Shown one piece after another: positions 1-56,103 of a stretch of 56,103 nt of DNA. The DNA is taken from positions 1 to 56,103 of IMG/VR virus record IMGVR_UViG_3300034061_003450; one strand, given 5' to 3'. The position numbers and the translations under genes are program-made. This stretch comes from a virus. A model generated the notes under the pieces. The model searched no databases, was not told the DNA's origin, and saw only the letters and a program-made list of their open reading frames with translations. Each line of letters begins with the position of its first letter. The first letter of the stretch is position 1.

Positions 1-127
1 CCGCTAGCTTTCCCATGCGGCCACGATCCCGACCGCAACCGTCTGCCCCTGGAAGCCCCCGCATGGCCCCCGAAGCCCTCTCGTTCACCATCACCCCTCC
101 CGCAGCCCCCGACGCGCCTTCCCGGCC
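1..127. repeat. 127-bp terminal direct repeat, left copy
   Basis: Bases 1-127 are identical to bases 55977-56103. A repeat of exactly this length at both contig ends is what a short-read assembler leaves when a circular molecule is opened at an arbitrary point, 127 being a common largest k-mer. The true genome is therefore probably circular or circularly permuted, about 55,976 bp. It could in principle be a real short terminal repeat, but the length makes an assembly overlap more likely. The repeat contains the start of the first gene and one copy of the GATCCCNACCGCAACC element (25-40). Confidence 0.93.
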
Positions 128-350
128 CTCCAGCAGCCCCCGCGAACGCTTCCTCGCCCTCGTTGACCAGGCCGCACGTGCCCTGGAGGCCGACATGCGG
201 GCGCCGAGCCTGTATCAGCAGGGGAGGCAGGATGAGCGGGAGAGGCTCGCCACGTGGCTGGAGATCCGCGAATGCCGGCTGCCGCCCAACGCCCGGGCCG
301 TCCGGACTGAGCTCAGCAACATCCGAGCCATGCTTAATGCCCAGACCTAG
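63..350 (+). CDS. Small hypothetical protein upstream of terminase
   Basis: A protein of about 95 aa that I do not recognise. It has a proline- and serine-rich N-terminus, then a charged helical part (ERFLALVDQAARALEADM and ERERLATWLEIREC). The ATG at 63 is chosen because GGAAG at 51-55 lies 7 bases upstream; an in-frame ATG at 15 has no ribosome site. It is the first gene of the packaging operon, just before the small terminase, a place often taken by small HNH or regulatory proteins, but no such motif is visible here. Confidence 0.6.
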   Translation: MAPEALSFTITPPAAPDAPSRPSSSPRERFLALVDQAARALEADMRAPSLYQQGRQDERERLATWLEIRECRLPPNARAVRTELSNIRAMLNAQT

Positions 351-392
351 ACCGGGTTGTTATGATGCGCTTGCGGTTCTGATCCCTGCCGG

Positions 393-893
393 GTGGCTGA
401 GTCTGTCGCTATCCAGAAGCTCGGTGGGCGGCAAAGCAAGCTCACCGAAGAGCTGATCGCAAAGGCTCGCGATCTGGCAGCTTCCGGTGCTCCCGATAAG
501 ACTCTCGCCGCTGCCTGTGGGGTGTCTGTCTCGGCCTGGATGCTCTGGCTGCGCAATGCTCGATCAGGGTCAGGATCTGAGCTTGAAATGAAGTTTTTAG
601 AAGCAATCCGTGAGGGAAGAGCAGAAGGCGAACTGATCCATGTTCAGAAACTCCATAAAGGCGACTCGAAGGATTCGCAGTGGCTGCTAACTCACAGCCC
701 CTATTGGCGTGATACATGGTCTGACGCATCTGCGATCCGGCGTGCAAACCAGCGGCAGATGGAAAGCGTTGTTTCGGCAATCGAAGCGTCGCAATCCATG
801 ACCACCGAGCAAAAGCACGACCTGTTGCTGCAGCTTCAGGCTCGCGGCCTTGGCGGTGTGCCGCAGCAGCAGGAAAGCGATGCTGACGGCTGA
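393..893 (+). CDS. terS: Terminase small subunit
   Basis: 166 aa from a GTG start. The N-terminal part (residues 15-55) reads as a helix-turn-helix of the phage small terminase type, with ELIAKARDLAASGAPDKTLA followed by GVSVSAWMLWLRN. The rest is helical and charged and ends in a glutamine-rich tail. It lies directly before, and overlaps by 14 bases, the large terminase gene, the usual arrangement. The expected role is to recognise the packaging site and recruit TerL. The call rests on context and HTH pattern, not on a strong sequence signature. Confidence 0.72.
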   Translation: MAESVAIQKLGGRQSKLTEELIAKARDLAASGAPDKTLAAACGVSVSAWMLWLRNARSGSGSELEMKFLEAIREGRAEGELIHVQKLHKGDSKDSQWLLTHSPYWRDTWSDASAIRRANQRQMESVVSAIEASQSMTTEQKHDLLLQLQARGLGGVPQQQESDADG

Positions 894-2487
894 TCCCCTA
901 TTGGCTGCGATCGCACGCCAACGGCTGGCGCTGCGTAAGACCAGCCCCGTTGCCACCAGCTACACCCGCTCCTTCGGCGACCACATCGCAGCCGTCTACC
1001 CACGATTTCCTTTCACCCGCCATAACACCCGTCTTGTAGAGATTGGCCAGCGGGTCGGGACAGGCGAGATCCCGAGGCTGCTGCTGATGATGCCGCCACG
1101 GCACTACAAGTCCACGATCTTCAGCCGGTTTCTCCCGTCGTGGTTCATCCGACGCAATCCTGACAAGACTTGGGGGCAGGGCGCCCACAGCCAGCCACTC
1201 GCTGAAGAGTTTGGCCAGGCTGCACGCGACTATTTCGCCGCTTCCGGTGGTGAGATTGACCCCAGCAGCTCCGGCAAAGGCCGATGGAAGGTCGCCAGCC
1301 ACCTCGGCGGCTTCTGGGGCGCTGGCGTCGGCAAAGGCACCGGCCTGCCCGCTGACTTTCTGAACGTTGACGACCCGATCAAGAACCGGCAGGAGGCCGA
1401 ATCCGCCGCCTACCGCCGCCAGCTTTACGACTGGTGGTCAACGGTGCTCAACACCCGTGAAGAGCCCGGCTGCCAGAAGCTCATCACCCACACCCGATGG
1501 GCTGATGCCGATCTCATCGGCTGGCTGATCAGCCAGGTTGAGGAACTGGAGCGCGACGGCCACGCCGATGCGGCCGAGCCTTGGCACGTGATCCAGATGC
1601 CGATGGTCGCCGAGCCGGTGCAAGTCGCAGTGCCGGCATCGCTGACACTGGAGGCCGACACCCGCGAGCCTGGCGAAGCACTGGACCCTGAGCGCTTTGA
1701 CGCCGAATGGGCCCGCAAGAAACGTCTCAACACACCCGACCGCGACTGGGCAGCGCTGTATCAGCAGCGACCCCAGCCATCAGGCGGCACGGTGTTCAAC
1801 GAGGCGATGTTCAGGTTCTACGGCACCCGTGAACGGCCTGGCCTTGAAGGTGATGCGCTGCTGCCCGATCGATTCGTTCGCAAACTGGCCAGCGTCGACT
1901 GCACGTTCAAGGACAACCCCGGCAGCGACATGGTGGCCATGCAGCTATGGGGGCAAGACGCCGCCGGGGCATGGCTGCTTGACCTGGTGAACCAGCGGCT
2001 CGACTTCAGTGCCACGATGGACCGCATTTCGCTGCTGTGGCCGACGTGGGCATTTGGCGAGCTACTGGTTGAGGACAAGGCGAACGGCAGCGCTGTCATC
2101 TCGGCCCTGAAGCGTGCCGCCGCTCGCTTCCTCTTGCTTGCGGTCGATCCGATCGGCGGGAAGGTGGCCCGCGCCAATGCTGCGACGCCTGAGTACAACC
2201 AGGGCCGCGTGTTCTTCCCCCGCTGGCATCCGCTGACGCCGCTGCTCACAAGCCAGCATCTGAAGTTCCCGGGCGACACCTACGACGACCAGGTTGACGC
2301 CGCCAGCCAAGCGATCAACTACATGCAGGGCACCGGCCCGATGCGCGTCACCACGGTGTCATGGGGCCTCGGCGCCGACCTAGGCCCGATGCCACCTGCA
2401 ACGCCGACGACGGGCCACGGCGAACGGCGACTGCTGGAAGGCATGCCGCCGCTGGCTGATCCGGACGACGAGGCCTTCTTTGGCTGA
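880..2487 (+). CDS. terL: Terminase large subunit (ATPase and nuclease)
   Basis: 535 aa motor that pumps and cuts DNA during head filling. The ATPase half shows MPPRHYKST at about residues 71-79, a Walker A variant in which the usual glycine before lysine is tyrosine. LNVDDPIKNRQEAES near residue 162 is the Walker B and coupling region. The RNase H-like nuclease half has acidic residues in SVDCTFKD (about 338), LLVEDKANG (about 395) and DDQVDAASQ (about 469). The ATG at 880 is preferred to 850 because AGGAAAG precedes it and it overlaps the end of the small subunit. Family assignment is firm. Confidence 0.95.
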   Translation: MLTADPLLAAIARQRLALRKTSPVATSYTRSFGDHIAAVYPRFPFTRHNTRLVEIGQRVGTGEIPRLLLMMPPRHYKSTIFSRFLPSWFIRRNPDKTWGQGAHSQPLAEEFGQAARDYFAASGGEIDPSSSGKGRWKVASHLGGFWGAGVGKGTGLPADFLNVDDPIKNRQEAESAAYRRQLYDWWSTVLNTREEPGCQKLITHTRWADADLIGWLISQVEELERDGHADAAEPWHVIQMPMVAEPVQVAVPASLTLEADTREPGEALDPERFDAEWARKKRLNTPDRDWAALYQQRPQPSGGTVFNEAMFRFYGTRERPGLEGDALLPDRFVRKLASVDCTFKDNPGSDMVAMQLWGQDAAGAWLLDLVNQRLDFSATMDRISLLWPTWAFGELLVEDKANGSAVISALKRAAARFLLLAVDPIGGKVARANAATPEYNQGRVFFPRWHPLTPLLTSQHLKFPGDTYDDQVDAASQAINYMQGTGPMRVTTVSWGLGADLGPMPPATPTTGHGERRLLEGMPPLADPDDEAFFG

Positions 2488-2505
2488 CCCCCCGCACCTG
2501 TGACC

Positions 2506-3369
2506 ATGACCGCAACCGCCCCACCAAGACCGAGACGCGGCGCCCGCAGCCTGAAGGTGCGCGAGGCGCCTGTCGGTGACACGTCCAAGCTCGGGAGCTT
2601 CCCGGCGCCGACGGCGATCTCTGAGCAGCTTGTCACCGAAAACCTCAAGCTTGCGTTTAGCCGCGCCAACCGGTACGCCGCTCGCACGCGGATGCCGTTG
2701 GATGATCTCGAAGCCGCGGCCTACGTCGGCCTGGTCCGTGGTGCTCGGGCGTTCGACCCAGCCCGCGGCTGGACATTCAGCACGTGCGCCGTGCGGTTCA
2801 TCGATGGCGCGATCCTCCGGTATCTCCGCGACCGGGGCCACGCCATCAAGTTCCCCATGCGTTGGCGGGAGATCGGTCCGAAGGTCCGCCGGCTGCTGAA
2901 TGAGGGCAAGACCCTCGCCGAGGTGACGGAAGCGACCGGGATGGAACCCGACGAGATCCGCGCCTTCATGGCTGCCACGGCGGCGCCGGGTGAGATCGAC
3001 CCCAACCTGATCGGCGCGTGTGATCCGCTGGAGTTCGTCGAACCAGGCACGCCTGAGGCCGATGATCTGGAGCGGATCCAGGCCGAAGCGTTCGCCAAGC
3101 TGATTCCTGCCGACCGGGTGATCCTGCAGCAGTTCTGGTCGGACCCTTCGCGGCAGGGTTACCCGATGCGGCAACTGGAGGCGCTGGATCGCGCCGTGCG
3201 ACGGATCACGGGGCCAGCTCAGCAGGCGCGATCAGTGGAGTCGATGCCGTTGGGGTTCAATGTGGAGCTGGCGGCAGTGCCGGAGGAGGGCAAGCGGACC
3301 AGGCGGAGCAGGACAGAGCTCGATGATGCAGCGGAGCAGATGGGCCTGCTGGCGTTACTGGAAAACTGA
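2506..3369 (+). CDS. Sigma-70-like protein with region 2, late cluster
   Basis: About 287 aa. Residues 40-125 match sigma-70 region 2: LVTENLKLAFSRANRYA, then DDLEAAAYVGLVRGARAF and a TFSTCAVRFIDGAILRYLRD segment, the core- and -10-binding helices. A following EGKTLAEVTEATGMEPDEI stretch resembles a region 3-type HTH. A clear region 4.2 HTH is not visible, so -35 recognition may be lost or altered. It sits between TerL and portal, so it is expressed with the late genes and could direct or sustain late transcription. Its stop codon lies within the first GGAAAACTGA motif. ATG 2506 is chosen over GTG 2500; neither has a clear ribosome site. Confidence 0.8.
   Translation: MTATAPPRPRRGARSLKVREAPVGDTSKLGSFPAPTAISEQLVTENLKLAFSRANRYAARTRMPLDDLEAAAYVGLVRGARAFDPARGWTFSTCAVRFIDGAILRYLRDRGHAIKFPMRWREIGPKVRRLLNEGKTLAEVTEATGMEPDEIRAFMAATAAPGEIDPNLIGACDPLEFVEPGTPEADDLERIQAEAFAKLIPADRVILQQFWSDPSRQGYPMRQLEALDRAVRRITGPAQQARSVESMPLGFNVELAAVPEEGKRTRRSRTELDDAAEQMGLLALLEN
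3360..3369 (+). promoter_or_regulatory. Late motif copy 1 (GGAAAACTGA)
   Basis: Exact copy of the recurrent 10-mer. Its last three bases are the stop of the sigma-like gene, and its first base is 32 bp before the GTG start of the portal gene, which has no good Shine-Dalgarno sequence. Confidence 0.6.
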
Positions 3370-3391
3370 GCCGATGCCGCAGGTTCAATAG

Positions 3392-4858
3392 GTGCCGCTG
3401 CCGAAGTACGACCACCCGGCGACTGATGCGGCGCTGCCCTCGTTTGTGCATCCGGATCTGGATGATGTTCTGGAGGATCTGGAACTCGTTGAGGATGTTT
3501 GGCGAAGGCTGAAGGGGAAAAAGGAAGAATACCTGCCCCGTCACCAGAAGGAGCCAAAGGACGCATATAACCTAAGACTAAAGAATGCAGTCTTTACTAG
3601 CTTCTTCAAGGAAGGCATCATCGCCTTTGCCGGCGCGTTGTCGCGGTTTGAGTGCCGAGATGCGCCCAAGACCTTTATGGATAACTTGGCGAACATCGAT
3701 GGCGCCGGGAACAGCCTTAAGGCATTCATGACGATCGCCGATTGTTGGGTGCTCAGGGACGCCGGAACGCTGCTCACGGTGGACATGCCGCCGGGAATCC
3801 CCAACGATCGGGCAGTCGAGGGGCAGTCGGCGCGTCGGCCGCACCTTGCAAGGGTGCAGCGTCGGAACCTGCTGAACTGGGACCCGATCGAGGTGAACGG
3901 CGTGGAGCGATGCACCGCCTGCACGATTCTGGAATGGGCAAAGGTGAAGGTGGGCCGCTATGGCGCCACCTATGAGCCTCGCTACCGGGTGATGGAAGGC
4001 GGAACCTGGAGGCTGCTGCGGCTGGTGAAGCAGGAGAACGGGCCGGATCCGTATCGGGTGGAGGAGGTAGAGGGCGAGACCGGGGAGTTCACCGATCACA
4101 GGGGCAACAAACTGGAGTTGCCGCCGGTGGAGTGGTACGGGGCCACGCCGGATGGTTTCGGCCGCGGCGAGATGCCATTGAAATCGCTCGCCGACCTGAA
4201 CCTGGCGCACTTCTACGAGTGGTCGGATAAGCAGCAGCAGCTCTATCGGACAGTGCTGATCACTCCCTGGCGCGAGGGGGCATCGCCCGGATCGCCGGCC
4301 ATGGTGCTCGGCCCCCACGGCGGGATCGAGGTGCCGACCGGCGGGAAGGTGGGCCTGCTGGAACCGTCCGGCGAATCGCAGACCCACCACAAGGCGCAAC
4401 TGGAGCACATCGAGGGCCTGATCGATCGGTTGACGCTGGCGTTCCTCACGAGCGGTGCAGCCAAGACGGCGACGCAGGCGAACCTGGAGTCGGCGCAGCT
4501 ACAGGCGACGCTGGCGACGCTGGCCGAGGCGAAGGGATCGGCGATGGAATCGATCTACCGCCTGTGGGCAGCGTTCACCGGCGAGGATGCCGTTGAGGGT
4601 GCCGGTATCGACATGGCGCCGGGCATTGCGGATCAGCAGGTGACGGGCGAGACGCTGATGCTGGCGGACAAGCTCTACAACAGCGGTCTGATCAGCCGCG
4701 AGACGGTGGCGCAGTTGCTGCATCGGGGCGGGCTGCTGGAACCAGGGCGGACGGCGGATCAGGAATTGGCGGCGATCAAGAAGGAGGAGCCGGAGCCGGC
4801 GGTGACTCCGGGGGTGAGCGATCCGGAGACGGTTGACTTCACGCCGGCCGCCGCCTGA
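3392..4858 (+). CDS. Portal protein (DUF4055-like)
   Basis: 488 aa from a GTG start. The segment KDAYNLRLKNAVFTSFFKE followed by IIAFAGALSRF is the kind of N-terminal block seen in DUF4055 phage portal proteins. The long helical part around ASGAAKTATQANLESAQLQ-like sequence (residues 350-410), in which the chain lines the channel, and an acidic proline-rich tail are also typical. Twelve copies would form the DNA entry ring at the head vertex. It follows the terminase genes and overlaps the next head gene by one base (TGATG). Portal function is well supported by length and position; the exact family is an inference. Confidence 0.85.
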   Translation: MPLPKYDHPATDAALPSFVHPDLDDVLEDLELVEDVWRRLKGKKEEYLPRHQKEPKDAYNLRLKNAVFTSFFKEGIIAFAGALSRFECRDAPKTFMDNLANIDGAGNSLKAFMTIADCWVLRDAGTLLTVDMPPGIPNDRAVEGQSARRPHLARVQRRNLLNWDPIEVNGVERCTACTILEWAKVKVGRYGATYEPRYRVMEGGTWRLLRLVKQENGPDPYRVEEVEGETGEFTDHRGNKLELPPVEWYGATPDGFGRGEMPLKSLADLNLAHFYEWSDKQQQLYRTVLITPWREGASPGSPAMVLGPHGGIEVPTGGKVGLLEPSGESQTHHKAQLEHIEGLIDRLTLAFLTSGAAKTATQANLESAQLQATLATLAEAKGSAMESIYRLWAAFTGEDAVEGAGIDMAPGIADQQVTGETLMLADKLYNSGLISRETVAQLLHRGGLLEPGRTADQELAAIKKEEPEPAVTPGVSDPETVDFTPAAA

Positions 4859-5895
4859 TGGCAGCGATCGGCCCGCGGCAGCAGCGCCTGGCGGATGACT
4901 ACGCCGAGGCGCTGGAACGTCTCGGGAACCGATCCGTCAAGGCGACGACTGAAGCGCTGGAATCGAGCCTGGCCGACATGCTTGTCAACCTCCGGCGCTT
5001 CTATGCCGGCTTTACCGACCCCTCGGCGCTGCCGTACATCAACGCGCAGGGAGACGTCAGCCAGCCCTACAGCTACAGCATCGGTGAGGCGACGGCCCGA
5101 TACGACACGCTGGTGCAGCAGGCGCGGGAGTTCATGCCCGAGGATCGCCTCCAGGCGTTGCAGGCGATCTATCAGCAGGATCTGGCGGCAGCGACGGCGA
5201 TGGGCGGCGAGCTGTCGGCAAAGCTGATCAAGCTGGCTGACCGAGCCTCTGATGTGTTCGCCGGATCCAGCCCCGAGGCGGTCAAGGCGGCGGCCGAGAT
5301 CACCAGCGCTTACATCAGGGGCGAGACGATGGCGTTTCGCAACACCCTGACGCAGATCGTCACCCGCGGCGCCGGGAAGGGCGTGGGGTGGAAGTCGATC
5401 GAGCGCGAGATCCGCGAGGCGTTGCGGGGTGCCAAGGATCCGGATGGCATCACCCAGCGGATGGGCCTGAACCAGCGTGCCGAGCTGATCGCCCGCTCCG
5501 AGCTCAGCAACGCCTACGTCAGGGCCCAGCAAGACACCGCGAGGGCGGCCGGGTATGACCTGGTGCGATGGGTTGCCACGCAGGACGAACGGACGTGTCT
5601 GTTCTGCGGGTCCAGGCATGGGCGAATCTTCAGGGCCGATGAGGTGGTCGCGCCCGCGCACCCTCGCTGCAGGTGCGCTCTCGTGCCAGCCCCTGAAGGT
5701 TCCGACACCGCAGGCGACGCCGACTCTGAATACTGGGACCAATCCCGCAAGGATATTGCCGCCGAGATCGCCAAGGCCAAGGGGCAGGAACTGAACAAGG
5801 TAAGCGCCGACCTGGCCAAGTATCTGAAGAAACCAACGCCATCCGAACGGCGGCAGATGCCGGGCATTGAGGTAGCGATTCAGCCGGTGGCATGA
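4858..5895 (+). CDS. Head morphogenesis protein, SPP1 gp7 / Mu F type
   Basis: 345 aa. The C-terminal third carries the family signature: RAELIARSELSNAYVRAQ, then a cysteine pair in RTCLFCGSRHG (about 242-252) and HPRCRCAL (about 268-275), which probably bind zinc. In SPP1 and Mu this minor head protein is carried into the procapsid and helps deliver DNA. It begins inside the portal stop codon, so the two are translationally coupled, the usual pairing for this family. Confidence 0.88.
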   Translation: MAAIGPRQQRLADDYAEALERLGNRSVKATTEALESSLADMLVNLRRFYAGFTDPSALPYINAQGDVSQPYSYSIGEATARYDTLVQQAREFMPEDRLQALQAIYQQDLAAATAMGGELSAKLIKLADRASDVFAGSSPEAVKAAAEITSAYIRGETMAFRNTLTQIVTRGAGKGVGWKSIEREIREALRGAKDPDGITQRMGLNQRAELIARSELSNAYVRAQQDTARAAGYDLVRWVATQDERTCLFCGSRHGRIFRADEVVAPAHPRCRCALVPAPEGSDTAGDADSEYWDQSRKDIAAEIAKAKGQELNKVSADLAKYLKKPTPSERRQMPGIEVAIQPVA

Positions 5896-5907
5896 GAAAA
5901 TGGGGGC

Positions 5908-6126
5908 ATGGATAACACCCTCGGGCTATTCCTTTCCTTGCGCGTAGGCGTCGCGTTGCGTGATACCGAAGGGACGCGGCAACTGCTGCGCAAGGCGGCC
6001 ACCGAGCATGATCAGGGCGAGGGTGAGCAGATCGTGATTCTGCTCGCCCGTGGGTTGGATCCGTTGGCCAAGCAATGGCTGGCGAATGTGTTGGGGCCGC
6101 GGAAAACTGATGCGATGGCCGGGTGA
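5908..6126 (+). CDS. Small hypothetical head-region protein
   Basis: 72 aa, not recognised. It is mostly helical (LRDTEGTRQLLRKAATEHD, then EQIVILLARGLDPLAKQWL). GGGGG lies just before the ATG. Position between the minor head protein and connector genes suggests a small virion or assembly factor. Its 3' end contains, in frame, an exact copy of the late motif (6101-6110). Confidence 0.65.
   Translation: MDNTLGLFLSLRVGVALRDTEGTRQLLRKAATEHDQGEGEQIVILLARGLDPLAKQWLANVLGPRKTDAMAG
6101..6110 (+). promoter_or_regulatory. Late motif copy 2 (GGAAAACTGA)
   Basis: Exact copy inside the last codons of the preceding gene, here not at its stop codon. It starts 30 bp before the ATG of the lysine-rich 41-aa gene. 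Confidence 0.5.
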
Positions 6127-6130
6127 CACC

Positions 6131-6256
6131 ATGAAGAAAGGCAGCTACGGCGGCAAGGGCAAGTATCCAGCGATGGCGAAGGGCACCAAGGGCGCCGGCT
6201 CTGGGATGCCAGCCAAGGGCAAGCCTTCAAAGGCGAAGATCAAGAAGGGGAAGTGA
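6131..6256 (+). CDS. Tiny lysine- and glycine-rich protein
   Basis: 41 aa, strongly basic, made almost only of Lys, Gly, Ser, Ala and Pro (MKKGSYGGKGKYPAMAKG at the start, KIKKGK at the end). No cysteine and no membrane segment. Such a peptide would bind nucleic acid or sit disordered on a larger partner; in the head cluster a role in DNA packing is possible but unproven. The gene follows the previous stop by 4 bases and is preceded by late motif copy 2. Confidence 0.6.
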   Translation: MKKGSYGGKGKYPAMAKGTKGAGSGMPAKGKPSKAKIKKGK

Positions 6257-6259
6257 TCC

Positions 6260-6748
6260 ATGGCTCTGCCCACCCTCGACCCCCTCTGGCGCACAACGCC
6301 CGATGACCGCGACCTGATCCGGCAGTACGCCGGCCTGTCGGTCAGCTACTCATCGCTGCAGATCATCACCGATCAGCTCAATGGTGTCGCCAAGCTGTCG
6401 GCAAGCAGTGTCGGCCGGGTGCAGGGCTGGATCGATGAGGTCGAAACCCTGCAGGCCGACTATGCGGACCAGGTAGCCGATGGGACGGCACACCTGGGGA
6501 ACGTGAGCAGCTATGAAGGGCCGACGCCGGGCGCGAAGCTCACCAAGGACGATCGGCGAAAGAAGCTGGACGTGATCGAGTGGGACACATCCCTTCTCAC
6601 CATCAAGACCTCCAGCAACGGCAACGCAATGAGCACCGCCGACGGCGTGAGGCGGGCCCGGGTGGCGGAACTGAAGGATCTGATCCTGACGGCGGTGGGC
6701 CTCACGGTGCCGCAGTCGGATGGGACGTTTCCCGTTTACCGGAGCTGA
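6260..6748 (+). CDS. Probable head-tail connector protein
   Basis: 162 aa, not assigned to a family with certainty. It is mostly alpha-helical, with a repeated LQ..ITDQLNGVAKLS helix and a C-terminal VAELKDLILTAVGL helix. Size, helical nature and place after the portal and minor head genes fit an adaptor or connector that caps the portal. GGGGAAG precedes the ATG. Its stop is inside CGGAGCTGACC, followed 3 bases later by the next ATG. Confidence 0.6.
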   Translation: MALPTLDPLWRTTPDDRDLIRQYAGLSVSYSSLQIITDQLNGVAKLSASSVGRVQGWIDEVETLQADYADQVADGTAHLGNVSSYEGPTPGAKLTKDDRRKKLDVIEWDTSLLTIKTSSNGNAMSTADGVRRARVAELKDLILTAVGLTVPQSDGTFPVYRS

Positions 6749-6751
6749 CCA

Positions 6752-7234
6752 ATGCCAATCAGACGCGACGCACGGGGACGGTTTGCCGGTGGCGGCGGCG
6801 GCGGCGGCGGCAAGGGTCGCCCAACCAAGGGCGGCCGCAAGCAGTCGTCGCCGAGCGGGCTGCAGTGGGGGAAGAAACAGGATGCCATGTACATGAATCC
6901 GTCCGATGCCCGGTCAGATCGGCGTCATTTCGCCAAGCAAATGCGCGAGCTTGACGCCAAGAAGTCCGCGGCGCAGAAGGAACTGAAAGCGCTGAAGGAG
7001 AAGCCCGCCCGCCAGCGGCAGAAGCTGCAGCAACTGGAGGGCAAGCTCAAGCAGGCACAGCAGCGGCGTGCCGATGCGAAGAAAGCCGTGGACGCCGCCA
7101 ACGCCAAGCTGGCGGAGACGCGCACGAGGAAGGCCGCAGCAGCATCGAAGCGCGGGGCATCCAAGCCGCCGCCGCCAGCATGGAGCCCCGCAATGGCTGC
7201 AGCCGCCGGTCGCAAGCGCGGGAGGCGGAGCTGA
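6752..7234 (+). CDS. Basic coiled-coil protein of the head cluster
   Basis: 160 aa. The N-terminus MPIRRDARGRFAGGGG is a motif common at the start of small phage structural proteins and is followed by a run of eight glycines. Residues 65-130 form a long charged coiled coil (KELKALKEKPARQRQKLQQL and following). The C-terminus is basic and proline-rich (KRGASKPPPPAW, GRKRGRRS). It may be an internal head protein or minor scaffold; no enzymatic signature is seen. Tightly packed between connector genes. Confidence 0.65.
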   Translation: MPIRRDARGRFAGGGGGGGGKGRPTKGGRKQSSPSGLQWGKKQDAMYMNPSDARSDRRHFAKQMRELDAKKSAAQKELKALKEKPARQRQKLQQLEGKLKQAQQRRADAKKAVDAANAKLAETRTRKAAAASKRGASKPPPPAWSPAMAAAAGRKRGRRS

Positions 7235-7237
7235 GCC

Positions 7238-7732
7238 ATGGCCAGCCCGTTCGCCGAGGTCGCCAACGCCCGCATCCTCTGGTCCAAGCCCACGGCGATG
7301 CCTACGAACTTCCGCGAGGGCTGGAGCGGTGGGACGACGGATCGCGTCGTGGTGGAGCTGTTCCTCAAGGCCAGCCAGCCCAGCTCGCTTGACCTGGCAT
7401 CACCCGAGGGCCGGCGGTCGCTGGTGGCCGGCGCTGATCGATCCGTGAGCGCATGGGTGACCAGGTGGGCGGTGCTGCCCGATGGTGCCGACTGGCTGGC
7501 GGCCGGCACCGGCTGGACGTGGACCGATACGGGACTGCTGCCGGCGGGCCTCGGGCCTGGGCGGCTGGCGCTGCCGCTCTACTGGGGGCCTCTGCCGCCG
7601 TCGACCGTGGGGCAGACCTGCACGTTGAACATTGACCAGGCGGGCGGTGACTATGGAACCGGAGGCATCGGCGCGGAGATCCGTGCAGAGGCCGGGGATC
7701 AGATCATCGGGTCGCTGCAGTTCTCAAAATGA
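7238..7732 (+). CDS. Probable head closure / connector protein
   Basis: 164 aa, beta-rich with many Trp and Gly residues (WSKPTAMPTNFREGWSGG, GTGWTWTDTGLLPAGLGPG). It overlaps the next gene by 4 bases (ATGA). Its position between portal-side adaptors and the HK97-gp10-like protein is where head-closure proteins with an SH3-like fold lie. Function is inferred from order only. Confidence 0.6.
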   Translation: MASPFAEVANARILWSKPTAMPTNFREGWSGGTTDRVVVELFLKASQPSSLDLASPEGRRSLVAGADRSVSAWVTRWAVLPDGADWLAAGTGWTWTDTGLLPAGLGPGRLALPLYWGPLPPSTVGQTCTLNIDQAGGDYGTGGIGAEIRAEAGDQIIGSLQFSK

Positions 7733-8211
7733 AGGTCACCGTCAAGAGTTCAAAGCGGCTGGCATCGGCAGCAAAGGCCGCGAATGAGGCAGCGGCGCGG
7801 GCGGTGTTCGCGGAGCTCGCCGGGAGGTTTCAGGATGCGCTGCGCCGGCCCGTGTGGGAGTGGAGCCCGGTCTATGCCGAGGGTTCAACCGGCACCGGGA
7901 TCACCGTCCGATCGAACGGCCAAGTGGTCGGCTCCCCGCGGAACATCATCGACGCCGCAACTCTGGCCCAATCGCAACAGGCGCCGCAGATCACCGGGAT
8001 GCGTGCGGTGTTTCGATGGACGGCGGCGAATGATGATGGGGTCGGATATTCGACCGCGGTTCACGAGGGCGCGACCTTGCGGAACGGCACCCTGCTGCCC
8101 GCCCGACCCTGGACCCGCGCCGTACTCGGCGTCGAGAAAGTCGACGGCATCCCGGTGTACGACGCCCGCAAGCGGTTCCGGGATGTGTGGCTGAAGCGGT
8201 ATAGAGGCTAA
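7729..8211 (+). CDS. HK97 gp10-like tail completion or neck protein
   Basis: 160 aa. The middle and C-terminal part has the pattern of this family: GVGYSTAVHEGATLRNG followed by LPARPWTRAVLG, comparable to the usual aromatic-V-E-F/H-G-T block and ARPF block. The N-terminus is a basic helix (VKSSKRLASAAKAANEAAAR). Members sit at the neck and join head to tail. Start overlaps the preceding stop. Confidence 0.7.
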   Translation: MKVTVKSSKRLASAAKAANEAAARAVFAELAGRFQDALRRPVWEWSPVYAEGSTGTGITVRSNGQVVGSPRNIIDAATLAQSQQAPQITGMRAVFRWTAANDDGVGYSTAVHEGATLRNGTLLPARPWTRAVLGVEKVDGIPVYDARKRFRDVWLKRYRG

Positions 8212-8237
8212 AATAATGGGAGCGACACTAGCCAGGG

Positions 8238-8570
8238 ATGCTCACAGAAATCAGGTTGACCGACTGCATTGGAAGGACGCTTCGGGCGGCTGAATACAGC
8301 CACGACTGGGCTCAGCTGGCGCTCATTTTCACGGATGGCACTTTTGCGACGCTGGGGGTCAGTCGCGGATGCGAGAATGGAGATGAAGAAATTACTGAAA
8401 ACCAGTTTAACTGGGAAAGTTTTGGCTACCAAAGACTGGTTCAGTCTGGGATCATGACACAAGAAGAGGTGCAGCAGCGGCAAGAAGAGCGTGACCATAG
8501 GATTAAGGAACGGCGGCGTGAACGCGATCTTGCCGAGTTTGAAAGCCTGCGCCATCGCCTAGGCAAATAG
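8238..8570 (+). CDS. Small hypothetical protein, lower GC
   Basis: 110 aa with an N-terminal beta part (RTLRAAEYSHDWAQLALIF) and a highly charged C-terminal helix (EEVQQRQEERDHRIKERR). Not recognised. Base composition is clearly less GC-rich than its neighbours, and TAAAATAATGGGA just upstream (8208-8220) resembles a -10 region, so it may be a later-acquired gene with its own promoter. Confidence 0.6.
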   Translation: MLTEIRLTDCIGRTLRAAEYSHDWAQLALIFTDGTFATLGVSRGCENGDEEITENQFNWESFGYQRLVQSGIMTQEEVQQRQEERDHRIKERRRERDLAEFESLRHRLGK

Positions 8571-8573
8571 CCC

Positions 8574-8583
8574 GGAAAACTGC
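8574..8583 (+). promoter_or_regulatory. Late motif variant GGAAAACTGC
   Basis: One-base variant in a true intergenic gap, starting 33 bp before the ATG of the tail chaperone gene. The downstream CCGCGATGGC is also found after the minus-strand copy at 11802-11811. Confidence 0.5.
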
Positions 8584-8606
8584 CAAGAACGCCGCGATGG
8601 CCGATC

Positions 8607-9392
8607 ATGCCCCCGTCCCTGCCCTTTCACGTCAAGCCGCGGCAGGAAACCAGGGACGTCGGCTCTCCGGACATCGGCGTGCTCCGGCTGCCGGTGTTCC
8701 GCTCGCTGACGCTGGCCGAACGGATCCAGGTCCGCGAGGTGGACCGATCCGATGATCTGTTCAAGGCGACGGCCGAGCTCGTCATCACGATCACCGACCG
8801 CCAGGCGCCCGACCCGCTGCCCGATGGCTACGACCGGCAGGCTGAGATCACCCGGCACTATGCCGCGCTGACCCGCATCCTCGGCTCGATGGGCGGCGCT
8901 GCCGTCAACCTGGAACCATCCGAGGCCATCATCTCGGTTCTGTTCGCTGAGGAGATCCGTGAGCTGCAGCGCCAGAGCGAGGCGAATGAGGAGGCGAAGA
9001 TCGTCCGCGCCTGCACCGCGATCCTCAGCAGTCGGCTTGAGGAGTGCGCCGACTGGACGGACGACGACACCAGGACGCTGCCAGAAGACCTGATCTCGGC
9101 CATCTTCGCCTTCTTTCAGGCCGAGCAGGCGCACCTCGCCGAGCCGATCGACGTGGCGCAGCAGCAGAAAGCACTGGAGGCCGCCTTGGGGGAGTTGCGG
9201 CCGGCCGATGGCAGCCGGCCACCGAACCCGACTGGGGGGCCATCTTCTGGCGCCTCCGGGATGCCTTCCCCGGCGGTGATGAGTTCAGCCCCGAGCGATT
9301 CGGGAAGCTCACCGTCAGCTACATCTTCGAAGCCTGCGAAGCCGCGGAGAAGATCGAACGGCGCCGACTCCATCACAACGAGTTGCCCATAG
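8607..9392 (+). CDS. Tail assembly chaperone (G-like)
   Basis: 261 aa in the zero frame. The N-terminal half has the flavour of siphovirus tail chaperones (VFRSLTLAERIQVREV, then helical DLFKATAELVITITD and a helix-rich part to about residue 200). From about residue 205 it becomes a low-complexity Ser/Pro/Gly tail, the point at which another reading frame becomes the convincing one. It precedes the tube and tape measure genes, as such chaperones usually do. The pair with the overlapping -1 frame (9236-9865) matches the lambda G/GT arrangement. Confidence 0.72.
   Translation: MPPSLPFHVKPRQETRDVGSPDIGVLRLPVFRSLTLAERIQVREVDRSDDLFKATAELVITITDRQAPDPLPDGYDRQAEITRHYAALTRILGSMGGAAVNLEPSEAIISVLFAEEIRELQRQSEANEEAKIVRACTAILSSRLEECADWTDDDTRTLPEDLISAIFAFFQAEQAHLAEPIDVAQQQKALEAALGELRPADGSRPPNPTGGPSSGASGMPSPAVMSSAPSDSGSSPSATSSKPAKPRRRSNGADSITTSCP
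9234..9241 (+). other. Candidate -1 ribosomal frameshift site
   Basis: A run of six G (9234-9239) preceded by T is read as two glycine codons in the zero frame. Slipping one base back continues as Ala-Ile-Phe-Trp in the -1 frame, which then stays open to 9865 and looks coding. The fused product would be about 419 aa. A second G-rich spot at 9188-9192 is an alternative slip point. It is not a perfect X XXY YYZ heptamer because the base before the run is T. Confidence 0.5.
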
Positions 9393-9865
9393 CCGGCCTC
9401 CTCTGCTGGCACGCGAATAAAGAGAGGGACAGCAAGAAGAGGCCCGAGCCGTTCGTTCCCCGCGACTTCTGCTGGTGGGCGGAAAAGGCCGAACCGCCCA
9501 AGGGAACGGCAGAGGCCGGCGCGGCGATGCTGGAACTGATCAAGCGCGAGCAGTTCGGCGGCCAGTTCCACGGCCCCTGGACCGATGAGCTGGAGGAAGC
9601 CGGCGCGAAGGGCAAGGCGCCGGAGCTGCTGGCATGGGCGGCCGAGGATGCGATCCTGCTGGCGCCGCATCGGGTGGACGGCCAGCGGTGGGGCGGCTAC
9701 CTGATCGCGATGGCTGAGGCCAGTGGCCAGACGCGGGAGTTCTTCAATCAAGCCGGGGATTCAGTGTTGCTCGTGGTCCCCGAGACCGTTGGAGAAGAGG
9801 GCGAAGTTGAGGCGGATCCCCAGGCCGTTCTCCCCATTGCCGGATCACCCGCCGCAGACGATTGA
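9236..9865 (+). CDS. Tail assembly chaperone, frameshift extension (GT-like)
   Basis: Open -1 frame overlapping the end of the G-like gene. From DWGAIFWRLRDAFPGG onward the sequence is convincing protein (RFGKLTVSYIFEACEAAEKI, then LLCWHANKERDSKKRPEPF), while upstream in this frame it is Arg/Gly-rich noise, so no independent start is likely. I read it as the T domain made by -1 slippage near 9234. It could instead be a separate gene with an unseen start. The end overlaps an antisense AP2-like frame. Confidence 0.65.
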   Translation, partial: GAIFWRLRDAFPGGDEFSPERFGKLTVSYIFEACEAAEKIERRRLHHNELPIAGLLCWHANKERDSKKRPEPFVPRDFCWWAEKAEPPKGTAEAGAAMLELIKREQFGGQFHGPWTDELEEAGAKGKAPELLAWAAEDAILLAPHRVDGQRWGGYLIAMAEASGQTREFFNQAGDSVLLVVPETVGEEGEVEADPQAVLPIAGSPAADD

Positions 9866-10007
9866 CCTGCCCTTCCGCTTCGGTCACCGATGGGAAGTAA
9901 CCGAGGGAGAGCTGCCGACCTCGATACCAGACCCGCGCCTGCCACGGTCGCTTCCGGTTCCTTGGCCGATGCGCAACACCAGGCGGCAAGGTGCCGTGGG
10001 GAATCAC
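9744..10007 (-). CDS. AP2-like DNA-binding domain protein, antisense
   Basis: 87 aa from a GTG start on the minus strand. Residues 12-50 read RNRKRPWQARVWYRGRQLSL and then GYFPSVTEAEGQVNRLRR, a pattern close to AP2-type DNA-binding domains of phage and cyanobacterial proteins. The last 35 residues are low-quality Pro/Arg sequence. It overlaps the 3' end of the chaperone extension and otherwise fills the only gap before the tail tube gene. A minus-strand motif GGGAAACTGA (10042-10051), a one-base variant of the late motif, lies 44 bp upstream. Could be a remnant of a mobile endonuclease or a real small regulator. Confidence 0.5.
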   Translation of the reverse strand: MIPHGTLPPGVAHRPRNRKRPWQARVWYRGRQLSLGYFPSVTEAEGQVNRLRRVIRQWGERPGDPPQLRPLLQRSRGPRATLNPRLD

Positions 10008-10041
10008 AGGTTACAGCGGCGGGACTGCTGAGGGGGACAGA

Positions 10042-10051
10042 TCAGTTTCCC
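10042..10051 (-). promoter_or_regulatory. Late motif variant on the minus strand (GGGAAACTGA)
   Basis: One-base variant, oriented toward the antisense AP2-like gene whose GTG start is at 10007. It lies just before the tail tube gene on the other strand. Confidence 0.35.
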
Positions 10052-10055
10052 GCTC

Positions 10056-10913
10056 ATGGCCCGCGCATTTGGTTACAGGGTGTATGGCCAGCTCCTGAAA
10101 CCCAGTTTTGTTGACGCGGCGATTGCTGCGGTGGCGGCTGCTGAAGCTTCGCGGAACGTGACCGGCGTGGGCGGGTTCATGGACATCTCCACGCTGGTCA
10201 GCGCCGCTGCGACCGTTGACCAGGGCGGCCTTGGGGTGGGCGAGATTTACAACATCACCCTCAACCGTGCGACCCGGACCGTCACCAATGCGGCGCTGGC
10301 ATCGAACGTGGCGACGCTGACGATTGGCACGCACAACGTTACCGTCGGCGCTCGGATTGTGGTTGCCGACCTGCCGTCGCCGTTCGTCAGCCTGAACGGG
10401 ACCTACACCGTGACGGCCATCGCGGCGACGACCGTAAGCTATGCCCTGACCGGATCGAACATCACCAGCGCGTCGGTTGCAGCCGGCACCGTGACCGGGG
10501 GCGAGGACCTGAAGATGGACGGGACCGATAAGCCGTTCAGGATTCTGGGTCTGCAGTCGGTGGGATTCAGCAGCGATACCAGCTCGGATCAGGACGAGAC
10601 CATGGACGACGAGTCCGGCGGCTATGTCCGAGCGGAACCCGCCAGCAAGAATGGCAGCCTGGATCTCGCAGGGAAGGCCAATCTGTACGACTCGGCCTAC
10701 AAGTTGATGCGATTGGCGGAGAAGCGGAACGTGGCGGACGGCATCATGGCGAAGATCGTCAGAGTCGGGCCGAGGGGCATCGATGAGTACCAGTTTGGCG
10801 TCGGGTTCTTCAGTGGTATTGAATCGCCGGCCGATGCTGGAACCACGGTGAAGTGGAGCAGCACGTTCGAGTTCGACTCGGCGCCGGGGCTGGTGTTCGC
10901 GAACGCCGCCTGA
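10056..10913 (+). CDS. Major tail tube protein with Ig-like insertion
   Basis: 285 aa. N- and C-terminal parts fit a tail tube subunit (FKMDGTDKPF-type core around residues 150-190, then GIDEYQFGVGFFSGIESPAD and TTVKWSSTFEFDS near the end). Residues about 78-149 form an inserted Ig-like beta module (NVATLTIGTHNVTVGARI, then FVSLNGTYTVTAIAATTVSY) that recurs in the capsid decoration protein at 24294-24980. Such domains usually stand out from the tail surface. Followed directly by antisense remnants of a toxin gene that begin 2 bases after its stop. Confidence 0.78.
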   Translation: MARAFGYRVYGQLLKPSFVDAAIAAVAAAEASRNVTGVGGFMDISTLVSAAATVDQGGLGVGEIYNITLNRATRTVTNAALASNVATLTIGTHNVTVGARIVVADLPSPFVSLNGTYTVTAIAATTVSYALTGSNITSASVAAGTVTGGEDLKMDGTDKPFRILGLQSVGFSSDTSSDQDETMDDESGGYVRAEPASKNGSLDLAGKANLYDSAYKLMRLAEKRNVADGIMAKIVRVGPRGIDEYQFGVGFFSGIESPADAGTTVKWSSTFEFDSAPGLVFANAA

Positions 10914-10914
10914 G

Positions 10915-11022
10915 GGTAGGCAGCAGGCGGTTCAAGTAGCGCAGGAGGGTCTGCTGGGTGGAGCGGTCGAGCTTCTTCAGCTGACCCTTGGCCGTTTCAG
11001 AGAACCTCAGGGTCCAGGCCAA
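10915..11022 (-). pseudogene. RelE-family toxin, truncated remnant
   Basis: Only about 36 residues with clear RelE/ParE-type sequence remain: AWTLRFSETAKGQLKKLDRS followed by TQQTLLRYLNRLLPT. Homology stops at the stop codon of the tail tube gene on the other strand; the frame then runs antisense into it without meaning. Active toxins of this family are about 85-95 aa and need C-terminal residues, so this stub should be inactive. The apparent start is TTG and lies inside the antitoxin gene (26-base overlap), as in intact relBE operons. Confidence 0.75.
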
Positions 11023-11233
11023 GTTCGCTCACCACTTCATCGAAGCTGTAGGTCCGCTCCTTGCCCAAGCGAACCCGCTCAGCAACTGCCGCGCCCAGGT
11101 AGGCGTCCTCGAGATCCTCGAGGCCTTGCTCGATCAGCTCGCGGACGTAGTAGGCCTTGCTGCGGCCAGTGGTTTCAGCGAGGCGACCCAGGCGGGCCTC
11201 AACACCTGGGTCGAGCCGAACAGAGGTAGGCAT
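10997..11233 (-). CDS. RelB-type antitoxin, ribbon-helix-helix
   Basis: 78 aa, complete. The N-terminal part TSVRLDPGVEARLGRLAETT followed by GRSKAYYVRELIEQGLEDLED is a ribbon-helix-helix DNA-binding fold. The C-terminal tail RTYSFDEVVSELGL would wrap the toxin. Because the adjoining toxin is cut to a stub, this is now an orphan antitoxin. Retained orphan antitoxins in phages can neutralise host toxins of the same family; they can also be plain debris. A 12-bp inverted repeat 13 bases upstream of the start is a likely operator. Confidence 0.85.
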   Translation of the reverse strand: MPTSVRLDPGVEARLGRLAETTGRSKAYYVRELIEQGLEDLEDAYLGAAVAERVRLGKERTYSFDEVVSELGLDPEVL

Positions 11234-11245
11234 CGGCTTGCGATC

Positions 11246-11257
11246 GGTGTATTCACC
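11246..11257. promoter_or_regulatory. Putative antitoxin operator
   Basis: GGTGTATTCACC, an inverted repeat with GGTG/CACC arms, lies 13 bases before the antitoxin ATG. RHH antitoxins normally repress their own promoter through such short palindromes. A TTGACG hexamer further upstream on the minus strand (about 11292-11297) could be the -35 box. Confidence 0.4.
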
Positions 11258-11399
11258 CTAGACCGGGAAAGTGTCACGGATCGGCCGGTTCGTCAATCAT
11301 GCGGCGAATCACACCGGACGGCAGCGGCCGGCGGGGCAGGCGGCGGGTATCATCAGCACAGCCCCCTAGGGGGCCTGTTGCGTCAAGGGGCGTTACCCT

Positions 11400-11512
11400 T
11401 GGTGTAGCTGGAAAACTCACCTGATACTCCGGGTGGGCGATCCCAGATCCGGCGCCGCTCAAAGCAAGGATCTGGGGATGGATTAGGGAGGGGCTCTAGG
11501 GCCCCTTTCTTA
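11400..11512 (+). ncRNA. Candidate small structured RNA
   Basis: The gap 11234-11527 has no convincing protein gene but has several stem-loops on the + strand. CTCACC (11415-11420) pairs with GGTGGG (11432-11437). CCCAGATCC (11443-11451) pairs perfectly with GGATCTGGG (11468-11476). A terminator hairpin follows at 11489-11506. A near copy of the late motif, GGAAAACTCA, starts at 11410. This could be an RNA of about 100 bases. A 17-codon GTG frame (11433-11486) is an alternative reading, and a decayed gene end is another. Confidence 0.4.
11489..11511 (+). terminator. Rho-independent terminator
   Basis: AGGGGC (11489-11494) and GCCCCT (11501-11506) form a 6-bp stem with a 6-base loop, followed by TTTCTTA. 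It ends the candidate small RNA and, read on the other strand, lies just past the end of the leftward gene 11528-11779. Confidence 0.7.
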
Positions 11513-11527
11513 TTGGGCTGGGGTCGC

Positions 11528-11779
11528 TCACATCAACGGATCATCCCAAGGCGCCGGCACCGTCTCAGGGATCCCCGGCATGGTGGCGCCGCAGTGCTGA
11601 CGGATCATCCACTGGGTCGCCGCCTTCTGGGTCTGCCACGCCTGCAGCAGCAGCTTGGCCAGCTTGCGCAGCTCCCCCACGTCGGACGTGCCATCGATGG
11701 TCCGGCCCATGCGTTCCAGCTCGAACTGTTGCGCGATCGTCAGCTCCATCGCCTGGATCGAGGACACTGGATCAGCCAT
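11528..11779 (-). CDS. Small helical protein, possibly NblA-like
   Basis: 83 aa on the minus strand. The core MELTIAQQFELERMGRTID followed by ELRKLAKLLLQAWQTQKAA is two amphipathic helices. The LTIAQQFEL block resembles the LSLEQQFxL opening of NblA, the small phycobilisome-degradation adaptor known from freshwater cyanophages, and the second helix resembles small conserved cyanobacterial proteins of unknown function. The match is short, so this is a hypothesis. A GGAAAACTGC motif on the minus strand starts 32 bp before its ATG, so it seems to be expressed with the late genes though divergent from them. Confidence 0.6.
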   Translation of the reverse strand: MADPVSSIQAMELTIAQQFELERMGRTIDGTSDVGELRKLAKLLLQAWQTQKAATQWMIRQHCGATMPGIPETVPAPWDDPLM

Positions 11780-11801
11780 CGCGGGAGCGCAGAAACTTGG
11801 T

Positions 11802-11823
11802 GCAGTTTTCCCGGGGAAACTGA
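11802..11823. promoter_or_regulatory. Back-to-back late motifs between divergent genes
   Basis: GGAAAACTGC on the minus strand (11802-11811) and GGGAAACTGA on the plus strand (11814-11823) face away from each other with 2 bases between. Each starts 30-32 bp before the start codon of the gene it faces (11779 minus, 11844 plus). The arrangement shows that the motif follows gene direction and does not depend on an overlapping stop codon. Confidence 0.6.
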
Positions 11824-11843
11824 GGGGAGATGCTGCGGCTGGA

Positions 11844-12017
11844 ATGGGGATCACGAGCGACTGGGGCCATATCGGGCGGTTTGCATGGCTCAACTCCCGC
11901 CAGTTCGCCGTCAACGCCAAAGTCAATGACACGCCAATCGGCAAGATCCGATTGCAGATGTGGGGCAACTGGGGCTGGGGTGAGATTTCCGTAGGCGAGG
12001 TCGAGCACATCCGATGA
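11844..12017 (+). CDS. Small Trp/Gly-rich hypothetical protein
   Basis: 57 aa (MGITSDWGHIGRFAWLNSRQ at the start, MWGNWGWGEISVGEVEHIR at the end). Not recognised. It is beta-like and aromatic. Its stop overlaps the start of the next gene by 4 bases (ATGA), which supports it being translated. Confidence 0.6.
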   Translation: MGITSDWGHIGRFAWLNSRQFAVNAKVNDTPIGKIRLQMWGNWGWGEISVGEVEHIR

Positions 12018-12448
12018 CCCTCCCAACCGACCCCCTCGGCGTCCACGACCTCCTGGCGGCCGACACCGCGCTGATGGCACTGGTGGGCACCTATGCGCTG
12101 GCCGACGGCACCACGCGGCCGGCGATTGCCACCCTCTGGCCCAATGAACGCGGCCCCGGCGGCAACACCACGGCCGGCGTCGAGGTGGTCGTCGCCCGGG
12201 GCACCAGCGGCACCGCCGAGACGTTCCTCTCCGGCGGCGAGGCCATCACCCGCGTGATCAGGCTGTATGTGACGCAGTGGCAGCCGGCCAGCGGCACTGC
12301 CAATCTGGAGGCCGCCGTCGTGCGGATCGGTCAGCTCCTGCCCGGCGCCACCTGGCAACCCATCAACCTCCCGGATGGCTTGACCGGCCTCGGGCAATAC
12401 GCGGTGCGATGGGACGCGGAAGAGGCTGACCGCTGGGCGGAAAACTGA
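12014..12448 (+). CDS. Probable tail terminator / minor tail protein
   Basis: 144 aa. The opening DPLGVHDLLAADTALMALVG, a beta-rich middle and ETFLSGGEAITRVIRLYVTQW fit the mixed alpha/beta size class of siphovirus tail terminators that cap the tail tube. It lies immediately before the tape measure gene, though terminators are more often before the tube gene. Its last codons Glu-Asn-stop are late motif copy 3. Confidence 0.55.
   Translation: MTLPTDPLGVHDLLAADTALMALVGTYALADGTTRPAIATLWPNERGPGGNTTAGVEVVVARGTSGTAETFLSGGEAITRVIRLYVTQWQPASGTANLEAAVVRIGQLLPGATWQPINLPDGLTGLGQYAVRWDAEEADRWAEN
12439..12448 (+). promoter_or_regulatory. Late motif copy 3 (GGAAAACTGA)
   Basis: Exact copy ending in the stop of the previous gene, followed by GGCAATAGG, and starting 30 bp before the GTG of the tape measure gene. 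Confidence 0.6.
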
Positions 12449-12468
12449 GGCAATAGGCGGGGCAGCGG

Positions 12469-15468
12469 GTGTCGGATTTCCAGATCAGCGTCGACCTGGA
12501 TACGGCCGGCATCCTGCAGGGCTTCCGGCAGATCGAATCCCAGGCGCAGGCGAGTGGGCAGAAAGCCGGCCTCGGGATTCAGGACGGCCTGAACCGCTTC
12601 GGCAAGCGCAGCATCGCGGCGCTGTCGGAGGAGCTGGCCAGGCTGCAGAGCCGGCAGGTGCGGCTGAACGTTGACAGCTCGGCGTTCGCCAAGACAGGAG
12701 CGAAGATCCGCGAGCTTGAGGGGCTGATCCAGCAGGTGAACCGCCGGCAACTCGCGGTCAACACCGACCCGCGGTCGCTGGTGGTGATGCGGCAGAGGGT
12801 GGCCGACCTGAACAGCGAGCTCGAAAGGGTGAAGGTTGGAAGTCCGGCGTTCAAGGCGCTGAAGCGGGACGTGGCAGGCGCCGCCGCCGAGCTGGACAAG
12901 GCAGAGAAGGCCGCCGGTCGTGCTCAGCGTGGTTTCGGTGGCCTGATCCAGACCCTTGCCGGCCTGGGTGCCGGCGCGGCGGTGCTCGGGTTCTTCCGGT
13001 CGTCCATCAATGAGGCGATCGAACTGGAGACGATCACCCGCAAGCTGTCCAACACCCTCGGCGCCCAAGGTGCAGCCGGTGCGCTGTCGTTCACCCGGAA
13101 GCTATCCGCCGATCTGGGACTGTCGTTCAAGACCCTGGCCGGCACCTTCGCCAGCTTCACCGCTGCAGCATCGGCGGCGAACGTGCCGATGGAGGTTCAG
13201 AAAGACCTATTCGCCGCCGTCGCCAAGACCGGCCAGGCGCTGGGCCTCAGCAATGACGAGCTCAGCGGATCCCTCCTGGCGCTGCAGCAGGTGGCGTCGA
13301 AGGGCACCGTGCAGATGGAAGAACTCCGCGGCCAGCTCGGCGAGCGGATGCCCATTGCGTTCGCCGCAACCGCCAAGGGCCTCGGGATCACGTCCGCGGA
13401 ACTGATCAAGCTGGTGGAATCCGGCAAGCTCACTGCCTCGCAATTCTTCCCTGCCCTCACCAAGGGCCTTAACGAGCTGACCGCCGGCTCCGGCGGCGTC
13501 GAGACCGCAGCGCAGAACTTCCAGAAGCTCGCCAACGCCTGGACTGATCTGCAGGCATCGTTCGGCACCAGTCTGCTGCCGATCGTCACCAAGCAGGTGA
13601 CCACGTTGACCCAGGCGCTTGAAGGGCTGGGGGTGGAGTTGAAGGCGAAGGAGCTCCGCCAGTCGTTCGGCCTGTCAGTGGACGAGGCGGAGCAACTGGT
13701 GGGGATCCTCGGCGAGATCCAGACCCGCTACAACCTCTCCGCGCAGCAGGCGAAGAACCTCCTCAGCGTGGCGATCGCCAACACCGGCGCCAGTCGCGAT
13801 TGGTTCGGTGAGCTGAATCTGGGCGGGAAGCGATTCGAGAAGGTTCAGCTCAACCTGAACGACCTGGCGAAGCAGTTCCGGGCGACGAACCGCGACCTGG
13901 TGGCGGAGAAGCAGAAGGAAGGCCAGGCGGCTGTGACGCTGGCGGACCAGGAGGCGAATCGGGTCAAGCTGAAGCGCGAATCCCTCGCCCTCAGCCTCGC
14001 CGAGGTGGATGCGGTCACCGCCGTCGCCGCGGCACAGGCCAGGGCTGCATCGGCTGCCGCCGGCCTGGCGATCAGCCAGCGGGATGCGGTGCTCTCCTAC
14101 GGCAGCGCCGTGCAAGGGGTCGAGCAGAGCCGGTTCGACATCGCCCGGTCGTTCAATCAATACGAGCTCAGCCAGCTACAGGAGCGGGGCGCGAGTGAGG
14201 CGCAACTGCGGGCGAAGCGGAAGGAAGGTGAGGCGATCGAACTGCAGGCGCTGCAGGCCAAGATCCAGAGCACCAGGGTGATGCAAGGCGTCGAGCTGCA
14301 GACGTTGAGCATCAAACAGCAGCAGGCGCGACTGGAGGCGGCAACGTCCCTTGATCAGGCGGTGCTGGCGGCGAAGAAAGCAGCGCTCGCGGTTGATCAG
14401 GCATCGCTGGAGACCGACGTGAAGAAACGGGACGTGGCGGTGCAGCAGGCGCAGGCGAACCTGGAGATTGCCAATCTCGACTTGCGGGCGGCGCTCGGGA
14501 AGAAAGCGGCGCTCGAACAACTGCAGCCGCTGGAGGCTGCGACTGTGCTCGCCACTCAGGCGACGGCGCGGAACCAGCAGGCGGCCGAAGCCGCTGCCAA
14601 GGACTACGGCGTGGCCGTCGACGGCACGCTGGTCAAAATCAAGGGCATCGCGGGCGAGTTCCAGGGCCTGTCCACCGCGACCGGTCTCGCCGCCGATCAG
14701 CAACGCCGGCTGGCGGACCTGGCCCAAGCCACCGGGCTGCAGACCAGGATCGCCGCGGATGGGTCGGTGGAGATCGGGCAGGCGATCAAGGGATCGACCG
14801 GTGGCGCGAATGCCCTCGCCGGGTCGTTCACCAAGGTGGGCGATGCGGCACCGACGGCGGCGCAGGGTGCGAGGGACTTTGCCGGGTTCCTGTCCAAGGG
14901 GCAGAACTTCGCCAAGGGGATCGCCGGGGTGGGCATCGACACAGTGGTAGGTAGCGCCGCTCAGAAAGCCGGCGGACTGGCCCAGCAGATGAACAGCGCC
15001 GCCAACGCCGCCGACCGGTTCTACGGCTCCCTCCTCAACGCCTCCGGCCTCCCCGGCGCGTACTTCACCGGCGGCCCGGTCGGTGCCGGCGAGCGGATCC
15101 GCATCAATGATGGCCCGGGTGGGCGGAGCCTGGGGCAGGAGTCGTTCCTGTCCAGCAGCGGTAGCCTCAGCCTGATCAATCGCCCGGCCAACAGCCTCTG
15201 GGTCACCCCGTCGAGCGGCATGGTGGTGCCGGCGGCGGTGACCGATCAGCTCAAGTCCGCGGGGGCGTTCGGGCCCACCAAGACGCTATCCAGGGTGACA
15301 CCAAGGGCGGCCGGCGGGGATCCCGCGACCGCTGCCCTGGCCGTGGAAGTCTCCCGACTCCGCGCCGAGGTGAGCGAGCTGAACCGCAAGCGCTGGGACG
15401 TCAACGTGCAACTCCGCCAGGACGGCAGCGGCCTCCGGATGCAGCGGATGCTCAACAACATGAGCTGA
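12469..15468 (+). CDS. Tape measure protein
   Basis: 999 aa from a GTG start; sets tail length and is the largest helical protein of the tail. The N-terminal 150 residues are coiled coil. Residues about 180-330 contain the conserved tape-measure core: FKTLAGTFASFTAAAS, then GSLLALQQVASKGTVQMEEL, GQLGERMPIAFAATAKGL and SGKLTASQFFPALTKGL. A long Gln/Ala-rich coiled-coil section (residues 470-720) follows. At about 3 bases per residue spacing the length would give a tail of ordinary siphovirus size. Confident assignment. Confidence 0.93.
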   Translation: MSDFQISVDLDTAGILQGFRQIESQAQASGQKAGLGIQDGLNRFGKRSIAALSEELARLQSRQVRLNVDSSAFAKTGAKIRELEGLIQQVNRRQLAVNTDPRSLVVMRQRVADLNSELERVKVGSPAFKALKRDVAGAAAELDKAEKAAGRAQRGFGGLIQTLAGLGAGAAVLGFFRSSINEAIELETITRKLSNTLGAQGAAGALSFTRKLSADLGLSFKTLAGTFASFTAAASAANVPMEVQKDLFAAVAKTGQALGLSNDELSGSLLALQQVASKGTVQMEELRGQLGERMPIAFAATAKGLGITSAELIKLVESGKLTASQFFPALTKGLNELTAGSGGVETAAQNFQKLANAWTDLQASFGTSLLPIVTKQVTTLTQALEGLGVELKAKELRQSFGLSVDEAEQLVGILGEIQTRYNLSAQQAKNLLSVAIANTGASRDWFGELNLGGKRFEKVQLNLNDLAKQFRATNRDLVAEKQKEGQAAVTLADQEANRVKLKRESLALSLAEVDAVTAVAAAQARAASAAAGLAISQRDAVLSYGSAVQGVEQSRFDIARSFNQYELSQLQERGASEAQLRAKRKEGEAIELQALQAKIQSTRVMQGVELQTLSIKQQQARLEAATSLDQAVLAAKKAALAVDQASLETDVKKRDVAVQQAQANLEIANLDLRAALGKKAALEQLQPLEAATVLATQATARNQQAAEAAAKDYGVAVDGTLVKIKGIAGEFQGLSTATGLAADQQRRLADLAQATGLQTRIAADGSVEIGQAIKGSTGGANALAGSFTKVGDAAPTAAQGARDFAGFLSKGQNFAKGIAGVGIDTVVGSAAQKAGGLAQQMNSAANAADRFYGSLLNASGLPGAYFTGGPVGAGERIRINDGPGGRSLGQESFLSSSGSLSLINRPANSLWVTPSSGMVVPAAVTDQLKSAGAFGPTKTLSRVTPRAAGGDPATAALAVEVSRLRAEVSELNRKRWDVNVQLRQDGSGLRMQRMLNNMS

Positions 15469-15473
15469 CCGCC

Positions 15474-15483
15474 GGAAAACTGA
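15474..15483 (+). promoter_or_regulatory. Late motif copy 4 (GGAAAACTGA)
   Basis: Exact copy in the 18-base gap after the tape measure stop, ending only 3 bases before the next ATG. Spacing here differs from the 28-34 bp class. Confidence 0.5.
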
Positions 15484-15486
15484 GGT

Positions 15487-16236
15487 ATGGCGGTCACTCT
15501 CGGCAGTCTGACGATCGACCGCCTGCAGGCTCAGCCTTGCGGGTGGTCTGAAACCGACGTGCAGGCTGGCCTCGCCGCACGTCGGTGGTCGGTTGTCGGT
15601 CGCGTGCGGTCCGCCCAGTGGCTCGCAATCTGGGATGCGTTCGACGCCTGGCGTGCGACCCGGATGACCGACGCGCCCACCATGGCAAGCCTCGCCACGG
15701 GCACCACCGTCACGTTCTCCGGCTCCAGTTACGGCAAGTCCTGGACGAACGTCCCCTGCTGGTTCACCGCAGCGCCGCAGGGTGAAGCCGTCGGCGTGTT
15801 CATCCGCGTCTCCTTCGAGCTGGTGGCCGCCGCCGATCAGCTCGCGGTCATGCTCCGCCAGCAGGAGCTCAGCCGGCTTGAGGACGCCGCGCTCCTGCCG
15901 GCCTACGGCACCTATTCCCTCGGCGGCGTCACGCTCACCCTGCTGGAGGAACCGGACGGATTCGAGGACGTGCCCAGCATGGCGCTTGCGGCTACCGGCA
16001 CCAGCTACGTGCAGGGCGCCAGGGCCGCCAGCCAGGTGAAGCGGATCCAGGGGTGGTGTGCACCGAGCAACAAATCAACCCTCCTCACCTGGTTCGCCAA
16101 TGCGATCCAGGCCCGCCCTACCGCCGGCTCGTGGTTCCCGGCCTCTGACCCGCAATTCTCCCAAGACCGGATTCTGGTGAACGGCGCCGTCGTCGAGCGG
16201 CTGATCGTCACCATCACGATGAAGCTCGCACGATGA
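15487..16236 (+). CDS. Probable distal tail protein
   Basis: 249 aa, beta-rich, two similar-looking halves (residues 1-120 and 130-249) each with Trp/Phe-rich strands (FSGSSYGKSWTNVPCWFTAA; VKRIQGWCAPSNKSTLLTWF). Located between the tape measure and the large tail-tip gene, where distal tail (Dit-like) proteins lie. Its stop overlaps the next start by 4 bases. Family not recognised; function from position. Confidence 0.6.
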   Translation: MAVTLGSLTIDRLQAQPCGWSETDVQAGLAARRWSVVGRVRSAQWLAIWDAFDAWRATRMTDAPTMASLATGTTVTFSGSSYGKSWTNVPCWFTAAPQGEAVGVFIRVSFELVAAADQLAVMLRQQELSRLEDAALLPAYGTYSLGGVTLTLLEEPDGFEDVPSMALAATGTSYVQGARAASQVKRIQGWCAPSNKSTLLTWFANAIQARPTAGSWFPASDPQFSQDRILVNGAVVERLIVTITMKLAR

Positions 16237-19200
16237 CCGTCGACGTTCGCTGCACGGTCGCCACCGATCAGGGGATCTCGGCCAGCGGATCGCTGTCGGA
16301 AGATCACATTGACGTCACGAACAAACTCGCGACGGTGCGGGGCACGATTGAGTTCCTGGGGATCAAGAACCTCGCCCGCGGCACCGCCGTCAACGTCGCC
16401 TACACCGTCCCCGGCTACAGCGAGGTGACCCGGTTCCCGCGGCGGCTCCGGATCCTCAGCAGCAAGGTGGATCCGTTCGCGGAGATCACCACGGCGCAGG
16501 TCGGCTGCCTGCTGGCGCTGAAATCCGACCTCCGGCCGCCCGACACGATCGCCGCCTCTGCCAATGAACCGGCATGGGTGGCAGCACTGCCGGCGAACAT
16601 GTCCGACGTGCTGCCGGTGCCGGTGTTCGCCGCCGACGTGCTGGCCTACTGCCTGGACAAGCTCGGCATCACGGCAGCGAGCGGGAACGTCGCCCTCACA
16701 AGTGCGTTCCTGCGCGAAGAGCTGGACCTCAGCGCCGGTTACGTGCAGACGATCAACGACCTCATCGCTTCGGAGGCGTGTTACGGATTCATCAACGCCG
16801 CGGAGCAGTTCGTTGTCCGCAAGGTGCTCGCCACCGGCGCGACCGGCCCGGTGCTGACCAGGGATCAGCTCATCACCATGGAAGGCATCGATGGCGGTGC
16901 GCCGCCGGCTGATTCGATCCGCGTCACCTGGAGCGGTGCCGTCGAAGCACCGCCCGGGCTGGTGCTCGCGGACGTGCCGGTGGTGCCGGAACTGCCGGCC
17001 AGCCCCGGCGGCACGCTGAACCTCACCACTGAGCAGCAGGCTGGCATCACGGGGCTGGTCGATGGGATCCGCGCTGATTACAACCTCAGCGCGTCGATTG
17101 CCACCGGCGTCCTGAATCAGACGATTATCGCCAGCGGCGCCACGCCGGTCAGCGGTGTCGTTTCATTATCTGGCGCACAGTATAGCTATGTGGTGAACAA
17201 TACAGCAGCAAACGCTAGAACGTATGCGGATCAGCGGGACCGGGCGGAAAGAGATTCCGATGACTCGGACGGAAACCGGTCTCTGCGCGACTGGACCTAT
17301 GAGCAGACGATCTCGCCCGTTCGGACGTTCGTGCAGGAATACGTCACCGAGGCAGGCGTAGGCGGTGTTGACGTGGTGGCATTTGCTGCAACATCAACGA
17401 ACGTCACCACATTCGCCGATGTCGTCTATACCGACAACGAGGGCAACGAGAAGACCGAAAGTGTTGCCGTTCAGCGCAGCAGCCAGACCACCGATCGCGT
17501 CGGGCCCGCCAACCCGACCAGGTGGAAATCGAAGCTGGAGAACGGATCGCCCGCCAGGCCCGCTGATGAGCTGGTGAGGGGATCGGTCACGACGTACTTC
17601 AACATCCCGACGGCGGACGGGATCCGGGTCAAGTCAGAGGAGACGGTCGAATATGAGCCGCGGATCGGGTTTGCCGGTGGTCTCGGGATTCAGAACTGGG
17701 TCGGCATTGACCTCGGCCTGTCGTCGGTGCCGGTGAGCCGCACCGTCACCAGTTACGAATGGGATGAGGTCGCCGATACCACCAAAGTCACCGTCAGCCG
17801 GTGGCTGGCGTGGGGCAAGACGACCGAGGGCGCCAACGGCGCGGCCGCAGTGGCAAAGGCGCTGGAGAACTGGAGCGGCACATCGCTCGACGGGCAGCGG
17901 ATTGACGGCATCTATGCCCTGGTCAACTACTGCAGCGAGCTCGTCTTCGACGGCAGTGAGGTGCGCATCACTGCCGGCCGTGGCACCGCCCAGAAGCGCG
18001 GCAGCAAACAGGACCGGGCCCGCGATGCCCTCGGCCGCGACCCGCTGACCGGCCGGCGGCGCAGCACTGGCGGGCGGGGTGTGGGGCTGAGGTTCGGCAG
18101 CGGCTCGCCGACGGCATCCTCGCTCTACACCCTGCCGTTCCCGGCTGACGACACACTGGAAGGCGAGGAGGTTGACGGGCAGACGCTGCGGGCGCGGATT
18201 GCGCCGGGGAACGTTCAGGAACAGGCCAGAGTATATGGACAGATACAGAACGCGCTGGCCTTCGGTCATGCGAACGGCGTGGCGATCACGACCGAGATCA
18301 GGAACCTGCCCACCGAACCGCTCGGGGCGATGTTCGTCGAGGCGGCCGGCGTGTCGGGCGTGTTCCGCGCTAACGGCAGCTCATGGGCATGGGGCCCCGA
18401 GGGCATGATCGTCGGCACCGATGCGCTGCTGGTGGGCACCGCCGGCACCTATGCCGCGCCGGAGTTTGAGGATTCGTGGATCCCGGTGCCGGTCGCGATC
18501 AGCAGCCTGCCAACACTGGGGGCAGTGACGACGAACAGCAACCCGAAGCCGGCGAACACGATCACCACGCCCGGCGGGTTTGATCCAGTCGCCCCGGGCA
18601 GCCTATGGGCCAGCCTGCCGACGAACGGGACCGATGTGCCGGCCGTGGAGCGGACCGTTGGCGCCCTAGTGGAACCACGAAACGAACGGGTCGAGATGAT
18701 CGCCCGCTCACGCAGCGGCGCGAGGCTGACCGTCTACGACTATGCGCTGGATCTGGGGACCACGGAGCTGCGGGTGGTGAGCGTGTCGAAGGTCAGCCTG
18801 CCGGCGATCGTCACCCTGCCGCTGACGACCATCACGGTCACAGCGCTGGCGCCCACCATCGAGGGCTCGGCAACTGTCATCCTGCCGCTCACCACGATCA
18901 GCGTCACAGCTCTGGCGCCGGTTGTCGAAAGCCCCGGATCGGTCATCCTGCCGCTCACCACGCTCGCGGTGACGACGCTGGCGCCAGTAGTGGAGCAGGC
19001 CGGCGCCGTTGTTGTGTTGCCGCTCACCACTATCTCGGTGACGGCACTGGCGCCGACGGTGGCGGAGGTTGGCACAACTACAGATCCCAACTTCTCCAGT
19101 GTCTCCCTGCTGCTGCCGATGAATGGCACCAACGGCAGCACCACTTTCACCGACGTCAGCAACAACGCCTTCACCGTCACGCCCGCCGGCAACGCGCAGA

Positions 19201-19775
19201 TCAGCACAGCGCAGAGCAAGTGGGGAGGCAGCAGCGCTCGGTTCGATGGCGATGGCGATTTTCTCAGCATCGCGTACGCCTCGGCACTTGATTTGCTCGG
19301 CAGCGACTTCACCGTGGAAGGCTGGGTGCGTATTGCTGCAACGCCAAATAGCGGCGGAATGAGGATCGCGGCGGCTGGCGGCGGGAGTGTGGCTTTCAAT
19401 AGCACTAACGGCATCCACTGGCTACTGCAAGCCATGAATGACAATACTATTCAGACGCAAATTCGCACCGGCAGTGTTGGTGGGTTCAACTCATCCAACA
19501 CATGGACGCTCAACACTTGGAGCCATGTTGCCTTATGCGTCAGCGGCTCCACGGCCTATCTTGGCCTGAATGGCACGGTAACCAGCAGCACTATCACGGG
19601 CATTTCCCGCCCTTCCGGGAATCCCGTTACCACCATTGGCACCATCAATGGCCAGGCCGGCAACTCCTTCAGCGCTCTCAACGGCAATACAAATGATTTT
19701 CGCATCATCAAAGAATTTGCGCTCTACACGGGAGCCACGTACACGGTTCCCGCCGCACCGTTCCCGACGAGCTGA
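16233..19775 (+). CDS. Large tail tip protein with C-terminal LamG-like domain
   Basis: 1180 aa. The first 800 residues read as a tail hub or baseplate protein (GIKNLARGTAVNVAYTVPGY near the start). Residues about 855-945 hold four tandem 22-aa repeats of the form LPLTTITVTALAPTIE. The last 230 residues form a concanavalin/LamG-like domain: SVSLLLPMNGTNGSTTFTDV, DFTVEGWVRI, WTLNTWSHVALCVSGSTAYL and DFRIIKEFALYTG. The layout suggests hub, stalk and a glycan-binding tip, so it probably takes part in host recognition. Confidence 0.8.
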   Translation: MTVDVRCTVATDQGISASGSLSEDHIDVTNKLATVRGTIEFLGIKNLARGTAVNVAYTVPGYSEVTRFPRRLRILSSKVDPFAEITTAQVGCLLALKSDLRPPDTIAASANEPAWVAALPANMSDVLPVPVFAADVLAYCLDKLGITAASGNVALTSAFLREELDLSAGYVQTINDLIASEACYGFINAAEQFVVRKVLATGATGPVLTRDQLITMEGIDGGAPPADSIRVTWSGAVEAPPGLVLADVPVVPELPASPGGTLNLTTEQQAGITGLVDGIRADYNLSASIATGVLNQTIIASGATPVSGVVSLSGAQYSYVVNNTAANARTYADQRDRAERDSDDSDGNRSLRDWTYEQTISPVRTFVQEYVTEAGVGGVDVVAFAATSTNVTTFADVVYTDNEGNEKTESVAVQRSSQTTDRVGPANPTRWKSKLENGSPARPADELVRGSVTTYFNIPTADGIRVKSEETVEYEPRIGFAGGLGIQNWVGIDLGLSSVPVSRTVTSYEWDEVADTTKVTVSRWLAWGKTTEGANGAAAVAKALENWSGTSLDGQRIDGIYALVNYCSELVFDGSEVRITAGRGTAQKRGSKQDRARDALGRDPLTGRRRSTGGRGVGLRFGSGSPTASSLYTLPFPADDTLEGEEVDGQTLRARIAPGNVQEQARVYGQIQNALAFGHANGVAITTEIRNLPTEPLGAMFVEAAGVSGVFRANGSSWAWGPEGMIVGTDALLVGTAGTYAAPEFEDSWIPVPVAISSLPTLGAVTTNSNPKPANTITTPGGFDPVAPGSLWASLPTNGTDVPAVERTVGALVEPRNERVEMIARSRSGARLTVYDYALDLGTTELRVVSVSKVSLPAIVTLPLTTITVTALAPTIEGSATVILPLTTISVTALAPVVESPGSVILPLTTLAVTTLAPVVEQAGAVVVLPLTTISVTALAPTVAEVGTTTDPNFSSVSLLLPMNGTNGSTTFTDVSNNAFTVTPAGNAQISTAQSKWGGSSARFDGDGDFLSIAYASALDLLGSDFTVEGWVRIAATPNSGGMRIAAAGGGSVAFNSTNGIHWLLQAMNDNTIQTQIRTGSVGGFNSSNTWTLNTWSHVALCVSGSTAYLGLNGTVTSSTITGISRPSGNPVTTIGTINGQAGNSFSALNGNTNDFRIIKEFALYTGATYTVPAAPFPTS
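18806..19071 (+). repeat. Four tandem 66-bp repeats in the tail tip gene
   Basis: Four in-frame copies, about 66 bp each, encode LPLTTxxVTxLAPxxE units separated by short Gly/Ser/Ala linkers. Copies differ mainly at silent or conservative positions. They form a probable spacer stalk before the LamG-like tip and are likely to vary in number between relatives. Confidence 0.8.
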
Positions 19776-19779
19776 CGCC

Positions 19780-19789
19780 GGAAAACTGA
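19780..19789 (+). promoter_or_regulatory. Late motif copy 5 (GGAAAACTGA)
   Basis: Exact copy in the gap after the tail tip stop (19775), followed by AGACAACAGC, starting 34 bp before a GTG start. Confidence 0.6.
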
Positions 19790-19813
19790 AGACAACAGCA
19801 CTCCTAGTGAACC

Positions 19814-20254
19814 GTGCCGGTTACCGTCGATCTCTACGACCACACGACGCAGAAGATCCAGGCGGGGACATTCCCTGCCTCGGATTCCTACGTGGTCAAC
19901 CTCTACACCACGTTGCCGTTCAACGCGACGGCGACCACCAAGACCGCAGCCGAATCTGGCGCCACACAGCTCAGCACCGCCAACGGCTACACCCAAAACA
20001 CCAAGGCGCTCACCGGCGTCAGCATTGCGACGGCTACCACCAATGACAGCCGCTTCACGTTTGACCCGGTGAACTGGGACGCCACTGGGTCAGGGATCGC
20101 TGCAGGTTTCGCGCTGGTCTACAGCGACACGCAGACCAACGACCCGCCGCTGGCTCGAATCAATTTCGACGGCACCGTGACAGCAGTAGCAGGGACGCAG
20201 TTCCGCATCACGCCAAACGCGGGCGGCTTTATCGCGCTCACCAACGCGGCCTGA
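19814..20254 (+). CDS. Minor tail protein, beta-rich
   Basis: 146 aa from GTG. Beta-rich throughout (MPVTVDLYDHTTQKIQAGTF, TFPASDSYVVNLYTTLPFN, ARINFDGTVTAVAGTQFRI). It resembles small phage virion proteins placed after the tail tip in marine and freshwater siphoviruses, but the function is unknown. It is 2 bases before the next gene, and the pair is probably assembled together. Confidence 0.65.
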   Translation: MPVTVDLYDHTTQKIQAGTFPASDSYVVNLYTTLPFNATATTKTAAESGATQLSTANGYTQNTKALTGVSIATATTNDSRFTFDPVNWDATGSGIAAGFALVYSDTQTNDPPLARINFDGTVTAVAGTQFRITPNAGGFIALTNAA

Positions 20255-20256
20255 CC

Positions 20257-20661
20257 ATGGCGCTCACCGTCACCCCCAAAGAGCTCGAACGCCAAGCGGT
20301 CGCAGCGTTCCAAGGCAAATCCTGGCGCGTGTTCCTCGCCCTACGGCAAGGCACCAGCCTGGACATCACGTCAACGATCTCCGCATGGACCGCTGAGAAG
20401 GTCCCGACCGCCAACGGTTACGCCGATGTGACCGGCACCGTCGGCACTGGGACCTATAACGGCACGACGGCGGCCTATGAGCTGCCGGCGCTGACGGCGA
20501 CCTTCAGCGCGACCGGGGCCGGCTACAGCTACGACAGCATCATCGTTCAGATCGACAACTCCACCTATCCCCATTCCGTTGAACTGCTCACCACGCCCGT
20601 AGCGCTGGCAGCCGGCCAGAACAAGACGATCTCGCCGCTGCTCGTGCTCGACAACGCATGA
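20257..20661 (+). CDS. Minor tail protein
   Basis: 134 aa with beta-strand-rich sequence (SWRVFLALRQGTSLDITSTI, YDSIIVQIDNSTYPHSVELL). Overlaps the next gene by 4 bases (ATGA). Likely a companion of the preceding protein at the tail tip; no enzyme motif seen. Confidence 0.6.
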   Translation: MALTVTPKELERQAVAAFQGKSWRVFLALRQGTSLDITSTISAWTAEKVPTANGYADVTGTVGTGTYNGTTAAYELPALTATFSATGAGYSYDSIIVQIDNSTYPHSVELLTTPVALAAGQNKTISPLLVLDNA

Positions 20662-22202
20662 GCCTCCTCGTAGACGTCCGCGAAGTTCCCTGGCGCATCC
20701 TGGAAACCGTGCAAGCGCGGATCCTGGCGAACCGTGAGCGGATGAAGCGAAGGGCGCAAGCTGAGAAAGTCCGCGGGCTCACCAGGCCACGGCCGCAGCA
20801 GCGGGGCATCGGTGCGACCATGAGCACGTACAAGCGGCCGGAGCCGTTGCCGTTGGTGTTGGGGGATGACCTCGGCGTGGTGCCGGTGGTGTGGTTCTTC
20901 GCCAATACCCCCATAGGAAGGCGTGTCACCCTGCGCAACGGCAGCGGCAGCGCATCGGTCACTTTCGACATACCTAGAGCGCAGATCACGTTTCCTGCTA
21001 ACCTCTGGTTCAATGGTGCCTCTGGTAGTGATAGCAGCGTGAGTGGCGGTCCTATCCCGGACAGTATCATCCTCGGCCCTTCTTTTCCAGCGCCTCCATC
21101 TGCGACAGAAACTTCTGTTCAACGAGAACAGGTAGTCGGAACCAGTTTCGGGTGGTCTGATGATGCCATTTTTCTTCTCCCGGTGTCAGCACGGGCGGCT
21201 GTGTTTGTCTGTATCAGCAAAAGCAGAGCCGAAGGCTTCTACGCACAGGCTACGAGCACCCAGGTTGTGAGTTACGGACTCCGAGATATTGCGGAGGGGG
21301 TTAGTCTTTACGGGACGGCGTTTACCAATACTGCCGAGTCCAGCGTTGTCGAACTAAGCGATTCAACGCAGACCGCAAAGTGCTATCTCGTGTCATCCGG
21401 CGGGATAAAAGAGGTGCCCCCCCCAGCGGGTTTGGCTGCTGCCGTGGCGGGTTTAATGTCGGATTCCTCCACCTTTGAAACTTATGCCGTCAATGCCATT
21501 AGGGGGAACCCAGTGGGGAGCAGTGCCGAGTTCATCGGGGTTGCCCCTAATGGCAATGTTTATATCACCGCCACTGGTGATTTCAACTATCCGCCCTGGA
21601 GAACGTACACCGCTCGCGAGATCCCGACTCCAAGCACTTTTGTGGACTATTGGGAGGCCATCCCATTACTCTCCTCTTACGGTATCGGCAATTTAGTCTC
21701 CGACTATCATCCATCACTTAATGGGGTCAATTTCTACTCTCCCGGTATGTTCTCATTCCTGACTGGCTTTGACGGAAGCCTGATTGAAGGTAGTGCCAAT
21801 TACGATAACTGGTTTGATGCCGGCGGTGGCTATGACACATACAGTAACTACAGCAATCTAAGGGCTGAATATCTGGCGTCGGCTCCTGCGGCGTCACGCT
21901 TTCTGTCCCCGTGTTCCGCGCCCGCAACCGCCTGCCCTGCAGATGCCTACCTAGGGTCTGGCACCCGTGGGACCGACACCACAAGCACATTCGATTTTAC
22001 CGCGACAACGCCGACCCGGATAAATGAGCCAATGGCAGCCGATGCTTTTAGCCGTGGCACCGCACGCGCTAGGATCAATGTCACACCGCCTGATGGAGTC
22101 GATTCCCCAAAGGTTGCGGTTGCCTGGGACTGGGGCCGCCCCGCTTACTGCCGCCAGCAACTCCTAGCCCTTGGCTTCACTGCCGAAGACCTCAGGCCAT
22201 GA
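20658..22202 (+). CDS. Large tail tip or receptor-binding candidate
   Basis: 514 aa. A basic helical N-terminus (residues 1-50, many Arg) is followed by a beta-rich body with many Ser, Thr, Tyr and Gly. Nothing identifies an enzyme. Codon use in the body is less GC-rich than in neighbours, seen in AT-rich stretches around 21170-21900, which is common in receptor-binding proteins exchanged between phages. Position and composition make a host-contact role plausible. Confidence 0.6.
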   Translation: MSLLVDVREVPWRILETVQARILANRERMKRRAQAEKVRGLTRPRPQQRGIGATMSTYKRPEPLPLVLGDDLGVVPVVWFFANTPIGRRVTLRNGSGSASVTFDIPRAQITFPANLWFNGASGSDSSVSGGPIPDSIILGPSFPAPPSATETSVQREQVVGTSFGWSDDAIFLLPVSARAAVFVCISKSRAEGFYAQATSTQVVSYGLRDIAEGVSLYGTAFTNTAESSVVELSDSTQTAKCYLVSSGGIKEVPPPAGLAAAVAGLMSDSSTFETYAVNAIRGNPVGSSAEFIGVAPNGNVYITATGDFNYPPWRTYTAREIPTPSTFVDYWEAIPLLSSYGIGNLVSDYHPSLNGVNFYSPGMFSFLTGFDGSLIEGSANYDNWFDAGGGYDTYSNYSNLRAEYLASAPAASRFLSPCSAPATACPADAYLGSGTRGTDTTSTFDFTATTPTRINEPMAADAFSRGTARARINVTPPDGVDSPKVAVAWDWGRPAYCRQQLLALGFTAEDLRP

Positions 22203-22351
22203 CCGACCCCCAACCCGACCACACCCAGCTCCTGCAGTCCGTCCTCATGCGTGCAGCAGCCAACAGGGCCGCGCAGATCAGCCGCCAGCAGTCCGCCGCA
22301 CTCGTCCAGGACATTAAGGCGCAGCAGGCGAAGGCACGTCGGGAAAACTGA
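22199..22351 (+). CDS. 50-aa helical protein ending in the late motif
   Basis: Starts by ATGA overlap with the previous stop and reads MTDPQPDHTQLLQSVLMRAA and onward to QDIKAQQAKARREN. One amphipathic, Gln- and Ala-rich helix. Its Glu-Asn-stop end is the late motif itself (22342-22351). Likely a small assembly factor; not recognised. Confidence 0.6.
   Translation: MTDPQPDHTQLLQSVLMRAAANRAAQISRQQSAALVQDIKAQQAKARREN
22342..22351 (+). promoter_or_regulatory. Late motif copy 6 (GGAAAACTGA)
   Basis: Exact copy overlapping the stop of the 50-aa gene, starting 31 bp before the ATG of the scaffold gene. Confidence 0.6.
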
Positions 22352-22372
22352 AGGGAACTGCAACGTGGCGCG

Positions 22373-23161
22373 ATGTGGCTTGGCGCAAGATTTAAGAAAC
22401 GCTTCCCCGAGCTGGACTGGGACTTCATTGGTCTGACCCACAGCGCGGACGCCGAGGGTGGCGACGATGCGGCTGGCGGCGGCGCTGGTGGTGATGAGCC
22501 GCTGGGGGAATCCGGCAAGCGGGCGCTCGACGCAGAACGGAGGCGGGCAAACGATGCAGAGAAGGAGCTGGCCAAGCTCCGCCGCCAGGCCGATGCGTTC
22601 AAAGGCCTGAATCCCGAGGCGTTCCGCGAGGCGCAGCAGAAGGTCGAAGCCGCTGAGCAACGCATCCAAGAGCTGGAAACGCTCATTGCGGCCAGAGTGA
22701 GAGAGACTGAGGACGCCTATGCCCCGCAGCTCAAGGCCGCCAACGAACGCGCCGAAGCCGCTGAGCAACGCGAGCGCGAGACCACCATCGTCAACAGCGC
22801 CCGCGAGATCTTCTACGCTCTCGGCGGCAAGCGGGAAAATGATGAGTTCGGGCGCTCAGCCTTTGACGTGTTCCTCGCCGCCACTCGGTCGAACTTCCAG
22901 CTTGACCCCAAGACCCGCGAGTTCACCGTCGTGGACGCGAAGGGGAACCCGGTCATCAACGACAAAGGCCGTGTGAGCCCTGTGGAGTGGGTTGACGAGC
23001 AATCGGAGAAATCCCCAGTCCTCGGCCTCCTCTTCGATCCCAAGAGCAAAGCCAGCGGCAGCGGCATGGGTTCCGATCGCGGCCCCGGCGGCAGGCGCTC
23101 CGTTGATATTCACTCCCTCAGCCAGTCCGAACTGGGCGAGCTTGCCTTCCCGGGCACCTAA
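22373..23161 (+). CDS. Capsid scaffolding protein
   Basis: 262 aa. An acidic Gly-rich linker (residues 25-45) is followed by a long charged coiled coil (residues 48-140; RRANDAEKELAKLRRQADAF, KVEAAEQRIQELETLIAARV) and a compact C-terminal part. Highly charged coiled-coil proteins directly before the major capsid gene are scaffolds that guide procapsid assembly. A strong terminator follows at 23187-23212. Confidence 0.75.
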   Translation: MWLGARFKKRFPELDWDFIGLTHSADAEGGDDAAGGGAGGDEPLGESGKRALDAERRRANDAEKELAKLRRQADAFKGLNPEAFREAQQKVEAAEQRIQELETLIAARVRETEDAYAPQLKAANERAEAAEQRERETTIVNSAREIFYALGGKRENDEFGRSAFDVFLAATRSNFQLDPKTREFTVVDAKGNPVINDKGRVSPVEWVDEQSEKSPVLGLLFDPKSKASGSGMGSDRGPGGRRSVDIHSLSQSELGELAFPGT

Positions 23162-23186
23162 CCGCAGGAAGGCAATAGGGGGAACC

Positions 23187-23212
23187 AAGGGGCTCGGAGG
23201 GGGCCCCTTTTT
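23187..23212 (+). terminator. Rho-independent terminator after scaffold
   Basis: AAGGGGC (23187-23193) pairs with GCCCCTT (23203-23209), followed by a T run to 23212. It separates scaffold from capsid transcription. A late motif starts 8 bases later, as expected if capsid mRNA starts anew. Confidence 0.8.
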
Positions 23213-23219
23213 CGTGTCG

Positions 23220-23229
23220 GGAAAACTGA
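23220..23229 (+). promoter_or_regulatory. Late motif copy 7 (GGAAAACTGA)
   Basis: Exact copy in a true non-coding gap right after the terminator, followed by AAGCAACAGG. It starts 28 bp before a short ATG frame (23248-23274, MRSKRQGT) and 108 bp before the capsid ATG. This copy is the best argument for a transcriptional role. Confidence 0.6.
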
Positions 23230-23327
23230 AAGCAACAGGACTGCGCGATGCGGTCGAAACGCCAGGGCACGTGAGCGCGACGCCGTGACCACCAGGCGAC
23301 CACATCACCACAGCACTTCCCTTTCCC

Positions 23328-24257
23328 ATGGCTTCGACCACACTGCTTGAGCAGATGAAGCAGACGGAGAACCCGCAGAAGCTCTTCATCATGAAAGAGC
23401 TCGCGGTCTCCGAGATGTTTCAGGTTGTCCCCCTGAAGAACGTTGACGGCGGCGGTGAGTTCTTCGATCGTGAAGACGAACTGCCCGATGTCGACTTCCG
23501 TGGCGTCAACGAGGCGCAGGACGATTCCACCGGCACCCTCGATCCTCAGTCCTCCGCACTCAAGCTCTTCGGCGGTGACGTCAAGACTGACGTGGGCAAG
23601 ATCGACATGTACGGCCCCGGTCATCACCGCACGCAGGTCGAGATGAAGACCCGCGCCATGCGGATGAAGTGGGAAGACGTTTTCATCAACGGTGATGCGG
23701 ACGCCAACCCCCGCCAGTTCAACGGCCTCCGGAAGCTGATGACCATCGGCAGCTCGCAGGTCATCAACAACCACGCATCCGCCGGCCCGCTGTCGAAGTC
23801 GGCCCTGGACGAGATGTTGGACGCTGTGCAGCCTGGTGCTCAGAAGTATTTAATCATGTCCAAGGCGATGCGGAGGATCATCACCAACCTCAGCGTCAGC
23901 CCCACTCTCGCCGGCAACATCAACTACGAGAAGGACGACTTTGGTATTCAGCGAGCTCGCTATGGCGAGGCGGTGATCGTATGCCCTGACGTCAACAACC
24001 AGAAGGGGCAGATCATCGATTTCAACGAGGCCAACTCCACTACCTCGATCTATTGCGTCACCTTCGGCGACACCCTCTTCTCCGGCATCCAAGGCCGAGT
24101 GCGGGGTGAGTACGGCCTGGGCGTCTACGACCTCGGGGAATCCCACGTGGCTCCCTACAACCTCACCCGGATCCGGTGGCACCTGGCGGCCACCCTCTAC
24201 CACTCCCGCGCTGCGGCCCGTCTGCGCAACATCACCAACGCTGCGGCCATCGCCTGA
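23328..24257 (+). CDS. Major capsid protein
   Basis: 309 aa, in the size range of HK97-fold capsid proteins. Sequence features are consistent: an N-terminal helix, a loop with GGGEFFDREDELPDVDF (E-loop-like), a spine-helix-like DEMLDAVQPGAQKYLIMSKA and a C-terminal GDTLFSGIQGRVRGEYGLGV. It lies between scaffold and decoration genes. The 166-base gap upstream holds a terminator, a late motif and a short leader frame, so its expression is probably tuned separately, as suits the most abundant protein. There is no good Shine-Dalgarno before the ATG. Confidence 0.82.
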   Translation: MASTTLLEQMKQTENPQKLFIMKELAVSEMFQVVPLKNVDGGGEFFDREDELPDVDFRGVNEAQDDSTGTLDPQSSALKLFGGDVKTDVGKIDMYGPGHHRTQVEMKTRAMRMKWEDVFINGDADANPRQFNGLRKLMTIGSSQVINNHASAGPLSKSALDEMLDAVQPGAQKYLIMSKAMRRIITNLSVSPTLAGNINYEKDDFGIQRARYGEAVIVCPDVNNQKGQIIDFNEANSTTSIYCVTFGDTLFSGIQGRVRGEYGLGVYDLGESHVAPYNLTRIRWHLAATLYHSRAAARLRNITNAAAIA

Positions 24258-24293
24258 GCGTTCCTGTCCACCTGATCCTTCGCTTTCCTCTTC

Positions 24294-24980
24294 ATGTCTC
24301 GCGCTACTGGTCTCGCTGATCAGCGCTTCTACCAGCTCGATGCATCCGCCGTTCTGGTGGGTGCCGTCGGTGCTTGGGAGAACCGCTCCGCTGCCACCCG
24401 CACCGGGGCCGCTCAGCTCCTGGATACCAAGCTCAACTGCACCGACATTCTCAAGTTCGTCGGCGTCGGCCAGTCTTCCAACTCGGCCGGCGGTTACGTG
24501 ATCTCCGTCGGCCATGTGGCCCGCGGTGCTGCCCTCAGCACGGTTACGAACTGGGTTGAAATCGGCCGCATGTCGTTCTCGGCTTCGGCCACCAACGAGA
24601 TCGCCATCACCGGCCGGCAGATCGAGGCGCTGGTTCGTGCCGGCACCTCGCCCACCATCACCGGTGATTGCCGGGTGACTGCCATCAAGGCGGTCGCCGG
24701 TCTCGGCACCCTGTCTATCAGCAACATTGCCCTCACCACCAACGTCGCCACCATCACGGTCGGCACCCATGCGGCTGCCGTCGGTGACACCATCACCGTC
24801 ACGAACTGCTCCAACTCTGTTTTCAACGGGACCTACGTGGTAACCGCCGTGGCGGCCACGACCATCAGCTACGACAGGACCAACGCCAACATCACCAGCA
24901 CCTCCGGGACTGGCAGTGTCACCAACGGCGTCGCGGCTCCTGTCGGCACTAACACGCTCTACTTCCAGTACGGCGCCTGA
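24294..24980 (+). CDS. Capsid decoration protein with Ig-like domain
   Basis: 228 aa. The N-terminal 140 residues (RATGLADQRFYQLDASAVLV, YVISVGHVARGAALSTV) form a beta-rich head-binding part. Residues about 143-215 are an Ig-like module (NVATITVGTHAAAVGDTI, VFNGTYVVTAVAATTISYD) clearly related to the insertion in the tail tube protein. Being next to the capsid gene and ending at a strong terminator, it is probably an abundant outer head protein. Confidence 0.7.
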   Translation: MSRATGLADQRFYQLDASAVLVGAVGAWENRSAATRTGAAQLLDTKLNCTDILKFVGVGQSSNSAGGYVISVGHVARGAALSTVTNWVEIGRMSFSASATNEIAITGRQIEALVRAGTSPTITGDCRVTAIKAVAGLGTLSISNIALTTNVATITVGTHAAAVGDTITVTNCSNSVFNGTYVVTAVAATTISYDRTNANITSTSGTGSVTNGVAAPVGTNTLYFQYGA

Positions 24981-24989
24981 TCATCAAAC

Positions 24990-25013
24990 GGGGCGGGCTT
25001 CGGTCCGCCCCTT
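24990..25013 (+). terminator. Rho-independent terminator after capsid genes
   Basis: GGGGCGG (24990-24996) pairs with CCGCCCC (25005-25011); inside it C-TTCG-G makes a stable tetraloop. TTT follows. It ends the capsid and decoration transcript. Confidence 0.85.
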
Positions 25014-25030
25014 TCACTTTGGAGGGTCTG

Positions 25031-25189
25031 ATGAGCCTGGTTCTCTCAAGCGTGTCGCCCGGCACCCTGCCGCCTGAGCAGCCGGAGCCGGAGCAGAAGC
25101 CGCGCAAGCGTGCGCGAGACACTGACGGCCAGTTCGTCGGTGATGACCCGGCGACGCCTGACGTTGACGAAGCGTGGCAGGAAAACTGA
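25031..25189 (+). CDS. 52-aa Pro/Glu-rich protein
   Basis: Reads MSLVLSSVSPGTLPPEQPEP, then EQKPRKRARDTDGQFVGDD, ending in Glu-Asn-stop at late motif copy 8. GGAGGG precedes the ATG by 4 bases. The DTDGQFVGDDP part resembles the short RDxxGRF motif of small phage structural proteins. Probably disordered; function unknown. Confidence 0.6.
   Translation: MSLVLSSVSPGTLPPEQPEPEQKPRKRARDTDGQFVGDDPATPDVDEAWQEN
25180..25189 (+). promoter_or_regulatory. Late motif copy 8 (GGAAAACTGA)
   Basis: Exact copy ending at the stop of the 52-aa gene and only 4 bases before the next ATG. Confidence 0.5.
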
Positions 25190-25193
25190 AGGC

Positions 25194-25556
25194 ATGGCAT
25201 GGGTCGACGGCCACACCTGGGAGATGGAGCAGGGCATCGATGCTCTGCTCACTCTGGAGCTGTATGAGGACACAGCAGCTACAGAACCGTGGCCGTTTAC
25301 CGGCTGGGACGTGACCGCAACCGTCAGCGATGAGAAAGGCCGCGTCGTGTGGCCCGTGACGGTAGACGCTGATCCTGCGGGCGGCGTGGTGCGGCTGGTG
25401 TTCCCGGAGGCATCGGTCAACGCTCTCAAGGTCGGCAAAACCTACCGCTACGACTGCCTGATGGTGGCGCCAGGTGGTGTCGCCGCTGATGACCACGTTT
25501 TGGCCGCTGGACCTGTGACGGTGGCGCTCAGGACTTCACGGAGAGACGAGGAATGA
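25194..25556 (+). CDS. BppU/Ig-like baseplate or fibre-base protein
   Basis: 120 aa beta-sandwich-like protein: IDALLTLELYEDTAATEPWP, GWDVTATVSDEKGRVVWPV and VGKTYRYDCLMVAPGG give the alternating pattern of N-terminal domains in baseplate upper proteins and fibre adaptors. It starts the fibre block and overlaps the next gene by 4 bases. Function inferred. Confidence 0.6.
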   Translation: MAWVDGHTWEMEQGIDALLTLELYEDTAATEPWPFTGWDVTATVSDEKGRVVWPVTVDADPAGGVVRLVFPEASVNALKVGKTYRYDCLMVAPGGVAADDHVLAAGPVTVALRTSRRDEE

Positions 25557-25900
25557 GCTGCCCGCAGGTCATTAAGGTCATCACGCCGGGGCCGCCTGGC
25601 GCCGGACTGCCGGCCGGGATCGCTGATGCCGGTAAGTTCGTGCGGAAGCTGGGCGCTGAGCCCTATGTATATGAGCTGGTTACACCTGATGTTGTAAGTG
25701 GCGGCCTTGGCGCTTATGTCCACTCGCAAACCACACCAGCGACCACATGGACGATCAACCACAACCTCGGAAGGTATCCGAGTGTTGAGCTGTTCAACAG
25801 TGGAATGCAGGAGATTGATGCAGAGATTGCACATCCGAGCATCAATCAAACGATCGTCACACTGAACCCAGCGACAGCTGGCCTAGCACGCCTTATCTGA
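25553..25900 (+). CDS. Short tail fibre protein
   Basis: 115 aa. PGPPGAGLPAGIADAGKFV is a collagen-like start, and TPATTWTINHNLGRYPSVEL, followed by alternating strands, is a common phage fibre tip domain. It shares the TINHNLG-type motif with YTLTHNFNTRDVIVRVF in the following fibre gene. Confidence 0.72.
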   Translation: MSCPQVIKVITPGPPGAGLPAGIADAGKFVRKLGAEPYVYELVTPDVVSGGLGAYVHSQTTPATTWTINHNLGRYPSVELFNSGMQEIDAEIAHPSINQTIVTLNPATAGLARLI

Positions 25901-25907
25901 GGACACC

Positions 25908-26699
25908 ATGCCCCGTTCAATTTTTACCGACTTCGACTTTCAAGGGGTCTCCCGGCCCACCAACATTCCGGGGCCTGTCAGCGCGGGCGACGCGGCTAAC
26001 AAGGCATACGTCGATTCAGCCGTCGAAGGGCTGGCATGGAAAGACTCATGCCGCGTTGCGACGCAGGCGAACCTGAGCCTGTCGAGCCCTGGCGCGACGA
26101 TCGATGGCATTACGATGGCCAGCGGCGACCGGGTGTTGGTGCGGGCGCAGACGGCGGGCGCTGAAAACGGCATCTACGTGTGGAACGGCGCATCGACAGC
26201 GATGACCCGGGCGCTCGATGCCAGCACCTTCCCAGAGCTGGAGCAAGCCACCAGCACAGTGGAGGAGGGCACCAGCGCTGGCGTGACGTACCGGCAGACG
26301 GCGGTGAACGGCACTCTGGGCAGCACGGCGGTGAGCTGGACCGTGATGGGCACCAGCGCCCCGGCTGCCAGCACAACGCAGTCGGGCATCATGCGCCTGG
26401 CGACGCAGAGCGAGACAGATACTGGCACTGCAGCCGATCTGGCGGTTTCGCCTCAAACGCTGGCGAACTGGTCGGGCCGGCTTCGCAAGTCCGCTGCGAA
26501 CGTAGGCGACGGGAGTGCAACCAGCTACACGCTCACTCACAACTTCAATACCCGCGATGTGATCGTGCGGGTGTTCCCCAATTCGGGAACCTACGATGAC
26601 GTGGAAGTGGACGTGCAGCGCACCAGTGTGAATGCGGTGGTTGTGGTGTTTGCGACGGCGCCAGCATCTAATGCCTACCGCGTGGTGGTGCTCGGCTGA
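25908..26699 (+). CDS. Tail fibre protein
   Basis: 263 aa. GDAANKAYVDSAVEGLAWKD and SCRVATQANLSLSS are a widely shared phage fibre shaft sequence; a central part ITMASGDRVLVRAQTAGAEN is typical of the same family. The C-terminus repeats the tip fold YTLTHNFNTRDVIVRV. Start overlaps none; the stop overlaps the next ATG by one base. Confidence 0.8.
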   Translation: MPRSIFTDFDFQGVSRPTNIPGPVSAGDAANKAYVDSAVEGLAWKDSCRVATQANLSLSSPGATIDGITMASGDRVLVRAQTAGAENGIYVWNGASTAMTRALDASTFPELEQATSTVEEGTSAGVTYRQTAVNGTLGSTAVSWTVMGTSAPAASTTQSGIMRLATQSETDTGTAADLAVSPQTLANWSGRLRKSAANVGDGSATSYTLTHNFNTRDVIVRVFPNSGTYDDVEVDVQRTSVNAVVVVFATAPASNAYRVVVLG

Positions 26700-27223
26700 T
26701 GGCACGAGAGTTCTTGGCTGATATAGACCTTAAGGCAGGCTTACTGCTCGCCGGCTCGGCTGGCAGTGCAGGGCAGTTGGTCATTAGCCAGGGTCTGGGG
26801 CAGCCTGCAGCGTGGGGCACAACTGGGGGCGGCCTTTCGGTCTCCAGTGGATTTCTGCGGCTCACCGACACGATCAGTCTCCGCATCAGCAACACCGGGG
26901 AAACTGCGACAGTTGCCAATAACCACACCGAGAGAACTGTCCCCCGGGCTTGCACAGTTATCGGCGCAACGTGGGAGCTGGCGCCCACGGCTACCGGCTC
27001 AAGCAGTAGCCAGGCGATGCTCTATGCCAGGCGCAGCGGCACCAAAACGTCGCTGCTGAGCGGCAACGCCAGCATTGCATCCGGCGCCAGCTTTACCGAC
27101 GCGACGGGCACCCTTACCGGGACGCTCACGCTCGCGGCCGGCGACACGCTGGGCGTCGATCTGCTGACAGTCGGCACCGGATCGTCCGGCCACATTTTCA
27201 CCATCCTCGTGAGGTACTCATGA
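26699..27223 (+). CDS. Tail fibre-associated protein
   Basis: 174 aa. The opening MAREFLADIDLKAGLLLAG resembles the start of the preceding fibre gene, and the rest is a beta-rich jelly-roll-like sequence (RACTVIGATWELAPTATGSS, GTLTLAAGDTLGVDLL). Probably a trimeric fibre tip. The stop overlaps the next start by 4 bases. Confidence 0.62.
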   Translation: MAREFLADIDLKAGLLLAGSAGSAGQLVISQGLGQPAAWGTTGGGLSVSSGFLRLTDTISLRISNTGETATVANNHTERTVPRACTVIGATWELAPTATGSSSSQAMLYARRSGTKTSLLSGNASIASGASFTDATGTLTGTLTLAAGDTLGVDLLTVGTGSSGHIFTILVRYS

Positions 27224-27849
27224 CAACGCCCACCATCGCCACTAACCCGGTTACAGGTGTCGAGTATTACGCCGATGGCTCACTCGACGGCCAGAGCGTC
27301 AAGTTCTACGTGGCCGTCACCAATGGCCAGGTGCGCAACCCCAACGGCGACCGCTGGCCGTTTGGTAACGGCGGGGTGCACGACAAGGCAGCGGATTATT
27401 ACGAAATTATCCCATTTGCCCCGATCCCTTTCGACTCCGAACTTTTCCGGGTTGACGACCAAAACAGCGGCTGGAATGTGGTCCCGACACCCGGCGCACT
27501 GCCCGGTCACCCTCAGGGCACTTACGAAAGAACGGAGGCGATCATCCGCCGCAGCAGTGCGGAACTGCGCCAACTGGCTAAGGGGTACGCCGATCGTGCC
27601 AACGGCGAACTGTGGCCCCAGGAACAGGGCTACGCAGAGAAGCTGGCCTACGCGAAAGAACAGATCGCCGCCAACAACGATCTGCAGCAGTTCCGCGATC
27701 TCGTCGCTCGCCACGAACAGCTCATCGCTGCATCCTTCGCCAACGACGCCAGGCTCGCGCAGATTTACGCCGAGATTGAAACAGCAGGCGAAACCGGCCC
27801 CGTCGATTTCATCGTCTCGGAAGGCTGGGTCAATGGCATCGAACCATGA
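27220..27849 (+). CDS. Tail fibre or fibre assembly protein
   Basis: 209 aa. The N-terminal half has aromatic beta strands (QSVKFYVAVTNGQVRNPNGD, DYYEIIPFAPIPFDSEL) and the C-terminal half a coiled coil (KLAYAKEQIAANNDLQQFRD). This two-part plan is common in fibre assembly or fibre-bound proteins. Not assigned to a named family. Confidence 0.55.
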   Translation: MTTPTIATNPVTGVEYYADGSLDGQSVKFYVAVTNGQVRNPNGDRWPFGNGGVHDKAADYYEIIPFAPIPFDSELFRVDDQNSGWNVVPTPGALPGHPQGTYERTEAIIRRSSAELRQLAKGYADRANGELWPQEQGYAEKLAYAKEQIAANNDLQQFRDLVARHEQLIAASFANDARLAQIYAEIETAGETGPVDFIVSEGWVNGIEP

Positions 27850-27913
27850 CCGCCAACGCCTCGCCCCGCCATGGATCCCGCCAGCTACGGGACGCGCCAA
27901 TAGGAGCCAACGC

Positions 27914-28762
27914 GTGATCACAGTTGATCGCAGGCGACGGATCTGGACGTTCGCAGACGCCACCACGGAATCATGGCTGAGGCCCGATGATGCCAGCACG
28001 GTTACGATCGCAACGGGGACAAGCATCTCCGTATTGGCAGACAAGAAAGGAAACGGGAGGAACTATAACGGAGCCGCCGGAAGTCAGCCTACACTTTTAT
28101 CAAATGCTTTAAATGGCAAGGCTGCGCTAGCACTTAACGGCTCGCAATGGCTGACTTCCGCTAGCTCGGCAGCAACGTGGAACTTTCTGCATACAACCGG
28201 CGGAATTATTGTCGCCGCATGGAAAGCCGGAAACAGCAGTAATCCCAATGCGTTGCTTGCCTTGATGGGGAACAATGCTCTTTTAACAGCCAGCCACGGT
28301 TTCGCCCTGTTCTATGACGACAGATCCAGTGTTACAAGGGAAGACCGGGTCGTCGGGCAGGTAACAAGGGGAGTAAGCGGGGTTCCCACGACACTCAACG
28401 TTTCATCGGACGACGCACACCTACCCAATACCCCAGTAATTATTTCGCATATATATGATCCCGCCGCCGCCGTTCCCGCGAATAGATCGATACTGCGAGT
28501 CAATGGCACATCCATTCAACTCAACACATCTACAAACGCTGCTTCTTCCGCAAATGCTACGAACCCACTACAGATAGGAGCAGCCGGCGGTAATGCGAAC
28601 CCTCTTGTTGGCGAACTCTACGAGATCGGCATCTTCCCACTTTCCGCCGGCCTCGCCACCGTAGAGCGGGCCGAAGGCTATCTGGCTGGACCCACTGAAT
28701 GGAACCTGCAAAGCATCCTTGCGGCAGGCCATCCGTTCAAGTCTTACCCTCCGACGATCTAA
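27914..28762 (+). CDS. Lectin-like (LamG/ConA fold) tail adhesin
   Basis: About 282 aa from GTG 27914, chosen because TAGGAG lies 7 bases upstream; an in-frame ATG at 27833 is possible. The chain WLRPDDASTVTIATGTSISV, LADKKGNGRNYNG and ALNGKAALALNGSQWLT is the opening of concanavalin-type glycan-binding domains found on phage adhesins, and LVGELYEIGIFPLSAGL is its closing strand. It is the second such domain in the genome. Base composition is lower in GC, suggesting exchange. Confidence 0.72.
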   Translation: MITVDRRRRIWTFADATTESWLRPDDASTVTIATGTSISVLADKKGNGRNYNGAAGSQPTLLSNALNGKAALALNGSQWLTSASSAATWNFLHTTGGIIVAAWKAGNSSNPNALLALMGNNALLTASHGFALFYDDRSSVTREDRVVGQVTRGVSGVPTTLNVSSDDAHLPNTPVIISHIYDPAAAVPANRSILRVNGTSIQLNTSTNAASSANATNPLQIGAAGGNANPLVGELYEIGIFPLSAGLATVERAEGYLAGPTEWNLQSILAAGHPFKSYPPTI

Positions 28763-28768
28763 AGCACA

Positions 28769-28852
28769 ATGGACAGCTTCAACCCCAACGAGGAAGCCAG
28801 CATCTCGGGACGCCTCGGCAGCAGTCCTGTCTTGACTCCATCCATTCCCTGA
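28769..28852 (+). CDS. Possible 27-aa peptide
   Basis: ATG frame 6 bases after the adhesin stop, reading MDSFNPNEEASISGRLGSSP. No ribosome site. It may be translated by coupling or may be chance; listed because the 29228-bounded gap otherwise holds only the start of the spanin-like gene. Confidence 0.25.
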   Translation: MDSFNPNEEASISGRLGSSPVLTPSIP

Positions 28853-28928
28853 TGCCCTCGATCTGATGTCATGCACACCAGCACCAGCGCCAGAACACCA
28901 CGTTGCTGCCCTCGGGGGAGCTGAGGCA

Positions 28929-29231
28929 ATGCCATTCAGCATTCGCAACCGACCCAAGCCGCCGCAGCCGGAACCGCTGATTGCGGTGGTGCGGGACAAG
29001 GTGATCAGCGCCCTGGCCGTGGCGGCAGTCGCCGGCATGTTGGCTTTGGCGAACATCGCCTGGAATGTTGACTTCCTGGTGCGGGAACTGCCCCGCCGGC
29101 TGGAGGATCTGAACGACCGGATCACCGCAACCGAACGGGAGGTGAAGCAGCTTGAGGAAGCCGGCGGCCGGGCACTGAACCTGCTGGAGCGCTACGACGA
29201 CCGGCTCCGGAAGCTCGAACAGGCCCGATGA
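28929..29231 (+). CDS. Membrane-anchored coiled-coil lysis protein
   Basis: 100 aa. A basic proline-rich N-terminus is followed by one membrane segment (VISALAVAAVAGMLALANIA, residues 24-43) and then a coiled coil (LEDLNDRITATEREVKQLEE). This inner-membrane plus periplasmic coil plan matches an i-spanin or a holin partner. GGAGCTGAGG lies just before the ATG. It overlaps the next gene by 4 bases and opens the lysis block. Confidence 0.65.
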   Translation: MPFSIRNRPKPPQPEPLIAVVRDKVISALAVAAVAGMLALANIAWNVDFLVRELPRRLEDLNDRITATEREVKQLEEAGGRALNLLERYDDRLRKLEQAR

Positions 29232-29446
29232 TGGACATCATCCGCCGCCCGTTGATTCGCGCCCTGGTGGGGATCCTGCTGGCGAGTGCCGTCGCAGGGT
29301 TCGGCGCACCGCTTACGTGTGAGGGCCGCGGGCGGGACAATTGCGAAACGACGTGGGGATTGGCCACGAGCAACGCCCTGGCGTGCGCGGGTGTGATCTC
29401 GGCGCTGCTGGCTCGGTTGGATGGCGATGGGGGAACACTGAGATAA
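29228..29446 (+). CDS. Probable holin
   Basis: 72 aa with two hydrophobic stretches (ALVGILLASAVAGFGAPL and TSNALACAGVISALLARL) separated by a short charged loop CEGRGRDNCE whose cysteines may pair. Short two-span membrane proteins next to an endolysin are class II holins, which open the inner membrane at lysis time. No direct family recognition. Confidence 0.6.
   Translation: MMDIIRRPLIRALVGILLASAVAGFGAPLTCEGRGRDNCETTWGLATSNALACAGVISALLARLDGDGGTLR
29432..29441 (+). promoter_or_regulatory. Late motif variant GGAACACTGA
   Basis: One-base variant within the last codons of the holin gene but out of step with its stop (TAA). It starts 29 bp before the ATG at 29461, the same spacing as the exact copies. 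Confidence 0.45.
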
Positions 29447-29460
29447 CCGCCGCCGCCGGT

Positions 29461-29778
29461 ATGTCTATCCCCATCGTTGTCGCATGGGCCGACGCTGAAC
29501 TGGTGGAGTTTGATGGGCAGATGTGGTGGGGCTTCACGTTTGAGCTGATCGTCGGCGCTTCAGGCTTCCATGCGCAGAATCGCCTGCATGGGTTCTGCGG
29601 CTTCGAGGCTGAGCTCATGCCGGCTGATGGTTCATGCGTCAGCGACGACAACCTGCCGACGATCATCTCTGCATGGGAAACGGAACCCGAGCAGTTGCAG
29701 CCCTACGTCAGCGACATTCGCGCCGCTTACCTCGCGCACATGCGCAAGCTGGGTCTGGCGCTGACGATGGAAAGCTGA
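29461..29778 (+). CDS. Hypothetical protein in the lysis block
   Basis: 105 aa. Aromatic N-terminus (VVAWADAELVEFDGQMWWGF) and an acidic helical C-terminus (EPEQLQPYVSDIRAAYLAHM). No membrane segment. Unknown function. Its stop lies in GGAAAGCTGA, a one-base variant of the late motif, 3 bases before the next ATG. Confidence 0.6.
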   Translation: MSIPIVVAWADAELVEFDGQMWWGFTFELIVGASGFHAQNRLHGFCGFEAELMPADGSCVSDDNLPTIISAWETEPEQLQPYVSDIRAAYLAHMRKLGLALTMES

Positions 29779-29781
29779 GGC

Positions 29782-30051
29782 ATGAACCTTTCATCTGCTG
29801 CGCGGTTCCTGCTGCGCCTTGCGATCCGTCCCGTTCTTCGCCGGGTGTTGTCGGAGGTGTTCCGCGATCTCGACAGCGCGGTGCCTACGGCGTTGGTGCA
29901 GAAAGCCGCGCCGGTGGTGATCGAAGGGCTGATCGTCAACGCAGTCACCAGGCGGACAGGCATCGTGCCGACCGCTGGGGAGGTGGATGCCATCGCCGGG
30001 CTGTTTGATCCGCGGCGGGCTGCCAGGCCGCTGAACATCAGGAACCGCTGA
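29782..30051 (+). CDS. Hypothetical protein before endolysin
   Basis: 89 aa, with an amphipathic Arg-rich N-terminal helix (ARFLLRLAIRPVLRRVLSEV) and a mixed remainder. Could associate with membranes. It overlaps the endolysin gene by one base. Confidence 0.6.
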   Translation: MNLSSAARFLLRLAIRPVLRRVLSEVFRDLDSAVPTALVQKAAPVVIEGLIVNAVTRRTGIVPTAGEVDAIAGLFDPRRAARPLNIRNR

Positions 30052-30815
30052 TGACGTTCGCTAAGGTCCGAGCAGCAGCAGAGGAGGCGGCAAAGGCAGG
30101 CCGGTTGACGCCGCATCAGCTCGCGGCGCTGAGCCGGTTGGATGAGCTGCTGACGGATGAGCAGCGCCGCGAGTTCAGTAAGCTCTGGCGAGCCGCCGGC
30201 AGCCCCGCCGCGCCGGTGCAGTTGCGGCAGCCGGCGCCGGGCACGCCCGGACGAGCAGTGCCGACCACCGGCGGCGGGTGGCGACTGGAGGGATTTCCCT
30301 TCTTCTCTCAGGTCGATCCGGCGGACGGGCCGGAAGGGTGGCGGCAGTGCCAGACGAGCTCGATCGCCATGGCGCTGCGGTTCCTGAAGGTGCCGGGCAT
30401 CAAGGACGATACGGACTACCTGCGGATCGTGCGGCAGTTCGGCGACACCACCGTGCAGGAGGCGCACCGGAAGGCGCTGGCCAGGCTGGGGGTGCGGGCA
30501 CGGTTCACCAAGCGGTGCACCGTGGCGCAGGCGCAAGCCGAGATCAAGGCGGGGCTGCCGGTGGTCTGCGGCGTGCTGCACCATGGGCCGGTGTCGAAGC
30601 CATCAGGCGGCGGGCATTATGTGACCCTGCACGGGTTCGATGGTGGCCCCCGGCCGGCGTGGCATGTTCACGACCCCTATGGGGAGCTTGATCTGGTAAA
30701 TGGGGGGTGGAGCCGGCAGGGAGGGGGTGCCGGTCGTGATCAGAGGTATTCGTTCAGAAACTTCAATCCGCGGTGGGATTCGGGCGGCGAGCAGTGGACG
30801 TGGTTGTTTAGCTAG
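30051..30815 (+). CDS. Endolysin, C39-like cysteine peptidase
   Basis: 254 aa. A helical, basic N-terminal region (residues 1-65) is followed by a papain-like C39 domain. Expected active-site residues are visible: Cys in QCQTSSIAMAL (about residue 100), His in GGGHYVTLHGF (about 187) and Asp in HDPYGE (about 207). Such peptidases cut peptide cross-links of the wall. It ends the rightward late region and shares the four bases CTAG with the stop of the convergent gene. Confidence 0.78.
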   Translation: MTFAKVRAAAEEAAKAGRLTPHQLAALSRLDELLTDEQRREFSKLWRAAGSPAAPVQLRQPAPGTPGRAVPTTGGGWRLEGFPFFSQVDPADGPEGWRQCQTSSIAMALRFLKVPGIKDDTDYLRIVRQFGDTTVQEAHRKALARLGVRARFTKRCTVAQAQAEIKAGLPVVCGVLHHGPVSKPSGGGHYVTLHGFDGGPRPAWHVHDPYGELDLVNGGWSRQGGGAGRDQRYSFRNFNPRWDSGGEQWTWLFS

Positions 30816-31093
30816 AAAGGTGATCGGCCGCTGAGCGCTTGGGCGGCTTGACACGACATCCACTCGCGCAGCCATAGGTCGCTGATGTCGTCTAGATCAT
30901 CAAAGGCACGACGACAGCGCTTCCATGCGCAGCGGGCGACGTTCTCCCAGTCGGTGGGGGTCATGCTGGCAGCGGCCAGCTCGGCATCACACGGCTGGGC
31001 GCAACGTGTGCACCGCCAGAACCACGAATCGGGCCCGCCATCGGTGCGAACTGGCGCCTGGCAGCAGCGGGATTGAGGGGTGGGGTGGGTCAT
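30812..31093 (-). CDS. Small zinc-ribbon protein
   Basis: 93 aa on the minus strand, last gene of the leftward cluster. SRCCQAPVRTDGG and WRCTRCAQPC form a four-cysteine zinc ribbon in the N-terminal half; the C-terminal half has Trp- and Cys-rich helices (WENVARCAWKRCRRAFDDL). Start chosen by ATGA overlap with the neighbour. Function unknown. Confidence 0.68.
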   Translation of the reverse strand: MTHPTPQSRCCQAPVRTDGGPDSWFWRCTRCAQPCDAELAAASMTPTDWENVARCAWKRCRRAFDDLDDISDLWLREWMSCQAAQALSGRSPF

Positions 31094-31299
31094 GGTTCGG
31101 TCGGCGGGTCGATCCGCAGCCATGCGTCGTTCATGTTTTTGCCGGTGTTCCAGACAAAACACCACCTAGTGGTGCGACTGTTGTGCAGGGCTCTGAGTCG
31201 AGCTTTGCACCCTTGAACCATGTCTACATGCCAATCTTTCCCGCGCGGTGATCGCCAGGTGTCCCCAAGGCGGAATCGATCGGCTGGTAGGTGGGTCAT
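31090..31299 (-). CDS. Small hypothetical protein, leftward cluster
   Basis: 69 aa; MTHLPADRFRLGDTWRSPRG then CFVWNTGKNMNDAWLRIDPP. Compact, beta-like, with two Trp. ATGA overlap with genes on both sides supports translation. Unknown. Confidence 0.62.
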   Translation of the reverse strand: MTHLPADRFRLGDTWRSPRGKDWHVDMVQGCKARLRALHNSRTTRWCFVWNTGKNMNDAWLRIDPPTEP

Positions 31300-31577
31300 T
31301 CTTCCCCCTTCTCCGCCCGCTCGGCCTCGGCGGTGAGCACGGCGCGGAGGCGTTGGCGCTGCATGTAGAGCGCTTTGGCCACAGCGTTGCCCTGGATCCT
31401 GCGGGTTATTGGAGGCTCATCCGGCAGGATGTGACGCTGCAGGGCGCGGATCTCGGCGGCGTAGCCGTAGCGATCGCTCAGGCAGTCGTAGGCGTCGGCC
31501 GACTCCAACAACTCATCGGGCACGCTGGATTGGTCGTAGGCGCGGCGCATGGCCTGCCATAGCGGCTGGTCAGCCAT
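31296..31577 (-). CDS. Small helical hypothetical protein
   Basis: 93 aa; helical with a conserved-looking ELLESADAYDCLSDRYGYAA and an Arg/Glu-rich C-terminal helix. The ATG at 31577 overlaps the preceding frame's stop. Unknown. Confidence 0.6.
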   Translation of the reverse strand: MADQPLWQAMRRAYDQSSVPDELLESADAYDCLSDRYGYAAEIRALQRHILPDEPPITRRIQGNAVAKALYMQRQRLRAVLTAEAERAEKGEE

Positions 31578-31741
31578 CGGCGCCTTCCTGTAGGGCCTCG
31601 CGGATGAGGGCGAGTTCGGCTTCAAAGAACCTCGGGCACTGTCCGTTCCCCATACGCTTGCTCACCAGCGCCAGCGCCTGCTCCCGCAGGGTCGGGGGCG
31701 CGGCACGGCGGGGGGTTGGGTGGGGCGGTCGGGGGTTGTCA
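31570..31741 (-). pseudogene. Small gene split by a one-base frameshift
   Basis: An ATG at 31741 overlaps the upstream stop in the usual ATGA way but runs only 26 codons (MTTPDRPTQPPAVPRP). The neighbouring frame holds convincing protein, PTLREQALALVSKRMGNGQ then RFFEAELALIREALQ, and stops at 31570 overlapping the next ATG. Both ends fit operon spacing, so one gene of about 56 codons seems to be broken within C-rich homopolymers (31690-31735). A sequencing error or programmed slippage are alternatives. Confidence 0.5.
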
Positions 31742-32029
31742 TGGGGCAATCTCCATCAGGATGTTGTGCAGGTCTTGATCCAGTTCCGCCAAGGTGTTCT
31801 CAACCGTTTTCCAAGCTTCGCGGCACGCTTGATCGCGTGTCTTCGCCTTGAGCGGCTTGGTTTTAATCGTCAGCGTGGGGCAGTGCATAACCCACTGCCC
31901 GCGGTAGTAGATGTGGTTGTCGGTGATGCTGATGCGCAGGCTGCCAGATACAGCCTCAAACGAGTGAGGAATGCGTTCCTTGTCACCTTGTCTGTATGTG
32001 GTGCAGTCACGCCAGACGCAGTCGCTCAT
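31739..32029 (-). CDS. Hypothetical protein, leftward cluster
   Basis: 96 aa; beta-rich first half (VSGSLRISITDNHIYYRGQW) and helical second half (ACREAWKTVENTLAELDQDL). Less GC-rich than neighbours. ATGA overlaps at both ends. Unknown. Confidence 0.62.
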   Translation of the reverse strand: MSDCVWRDCTTYRQGDKERIPHSFEAVSGSLRISITDNHIYYRGQWVMHCPTLTIKTKPLKAKTRDQACREAWKTVENTLAELDQDLHNILMEIAP

Positions 32030-32223
32030 GCCCCCTCCCCCGGCGCAGCCGGCAGCGGCTTACACTCTCGGACCATGGCTAGTGCCTGTTTGTGAATGCG
32101 GCAAACCCAAGAATGCCCCGTGATGCTTTCTGGCTCCCAGGTATCGAGATCGCAGTTGCAACGGACGCCGCTGTTTTTGACCCACACTACATACTCTTTC
32201 ACGGTTGGTATTGTTGTGCTCAC
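32026..32223 (-). CDS. Small cysteine-containing protein
   Basis: 65 aa from GTG 32223, which overlaps the previous stop (GTGA) and follows GGAGGTG by about 7 bases. CNCDLDTWEPESITGHSWVC and CRIH / VRECKP carry five cysteines and histidines, possibly a small zinc site. Unknown function. Confidence 0.58.
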   Translation of the reverse strand: MSTTIPTVKEYVVWVKNSGVRCNCDLDTWEPESITGHSWVCRIHKQALAMVRECKPLPAAPGEGA

Positions 32224-32666
32224 GACTTCACCTCCGGCAGCGGCAGGGCGGGCGTGCTGGCCCAATCGCATAGGGGGTCCTCGTTGCCTGCCCCCAGTTG
32301 AATCCTGCAGGTGCAGGCGATGGGGTGCGTGCAGACAATCCGTTGCCGCTCGGCGACGGGGATGGGCGTGGGGTTGGTGCCGTAGCGGGCGAGGGCATCA
32401 CTCCATCCATCTTGGCGACCAGCTTCCCAAGAGGAGGCCATGTCTGAGTTGTACCAGGCAGGCGCCTCTTTCTCTGGAGCTTCGTCCGCCGGCCCCACCA
32501 CCGGCTCCGACAGGGTGGCGCGAGCGCTCTCCGCCAGCTCTTCCAGGTGGTCAACGTCAACCGTGAGGATTAGCCGATGGCCGGGGCCCCTGACCGAATC
32601 GCCGTGGCTGGTGAGTTGGTCTACGGCGTCGACGAACTGCTGGCACAACTCACGAAGATCGCTCAT
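32220..32666 (-). CDS. Hypothetical protein, leftward cluster
   Basis: 148 aa. Helical N-terminus (SDLRELCQQFVDAVDQLTSH, LEELAESARATL), an acidic linker, and a C-terminal part with GRQDGWSDALARYG and CTHPIACTCRIQLGAG. The last shows a Cys-rich patch. Not recognised. Confidence 0.6.
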   Translation of the reverse strand: MSDLRELCQQFVDAVDQLTSHGDSVRGPGHRLILTVDVDHLEELAESARATLSEPVVGPADEAPEKEAPAWYNSDMASSWEAGRQDGWSDALARYGTNPTPIPVAERQRIVCTHPIACTCRIQLGAGNEDPLCDWASTPALPLPEVKS

Positions 32667-32884
32667 TTCAACTCCTTAATCAAGTTCAGAATGTCAACCA
32701 CCGGCACCGCCGGCAACGCATCACCCGGCAGACAGCGGGTGTGAGTTGCGATCACTTTTGGCAACACCGCCGCAATGCTCGCAGGGTTGGCGCCGGGGCC
32801 TGTAGAACCTGGCGCGGCCTCATAGGCGGCAACCAGTTCCAAGGCGCCGGGCGCCAGAGGTTTCGTTACTTTAGCTTTAAACAT
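32663..32884 (-). CDS. Small hypothetical protein
   Basis: 73 aa; LELVAAYEAAPGSTGPGANP followed by SIAAVLPKVIATHTRCL and a C-terminal helix. It follows a -10-like promoter at 32906-32914 and CTGGAG as ribosome site. Unknown. Confidence 0.6.
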   Translation of the reverse strand: MFKAKVTKPLAPGALELVAAYEAAPGSTGPGANPASIAAVLPKVIATHTRCLPGDALPAVPVVDILNLIKELK

Positions 32885-32905
32885 GATGCACAGTCTCCAG
32901 AGGGA

Positions 32906-32914
32906 ATAATAACA
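32906..32914 (-). promoter_or_regulatory. Extended -10 promoter, leftward
   Basis: On the minus strand TGTTATTAT (TGn plus TATTAT) lies 22 bases before the ATG at 32884, in the 33-base gap below the RecE-like gene. It would give the small-gene cluster its own supply. No good -35 is seen. Confidence 0.45.
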
Positions 32915-32917
32915 GCA

Positions 32918-33937
32918 TCAGCCACCTTCCAGCTTCCGCAGATACCACGCCGGCAACTGCAACGGCTGCGGTGCCGTGTCATACCCTGGCCAGTAGTCAA
33001 GCGTCTGCGCTGCTGCTACCTGGTCCAGCGCCTGGCGATACAGCAGGCGGCCAAGCAGTTGCTGATCCTCGGTGAGGAAATAACGGCCGATGAACTGCGG
33101 CGCTGGGGTTTCTTTTTCGATGGCGATGAACTCGAACACGATCGGCACATCGTCCAGCGCACCGGCTGACAGACCCAGCAGCTCGCAGATCGCGGCGCGG
33201 CACTGGTCTACGGCGTCGGCGTAAAACGCACCCTGCAGGACGTAGCCGAAGCCGGCGGCAGACTTCCCGAACGGTTCGGGGCCTGCATCGGCGGCAGACT
33301 TCAGATCCAGCACCCGGAGTTCCCGGCCGTTGAACCGCAGCCCGTCAATCCGCACCTTGCACCTGTGCCCGGTGATCGGGTCGAACCATGTGAGCGTGAG
33401 CTCGTTGAATCGGCGGAGCTGAGGGCCAAACATTGGGCCGAGTCCGGGGTGGGCGTCCACGGCGTTGCGGAGCTGCAGCGCCAGGTCGTAGTCGGCGGCG
33501 GGCATCACCGTCGCGCCGATGGTGCGGGCGTCGAACGCCTGCCACCACGCCAGCCGGCGGTGCGCATCCTCCCAGCCCTCGCGGGCCTTGGTGCCGGGCT
33601 TGCTGCTCTCGCCCGTGGTGAGCTGCGTCTCGGTCGGCCGCTTCGGTGCATCCGCCGGGATCGCGACGAACTGCTCCTGCCACGATTCCGGCTCCAGCAG
33701 CATCGCGTGCAGTGCGCTGCCGATCACCTGCTGGGGAGTTGCGACACGTTCCGGCCGGTTCGGATCGCGGTATGCCGCCCACGCATGGGCCGGGGTGCGG
33801 CTGATGGCCAGCTTCAACAGGGAAGCGTTCCAGCCGGCGAGGTCGTCATACTGCTGGCGGGGCAGCATCGAGAACGCCTGCGGGGCGTCCGTGAGCACCA
33901 GCTCGGCGGCGGCCGGTGCTGTGAGGGTTGCAGTCAT
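32918..33937 (-). CDS. RecE-like exonuclease (PD-(D/E)XK)
   Basis: 339 aa. GSALHAMLLEPESW (about residue 72) is the helical His motif, CKVRIDGLRF (about 195) carries the catalytic Asp, and VLDLKSAADAGPEPFGKS (about 214) the D-L-K triad. GYVLQGAFYADAV follows as in RecE/DUF3799 nucleases. It should degrade one strand of double-stranded ends for annealing by RecT, encoded a few genes upstream in the same operon. MTATLT at its start is shared with the small gene at 34893-35111. Confidence 0.88.
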   Translation of the reverse strand: MTATLTAPAAAELVLTDAPQAFSMLPRQQYDDLAGWNASLLKLAISRTPAHAWAAYRDPNRPERVATPQQVIGSALHAMLLEPESWQEQFVAIPADAPKRPTETQLTTGESSKPGTKAREGWEDAHRRLAWWQAFDARTIGATVMPAADYDLALQLRNAVDAHPGLGPMFGPQLRRFNELTLTWFDPITGHRCKVRIDGLRFNGRELRVLDLKSAADAGPEPFGKSAAGFGYVLQGAFYADAVDQCRAAICELLGLSAGALDDVPIVFEFIAIEKETPAPQFIGRYFLTEDQQLLGRLLYRQALDQVAAAQTLDYWPGYDTAPQPLQLPAWYLRKLEGG

Positions 33938-33942
33938 CGGGA

Positions 33943-34896
33943 TTACATCGCCTCCTTATTGATGACGGACTGCAGAAAGGCACGCGCCATCTCGTTTGTT
34001 GCATAGAAGTGCGCGTGAGCTTCGACGCCTAACAGCAACAGCCCACCGAGGTCATTTCCGTTGGTCTTAATCAGAAGCCTTGCTAACGGCCCGCCTAGAT
34101 GCTCAGCCCAACCGCAAATGCAATGAGTGGTCTCGCACGTATGCCAGTCGCTCATCTCCAATGCGTCATCAGTTGCCAGCGCGGCATGGGCAACAGCCAG
34201 CAACCTGGACGGCGCATCCTCGGCAATGGGAAGGCCAATGGCGTAGCTGAGGTTGGCGTCGCGGAGGTTGGCGTAGCTGAGGTTGGCGCTGCGGAGGTTG
34301 GCGTAGCTGAGGTTGGCGCCGCTGAGGATGGCGCCGCTGAGGTTGGCGCCGCTGAGGTCGGCGCTGCGGAGGTTGGCGTAGCGGAGGTTGGCGTCGCTGA
34401 GGTTGGCGTCGCGGAGGATGGCGCCGCTGAGGTTGGCGCCGCTGAGGTCGGCGCTGCGGAGGTTGGCGTAGCTGAGGTTGGCGCCGCTGAGGATGGCGCC
34501 GCTGAGGTTGGCGCCGCTGAGGTTGGCGCTGCGGAGGTCGGCGCTGCGGAGGTTGGCGTCGCTGAGGATGGCGTCGCGGAGGATGGCGTCGCGGAGGATG
34601 GCGTAGCTGAGGTCGGCGTAGCTGAGGATGGCGTAGCGGAGGATGGCGTAGCTGAGGTTGGCGTAGCTGAGGTTGGCGTCGCGGAGGTTGGCGTCGCGGA
34701 GGATGGCGCCGCTGAGGTTGGCGCCGCTGAGGTCGGCGCTGCGGAGGTTGGCGTAGCGGAGGTTGGCGCCGCTGAGGATGGCGCCGCTGAGGTTGGCGCC
34801 GCTGAGGTTGGCGCGGGCGCCGACTGGGTTATTAGCCAGCCATAGACCGTGGAGCCTAAGGATTTCTTTCAACTCGTCTTGCGTGTACGTAGTCAT
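33943..34896 (-). CDS. Pentapeptide-repeat protein
   Basis: 317 aa. Residues about 24-215 are almost only A(N/D/I)LxxA-type pentapeptides (ANLSGANLSGAILSGANLRY), which fold as a right-handed quadrilateral beta helix that can mimic DNA. The flanks are an N-terminal helix (DELKEILRLHGLWLANN) and a C-terminal domain with MSDWHTCETTHCICGWAEHL. At DNA level nearly every repeat is one of a few 15-mers. Such proteins are abundant in cyanobacteria; a role as a gyrase protector or anti-restriction mimic is possible but not shown. It lies between recE and recT. Confidence 0.9.
   Translation of the reverse strand: MTTYTQDELKEILRLHGLWLANNPVGARANLSGANLSGAILSGANLRYANLRSADLSGANLSGAILRDANLRDANLSYANLSYAILRYAILSYADLSYAILRDAILRDAILSDANLRSADLRSANLSGANLSGAILSGANLSYANLRSADLSGANLSGAILRDANLSDANLRYANLRSADLSGANLSGAILSGANLSYANLRSANLSYANLRDANLSYAIGLPIAEDAPSRLLAVAHAALATDDALEMSDWHTCETTHCICGWAEHLGGPLARLLIKTNGNDLGGLLLLGVEAHAHFYATNEMARAFLQSVINKEAM
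34240..34822. repeat. Tandem 15-bp pentapeptide repeats
   Basis: About 39 near-identical 15-bp units of the form GCTGAGGTTGGCGCC (plus-strand reading), with larger blocks repeated too. The uniformity at silent sites points to recent expansion or gene conversion. The opposite strand is also open across it, which is an artefact of the repeat. Confidence 0.92.
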
Positions 34897-35111
34897 CGGG
34901 ATGTCACGGTGAGGGTGAACGGCAGGCCATCGCTGATGAACAGCGCGGCCATGCTCAGAACGTCGTCGTCGCGGGCGAAGTCGTCGCACACGCCGTTCTC
35001 GAAGTGGAATCGATAGGAGCTGTCGCCTGGCCCGGGGTCGTGGACCACGGTGCAGAGGGGGTGGGCTTCAACGTCGGCCAGCGACGCGAGCGGGGTGAGG
35101 GTTGCAGTCAT
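34893..35111 (-). CDS. Small hypothetical protein
   Basis: 72 aa; MTATLTPLASLADVEAHPLC, then SSYRFHFENGVCDDFARDDD and FTLTVTSR. The first codons and the bases around them match those of the RecE-like gene, suggesting a copied start region. Overlaps neighbours by ATGA. Unknown. Confidence 0.6.
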   Translation of the reverse strand: MTATLTPLASLADVEAHPLCTVVHDPGPGDSSYRFHFENGVCDDFARDDDVLSMAALFISDGLPFTLTVTSR

Positions 35112-35329
35112 GGTGCCTGCGTGGTAGTGGTGTCTGCAATCGTGCCGCCGATAAATAGTCTTCTGCAGGCAGGCAGGTTGACGCCGCCTATATCCATCCA
35201 CACACCTCCTCCTATCGGCCTTTGGTAGTACCCAAGGCGGTTGTCGTAGTGAGTGAGTAAACGCAAAGAGCCGTCAGTGCACCTGACTTTGTGGTTGAGC
35301 GCTTCGTCCAGGGATTGAATGGTGCTCAT
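35108..35329 (-). CDS. Small hypothetical protein
   Basis: 73 aa; STIQSLDEALNHKVRCTDGS, then RPIGGGVWMDIGGVNLPACR. Beta-rich. Start ATG 35329 chosen from protein quality; overlaps the next gene by ATGA. Unknown. Confidence 0.6.
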   Translation of the reverse strand: MSTIQSLDEALNHKVRCTDGSLRLLTHYDNRLGYYQRPIGGGVWMDIGGVNLPACRRLFIGGTIADTTTTQAP

Positions 35330-35369
35330 GGTGATTCCGTTGCGGTTATTTCGGGATTGAATGGAGTGG

Positions 35370-35528
35370 TCAGAGCCGCCTGCAGGCGGCATCGGAGGGT
35401 GCGTAGTTGCGGCAGGCACGTTCCAGCGCCTGCTCAGACGGCCCGGCGGTCAATGCCGTCAGGACGGCAGCGGTCAGGATCGCTACCGTCGCAAGGCGGG
35501 AAAAGAAGCGAGCGCGGGAGAAGGTCAT
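35370..35528 (-). CDS. Small membrane or exported peptide
   Basis: 52 aa. Basic start MTFSRARFFSRLAT, one hydrophobic segment (VAILTAAVLTALTAG) and a short Cys-containing tail. Looks like a signal peptide or single-span protein. It overlaps the gene at 35434-35619 by 95 bases in another frame, which lowers confidence. Confidence 0.45.
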   Translation of the reverse strand: MTFSRARFFSRLATVAILTAAVLTALTAGPSEQALERACRNYAPSDAACRRL

Positions 35529-35619
35529 CAATCTGCTCAGGGAGTGGGTTGATGGGAATGCGATAGCCGTCAACCACGAGGAAGTCGCGGCCGGCGGATC
35601 TGATGTGAAAACAAGTCAT
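35434..35619 (-). CDS. Small hypothetical protein
   Basis: 61 aa; MTCFHIRSAGRDFLVVDGYR followed by IPINPLPEQIDDLLP reads as real protein; the last 20 residues are less convincing. The start overlaps the upstream stop (ATGA). It shares its 3' half with the membrane peptide frame. Confidence 0.5.
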   Translation of the reverse strand: MTCFHIRSAGRDFLVVDGYRIPINPLPEQIDDLLPRSLLFPPCDGSDPDRCRPDGIDRRAV

Positions 35620-36209
35620 CGTCGGGAAAGCAGAAGGTCTCGGAATCGGCCAGGGCCGGCGCATCGTCGTCGTCGCGGCGCCCTCGCCAATCGGGCCAGG
35701 TTCTCCGTCGCCAGTCGGCGGCTCCATTCAAGGTCCGCCACGATCGCCTCCGGCGACATGTTCGGAGCGCAAAGGATGCCGACGCCCCGGCGGTGCCGGG
35801 CCAGGTAGTCATCGATCAGGCTGATCGACTGATGCCATTCGCCGTGGCGGAGGTGATCCATCACAAGCCGCTGGAGCTCGCCCGCATTGGTCAACACCCG
35901 GGCCCGCACGCCGAGATCAGTGGTCCCATCGCTCCGGCGATACCAGCCGACCGTCCCGATGCCATTGGCCGGTTGCAGCCGCTCGACATGGAGGGTGGCG
36001 ACGAACGCCGCAGGGCAGCGAAGCCAGAGGTGATCGGTGCGCAGCGATGGGCGGAGGGTGTCAAGCGGTTCAGTGAATGCCCACGGCCATAGCCGCACGG
36101 CCCTGATGCAGAGGTCGGTGTCGCCATTAGGCCGCGGCGCCCAGCAGTCGACGACGCCGCGCCAGCGAACCCACTGGCCTTCCAGGGGGAGGAGTTCAGA
36201 GCGGGTCAT
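35616..36209 (-). CDS. Hypothetical protein between RecT and small genes
   Basis: 197 aa. A beta-rich N-terminal part (LEGQWVRWRGVVDCWAPRPN, HLWLRCPAAFVATLHVERL) resembles an OB-fold, then GIGTVGWYRRSDGTTDLGVR and a helical C-terminus (ISLIDDYLARHRRGVGILCA). Starts by ATGA overlap with recT, so it may assist recombination, for example as a nucleic-acid-binding partner. Inference only. Confidence 0.6.
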   Translation of the reverse strand: MTRSELLPLEGQWVRWRGVVDCWAPRPNGDTDLCIRAVRLWPWAFTEPLDTLRPSLRTDHLWLRCPAAFVATLHVERLQPANGIGTVGWYRRSDGTTDLGVRARVLTNAGELQRLVMDHLRHGEWHQSISLIDDYLARHRRGVGILCAPNMSPEAIVADLEWSRRLATENLARLARAPRRRRCAGPGRFRDLLLSRR

Positions 36210-37411
36210 CAGTCGAACTCCGGCATTGCCTCAGGCTGCAGCGGCAGCTCGCCCGATGGGTTGCTGAGCAGTTCCTGGATCCGTTCCGCGCTGATCAACT
36301 GCCGACCCTGGCGGCTCTTGCCTTCGGACCATGCGGCGACTGCAGCATTGTCGGCAAGGGACTGCATGACGGCGGAGAACTGATCGGCCGGAACCTGGCT
36401 CAGATCCTCTACTGAGAGGACCGCGCAAACTTCGGAGACGAACGCTTCCGCGCCGACGGCGCCGAGGCGTTTTTCCATCGCGCCGATGATGGTCTCCAGT
36501 TGCTGCTGGCTGATCGGGGCGGGAGTGGGCTCCGCTGCGGGCTCGGGCGTGGTGTCCGTCACCGTCACCGTCACCGGCTCGGCCTCTGCCTGCTGCTCGG
36601 TCGGCTCCTCCTGCTGGGGCAGCAGATGATCGATGGGAGACTCCTGCCTCAGCCCTGCATCCGCCGCGTCATCCGCAGCGACCGCCCGGGCCATCTCGAT
36701 CGAGACCGGCAGCCACTTGAACAGCCGCTTGGTCACCTTCGCCAGCGCCATCGCCTCATAATCCGTGACCCATGGCCCGCTGGTGCCGGACTTGCTCCGC
36801 TTCCGGATGCCCTCCAGTTCGGCGCGGCTCATGACGACAAACTGCGGCCGGTCGCTGTCCGTCAGGTGCGCAACGGCATAAACGAACGTGAGTTTTTTCG
36901 GGTCGTTCCGGTCCGGGTTGCCCCAGTTCGGCGTGTGCTTCAGGTCGCTGTGCAGGCCGAAGATGCACTCGAACTCATCGCCTTCAAACACCGCACGGGC
37001 CTCGATGCTCGCGACACGGCCTGACCGCATCGCCAGATCGATCATGCCGCGGTAGCCCAGCTGGAACTGTGCATCCCGGCCGTAAGGCACCAGGTACGCC
37101 TGCCCCAGGTTGCCGCCGATCTCAAGGCCGAGCTGCGCACACTGGAACAACGCGCCGAGGAGGCTTGCCTGTGAGCACTCGGCGAGCTTCGGGTTCCGGC
37201 GGATCTCGGTCAGCGCAATCCGGAGCAGCCGGTCGGGGTCGAAGTGGCGGGGCAGCGCCAGCTTGATCTGCTCGCTGATCTGCGGACTCCGCAGCAGCGA
37301 CTCGATCGTGCCGGTCTGCTCGCCGGTCTGACGCTGCAAGCTGGCCGGCGGCCGTGTCTGCACTTGCTGAATGGCCCCGTTGCGTGCCGGGGCGGTAGCG
37401 GTTTTGGCCAT
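36209..37411 (-). CDS. recT: RecT single-strand annealing protein
   Basis: 400 aa. The RecT core spans residues about 35-245: LRIALTEIRRNPKLAECSQA, ALFQCAQLGLEIGGNLGQAY, QFQLGYRGMIDLAMRSGRV, PKKLTFVYAVAHL and WVTDYEAMALAKVTKRLFKW. A long Gln/Glu/Pro/Thr linker and an extra C-terminal helical domain make it longer than E. coli RecT (269 aa). It anneals single strands made by the RecE-like nuclease. It is the first gene after a promoter with TACCGGAT repeats. Confidence 0.95.
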   Translation of the reverse strand: MAKTATAPARNGAIQQVQTRPPASLQRQTGEQTGTIESLLRSPQISEQIKLALPRHFDPDRLLRIALTEIRRNPKLAECSQASLLGALFQCAQLGLEIGGNLGQAYLVPYGRDAQFQLGYRGMIDLAMRSGRVASIEARAVFEGDEFECIFGLHSDLKHTPNWGNPDRNDPKKLTFVYAVAHLTDSDRPQFVVMSRAELEGIRKRSKSGTSGPWVTDYEAMALAKVTKRLFKWLPVSIEMARAVAADDAADAGLRQESPIDHLLPQQEEPTEQQAEAEPVTVTVTDTTPEPAAEPTPAPISQQQLETIIGAMEKRLGAVGAEAFVSEVCAVLSVEDLSQVPADQFSAVMQSLADNAAVAAWSEGKSRQGRQLISAERIQELLSNPSGELPLQPEAMPEFD

Positions 37412-37460
37412 AAAAACCTAGGTGGGGGTAGAAGGGGGTTTTGATGACCCACCTGCTGCG

Positions 37461-37490
37461 ATACTAACCGGATTCGCTACCGGATGGCAA
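37461..37490 (-). promoter_or_regulatory. Leftward promoter of the recombination operon
   Basis: On the minus strand TTGCCA (37485-37490) and TAGTAT (37461-37466) are separated by 18 bases, a good sigma-70-type promoter, 50 bp before the recT ATG. Confidence 0.6.
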
Positions 37491-37515
37491 GCGCGGTCGG
37501 GACCGTTACCGGATG
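37465..37515. promoter_or_regulatory. Operator-like TACCGGAT repeats
   Basis: Three direct copies, TAACCGGAT (37465-37473), TACCGGATG (37478-37486) and TACCGGATG (37507-37515), cover the spacer and flank of the recT promoter. Such placement is typical of repressor sites. The XRE-like protein encoded next door is the obvious candidate to bind. Confidence 0.5.
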
Positions 37516-37580
37516 TCACCATGGACACGCCCCCAAGTCGCGGCTATGCCCCTACGATCCCCCGCAGCAGGTTGCAGCGC

Positions 37581-37895
37581 ATGATCATCATCCCCGAAAC
37601 CCCTGGCGAACAGGCGCTTTTGCAGCGGTCCATCTCAGGGCTCCGCTACCTGCTCGGCGGTAGCGTTCCCATCCGCTTCCAGGCTTCCGACGGCGCCCTC
37701 GTGGACGCCTCAGCCGTCGAGCAGTTACTGGGCGCTGCTCAGCAGGGGGTGGGCATCAGCCGGAATCCCGTCGTCGTTCAAGGTCCGGACCATCGCCGCC
37801 AGATCCACCAGCTCAGCGGTCAGCTCGTCAACGTCGTAACTATCCAGCCCAGCGACCACAGCCTTGAGCTTGGCGATCCGGCCCGGGTCCCGTGA
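37581..37895 (+). CDS. Short rightward protein convergent with regulator
   Basis: 104 aa from ATG 37581. MIIIPETPGEQALLQRSISG, LRYLLGGSVPIRFQASDGAL and VDASAVEQLLGAAQ look like real protein for the first 55 residues. The rest runs antisense over the end of the regulator gene (171-base overlap) and looks poor. An ATG at 37521 would add 20 residues. Divergent from recT across the operator region, so it could be the rightward partner of a switch. Confidence 0.45.
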   Translation: MIIIPETPGEQALLQRSISGLRYLLGGSVPIRFQASDGALVDASAVEQLLGAAQQGVGISRNPVVVQGPDHRRQIHQLSGQLVNVVTIQPSDHSLELGDPARVP

Positions 37896-38465
37896 CGGGT
37901 ACGCCCGCAGCAGTTCCGGCAGCCCATCACTGAGCAGCCGGCCGCGATCGGCGCACCACTGCTGGCAATGGCGGGAAATCCAGCGACTCAGGCTGGCGGC
38001 ACCCTCGGCCGTTGGTTTCGCCGCCACGCCAGTCAGCGACAGCCGGCCGATCCATACCAGGAACAGGTCGCCCGCGTGCAACGGCAGCCCCGTCACCGGA
38101 TGCGCCAGCCAGAACGGCTCGTCAGGTTCCCATGGCCGGACCGGCGGGCGTTTCAGGTTTCGATCTGCCATCGCTGCAGCTTCGCCCCGGTCGCAGCCCG
38201 ACAGCCAGGCGAGCGCCAGATTCAACTGGCCGAGGGAGTCGAACAGCTTGGGGCCGGGCCGCAGATACTGCCCGTTCCTAAGCATCGAAATCTGCCCCGA
38301 CCCGAGCCATGAGCGCTGCTCAGGGTATGCCCAGTTGGCCAGATCCTCTAGGTTCTGATTCGACAGGCCATTGCGGGCCATCAGGGCGCGGAATGCCCGG
38401 GTGAATGTGTCCAGTCCGTCGCGGTAGCGCTGATCAGCAGGGCCGAGGGTGTCATGGTTCTCCAT
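37725..38465 (-). CDS. XRE-like transcription regulator, repressor candidate
   Basis: 246 aa. An N-terminal helix-turn-helix: FRALMARNGLSNQNLEDLAN, then SGQISMLRNGQYLRPGPKLF, of the type in cyanobacterial and cyanophage XRE-like proteins. The C-terminal two thirds (WLAHPVTGLPLHAGDLFLVW, LSRWISRHCQQWCADRGRLL) may form dimers. It lies between the recombination operon and cyAbrB and upstream of operator-like repeats, so it is the best repressor candidate. ATG 38465 is preferred; GTG 38492 is possible. Confidence 0.68.
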   Translation of the reverse strand: MENHDTLGPADQRYRDGLDTFTRAFRALMARNGLSNQNLEDLANWAYPEQRSWLGSGQISMLRNGQYLRPGPKLFDSLGQLNLALAWLSGCDRGEAAAMADRNLKRPPVRPWEPDEPFWLAHPVTGLPLHAGDLFLVWIGRLSLTGVAAKPTAEGAASLSRWISRHCQQWCADRGRLLSDGLPELLRAYPSRDPGRIAKLKAVVAGLDSYDVDELTAELVDLAAMVRTLNDDGIPADAHPLLSSAQ

Positions 38466-38560
38466 GGTTGGCAGTCTGGAGTTCCGGATCACAGCGGGCT
38501 AGGGCGGTCTTAATGAGGATGACCGATCCCCTACAGATCGGCTGCGGTCAAGATACAGCA

Positions 38561-38585
38561 TAAAAGAGGGCCCCCGAGGGGGCCC
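38561..38585 (-). terminator. Rho-independent terminator after cyAbrB
   Basis: Read on the minus strand, GGGCCCCC and GGGGGCCC (38568-38575 with 38578-38585) form an 8-bp stem, followed by TCTTTTA. It lies 25 bases after the cyAbrB stop. Confidence 0.85.
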
Positions 38586-38609
38586 ATCAGTTGCTCGCAA
38601 CCGCTACCG

Positions 38610-38972
38610 TCAATCGTCGCTGACGGGCTCCAGTGTGATGCGCCCGCGGCTGACGCGGATTTGCAGCGTATGGCCCTCGCGGGCGCCGATCTGCTCCAGA
38701 TACCGGGCGCCAACGACAGCATGACCGACGCCAGTGAGGACGCGGGTCTGATAGGTCAGCGGCCGACCCGGGCGGCCCTTGGCGCGTTCCTTGTCATGCA
38801 GGGCGCCCTTTGCCTGGAGGAGGGCCTCATAGAAGCCGGTGAAGTTGGTGCGGGCCTTACCTTCGGCGGTAGTGCTCACGTATCCAGTCTCCCGGGCGAG
38901 GGTGGTTTTGTTCGCACCCTGCGCGTTCAGTTCGTCCACCTTTGCCAGTAGTGCGGGGCCAGTCAGGGCCAT
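38610..38972 (-). CDS. cyAbrB-type transcription regulator
   Basis: 120 aa. The opening ALTGPALLAKVDELNAQGAN and the block NFTGFYEALLQAKGAL are hallmarks of the cyanobacterial AbrB family (CalA/CalB type). The C-terminal AbrB-like swapped-hairpin part reads RPLTYQTRVLTGVGHAVVGA then GHTLQIRVSRGRITLEP. These proteins are global DNA-binding regulators in nearly all cyanobacteria, so a phage copy may reset host gene expression or control lysogeny. It is a single-gene unit with its own promoter and terminator. Confidence 0.88.
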   Translation of the reverse strand: MALTGPALLAKVDELNAQGANKTTLARETGYVSTTAEGKARTNFTGFYEALLQAKGALHDKERAKGRPGRPLTYQTRVLTGVGHAVVGARYLEQIGAREGHTLQIRVSRGRITLEPVSDD

Positions 38973-38998
38973 CGGGCATCTTGCAGTTCTCGGTAAGG

Positions 38999-39004
38999 AT
39001 AATA
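38999..39004 (-). promoter_or_regulatory. -10 box of the cyAbrB gene
   Basis: TATTAT on the minus strand lies 27 bp before the ATG at 38972, giving a leader of about 20 bases. No clear -35 is seen. Confidence 0.5.
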
Positions 39005-39074
39005 ACCACAGCCGCCAGTGCTAGGCGGGGTTTGCGCACTGCGGATAAGTTGACCGACGGTTTGCTATCTGGTC

Positions 39075-39209
39075 ATGCGCACGTCGGTGGATTTGTCGAA
39101 CCTTGGCGACGAGCTTGAGGCGTTGGCGGAGATGCTGGAGAGGATTGAGGAGGGGAGGGGCGCCGATGGGGTCACTGAGCCGGAGGAAGAGGAAGAGCCG
39201 GAGGAGTGA
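39075..39209 (+). CDS. Small acidic protein
   Basis: 44 aa: MRTSVDLSNLGDELEALAEM, then a tail that is almost all Glu and Pro. Rightward, facing away from cyAbrB. Its end overlaps the convergent zinc-ribbon gene by 38 bases. Acidic small proteins can mimic DNA, but there is no evidence here. Confidence 0.45.
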   Translation: MRTSVDLSNLGDELEALAEMLERIEEGRGADGVTEPEEEEEPEE

Positions 39210-39414
39210 CCGCCCTGGCATTGGCCATCCGCTGCCGGTTCGCCTCACGCCCGGCCGGCGATCGCTTCCAGCACCGCGAGCACAGCGGCGCCGTCCTGGT
39301 GGAGCGCACCAGCCGCGGGCATTCCAGGCACGGCTGCGGGGCAGCGGGATCGGGGAGTCCGCGCTGGCGGGCCCGGTAGCGGCGGGTCCGGGCGGCGCCG
39401 GTGGGGTCAGACAT
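39172..39414 (-). CDS. Small zinc-ribbon protein, paralogue A
   Basis: 80 aa. SDPTGAARTRRYRARQRG is followed by a four-Cys ribbon, CLECPRLVRSTRTAPLCSRC, and a basic tail. It is clearly related to the plus-strand protein at 40554-40781 (PDPTSAERSRRYRERQAG, CQACGILHTGARGDHCSRC). Overlaps the next leftward gene by 8 bases. Probably a small nucleic-acid-binding protein. Confidence 0.68.
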   Translation of the reverse strand: MSDPTGAARTRRYRARQRGLPDPAAPQPCLECPRLVRSTRTAPLCSRCWKRSPAGREANRQRMANARAVTPPALPLPPAQ

Positions 39415-39733
39415 CGCCAAGCTCCACCATCGAGGGCCAGTCGGGCATCGTTGAGTCGTAGGCCGCTTCCAGGGCGAACATCAGATCGCAGTCCGGGATC
39501 TCGATGCTGCCGCCCTCAACTGGCCAGTTGCATAGGCCGTTGGAATCGCGGCATCTGGCCAGCACCTCCTCAACGGTGGGGACGCCGGGCCCGAATGTCT
39601 CGCGGATCAGCTTGATTCGTTCATTGATGGGCGTGGCCTGAAATTGCTCGACGGTCATCGTGGCGTCGCGATCGATGTACTGGCGCCACAGATCCCAGTC
39701 GGTGGCCAGTTCGTAGTGGGTGTGAGCGGTCAT
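39407..39733 (-). CDS. Hypothetical protein
   Basis: 108 aa. THYELATDWDLWRQYIDRDA, TVEQFQATPINERIKLIRET, EVLARCRDSNGLCNWPVEGG. Mixed alpha/beta with acidic character. ATG 39733 fits protein quality; the upstream part of the frame is shadow of another gene. Unknown. Confidence 0.6.
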   Translation of the reverse strand: MTAHTHYELATDWDLWRQYIDRDATMTVEQFQATPINERIKLIRETFGPGVPTVEEVLARCRDSNGLCNWPVEGGSIEIPDCDLMFALEAAYDSTMPDWPSMVELGDV

Positions 39734-39755
39734 GGCAGGCAGTGCAGTGGGGTGG

Positions 39756-39935
39756 TCAGCGGGTGACCTTGTAACCGTGGCGCTCAAGCAGGGCGATGGC
39801 GGCGGCGATCTCGTCGGCGGGGAGTGCCGGCCGGGCCGTGGCGCCCAGCTCGGCGGCCAGGCCGCGGTAGAGCCGCGCATCCGACTCCGCCAGATCGCGG
39901 AGTGTGGAGCGGAGCTGGTCGGCGATGACGCCCAT
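39756..39935 (-). CDS. Small helical protein
   Basis: 59 aa: MGVIADQLRSTLRDLAESDA, LYRGLAAELGATARPALPAD, EIAAAIALLERHGYKVTR. Good protein-like sequence with a C-terminal amphipathic helix. First gene of a three-gene leftward unit. A GGGG-AAGT-CCCC hairpin lies about 20 bases before its ATG. Unknown. Confidence 0.6.
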   Translation of the reverse strand: MGVIADQLRSTLRDLAESDARLYRGLAAELGATARPALPADEIAAAIALLERHGYKVTR

Positions 39936-40023
39936 GGGTCGTGGTGCGGGGGGACTTCCCCATTGTGCACCACAACGTCACGGGATGGCCAGGCGTTGCG
40001 GAATGTTGACGGCTTAACCCGCT

Positions 40024-40070
40024 GCCGTCACGGATGCGCTAGGGTATGGACATCGGGAGGGAGGCCTCCC
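40024..40070 (+). promoter_or_regulatory. Duplicated 5' leader, copy A
   Basis: The block begins GCCGTCACGGATGCGCTAGG and holds a -10-like TAGGGTATGG, then a hairpin GGGAGG-GAGG-CCTCCC (40055-40070). It ends 21 bases before the ATG at 40092 and matches copy B at 40821-40867 along its full length, with compensating changes in the stem. Confidence 0.65.
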
Positions 40071-40091
40071 AATTCCACCGCACAGCCAGAC

Positions 40092-40292
40092 ATGCTCACA
40101 GCCAAAGAAATGCTCCGCTTCGCCAACGAGTACAGCCCCGAGCAAATCGAAGAGTTTGCCGCCCGCATTCTTGCTAGTACCACCCAGGCAGAACGCACGG
40201 CGATTCTCCGTGAGTTCAACGCCAACCTGCCCGGCGAAGGCGAAAACAACCACCCGCAATCGCTTGCGCTTTTCAACGCCTGCCAGCCATGA
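40092..40292 (+). CDS. Small hypothetical protein, early rightward unit
   Basis: 66 aa: MLTAKEMLRFANEYSPEQIE, EFAARILASTTQAERTAILR, ending in ALFNACQP. Helical. Under control of leader copy A and overlapping the next start by ATGA. Unknown. Confidence 0.65.
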   Translation: MLTAKEMLRFANEYSPEQIEEFAARILASTTQAERTAILREFNANLPGEGENNHPQSLALFNACQP

Positions 40293-40561
40293 CCCCTGCG
40301 GCCCGCCGGGAGCCCATCCCGGCAACCCTTCCCACTGCACTGCCTGTAATGACTGCCACCACGTATCGAGTCGAAGCCCACGACGGCAAGCGCTGGGGAT
40401 TCGGCATCCGGGTCAACGACAACAGCAACCTGCCGGAGTTCTGCAGCTTGACGCTTGCCGAACAGTTCCCCACCCGGGCTGAGGCGTTTGAACTCCGCGA
40501 CCATGCCGCCCGAATCTGTGGCGGTTCGCTCCGGGTTGCTGCCGTCCGCGACGATGCCTGA
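40289..40561 (+). CDS. Small hypothetical protein
   Basis: 90 aa; the stronger part begins at residue 21 (MTATTYRVEAHDGKRWGFGI, RVNDNSNLPEFCSLTLAEQF, EAFELRDHAARICGG), so ATG 40349 is an alternative start. Beta-rich, possibly a small binding domain. Overlaps both neighbours. Confidence 0.6.
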   Translation: MTPAARREPIPATLPTALPVMTATTYRVEAHDGKRWGFGIRVNDNSNLPEFCSLTLAEQFPTRAEAFELRDHAARICGGSLRVAAVRDDA

Positions 40562-40781
40562 CCCCACCAGCGCCGAGCGGAGCCGCCGCTACCGCGAGCG
40601 CCAAGCCGGCCGCCTGGCACCAGCCGTCAAGGTCACGTGCCAGGCGTGCGGCATTCTCCACACCGGCGCCCGTGGCGACCACTGCTCCCGCTGCTGGGAA
40701 CGTGAAACGCCCGAGGGCCGCAGGTTCAAGGCTGGCCGGGTGGCTCGCGCCTACGCCCGCAAAAAAGCCCAAACCGGTTGA
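40554..40781 (+). CDS. Small zinc-ribbon protein, paralogue B
   Basis: 75 aa. PDPTSAERSRRYRERQAG, then CQACGILHTGARGDHCSRCW and a basic C-terminus (ARAYARKKAQTG). Paralogue of the minus-strand protein at 39172-39414. The four cysteines suit a zinc ribbon. Likely nucleic-acid binding. Confidence 0.68.
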   Translation: MPDPTSAERSRRYRERQAGRLAPAVKVTCQACGILHTGARGDHCSRCWERETPEGRRFKAGRVARAYARKKAQTG

Positions 40782-40820
40782 TTGTTACGAGAGATCAACC
40801 TGGCGCCACTGTCTCGCCAT

Positions 40821-40867
40821 GCCGTCACGCGTGCGCTAGGATAAAGGCATCGGAGGGGAGGCCCTCC
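40821..40867 (+). promoter_or_regulatory. Duplicated 5' leader, copy B
   Basis: The block begins GCCGTCACGCGTGCGCTAGG and holds ATAAAGGCATC, then a hairpin GGAGGG-GAGG-CCCTCC (40852-40867). The same GAGG loop as copy A is closed by a stem whose third and fourth pairs are swapped with pairing kept. It ends 20 bases before the ATG at 40888. Confidence 0.65.
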
Positions 40868-40887
40868 ACCACCACACAACCCCAGCC

Positions 40888-41040
40888 ATGAACTCCAACA
40901 CCATCGTCGCCAAGATCGGTCAAAAGAACGCCGCCGACATGGCCATCAGGTTCAAAGCTCTGAAAATGGGCGCATCGGTCGAAATGATCAACGCCATGGA
41001 CGTGTTCGCCCTCCTCGATTGGATCTCCGACAATGCTTAA
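40888..41040 (+). CDS. 50-aa hypothetical protein
   Basis: MNSNTIVAKIGQKNAADMAI, RFKALKMGASVEMINAMDVF, ALLDWISDNA. Helical, low in charge. Controlled by leader copy B. The stop overlaps the next ATG. Unknown. Confidence 0.6.
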   Translation: MNSNTIVAKIGQKNAADMAIRFKALKMGASVEMINAMDVFALLDWISDNA

Positions 41041-41437
41041 TTCATTCCGCGTTTGGATTTACAAAGGGCTCTGGCAAACTGGCTATGAGCCCTACGACAT
41101 GCCAGGAGCCTATGCCAGAACCAGGTACTCGCTTGCGTCAGTCGACAACAGCGGCGTGCCCAAGGACGGCACTTACAAGGGCATCATGATTGCAGACAAG
41201 ACCTTGCGGCTTATTGCCGGTGGTGAATGCCATGGCGGATCTGTTGTAAATCACTTATTTTCTGATTTTCTTGTCGAGTTTGACGACCATTATCACGATG
41301 AGTACAGGCGCGGGCTGGAGCGTGGTTTCAAAGGAAAGCGCTGCTGCTCCGATCGGTATCTTTGCTCCAAGTCCCAAGACTGGAGAGACGGCTACCGAAA
41401 TGGGCTAGAAGCCAAGCTCCAAGCATTAACCGCTTGA
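41033..41437 (+). CDS. Hypothetical protein, lower GC
   Basis: 134 aa; aromatic and Gly-rich (FRVWIYKGLWQTGYEPYDMP; GGECHGGSVVNHLFSDFLVE; FDDHYHDEYRRGLERGFKG). The C-terminal repeat-like DWRDGYRNGLEAKLQAL resembles EYRRGLERGFKG, perhaps a short helical repeat. A visibly lower GC than neighbours suggests transfer. A strong terminator follows. Confidence 0.62.
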   Translation: MLNSFRVWIYKGLWQTGYEPYDMPGAYARTRYSLASVDNSGVPKDGTYKGIMIADKTLRLIAGGECHGGSVVNHLFSDFLVEFDDHYHDEYRRGLERGFKGKRCCSDRYLCSKSQDWRDGYRNGLEAKLQALTA

Positions 41438-41444
41438 CTCTCCC

Positions 41445-41468
41445 GCCCCGGCCAGCCCGGGGCTTTTT
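41445..41468 (+). terminator. Rho-independent terminator
   Basis: GCCCCGG (41445-41451), loop CCAGC, CCGGGGC (41457-41463), then five T. It ends the 40888-41437 transcript. Confidence 0.88.
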
Positions 41469-41572
41469 CATGGCCTACGGTTCCCCCACCGGGTCGGCCC
41501 ATCTTCCGTAAGGGGGGCGGCGTGGTCGGCTCGTGTGGGGTCGGCCTGAAACGCTACCGAAGGCCCGGTACC

Positions 41573-41597
41573 AGCTACCGAGGAATCCTCGGCAGCT
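41573..41597. other. 25-bp palindrome near the integrase, possible att or terminator
   Basis: AGCT-A-CCGAGGA-A-TCCTCGG-C-AGCT is an almost perfect palindrome, with GCTACCGA and GGTACC repeats just before it (41553-41572). It lies 4 bases past the stop of the membrane HTH gene but has no T run, so it is a weak terminator. Large serine integrases use imperfect palindromes of about 50 bp as attP close to their gene, so this is one candidate. Confidence 0.35.
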
Positions 41598-41600
41598 CGA

Positions 41601-41870
41601 TCACGCCAGCAACCGCCGCACCGTCGAGCGGCTGCAACCGAGCCGCCCCGCGATCGCGGATTGAGTGAGCCCCTGGCGCCGCCACCGGCGGGCCCGCTCC
41701 TGGCGCCCTTCGCTCAGGTGGGCCAGGACAAGGACAGGAAGGAGCAGCAGGGCAACCGCCCACGCCGCAACGCATGAAATGGACATGATCAGTTCGGGGG
41801 TGATCAGCCGCGGCGGCGCTCTCGGCCGGCCGGGGCTGGGAATAGGTGCCAACGGAGAACGCCCGTCCAT
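41601..41870 (-). CDS. Membrane-anchored helix-turn-helix protein
   Basis: 89 aa. After a Pro-rich start there is one membrane segment (CVAAWAVALLLLPVLVLAHL, residues 33-52), then a basic helix and a helix-turn-helix (RRQGLTQSAIAGRLGCSRST, residues 67-86) like the C-terminal DNA-binding part of resolvases. AGGAAG lies 8 bases before the ATG, and TATGAT (41885-41890, minus) can be its -10. A DNA-binding domain tethered to the membrane beside the integrase suggests a signal-responsive switch protein. An internal ATG at 41786 would remove the Pro-rich part only. Confidence 0.6.
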   Translation of the reverse strand: MDGRSPLAPIPSPGRPRAPPRLITPELIMSISCVAAWAVALLLLPVLVLAHLSEGRQERARRWRRQGLTQSAIAGRLGCSRSTVRRLLA

Positions 41871-41982
41871 CCGCTGGCTTCCTGATCATACCCCGGCCGT
41901 TTGCGTTGCGGTGGTGTGTTGCATGAAGTGAACGGGTCCATCGCAGACGGGATAGGGTGGGGGGAGCACTCGCCTATGACCC

Positions 41983-42255
41983 ATGAAGGTCTCAATCACT
42001 CGAACCAGCCCGAACGGGCTGCAGGCTCAATACAACAGCACCATGAGCGCGGCCGCACAGGTCTGCATCAGATGGCGAAACCAGTTCTCTGGCGTCACCT
42101 GCATGTCCATTGATCAGGCCGAAGAACTGCAGGCACTGCTCAATACCCTCCTGTCAGAAGTGGGCAAGACGCGCCCCATGACGCTGGGCGATCGCGTCAC
42201 GCTGGCGACCGTGGAGACCGTCTATGGCTCCGAGCTGCCCACCATCGATGTCTGA
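41983..42255 (+). CDS. Hypothetical protein before integrase
   Basis: 90 aa: MKVSITRTSPNGLQAQYNST, CIRWRNQFSGVTCMSIDQAE, ELQALLNTLLSEVGKTRP. Mixed alpha/beta. GGGATAGGGTG upstream (about 41949-41959) resembles the -10 area of the duplicated leaders. Overlaps the next gene by 8 bases. Confidence 0.6.
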   Translation: MKVSITRTSPNGLQAQYNSTMSAAAQVCIRWRNQFSGVTCMSIDQAEELQALLNTLLSEVGKTRPMTLGDRVTLATVETVYGSELPTIDV

Positions 42256-42472
42256 CGGCACCCCCTACGAATGGCAGCCGATCCGCACCGCCTCCACGGA
42301 CGGGACTGAAATCCTGGTGCTGGCTGAATATCAAGGCCTGCGAGAGGTGCACCTTGCTATCGGTGAACGCGGCATGTGGTGGTCGCCGGACAGAGAGCGC
42401 ATCCTGTCGATCGATCCCACCCACTGGATCCCGGCACCGCCCTGGCCTGACGCCGCTGGCTCTGACGGCTGA
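42248..42472 (+). CDS. DUF551-like small protein
   Basis: 74 aa. EWQPIRTASTDGTEILVLAE and THWIPAPPWP at the end match the W-x-P-I ... HW-x-P-L-P frame of the small phage DUF551 family. Function of the family is unknown. Two bases before the integrase gene, so probably co-expressed. Confidence 0.62.
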   Translation: MSDGTPYEWQPIRTASTDGTEILVLAEYQGLREVHLAIGERGMWWSPDRERILSIDPTHWIPAPPWPDAAGSDG

Positions 42473-42474
42473 GG

Positions 42475-44259
42475 ATGCTCGGCGTCTCTTACTTGCGCTA
42501 CAGCAGCGCCGGCCAATCCGGCGGCACCAGCATCCTGCGCCAGACCGCCAACCCCGAGGCCTACTGCAAGGCCCGCGGCTGGCGGCTGTGGGAAGGCCCA
42601 GCCTATTCCGATCCGGGCGTGAGCGCCTTCGCCGGTGATCACCTGGCTGATGGTGACCTGGGCCGCTTCCTGGCCGACCACCGCGCCGGACGCTTCGGGG
42701 GTGAGCCGGTGGCCCTGCTGCTCGAGGACGTGGACCGATTCAGCCGGGCGTTTCCGCTGGCGGTGCTGCCGGTGCTGGTGGATGACGTGCTCAATGCAGG
42801 CATCACCCTCAGCCTGCTCAGTTTTGATCGGGACTACAGCCGCGAGAGCATCCGCGCCAACCCCCTTGAGCTGCAGGAGCTGCTGATGCGCCTCAGCGCC
42901 GCCCACGAGTTCAGCGAGAGGCTGAGCCGGCGAATCACCTTCGCGCACCAGCAGCGCCGCCAAGCCATCCGCGCCGGCCAGCCCACAGCACCCGGGCAGG
43001 CGCCGTCCTGGCTCAACCTGGGCCCCAGTGGCTGGGAGTTCAACTGGTACGCGCCCATCGTGCGCCGGGCCCTCGCCCTCAGCGCTGAGCACGGGGCCGC
43101 GGCGGTGGCCAGGATCATGAACGCCGAGGGCGTGCCATCCCCGGGCGAGGCGGTGCAGGCCCGGCGCCAGAACAACCCACGCCGCCGCCCCACCGCCGAA
43201 CCCAGGCGCATCCGCTGGACCGCCAGCACCGTGCAGCAGCTGCTGAGCGCACCGCAGATCCGCGGCGCCCGGCCCATCCGCACCCCCGGGCACAGTGCCA
43301 GGCTCCGGGCATGGAAGGAGCGCACCGCCCAACTGGCCCGCCAGGGTGTGGCCCGCAGCGACTGGCCCGCCCGCCCGCAGCAGACATGGGACCAGCCACA
43401 GGAGGCCTACTATCCCGCCCTGCTCACGCCGGCCGAGCACGCCGACCTGCTGGCGATGGTGGCCCGCCGCTGCCCACCGGAAGCCGGCCGCACCGATCGC
43501 CAGCGGTGGATTGCCAGCACCATGACCCGCTGTATCTGCGGCGAACGGATGGGCGCCACCGGCACCACCAGGCTGCAGGCCGCCGGCGTGAAGCGCTTCC
43601 TCTACCTGCGCTGCCGTGGCGCCGGCCGCAACGGAACCTGCTCCGCCCCGCTGGTGCCCATCCCTGTGGCACAGGCCCACCTGCTCACGCGGCTCACCGG
43701 CGATGACTTCGCCGTCATGCTCCAGCGCGATGCCGGCGCCGACCGGGCCCAAGCGCTGGCTGCGGCGATCCAGCACCAGCAGACTGCCGAGCTGGCCGTC
43801 GTCCGCCTCCAGCAGCAGCAACGGGCCGGCGATGCCGCCATGGCCATAGAGACCGACGCCCTGGTGCTCGGCGTGCTGGCCCGGCGCCAGGCCGTGATCG
43901 AGGCCCAGGCGCAGCAGGCTGCCCGGGCGCTGGCTGCGGCTCAGCGTGCGGTCGCGAAGGCGCAGGCGGCACCCTCCCTGGCCGCCCTTGGCGCTGCGGC
44001 ACAGGAGGAGATCCGCCGGACGCTGGCACGGTTTTCTGCTGGTGACGACTCAGAGGATGATCGGCGCATGGTCTGGCGCCACCTGCGGGCGCTGGGTCTG
44101 CGGGTGACGATCGACACGGCAGCGATGCGAATGGCGTTGCAGGTTGGCGACGGGCAGGCGGACTGGCAGCCGATCGATCCGGAGCTGGCTGCTTATGCCC
44201 TGAGCGCTGCAGCCACCGGGGCGGTGTTCGGGGACAACATCGTGTCGTGGGAGACCTGA
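42475..44259 (+). CDS. int: Large serine integrase
   Basis: 594 aa, usual size of large serine recombinases. The catalytic domain has YLRYSSAGQSGGTSILRQ with Ser10 as likely nucleophile, LEDVDRFSR and the LSLLSFDRDYSRESIRANPL segment. A recombinase domain follows (GPSGWEFNWYAPIVRRALAL), then a zinc ribbon (CICGERMGAT and CRGAGRNGTC, residues about 352-385) and a coiled-coil C-terminal part (TAELAVVRLQQQQ onward). It would integrate the phage at a bacterial attB with simple sites and needs a separate directionality factor to excise. This marks the phage as temperate. Confidence 0.92.
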   Translation: MLGVSYLRYSSAGQSGGTSILRQTANPEAYCKARGWRLWEGPAYSDPGVSAFAGDHLADGDLGRFLADHRAGRFGGEPVALLLEDVDRFSRAFPLAVLPVLVDDVLNAGITLSLLSFDRDYSRESIRANPLELQELLMRLSAAHEFSERLSRRITFAHQQRRQAIRAGQPTAPGQAPSWLNLGPSGWEFNWYAPIVRRALALSAEHGAAAVARIMNAEGVPSPGEAVQARRQNNPRRRPTAEPRRIRWTASTVQQLLSAPQIRGARPIRTPGHSARLRAWKERTAQLARQGVARSDWPARPQQTWDQPQEAYYPALLTPAEHADLLAMVARRCPPEAGRTDRQRWIASTMTRCICGERMGATGTTRLQAAGVKRFLYLRCRGAGRNGTCSAPLVPIPVAQAHLLTRLTGDDFAVMLQRDAGADRAQALAAAIQHQQTAELAVVRLQQQQRAGDAAMAIETDALVLGVLARRQAVIEAQAQQAARALAAAQRAVAKAQAAPSLAALGAAAQEEIRRTLARFSAGDDSEDDRRMVWRHLRALGLRVTIDTAAMRMALQVGDGQADWQPIDPELAAYALSAAATGAVFGDNIVSWET

Positions 44260-44375
44260 GCGCCGGGGAACGCCGACTGCGCGATCTTGAGGGCTGCCTT
44301 CCAGTCGTCAGCGCGGACGGCGCCGCGGCGGCGGGTGCCGTTGGGGAGGGTCAGCAGGATGGGCCAGAGGGTCAT
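44193..44375 (-). CDS. Small hypothetical protein, antisense to int end
   Basis: 60 aa: MTLWPILLTLPNGTRRRGAV, then RADDWKAALKIAQSAFPGAQ. Protein-like alpha/beta. It overlaps the last 67 bases of the integrase gene on the other strand and the next leftward gene by ATGA. Last gene of the leftward replication-side operon. Confidence 0.58.
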   Translation of the reverse strand: MTLWPILLTLPNGTRRRGAVRADDWKAALKIAQSAFPGAQVSHDTMLSPNTAPVAAALRA

Positions 44376-44755
44376 GGCTCGACCCTCCGCACATGCAAAG
44401 CCGCACCCGATCCGTTACATGCAGAACATGTCCGATAGGTGGTGCCGCTCGCCGACACTGAGCGGACAGTTTGACCGCTACCGCCGCAGCAATGGCACAG
44501 CCCGGTTTCGCGCTCCCATTTCATTTTGCAAGCTGCAACCTCTGCCGTTGTGATTATAACCCTCTGTAGATCACGCTTCGGGGGGAACTTTGGCATTCCT
44601 TTGCGTGGCCCACGCGAATAGAAACCGATTGGAACTGCTCCGGTCAACTGAAAGCCGAGGTTCCTGTCGAGGCATTCATAGATGCGAGGCTGCCAGTCGT
44701 CGGGGAGGCGATGAACTTCCCGGGCGGTTATGGCGTGGAAGTCTGGTGCGCTCAT
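44372..44755 (-). CDS. DnaJ-like zinc-finger protein
   Basis: 127 aa. The C-terminal part CHCCGGSGQT and CSACNGSG is one DnaJ-type zinc repeat pair. The N-terminal part (ITAREVHRLPDDWQPRIYEC) is helical. Small zinc proteins like this are common in phage accessory clusters. Start at 44755 by ATGA overlap. Confidence 0.68.
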   Translation of the reverse strand: MSAPDFHAITAREVHRLPDDWQPRIYECLDRNLGFQLTGAVPIGFYSRGPRKGMPKFPPKRDLQRVIITTAEVAACKMKWERETGLCHCCGGSGQTVRSVSASGTTYRTCSACNGSGAALHVRRVEP

Positions 44756-45381
44756 GCCTGCACCTCCCCACCGACCCGCTTGAACGACACGACCCATACC
44801 CACGGGTTGGCGTGCCATGAGCCGGCGCCGTTGATTGATTCCCAGAGAATCCTGAATCCATCGACACAGCCGGCGCAGTCGGGATCGTCAGTAGGCTCCC
44901 AGTGCGGTCCGTCATAGAATCCGTTTTCGGCTCCTTCCGATTGCGCGTCCGCTTCGCTGATCTCCTGCAACCGCTCCACCCGCACGTCGGTGACCTCCAG
45001 CAGGATGCGCGAGGCAGCACGGGGCATGTGGATCGATGGGCGCCATCCGGGGCCGAAGTCGTGATCGGGCCAGTCGGCGCGGTACTGGAAGCCGGTTTCA
45101 TGCTGGCCACCACACCACGTCTCCCGCACCCAGAGCCGGTCCCCTGGCACGCCGTAGGGGCAGCGGGTGATCGTCCCCCCCTCCTCCCTGCCACAGGCCA
45201 CGCCAGCTTCCCGGTAGAAAGCCACCCACGTCCCCCTGGGAGCTTCGGCGCCTTGGGCGGGGCGAATCTCGGTGGCAAAAGGGGTCACCTTCGCCACCCG
45301 CCTTGTCTGCGTCTTGGCGCCGGCCAGGATGGCGCGGACCATCGGGCCGGAAAACAAGATTGGGCGTTCTTTGGTGCTCAT
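44752..45381 (-). CDS. ASCH-like phage protein
   Basis: 209 aa. ERPILFSGPMVRAILAGAKT followed by QTRRV is the hallmark opening of a widespread phage family with an ASCH-type RNA-binding fold. CPYGVPGDRLWVRETW is its central block and INGAGSWHANPWVWVVSFKR its end. The function is unknown; nucleic acid binding or modification is suspected. Confidence 0.8.
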   Translation of the reverse strand: MSTKERPILFSGPMVRAILAGAKTQTRRVAKVTPFATEIRPAQGAEAPRGTWVAFYREAGVACGREEGGTITRCPYGVPGDRLWVRETWCGGQHETGFQYRADWPDHDFGPGWRPSIHMPRAASRILLEVTDVRVERLQEISEADAQSEGAENGFYDGPHWEPTDDPDCAGCVDGFRILWESINGAGSWHANPWVWVVSFKRVGGEVQA

Positions 45382-45548
45382 GGCGCCTCCTGTTTGCGTT
45401 GCAGAAACTTCACCAGTTCCGCCACTTGGGACGGCTCCAAGTGGACCACCGGCTCGGCGCGGTGGTCGTTGACCCTCAGCTCAATCGCGCAGCCGTTCCA
45501 TGTGGCGTAGATGCCATAACCCAGATGCTCGGTGTACTCGTGGATCAT
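45378..45548 (-). CDS. 56-aa hypothetical protein
   Basis: MIHEYTEHLGYGIYATWNGC, AIELRVNDHRAEPVVHLEPS, QVAELVKFLQRKQEAP. Compact alpha/beta. ATGA overlaps with both neighbours make it a firm small gene. Unknown. Confidence 0.68.
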   Translation of the reverse strand: MIHEYTEHLGYGIYATWNGCAIELRVNDHRAEPVVHLEPSQVAELVKFLQRKQEAP

Positions 45549-46096
45549 TTCCACACCTCCGCCACCCGTGCCGCCAGCTCCGCCAACGTGCCGTCATTGA
45601 CGATCACCCTGGCAACCGGCACGCCGCCCAGTCCAGCCTCTGACCGGTGCCCGCTGTTGTCCTCATAGCCCGGGCGGATCACGGACCAGATCTGGCCGCC
45701 CATGGACTGGATCCTCAGCGCTTCATTCGGGAACCGCACATCATCCGCCACCACCGGGCAACGCATGGTGCGGACCTTCGCAGCCCACACCTCAACCCAC
45801 AGCTCCGGATGGATCACGTCGCGGCCCCATTCGGTGCCGAGCGTTCGCAGTAGCTGCCGGGCGGTCTGGCGGCCGGGCAGCAGGTCAAGCGGCTCTTCCT
45901 TGCTCCAGTGCGTCAGGCGGTGCGCCGTGTGCCATGGATAACCCGCTGAGTTCAGCAGCTCGGTCACCATCCGCCGCAGCGGATCAGCAAACCCGACGCG
46001 CATGTAGGCGGGCTGGTGATCGCCCAGATACTGCGCAACTGTTGACTTGCCGCAGCCGGGGGCGGGGCTCCAGAGGCCGATGATTGGAATGGTCAT
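45545..46096 (-). CDS. Deoxynucleoside monophosphate kinase-like P-loop protein
   Basis: 183 aa. Walker A PAPGCGKST (residues 11-19), a substrate-side RVGFADPLRRMV and VADDVRFPNEALRIQSMGG (about residues 118-136), the last being the D-x-R-x-x-N-E motif of phage dNMP kinases. It would supply dNTP precursors. GTTGCGGTTGGGATT (46105-46119), a variant of the replication-gene element, lies just upstream. Confidence 0.75.
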   Translation of the reverse strand: MTIPIIGLWSPAPGCGKSTVAQYLGDHQPAYMRVGFADPLRRMVTELLNSAGYPWHTAHRLTHWSKEEPLDLLPGRQTARQLLRTLGTEWGRDVIHPELWVEVWAAKVRTMRCPVVADDVRFPNEALRIQSMGGQIWSVIRPGYEDNSGHRSEAGLGGVPVARVIVNDGTLAELAARVAEVWK

Positions 46097-46133
46097 GAGG
46101 GGTAGTTGCGGTTGGGATTGGTAGGGATGGTGA

Positions 46134-47564
46134 TCAAGCGACAGGAGGTTGACGGCGGCCCTTCGGCCGGCGTTGTTGGTCGGGCAGTACCTGCCCCTTA
46201 ATCCGGGCGTAGCGGGCATTCAGTGCCGCCCACACTTCGCGGTCCTTGAACTCAAAGTGGACCGTGCCTTTCTTGTATGGCCGGAACAGGAAGAAGCCCC
46301 AGTCGTGCCAGCAGCCGGGCTCATAGCTGTTGGCGCTGATGCCCTCAGGTGTGCGCACTTCCTCAATGGCGCGGCCGGTGATATAACACAAAGCCTTGAT
46401 CAGATCCTGGATGTCATCCCACTGGCTGCCGTAGGTCTCGATCCGTACCCTTCCGGAGCCATTCCATGCCACCTGCGCAAGTTGGGAACAGATGAAACGC
46501 TTATTCAGCATGTAACCCAAGTTTGTCACCCATCCTTCTACGCCATACCGGTTCTCCTTAGTATACTTAGTCAGCTCATCAATCGCTTCCTCCACTGCTC
46601 GATCGATCCGCTGGTCCTGCGTGCCGGCGACGATCTGCAGCATCCGGTAGATGTTCCGCTCCGTGAACGGGATGCGGCTCTGCTGCTCGACGAACCTGTT
46701 GATGTCTTTTGCGAGCTGGCTGGTGGCCATCTGCTGTGGCAGGAACTCATCAAAGACGTGCTTCCATGCCTGCTTCTGGAGGTCCTTGCGGAACCGGTTA
46801 CGGGCGACTGGCTGACCTTCGATCGTGACCTGCAGGCCCAGGTCCTTACCGAAGAAGCCATCAAGCACGGACTGCAGCCGCACGCCAGCCGCCACCTGTT
46901 CATCAAAGATTCGGCACGCTTCCACGTACCTGTTCACGATGTCGCGGCTGCGGCGGTAGGGGATGATCCCTTCGCCCTGGGCTTCGATGTCGTCAGGCCC
47001 GAGGAAGAAGCCGTCGAACTCATCGGCGCCGGGCTTGGCGCCAGGTTTCGTTAGGCGGATCAGGCCGACGCGCACCCTGGTGGAGCGCTCGGAGTCGGCG
47101 AAGCACTCGCCCAGATCTGCCTTGCTGCCGTAGGCCTCCATCAGCTTCGCAAGCTGCAGTTGCAGGCCCCGGTAGTGACCGCTGATGGTGTTCCAGTTGC
47201 AGAGCGCCACGATCTCGCAACCGGGTGGCGCAACCGCCCAAGCGTGGAGGATGTGGGCCTCGTCCGCCGAGAACGGCGGGTTCATCACGATCGCGTCGAC
47301 GTGGCTGATCTGATCAGCGGTGACCATGAGCCAGTCGTTGCTGAGCAGCCGGCTGGCGGGGATGCCGGCGAGAATCGTCCGGAGCTCAGGCTCAGGTTCT
47401 GCGGTCAGCACCTCGGCGGCGCCACGGGCCAGGCACTCGCGCACCAGGTTGCCGCTGCCGGCGGATGGTTCGATGACGACCCGGCCGCGCAGGTCAAGTT
47501 GATCGAGCATCGTGGCGGCCACCTCGGGAGGGGTGGGGTAAAAGTCGGGACCGAACAGGCTCAC
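46134..47564 (-). CDS. DNA adenine methyltransferase with DUF4942
   Basis: 476 aa. FYPTPPEVAATML and EPSAGSGNLV (about residue 32) bind AdoMet, and IVMNPPFS (about residue 93) is the N6-adenine motif IV. From about residue 235 the chain is DUF4942-like (RFRKDLQKQAWKHVFDEFLP, YGVEGWVTNLGYMLNKRFI, VHFEFKDREVWAALNARYAR). No cognate nuclease is near, so it is probably an orphan methylase protecting phage DNA or marking origins. Confidence 0.85.
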   Translation of the reverse strand: MSLFGPDFYPTPPEVAATMLDQLDLRGRVVIEPSAGSGNLVRECLARGAAEVLTAEPEPELRTILAGIPASRLLSNDWLMVTADQISHVDAIVMNPPFSADEAHILHAWAVAPPGCEIVALCNWNTISGHYRGLQLQLAKLMEAYGSKADLGECFADSERSTRVRVGLIRLTKPGAKPGADEFDGFFLGPDDIEAQGEGIIPYRRSRDIVNRYVEACRIFDEQVAAGVRLQSVLDGFFGKDLGLQVTIEGQPVARNRFRKDLQKQAWKHVFDEFLPQQMATSQLAKDINRFVEQQSRIPFTERNIYRMLQIVAGTQDQRIDRAVEEAIDELTKYTKENRYGVEGWVTNLGYMLNKRFICSQLAQVAWNGSGRVRIETYGSQWDDIQDLIKALCYITGRAIEEVRTPEGISANSYEPGCWHDWGFFLFRPYKKGTVHFEFKDREVWAALNARYARIKGQVLPDQQRRPKGRRQPPVA

Positions 47565-47869
47565 GCCACCCTCCTTTTCGGCGCCGCCGATCGCCGCAGC
47601 CGGTCGATGCAGGCCGGCAGGTCATCGCCGCTGACGCCTTCCCGGTGCATGCTCTCCAGCCCAGCAGCAAGCACCAGGCAGGGCTCCGGTGAGCCTCCTT
47701 CGCCGATGGCACGCATGCACTCACGGTGCATCGCATGGCAGGCGTTATGACACGCGGTCTCAATCAGGTCTTGATCAGGCATGGCTGCAAACGGTGGGTT
47801 CACCAGCAGCAGGCCCGTGCCGGCCGCTGGTTCGTACGTTGTGGGTGGGTACCAGGTGAATCGCGTCAC
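47561..47869 (-). CDS. Small protein with an NPPF motif
   Basis: 102 aa. LLLVNPPFAAMPDQDLIE is followed by CHNACHAMHRECMRA. NPPF recalls the methyltransferase motif IV in the neighbouring gene, but no AdoMet motif is present, so it is not a complete enzyme. His/Cys spacing could bind metal. Overlaps both neighbours by ATGA. Confidence 0.6.
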   Translation of the reverse strand: MTRFTWYPPTTYEPAAGTGLLLVNPPFAAMPDQDLIETACHNACHAMHRECMRAIGEGGSPEPCLVLAAGLESMHREGVSGDDLPACIDRLRRSAAPKRRVA

Positions 47870-48711
47870 GCCGCCACCTCCAGTAGTAACCGCAACCGGT
47901 TCAACGCACGCTTTTCCCGCTGCCGCACCCGCTCACGGCTCACGCCCAACCGCTTGCCGATCGATGCCAATGTCACCAGTTCATGGCTGCCGTATCGCAG
48001 GCCGATGATCTGCTGATCGATCGGCTGCAGATGCTGCATCGCCTGTTCCAGTTGTTCTCGCGCCGTTGTATTCAGCAGCTCGTCATCCGGCGACTGGTCA
48101 ACATCAGCCACCGCATCAACCAAGGCATTGCCGTCCTCGATCACCACCTCGTCAAGGCTGACCAGGCTCCAAACCCTGAGGGCAATATCAAGCTCGGCCA
48201 TCGATACGCCCGTGGCTCGTGCGGCCTCCGTCAGTGATGCCGTCGGGTGTTGTCGCTGGTATTTCTTGATCTTGCCTATCTTTTCGATCTGATGCACCGG
48301 CAGCCGGACGATCTTATCTTGATCTGACACGCCCCGTGTGATCGAGTGCCAGATCCACCAGTAAGCATAGGTGCTGAACTTGTAGCCGCGTTCCGGCTCA
48401 AATTTCTCCGCTGCCTTGGCTAGGCCAATATTGCCCAGGCTGATCACATCCATCAGCTCCAGCGTCTGGCACATCCGGTAGTATTTTCGGGCGATGGTCA
48501 CCACCAGTCGTAGGTTGGATTCCATCATCCGTTTGATCGCTCGCTGGCCGTTGCGCACCAGTCGTCGCTCAGCTTGTGTGGCGGGCTCGCGACCCTCAGC
48601 CTGGAACGCACGCATCTCCTGGATCTGTCGGCCTAACTGGATCTCCTGCTCAGTGGTCAGCAGCGGGATGCGGCCGATCTCGTTGAAGTAGGCGGTGGTT
48701 GAGTCGTGCAT
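47866..48711 (-). CDS. Full-length sigma-70 family factor, cyanobacterial type
   Basis: 281 aa. Region 1.2: TTAYFNEIGRIPLLTTEQEI (residues 4-23). Region 2: MMESNLRLVVTIARKYYRM, LMDVISLGNIGLAKAAEKF and GYKFSTYAYWWIWHSITRGV. Region 3: IRVLP-type HQIEKIGKIKKYQRQHPT. Region 4.2: LASIGKRLGVSRERVRQREK near the end. This is the plan of cyanobacterial group 2/3 sigma factors. It could redirect host RNA polymerase to phage promoters. Its ATG shares a base with the stop of the SSB gene, so it is made with replication proteins. Confidence 0.93.
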   Translation of the reverse strand: MHDSTTAYFNEIGRIPLLTTEQEIQLGRQIQEMRAFQAEGREPATQAERRLVRNGQRAIKRMMESNLRLVVTIARKYYRMCQTLELMDVISLGNIGLAKAAEKFEPERGYKFSTYAYWWIWHSITRGVSDQDKIVRLPVHQIEKIGKIKKYQRQHPTASLTEAARATGVSMAELDIALRVWSLVSLDEVVIEDGNALVDAVADVDQSPDDELLNTTAREQLEQAMQHLQPIDQQIIGLRYGSHELVTLASIGKRLGVSRERVRQREKRALNRLRLLLEVAA

Positions 48712-49145
48712 CAGAACACCACGGTCGGGGTGATGGCTGGCGTCGCCGCTGCTGCTGGGGCTGCAGGCGCTGCGGTAGGGGCAGTGTTCCCGGTCACCAC
48801 TGGGGCCCATTCCTCCACGCGGATCAGCAAATCCGTGCGTTCCATGCCACTGCGATCGGTCCACCTGTCGGTGCTGACTCGGCCGGTGACCTTCACGAGA
48901 TCACCCTTCCGCAGTTCGTTCGCTGCGCCCTCAGCATCCTCGCCCCACAGCTCAGCCTTGAACCAGTCGGGCGGCAGTGCGTTTGGGTCGTTCTTCTTTT
49001 GCCCCGGCCGGTTCACCGCCAAGCTGAGCTTGGTCTTGCAGGTGCCGGAGTTGAAATACTGAATCTCGGGATCACTGCCGAGGCGGCCGATCACGGTTTG
49101 CTGCGTCGATCGAAGGACCGCCGCCATGAGCTCAAGGATGTCCAT
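48711..49145 (-). CDS. ssb: Single-stranded DNA-binding protein
   Basis: 144 aa with an OB-fold: RSTQQTVIGRLGSDPEIQYF, TCKTKLSLAVNRPGQ, PDWFKAELWGEDAEGAANEL and KVTGRVSTDRW. The C-terminal tail is Ala/Pro/Thr-rich and ends in TPTVVF, without the acidic tip of bacterial SSB, so binding of host partners may differ. It covers single strands at the phage fork. Confidence 0.88.
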   Translation of the reverse strand: MDILELMAAVLRSTQQTVIGRLGSDPEIQYFNSGTCKTKLSLAVNRPGQKKNDPNALPPDWFKAELWGEDAEGAANELRKGDLVKVTGRVSTDRWTDRSGMERTDLLIRVEEWAPVVTGNTAPTAAPAAPAAAATPAITPTVVF

Positions 49146-49315
49146 CAGGTTGTGGGGGGCGTGATTGTGGACTGCGCCAGCTCCCGCCTGATCAAATCCC
49201 GCGCCCACACGGTCACGGGCACGTCGAGCTCACGGCAGCGGGTCTGGATCTCGCGGTAGAGGTCCTCACGCATCGTGAGCTGGATCAGGAATCGCCCGTC
49301 GGAGCGGCGGGTCAT
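49145..49315 (-). CDS. Ribbon-helix-helix DNA-binding protein
   Basis: 56 aa. GRFLIQLTMREDLYREIQTR then CRELDVPVTVWARDLIRREL is a CopG/Arc-like RHH fold. It is the first gene of the SSB-sigma unit and has a good promoter right upstream, so it may regulate its own operon. Confidence 0.75.
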   Translation of the reverse strand: MTRRSDGRFLIQLTMREDLYREIQTRCRELDVPVTVWARDLIRRELAQSTITPPTT

Positions 49316-49338
49316 GGGTGGGAGTGGCGCATGATTCG

Positions 49339-49368
49339 ATAATACCACGGTTTTGATCCCTACCGCAA
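49339..49368 (-). promoter_or_regulatory. Promoter of the RHH-SSB-sigma unit
   Basis: On the minus strand TTGCGG (49363-49368) and TATTAT (49339-49344) are 18 bases apart; the start codon is 24 bases further on. The -35 lies within one copy of the GATCCCNACCGCAACC element (49355-49370). Confidence 0.6.
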
Positions 49369-49779
49369 CCGCAGCACCTGCTCTGCCTCCTCAACAGACC
49401 TCGCAACCCCCGCCAGCCCGCCCATCTCCCGCACCATCGCCAGAAACGCCTCCTGCTCTGCCGTCAGCCGGCCCCGGGGGGCCTTCACCTCCACCGCAGC
49501 GAACACCGCCAGCCGCTGGCCCACCATCTCGGGCGTCACGGTCACGCTGCGCAGGCCGATCAGGTCGCTGCTGCCGACCGCCAGCCCCGCCCGCAACGGT
49601 CTCCCGTTCCGCACCACCACATCACCCGGCCGCAACCCGGCACGCATCGCCCCCAGGTTCCCAGTCGTCACCTTCGTCGACGGGCCCGCCCATCCAATGC
49701 CCACATTGTTCCGGAACAGTCGCACCGCGCCCCGGGCCAGCCGCAACAGGATCGTCTGCTGCAGTACCTGTTCGCTCAC
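49360..49779 (-). CDS. VRR-NUC nuclease
   Basis: 139 aa from GTG 49779 (GTGA overlap). GSSDLIGLRSVTV and AVFAAVEVKAPRGRLTAEQE carry the D ... E-x-K catalytic triad of VRR-NUC (PD-(D/E)XK) domains, followed by the MVREMGGLAGVARSVEEAEQ helix. Such small nucleases are common beside phage SF2 helicases and may resolve branched DNA. Confidence 0.85.
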   Translation of the reverse strand: MSEQVLQQTILLRLARGAVRLFRNNVGIGWAGPSTKVTTGNLGAMRAGLRPGDVVVRNGRPLRAGLAVGSSDLIGLRSVTVTPEMVGQRLAVFAAVEVKAPRGRLTAEQEAFLAMVREMGGLAGVARSVEEAEQVLRLR

Positions 49780-50387
49780 GCCACCTCCTCCCAGTGGAAC
49801 CCCGCGCAGGTCCCGCCTTTCCGCAACGCAAACTGAATCGCTGGCTTGGTGACCCACATCGCCCGCGCTGCCGCCCGCACGCTCGGGAACACTTTCCCCG
49901 CCTCCACCGCACGCACCCTTCGCGCTGCTGCCGGTCGCCGCCGGTGCGTCGCCGCAATCTCCGCCGCCAACCGGTCATCCTCGATCGCCATCACCAGCCG
50001 CTGCTCCGGGATCCCGCCCAGCAACTCCGGGTGAGCCTTGGCGAACGCCACCAGGTCGCGTCGCGCCACATAGAACCGTGTCGCAGCCTTCAGCGACCGG
50101 CGTCGCCATGCCGGCAGCAGTCCGCGTTCGATCCAGCCCAGCGGCGTGTCTCCAGCGATCCCCAGCAGCCCCGCAATCCCCCCAACCGTCAGCCACTCGC
50201 CCGTCGCTGCCAGTGACAACCCATGCCGGTAGGCCGCTTGTTCGATCGCCATCGCACTACGGGCCGGAAATCCCTCACGGTTCGCCCACCGTCGATACAC
50301 CGTGATCGCCCTTTTGGCCGGCAGCTCACCCGCCAGCCGCTCAAGCTGGTCGACCTCGGCGGGGGTCCATGGGGGGCCTTTGCTCAC
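49776..50387 (-). CDS. Multi-HTH DNA-binding protein
   Basis: 203 aa with several helix-turn-helix-like parts: a SANT/Myb-like N-terminus (PPWTPAEVDQLERLAGELPA), a MerR-like middle (LTVGGIAGLLGIAGDTPLGW) and a NUMOD1-like C-terminus (KVFPSVRAAARAMWVTKPAI, then GFHWEEV). Arrays like this occur in homing endonucleases that lost their nuclease and in phage regulators. No nuclease motif is seen. Confidence 0.65.
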   Translation of the reverse strand: MSKGPPWTPAEVDQLERLAGELPAKRAITVYRRWANREGFPARSAMAIEQAAYRHGLSLAATGEWLTVGGIAGLLGIAGDTPLGWIERGLLPAWRRRSLKAATRFYVARRDLVAFAKAHPELLGGIPEQRLVMAIEDDRLAAEIAATHRRRPAAARRVRAVEAGKVFPSVRAAARAMWVTKPAIQFALRKGGTCAGFHWEEVA

Positions 50388-51229
50388 CTGAGCGCCTCCA
50401 TGTATTCCCTATCTTTTTGATCAACCCATGGCCTGTACATCTTTACGAAGAGCGGAATATCTACACCCATCGCTCTTGCTACAACTGTCGCAGGGGCTCC
50501 GACGTTGACGGCTCGGACTGCCCAGCTATGGCGAAGATCGCCGGGCGCAAACGGGCATCCGTACCTGCGAAACTGCTCGGCTGATCGGCGCCCGATTTGC
50601 TGGAGAGTGGTTTTTCTGAGGTCGGTACAGATCTGCGGAAGTGGTTCTTTTTCGCGTGCCAGCTTATCAACGCCAAGCACATGCAACCAATCGTGCATGT
50701 ATGGCAGAACGAGCCTGGCGGGGTTATTGACGATTTCGGGAACAGTAAGGATTCCCGTCCCGGTGTCTACTAATTGCGACACATCGCAAAAGAACGCCTC
50801 GTAGTTGCGAAGACCATACGCAGCCATCAGCGCGTAGACCAGTCGCCATCTTTTATTTGCAATTAGTTCAATCCCCGAGATGATTTCTTCATCGCTCAAT
50901 GGCTTCCGGTCTTTGACGCCTTTCTTGTCTGAGTACGCTTCTTCAATGAAGCCCCATTGATCCGGAAGGTCTAGCCCGGCAGATCGAGCTAACTGAAAGT
51001 AAACCTGCCGGCAGATTTGGTAGCTACGTGTTCCCGCGTTGTATTGAGCAAGCGCTTTTGAAAGCAGGTCAACACAGATTGGCTCGGATCCTGCGAGGGA
51101 GTCAAGGACCCGAAGATATGGCAGGTATGCGCCTGTCCACGTGCTTTTCTTAAGCATTTTCCCGTTGCTTTCCCCGGAGTCCCAGAAAAAAGCCTTTTCA
51201 AATGCGGCGATCGCTGAGCTGATCTTCAT
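50384..51229 (-). CDS. Tyrosine recombinase-like protein
   Basis: 281 aa. The C-terminal domain has an AAYGLRNYEAF box with the first Arg, GDLRHSWAVRAVNVGAPATV with the second Arg-His pair, and MYRPW with the candidate Tyr. The His that usually precedes the second box (H-x-x-R) is Gly and the usual GH before the Tyr is GV, so activity is uncertain, though related cyanobacterial proteins also deviate at the first place. GC is lower than in its neighbours. With a serine integrase present, it may act in dimer resolution or be a second integrase. Confidence 0.75.
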   Translation of the reverse strand: MKISSAIAAFEKAFFWDSGESNGKMLKKSTWTGAYLPYLRVLDSLAGSEPICVDLLSKALAQYNAGTRSYQICRQVYFQLARSAGLDLPDQWGFIEEAYSDKKGVKDRKPLSDEEIISGIELIANKRWRLVYALMAAYGLRNYEAFFCDVSQLVDTGTGILTVPEIVNNPARLVLPYMHDWLHVLGVDKLAREKEPLPQICTDLRKTTLQQIGRRSAEQFRRYGCPFAPGDLRHSWAVRAVNVGAPATVVARAMGVDIPLFVKMYRPWVDQKDREYMEALR

Positions 51230-52632
51230 GCCACTACCCTCTCGCGTTCAAATTGGCCTTTTGCTTGGCGGGCCGACAAAACATGCCGGGCCCAGCCGCG
51301 GGGGTTTTTCATTCCTCTGCGCCGGCCGACTTCAATAAGCTGGTCAAGAGTCTGTGCGCTTCTCTGTTCTTTTTTCCTGGCTTGCGCAACTGTCTGCCGA
51401 TCCACTTCTACCAGCTCGCCGTCAACCATCCGCAGCTCCCGCTTTTCGACGGCAAACTGATGCCCGCACTCACCACACACCGACGCCTGCGACCCCATCG
51501 CCGCAAAGCACTTCGGGCACACCTTGACCGACGGCGCCTTCTCCTTCTCCTTCTTCTTCACCCCCTCCAGCGTCCATTCCTGTTCGTCCAGGTGATGCCC
51601 CAGCCGCTGGATGTTCCCAACGTGATCCAGGATCACCGCCGTTTTTCCGTCCTGTGGCCTGAGGCATCGCCCGATCATCTGCAGGTGCAGGCTCAGGCTC
51701 TGCGTCGGCCGCAACAGGATGCAGCCGGCCACGCTCGGCACGTCAACACCTTCGCCGATCAGGCTGCAGCTCGTCAGCACCTTCAATTCCCCGCGGCCCA
51801 GCGCTACGAGCAGCCCCCGGCGCGTTCCCGCATCCATCGTTCCGTCGATGCTCGCCGCGTTCACCCCCTGCCCGCGGAACGCCTCCGCTACAGCTTCCGC
51901 ATGGGCAACGCTGCAGCAGAACGCGATCGCCGTCTGCCCACTCAGGTGCCGCCGGTAGTGGCTCACCGCATCGCCCATGATGCTCCGCCCCGTCAATTCC
52001 TCCCCCGCTTGCTTCATGTCGAAATCGCCCATCCGCTTCCGCAGCCCCTGCACCGAAAACCCGATCGGTGGTGCGAACACCCGCGCCGACGCCAGGTAGC
52101 CCTCCTCCGTCAGCCAAGCCGAGCTCGGGCCCAGCACCATGTGACGGAAATATCCGCCGTGGCCCTCACCAAGTCCTGAGCCATCGAGTCGCCGAGGGGT
52201 GGCGGTTTTTCCGATAAGGTATGCATTCGGCCACCGATCTACAACCTTTCCCCATTGATTGCCGCTTACAAGGTGATGTGCTTCGTCGATGATGATTAGC
52301 GCCGGCTCTTGCATCTGATCAATGCGCCGGGAAATCGTCTGAATTGATCCAACCTGCAACAGCGGGCGCAGGTTCATGGATCTCTTGGCCATTACCAGGC
52401 CATGGTCAACCCCCCACTGTGCCGCAGTCCCACTCAGTTGATCGATCAGCTCTGCACGGTGCGCAAGCAGCAGGACCCGGTTGTTTCTTTCGGTTGCAGA
52501 TTTCACAATCGCACCAATAACAACGCTTTTGCCAGCACCGGTCGGCATCACGGCGCAGACGCGCCGATACCTGGGGAGTGCGGCCCTGAGTTCGTTGTAA
52601 ACCTCCCTCTGGTACTCCCGCAGTTCAGGCAT
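51226..52632 (-). CDS. DEAH-type SF2 helicase
   Basis: 468 aa. ELREYQREVYNELRAAL is the Q-like start, MPTGAGKS Walker A (residues about 29-36), LIIIDEAHH the DEAH box, GKTATPRR motif III, and LLRPTQSLSLHLQMIGRCLR motif VI. A zinc ribbon (CPKCFAAMGSQASVCGECGH) lies after the core. It resembles phage UvsW/SSL2-type helicases that start or branch-migrate forks. ATG 52632 overlaps the end of the HNH gene. Confidence 0.9.
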   Translation of the reverse strand: MPELREYQREVYNELRAALPRYRRVCAVMPTGAGKSVVIGAIVKSATERNNRVLLLAHRAELIDQLSGTAAQWGVDHGLVMAKRSMNLRPLLQVGSIQTISRRIDQMQEPALIIIDEAHHLVSGNQWGKVVDRWPNAYLIGKTATPRRLDGSGLGEGHGGYFRHMVLGPSSAWLTEEGYLASARVFAPPIGFSVQGLRKRMGDFDMKQAGEELTGRSIMGDAVSHYRRHLSGQTAIAFCCSVAHAEAVAEAFRGQGVNAASIDGTMDAGTRRGLLVALGRGELKVLTSCSLIGEGVDVPSVAGCILLRPTQSLSLHLQMIGRCLRPQDGKTAVILDHVGNIQRLGHHLDEQEWTLEGVKKKEKEKAPSVKVCPKCFAAMGSQASVCGECGHQFAVEKRELRMVDGELVEVDRQTVAQARKKEQRSAQTLDQLIEVGRRRGMKNPRGWARHVLSARQAKGQFERERVVA

Positions 52633-53308
52633 TAACCCTTCCCCGCTGAGGCTGAGAGGCAATTCGCTCCATTGGCCAGCCTCGGTCAATTCGGTGCTGC
52701 ATTGCCGAGTAAGAAAGCCCTAGGCGATCTGCCCACTCAGACATTGTGAGCCGAACACCGCGCCACTCAATGAATCGATTGCGGCGAGTGTTGTTAGCTT
52801 GTGTCCTTGGGTTCACCCATCGACAGTTTGCCGGTGAGTAGTCAGCGTGAACGTTGATACGATCAATCTGAAGGCTGCTGTCACAGCCGTTATCAAGAGC
52901 CCATCGGTAGAAAGCCCTACGACCACTGAGGCCCAGCCATTCGTCGCAAACAGCAATGCCCCTGCCGCCGTAGCAATCCCATCGTGGGTTTGATGGCTCG
53001 TAGCACCTGGAAAGCATATTTCGATAGGTGTTCTTGAGCTTGGGGTACAAGTGGCTGGGGATCCAGCGAAGCTCCCGGTTCTGAACTTTGATCCGCAGAG
53101 CGTTACGGCAGCTTTCAACCTGCAGACATCCGCAACTATTAGTTCCGCCGCTTCTCAGGTGGCCAGCCCGAACAACCCGAGCCTTCCCGCAGTCACACAT
53201 GCAGACCCAGCGCCGGCCGTTCTGGCTTGTCGCAGAGCCGACAACCACCAAGCGGCCGAACCGCTGGCCCATGAGGTCGTGTTCGCGCCGTTCCACTGCT
53301 GTCGCCAT
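52625..53308 (-). CDS. HNH-type homing endonuclease
   Basis: 227 aa. GQRFGRLVVVG and a two-pair Cys finger (CMCDCGKARVV; NSCGCLQ) are followed by the nuclease part (RNMLSRCYEPSNPRWDCYGG, RGIAVCDEWLG, QIDRINVHADYSPANCRWV) and a C-terminal HTH (MSEWADRLGLSYSAMQHRID). This layout is common to free-standing HNH/AP2-type endonucleases of phages. GC is lower than average, in line with mobility. It lies directly before the helicase gene. Confidence 0.85.
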   Translation of the reverse strand: MATAVERREHDLMGQRFGRLVVVGSATSQNGRRWVCMCDCGKARVVRAGHLRSGGTNSCGCLQVESCRNALRIKVQNRELRWIPSHLYPKLKNTYRNMLSRCYEPSNPRWDCYGGRGIAVCDEWLGLSGRRAFYRWALDNGCDSSLQIDRINVHADYSPANCRWVNPRTQANNTRRNRFIEWRGVRLTMSEWADRLGLSYSAMQHRIDRGWPMERIASQPQRGRVNA

Positions 53309-53351
53309 GCAAGCCAGTAGCGCTTCACTCCAGACAGGCTAGCCTGGTAGG

Positions 53352-53367
53352 GATCGGTACCGCAACC
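53352..53367. promoter_or_regulatory. GATCCCNACCGCAACC-type element between divergent units
   Basis: GATCGGTACCGCAACC lies in the 63-base gap between the leftward HNH-helicase unit and the rightward RHH-primase unit, 5 bases before the RHH ATG. Other copies are at 25-40, 49355-49370 and, more diverged, 46105-46119. Confidence 0.45.
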
Positions 53368-53371
53368 GCCC

Positions 53372-53542
53372 ATGACGCAACCGCAGATGAAATCCCGCCG
53401 GCAGCGCCAGTTCATCACCCTCGATCTGCCACAGGAGCAGGTTGCGTGGCTGGACGCCCAAGCCGCGGACATCATGTCCCGCTCCGCCTTTGCTCGCCTC
53501 CTCATCTCTCGCGCCATGGAAGCGCAGGCCAAAGAGGGCTGA
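53372..53542 (+). CDS. Small RHH-like protein before primase
   Basis: 56 aa: MTQPQMKSRRQRQFITLDLP, QEQVAWLDAQAADIMSRSAF, ARLLISRAMEAQAKEG. The beta strand QFITLDLP and two helices fit a ribbon-helix-helix protein. Lies beside the operator-like element and may control the divergent promoters. Confidence 0.62.
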   Translation: MTQPQMKSRRQRQFITLDLPQEQVAWLDAQAADIMSRSAFARLLISRAMEAQAKEG

Positions 53543-53589
53543 TCCGTGGATGCCGACTCCCGCCCGGCCAGCCCCCGGAGCGCATAGGG

Positions 53590-55755
53590 ATGCGCCAACT
53601 CCTGCAAGACCTCCAGGCGTTGCCTGACGGCTGGAGCCTCGTCGCCGTTGACGGCAACAAACGCCCCTACCAGCCCGCTTGGCAGAAGAACCCCCTCACC
53701 AAGGACCAAGCTGCCGCCGAAATCAAAGCCGGCCGCGCCAAAGCCGTCGGCGTCATAGCTGGCCCCCTCTCCGCTGGCCTCCTGTTCGTTGATCACGACG
53801 GCATCTCCGCCACCGCCGAACTCGAACGCCTCGGCATCCCGCCCCGCACCCTTCCCCTCACCGCCGCCTCCACCTCCGGCCGCGACGGTCGCTTTCAACT
53901 TCTCTTCCGCGTTCCCGAGCGCTATTGGCCGCAGATGCGCAACCGGCGCGTCTTTGCCACCGGCCAGACCGACGCCGACGGCAAAGCCGAAAACCTCGAC
54001 TTCCGCTGGGCTGGCCATCAATCCGTCGTCATCGGTGCTCATCCCATCACCGGCGCATATCGCTGGCTCAAAGGCCGCAGCCCCGCCGAAGTCCAGATCG
54101 CCGAAGCACCCGAAGCGCTGATCCGTCTCCTCATTGAAGAGGAACCCTCGCCTCTCGCTCTCTTCGCTCAGCCCGCGGCACCCATCTCCGCCCCGCCGGC
54201 CTCCGGCCAGACGATCCCCCTCCTCGACTTCATCACCCGGGCCTCACGCGACCTCATCGAATCCGGCGGCACTCCCGGCTCATGGAACGACGATCAACTC
54301 AAGCTCGCACTCGATCTCGTCGGCACCGAATCCTGGATCCTCGCCCAAGGCCATCGCCCGGACATCACCGCCGCCGACGCCTTTGATCAGCACGTCCGCA
54401 ACGCCCAATCCAAGGCCCGCGATTTCGACGTCAAGAAAGCCCGCCAGCGTTTCGCCGGTGCTCTCAACCTCAACCCAACCCCAGCCACGCCCCTAGACAA
54501 GCTCCTCTCACGCCTCGCCTTTCACACCCGCACCCCACGCCCCTCCACACGCCTCAACCCCCCATCCTCCGCACCGACCACCGACCACCACGGGCAGGAT
54601 CCGCTCCCAGTCCACAACAAGCCCATCAAGCTCGAGGTTCCCGAACTCCTCGAAGTCCTCCGCTCACAAGCCAGCGACGGCGGAATCCGCTTCAACGTCT
54701 TCACCCAGCAGATCGAAGTCAACGGTCAGGTCTTCCCCGGCGCCGAGCGCTTCTACCTCCTCCTCGCTGAGCAAGGCATCAAAGCCTCCAAAGACCTCGC
54801 CATCGATTGCCTCCTCCAGGTCGCGCACGAGCACCCCTACGACCCGGTGACCCTCTACCTGGATCACGTCGCAGCCACCGTCGAACCCGCCTACATCGAC
54901 GCCCTCGCAACCGCCTACCTCCGCCCCACCGACGACGGCCCCACCCTCTACGACGAAATGCTCAAGCGCACCCTCATCGGTGCCGTTCGTCGTGCCTTTG
55001 AACCCGGCTGCAAGCACGACACCGCCTGCGTCCTCATGGGTGACCAAGGCGGCCGGAAATCATCCTTCTGGGCAGTCCTCGGCGGTCCCTTCTACAGCGA
55101 CGCCCTCGGCGATTGCTCCAGCAAGGACGACCTCATGATCCTTCACCGTTCCTGGCTCATGGAATGGGCGGAACTTGATCACGTCACCAGCCGCAAGCAC
55201 GCCGGCTCAATCAAAGCCTTCCTCACCCAGGCAACCGACATCTTCCGCGTCCCCTACGGGCGCAGTACCGAATCGTTCCCGCGTCGCGGCATCATCGTCG
55301 GCTCCACCAACCGCCAGACCGGCTTCCTCCAGGACGAAACCGGCAACCGCCGCTTCTGGATCATCCCCACGCCGGCCAACGAATCCAACCCCATCGATAC
55401 CCCCAACCTCGCCGCTGAGCGCGACGCGATCTGGTCGGCTGCCGTTCACGCTTACCGCGCCGGTGAAACCAGCTACCTGCCCGCTCACCTCGCCTCCAGG
55501 GTCGAAGAGGAGAACCTCGCCTACCAGGCCGAGCACCCCTGGAAATCTGTCGTCGAAGCCTGGCTCAACACCCCCGCAGCCACCGGCGGCACCATCACAT
55601 CAGAGCTGATCCTGACCGCTGCCGTCCAGAAACCCGTCGAACGTCAGACCCGTGCTGACCAGATGCAGGTTGCCAACCTCATGCGCGAGCTCGGCTTCGT
55701 CAAGCGCCGCACCACCGTCGGCAACGCGCAGCGCTGGGCCTTCATCAGGGCCTGA
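53590..55755 (+). CDS. Primase-helicase (PrimPol and VapE domains)
   Basis: 721 aa. The N-terminal PrimPol domain has WSLVAVDGNKRPYQPAWQKN, GVIAGPLSAGLLFVDHDG with the acidic pair of the active site, and a QLLFRVPERYW strand. After a Pro-rich linker the C-terminal half is a VapE-type helicase: GDQGGRKSSFWAVLGG (about residue 484) as P-loop, MEWAELDHVTSRKHAGSIKA, and RRGIIVGSTNRQTGFLQDE with GNRRFWIIP. In the P-loop the glycine before Lys is Arg. It should start and drive phage DNA replication. ATG 53590 follows ATAGGG. Confidence 0.9.
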   Translation: MRQLLQDLQALPDGWSLVAVDGNKRPYQPAWQKNPLTKDQAAAEIKAGRAKAVGVIAGPLSAGLLFVDHDGISATAELERLGIPPRTLPLTAASTSGRDGRFQLLFRVPERYWPQMRNRRVFATGQTDADGKAENLDFRWAGHQSVVIGAHPITGAYRWLKGRSPAEVQIAEAPEALIRLLIEEEPSPLALFAQPAAPISAPPASGQTIPLLDFITRASRDLIESGGTPGSWNDDQLKLALDLVGTESWILAQGHRPDITAADAFDQHVRNAQSKARDFDVKKARQRFAGALNLNPTPATPLDKLLSRLAFHTRTPRPSTRLNPPSSAPTTDHHGQDPLPVHNKPIKLEVPELLEVLRSQASDGGIRFNVFTQQIEVNGQVFPGAERFYLLLAEQGIKASKDLAIDCLLQVAHEHPYDPVTLYLDHVAATVEPAYIDALATAYLRPTDDGPTLYDEMLKRTLIGAVRRAFEPGCKHDTACVLMGDQGGRKSSFWAVLGGPFYSDALGDCSSKDDLMILHRSWLMEWAELDHVTSRKHAGSIKAFLTQATDIFRVPYGRSTESFPRRGIIVGSTNRQTGFLQDETGNRRFWIIPTPANESNPIDTPNLAAERDAIWSAAVHAYRAGETSYLPAHLASRVEEENLAYQAEHPWKSVVEAWLNTPAATGGTITSELILTAAVQKPVERQTRADQMQVANLMRELGFVKRRTTVGNAQRWAFIRA

Positions 55756-55976
55756 TCCCCCAACTTGCCAACCTTGCCGGCCGAGGTTGGCAGGGGCAGA
55801 TCCATTGCGCTGCAAGGCTCTTGCTAACCTAGATAACCTTCTAACCTTAGTAGAACATGGAATGAAAAGGGGAGGTAGGGCAGGGTAGGCACCCCATTGC
55901 AGACCACTTTGGGAACGAGGTTGGAGGTTGGCAGGTTGGCAAGGTTGGCAACCGCCTGGCCCCGCTGGCAGCAAAA
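55756..55976. other. Repeat-rich gap after primase, origin candidate
   Basis: 221 bases without a convincing gene. It holds an inverted pair TGCCAACC (55766-55773) and GGTTGGCA (55785-55792), then AACCT repeats in a more AT-rich stretch (55821-55849), then tandem GGTTGGCA at 55926-55933, 55934-55941 and 55943-55950 with GGTTGG at 55919-55924. Short tandem 8-mers beside a replication gene next to an AT-rich stretch are what iteron-type origins look like. It also leads into the packaging genes, so a pac or cos site is an alternative. Confidence 0.45.
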
Positions 55977-56103
55977 CCGCTAGCTTTCCCATGCGGCCAC
56001 GATCCCGACCGCAACCGTCTGCCCCTGGAAGCCCCCGCATGGCCCCCGAAGCCCTCTCGTTCACCATCACCCCTCCCGCAGCCCCCGACGCGCCTTCCCG
56101 GCC
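55977..56103. repeat. 127-bp terminal direct repeat, right copy
   Basis: Exact second copy of bases 1-127. It begins inside the gap after the primase gene and runs into the N-terminal codons of the gene annotated at 63-350, so that gene is continuous across the circle junction and the primase operon leads directly into the packaging genes. Confidence 0.93.

Follow-up and report, generated by a model that had tools for sequence, protein, structure and literature searches.

Sigma factors in the window

The virus record from IMG/VR analyzed here, referred to below as the window (56,103 bases), encodes two sigma-70-type proteins, one of them within the packaging genes, which raises the question of which of the two reads the late genes and how. 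The first is a 287-residue protein encoded on the plus strand at 2506–3369. Upstream of it are terS (393–893, PHROG 5e-8) and terL (895–2487 with a provisional start codon, PHROG 3e-81), and the portal gene follows at 3392–4858 (PHROG 5e-68), all on the plus strand, so that the PHROG matches bear out its placement between TerL and portal in a preliminary description of this DNA.

That description had also credited the protein with a good region 2 and no clear region 4, which agrees with our Pfam scan: Sigma70_r2 matches residues 42–111 (2629–2838; E 1.3e-9, above the gathering cut-off), and Sigma70_r4 was absent. As a member of the sigma-70 family, the protein therefore has the region for core binding and −10 recognition, while the region for −35 recognition went undetected. 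Among 45 scanned relatives, r2 was matched in 37 and r4 in none at E ≤ 0.01. The protein also matches a PHROG sigma-factor family (1.7e-28), and AlphaFold2 modeled its region 2 (helices 37–110) and region 3 helices with confidence (pLDDT about 90). Structure prediction had been named earlier as the check that could overturn the sigma assignment; the fold is present, and the top PDB fold matches of the model are RNA polymerase sigma factors, the first being SigA in a Synechococcus holoenzyme (E 2e-6). By profile matching, the best PDB sequence matches include the sigma factors in 8x6g and 1l0o, presumably SigB and SigF, over regions 2–3. The region-3-like helices (residues 118–158, 2857–2979), through which this match extends, are followed by three helices (residues 183–235, 3052–3210) without a recognizable helix-turn-helix, possibly what is left of region 4.1. 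Beyond these are a divergent linker (residues 236–268, 3211–3309), with low pLDDT at 240–255 and poor alignment among relatives, and a C-terminal QMGLL motif (residues 278–282, 3337–3351) resembling those that bind the beta clamp.

The second sigma factor is encoded on the minus strand at 47866–48711, with its ATG at 48711 and its stop codon at 47866, and its Pfam matches cover r1.2, r2, and r4. It abuts the SSB gene (48711–49208, minus strand; Pfam SSB 1e-20), and its earlier description as a complete factor encoded with SSB is accurate. Besides SSB, the replication proteins recognized in the window are a primase-polymerase/VapE-type protein, a helicase, RecT, and an exonuclease. The main one (53446–55755, plus strand) combines a primase-polymerase with a VapE-like helicase domain in a single protein. 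A replicative DNA polymerase was not found among the window proteins scanned, which cover part of the genes, and a domain search of the record, which may be incomplete, found no DnaN domain. A serine-recombinase-type integrase and a weak tyrosine-integrase-like match, at 42475–44259 (plus strand) and 50384–51229 (minus strand), suggest a temperate phage, and a pentapeptide-repeat protein (33943–34989, minus strand) adjoins an exonuclease VIII-like gene. Judging from its relatives, the virus has a probable cyanobacterial host.

Distribution of the two-sigma layout

Two sigma factors in one phage of this kind are not in themselves new. The excerpts of the 2009 paper on P-SS2 (PMC2784084) describe a group 3 sigma factor, ORF003, right after terL and a group 2 sigma factor, ORF113, beside ssb, and assign sigma-70-type promoters and a possible special regulon. 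We found the same layout, with terL and ssb as neighbors, for the sigma pairs of S-CBS2 (gp77/gp61) and S-CRES1–3, and the window shares it, having one sigma gene directly after terL and the other beside ssb. Looking for the pair in related phages, as the preliminary description had proposed, thus finds it again in the same two locations. The gene that follows the short sigma is not portal in P-SS2, S-CBS2, and S-CRES, whereas in the window it is.

A search of viral contigs with the window sigma as a single protein gave no matches, and its relatives were obtained by profile searches. A short sigma lies within 3 kb downstream of TerL in 108 of the 112 fetched TerL-family loci with room for it, a rate that is biased upward because some of the loci had been retrieved through the sigma itself; those retrieved through TerL alone give the same link. 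The four TerL loci without a downstream sigma are distant, at 27–28% identity.

A repeated element before late genes

The left part of the window carries a short repeated element. The window holds 10 copies of the word GGAAAACTG, where 0.32 would be expected, and the right half has none; likewise, all 10 plus-strand copies of GGAAAACT lie in the left 32 kb, with none in the right half. On the plus strand, a word scan placed the element as GGAAAACTGA at 6101–6110, 15474–15483, 19780–19789, 22342–22351, and 25180–25189, as GGAAAACTGC at 8574–8583, and as the variant GGAAAACTCA at 11410–11419. Further copies of GGAAAACTGA overlap the stop codon of the short sigma, 22 bp before portal (3360–3369), precede the tape-measure gene (12439–12448), and follow a terminator-like hairpin (23220–23229). 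A lone minus-strand copy of GGAAAACTG/GGAAAACT at 11803–11811 sits beside a plus-strand copy with one mismatch at 11814.

The element recurs in relatives, as GGAAA[C/G]CT in freshwater-type phages and as GGNANNCTA in marine isolates, and its sixth base (A, C, or G) differs between subfamilies of the TerL-linked sigma, a variation that may reflect ancestry. In relatives, GGAAANCT or GGNANNCTA often starts within about 15 bp of the stop codon of the short sigma; GGAAANCT was found near that stop in 36 of 85 relatives, compared with 1% of random windows. Strand bias of the element is seen in twelve whole records. An unbiased 8-mer ranking returns many other words too; in that ranking, the strand-asymmetric words GGAAACCT and GGAAAGCT are prominent in two sigma subfamilies and not in the marine group.

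Annotated isolates allow the element to be set against gene class. With late and early genes assigned by position and annotation, GGNANNCTA lies at most 70 bp upstream of late starts in 19/38, 21/39, 20/36, and 7/20 cases in four isolates, as opposed to 3/34, 2/37, 3/32, and 0/20 early-region genes in the same order. For S-CBS2 and P-SS2 together, the enrichment is strong (Fisher p 4e-7); P-SS2 (7/20 versus 0/20) is the cleanest independent check, since the definition of GGNANNCTA comes from annotated S-CRES gaps and S-CBS2 counts as a relative. The eight early-region matches include three before terS, two before ribonucleotide reductase, and one before portal. Those before terS, in S-CRES2 (L004:5126), S-CRES3 (L007:7404), and S-CBS2 (L005:9492), suggest positive feedback or autoregulation in these three phages, where the sigma may boost expression of the terS-terL-sigma unit to which it belongs.

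The element stands at a fairly fixed distance, mostly about 20–25 bp, before late start codons, as might be expected of a translation or RNA-processing signal that is no promoter. This spacing is too great for a Shine-Dalgarno sequence, a reading that we discarded on that ground, and the distance is 40–50 bp in some cases; in addition, one window copy comes after a terminator-like hairpin and few copies precede early genes. We regard such a signal as very improbable. ARAGORN was also run on the tRNA genes suspected before late elements in some relatives and found none in 11 loci.

If the element is a promoter, the question is which sigma reads it. The preliminary description had assigned late genes to the complete sigma beside SSB, with the short protein as a modifier or an anti-host factor. 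The complete protein does have region 4 and does sit with replication genes, but no conserved −35 columns were seen upstream of the element, and its one-base variation tracks the subfamilies of the TerL-linked sigma, the only sigma with which it was compared. An element of this kind fits a sigma without a region 4 helix-turn-helix, which makes the short protein the better candidate for the late sigma; we would be surprised if the earlier assignment proved correct. Nothing seen in these sequence analyses hints at an anti-host role for the short protein. The idea of a two-sigma cascade is still plausible, and the pair is recurrent; it is the roles that look reversed. The late element is probably a promoter read by the short sigma, as far as its sequence and placement can tell, and the complete sigma would then probably serve an earlier class of promoters, either early/middle or host-type.

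The C-terminal tail of the short sigma

The tail of the short sigma sets it apart within the window, where it is the only open reading frame of at least 60 residues, in six frames, with such a terminus. Among 85 distinct tails of TerL-linked sigmas, 71 carry Q..L[FL] or Q..L.[LFV] within the last 30 residues, including one (S-CBS2) counted through a chance match in a frameshifted tail, and many of the remaining 14 are near-misses. The motif takes forms such as QLGLL, QMGLL, QPSLF, and QGSLF. After clustering at 70% identity, it is present within the last 25 residues in 10 of 14 clusters, as opposed to a rate of 3.0% among 759 control genes and roughly 6% among shuffled tails; these figures concern a motif of five residues and a pattern that was spotted before testing. 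The published consensus for bacterial beta-clamp binding is QL(S/D)LF (PMC9690074). Four relatives end in an exact QLDLF, and the QMGLL of the window protein is an inexact match.

Identical motif peptides are encoded by a variety of codon combinations (10 distinct spellings for QLGLL, nine for QPSLF, and eight for QGSLF), which indicates that the constraint is on the protein, and in an alignment of 45 sequences Q278 is nearly invariant though its flanks diverge. In S-CBS2, the recorded sigma gene stops early, and an out-of-frame stretch just downstream encodes LQGSLF followed by a stop (L005:12362–12568), so either the record is frameshifted or the gene is broken. Five sigmas (L011, L013, L014, L015, and L017) have a second motif, QLxLxL or QLxLL, some 30 residues ahead of the terminal one, which by its sequence could permit two clamp contacts. 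This internal repeat was excluded from the count, as it is not conserved (the window protein has PLGF there).

From these patterns, the tail of the short sigma is a candidate beta-clamp-binding segment. The motif is missing from the sigma of P-SS2 and its nearest relatives, and since this group has the late element nonetheless, clamp contact is not universal. The same observation would be natural if the short protein were an ordinary late sigma of the group 3 kind that reads GGNANNCT and makes no use of the clamp, its tail instead binding RNA polymerase, a phage protein, or some other partner, and the resemblance of its regions 2–3 to ordinary alternative and primary sigmas points the same way. 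Against this, the tail fits the clamp consensus, exactly so in the four relatives mentioned, and is kept while its surroundings diverge. We consider a sigma that does without the clamp unlikely, if less so than the two alternatives weighed above.

A model for late transcription

The reading that we favor, and hold to be reasonably probable, is that the short protein is a late sigma for a single-element promoter and is held to the beta clamp of the host, so that late transcription becomes coupled to replication. Region 2 would bind the host core RNA polymerase and read GGAAANCT, or GGNANNCTA in the marine relatives, as a −10-only promoter, and the tail would bind DnaN, the sliding clamp of the host. 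A clamp from the host is proposed because a DnaN gene was not found in the record. A holoenzyme tethered in this way would be brought to phage DNA that is being replicated, and the start of replication would turn on the late genes.

The closest parallel is found in T4, whose late sigma, gp55, has its region 2 joined through a variable linker to a C-terminal epitope for the clamp gp45 (PMC7892883, PMC2988020). The short sigma likewise has a region 2 but no detected region 4, followed by a variable linker, and its C-terminal sequence motif may correspond to the clamp epitope of gp55. Late genes in both systems appear to have a single-element promoter with no conserved upstream element, which for the phages described here is judged from the DNA only. 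T4 relies on a phage clamp, gp45, together with the coactivator gp33, whereas a host clamp is proposed here. The late promoter sequence of T4 is TATAAATA; the element found here is GGNANNCT. A GG-rich −10 element of this sort recalls sigmas of the SigB/SigF type in group 3, which are alike in regions 2–3; the short sigma differs from them in having no detectable region 4 and an added clamp-like tail. P-SS2 and S-CBS2 carry the window-type element at their late genes, even though the P-SS2 sigma has no tail motif.

The excerpts of the P-SS2 paper (PMC2784084) contain no description of the tail motif or of the late element. Our literature search, which covered titles and abstracts and did not extend to the original description of the S-CBS phages (Huang et al. 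2012), turned up no phage sigma that binds a clamp other than that of T4 and, for cyanosiphoviruses, no late element of this kind. The clamp-like tail of the TerL-linked sigmas and the strand-specific late element therefore appear to be new, and together they offer cyanobacterial siphoviruses a concrete late-promoter element with a candidate sigma, for which we found no counterpart in the literature searched. The wider proposal is that freshwater-type and marine cyanobacterial phages have a replication-coupled late transcription independent of that of T4, in which a phage sigma fragment hijacks the host clamp and reads a family-wide GGNANNCT promoter with a subfamily-variable base; we lean toward it only slightly. 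Late transcription activated by a sliding clamp has been described (PMC2988020) as confined to the T4 family or as differing significantly from what other systems do. If our proposal is correct, these phages would provide a second clamp-activated case, this time with the host clamp, making it a recurring strategy, and would show how phages without a clamp of their own tie their late genes to replication.
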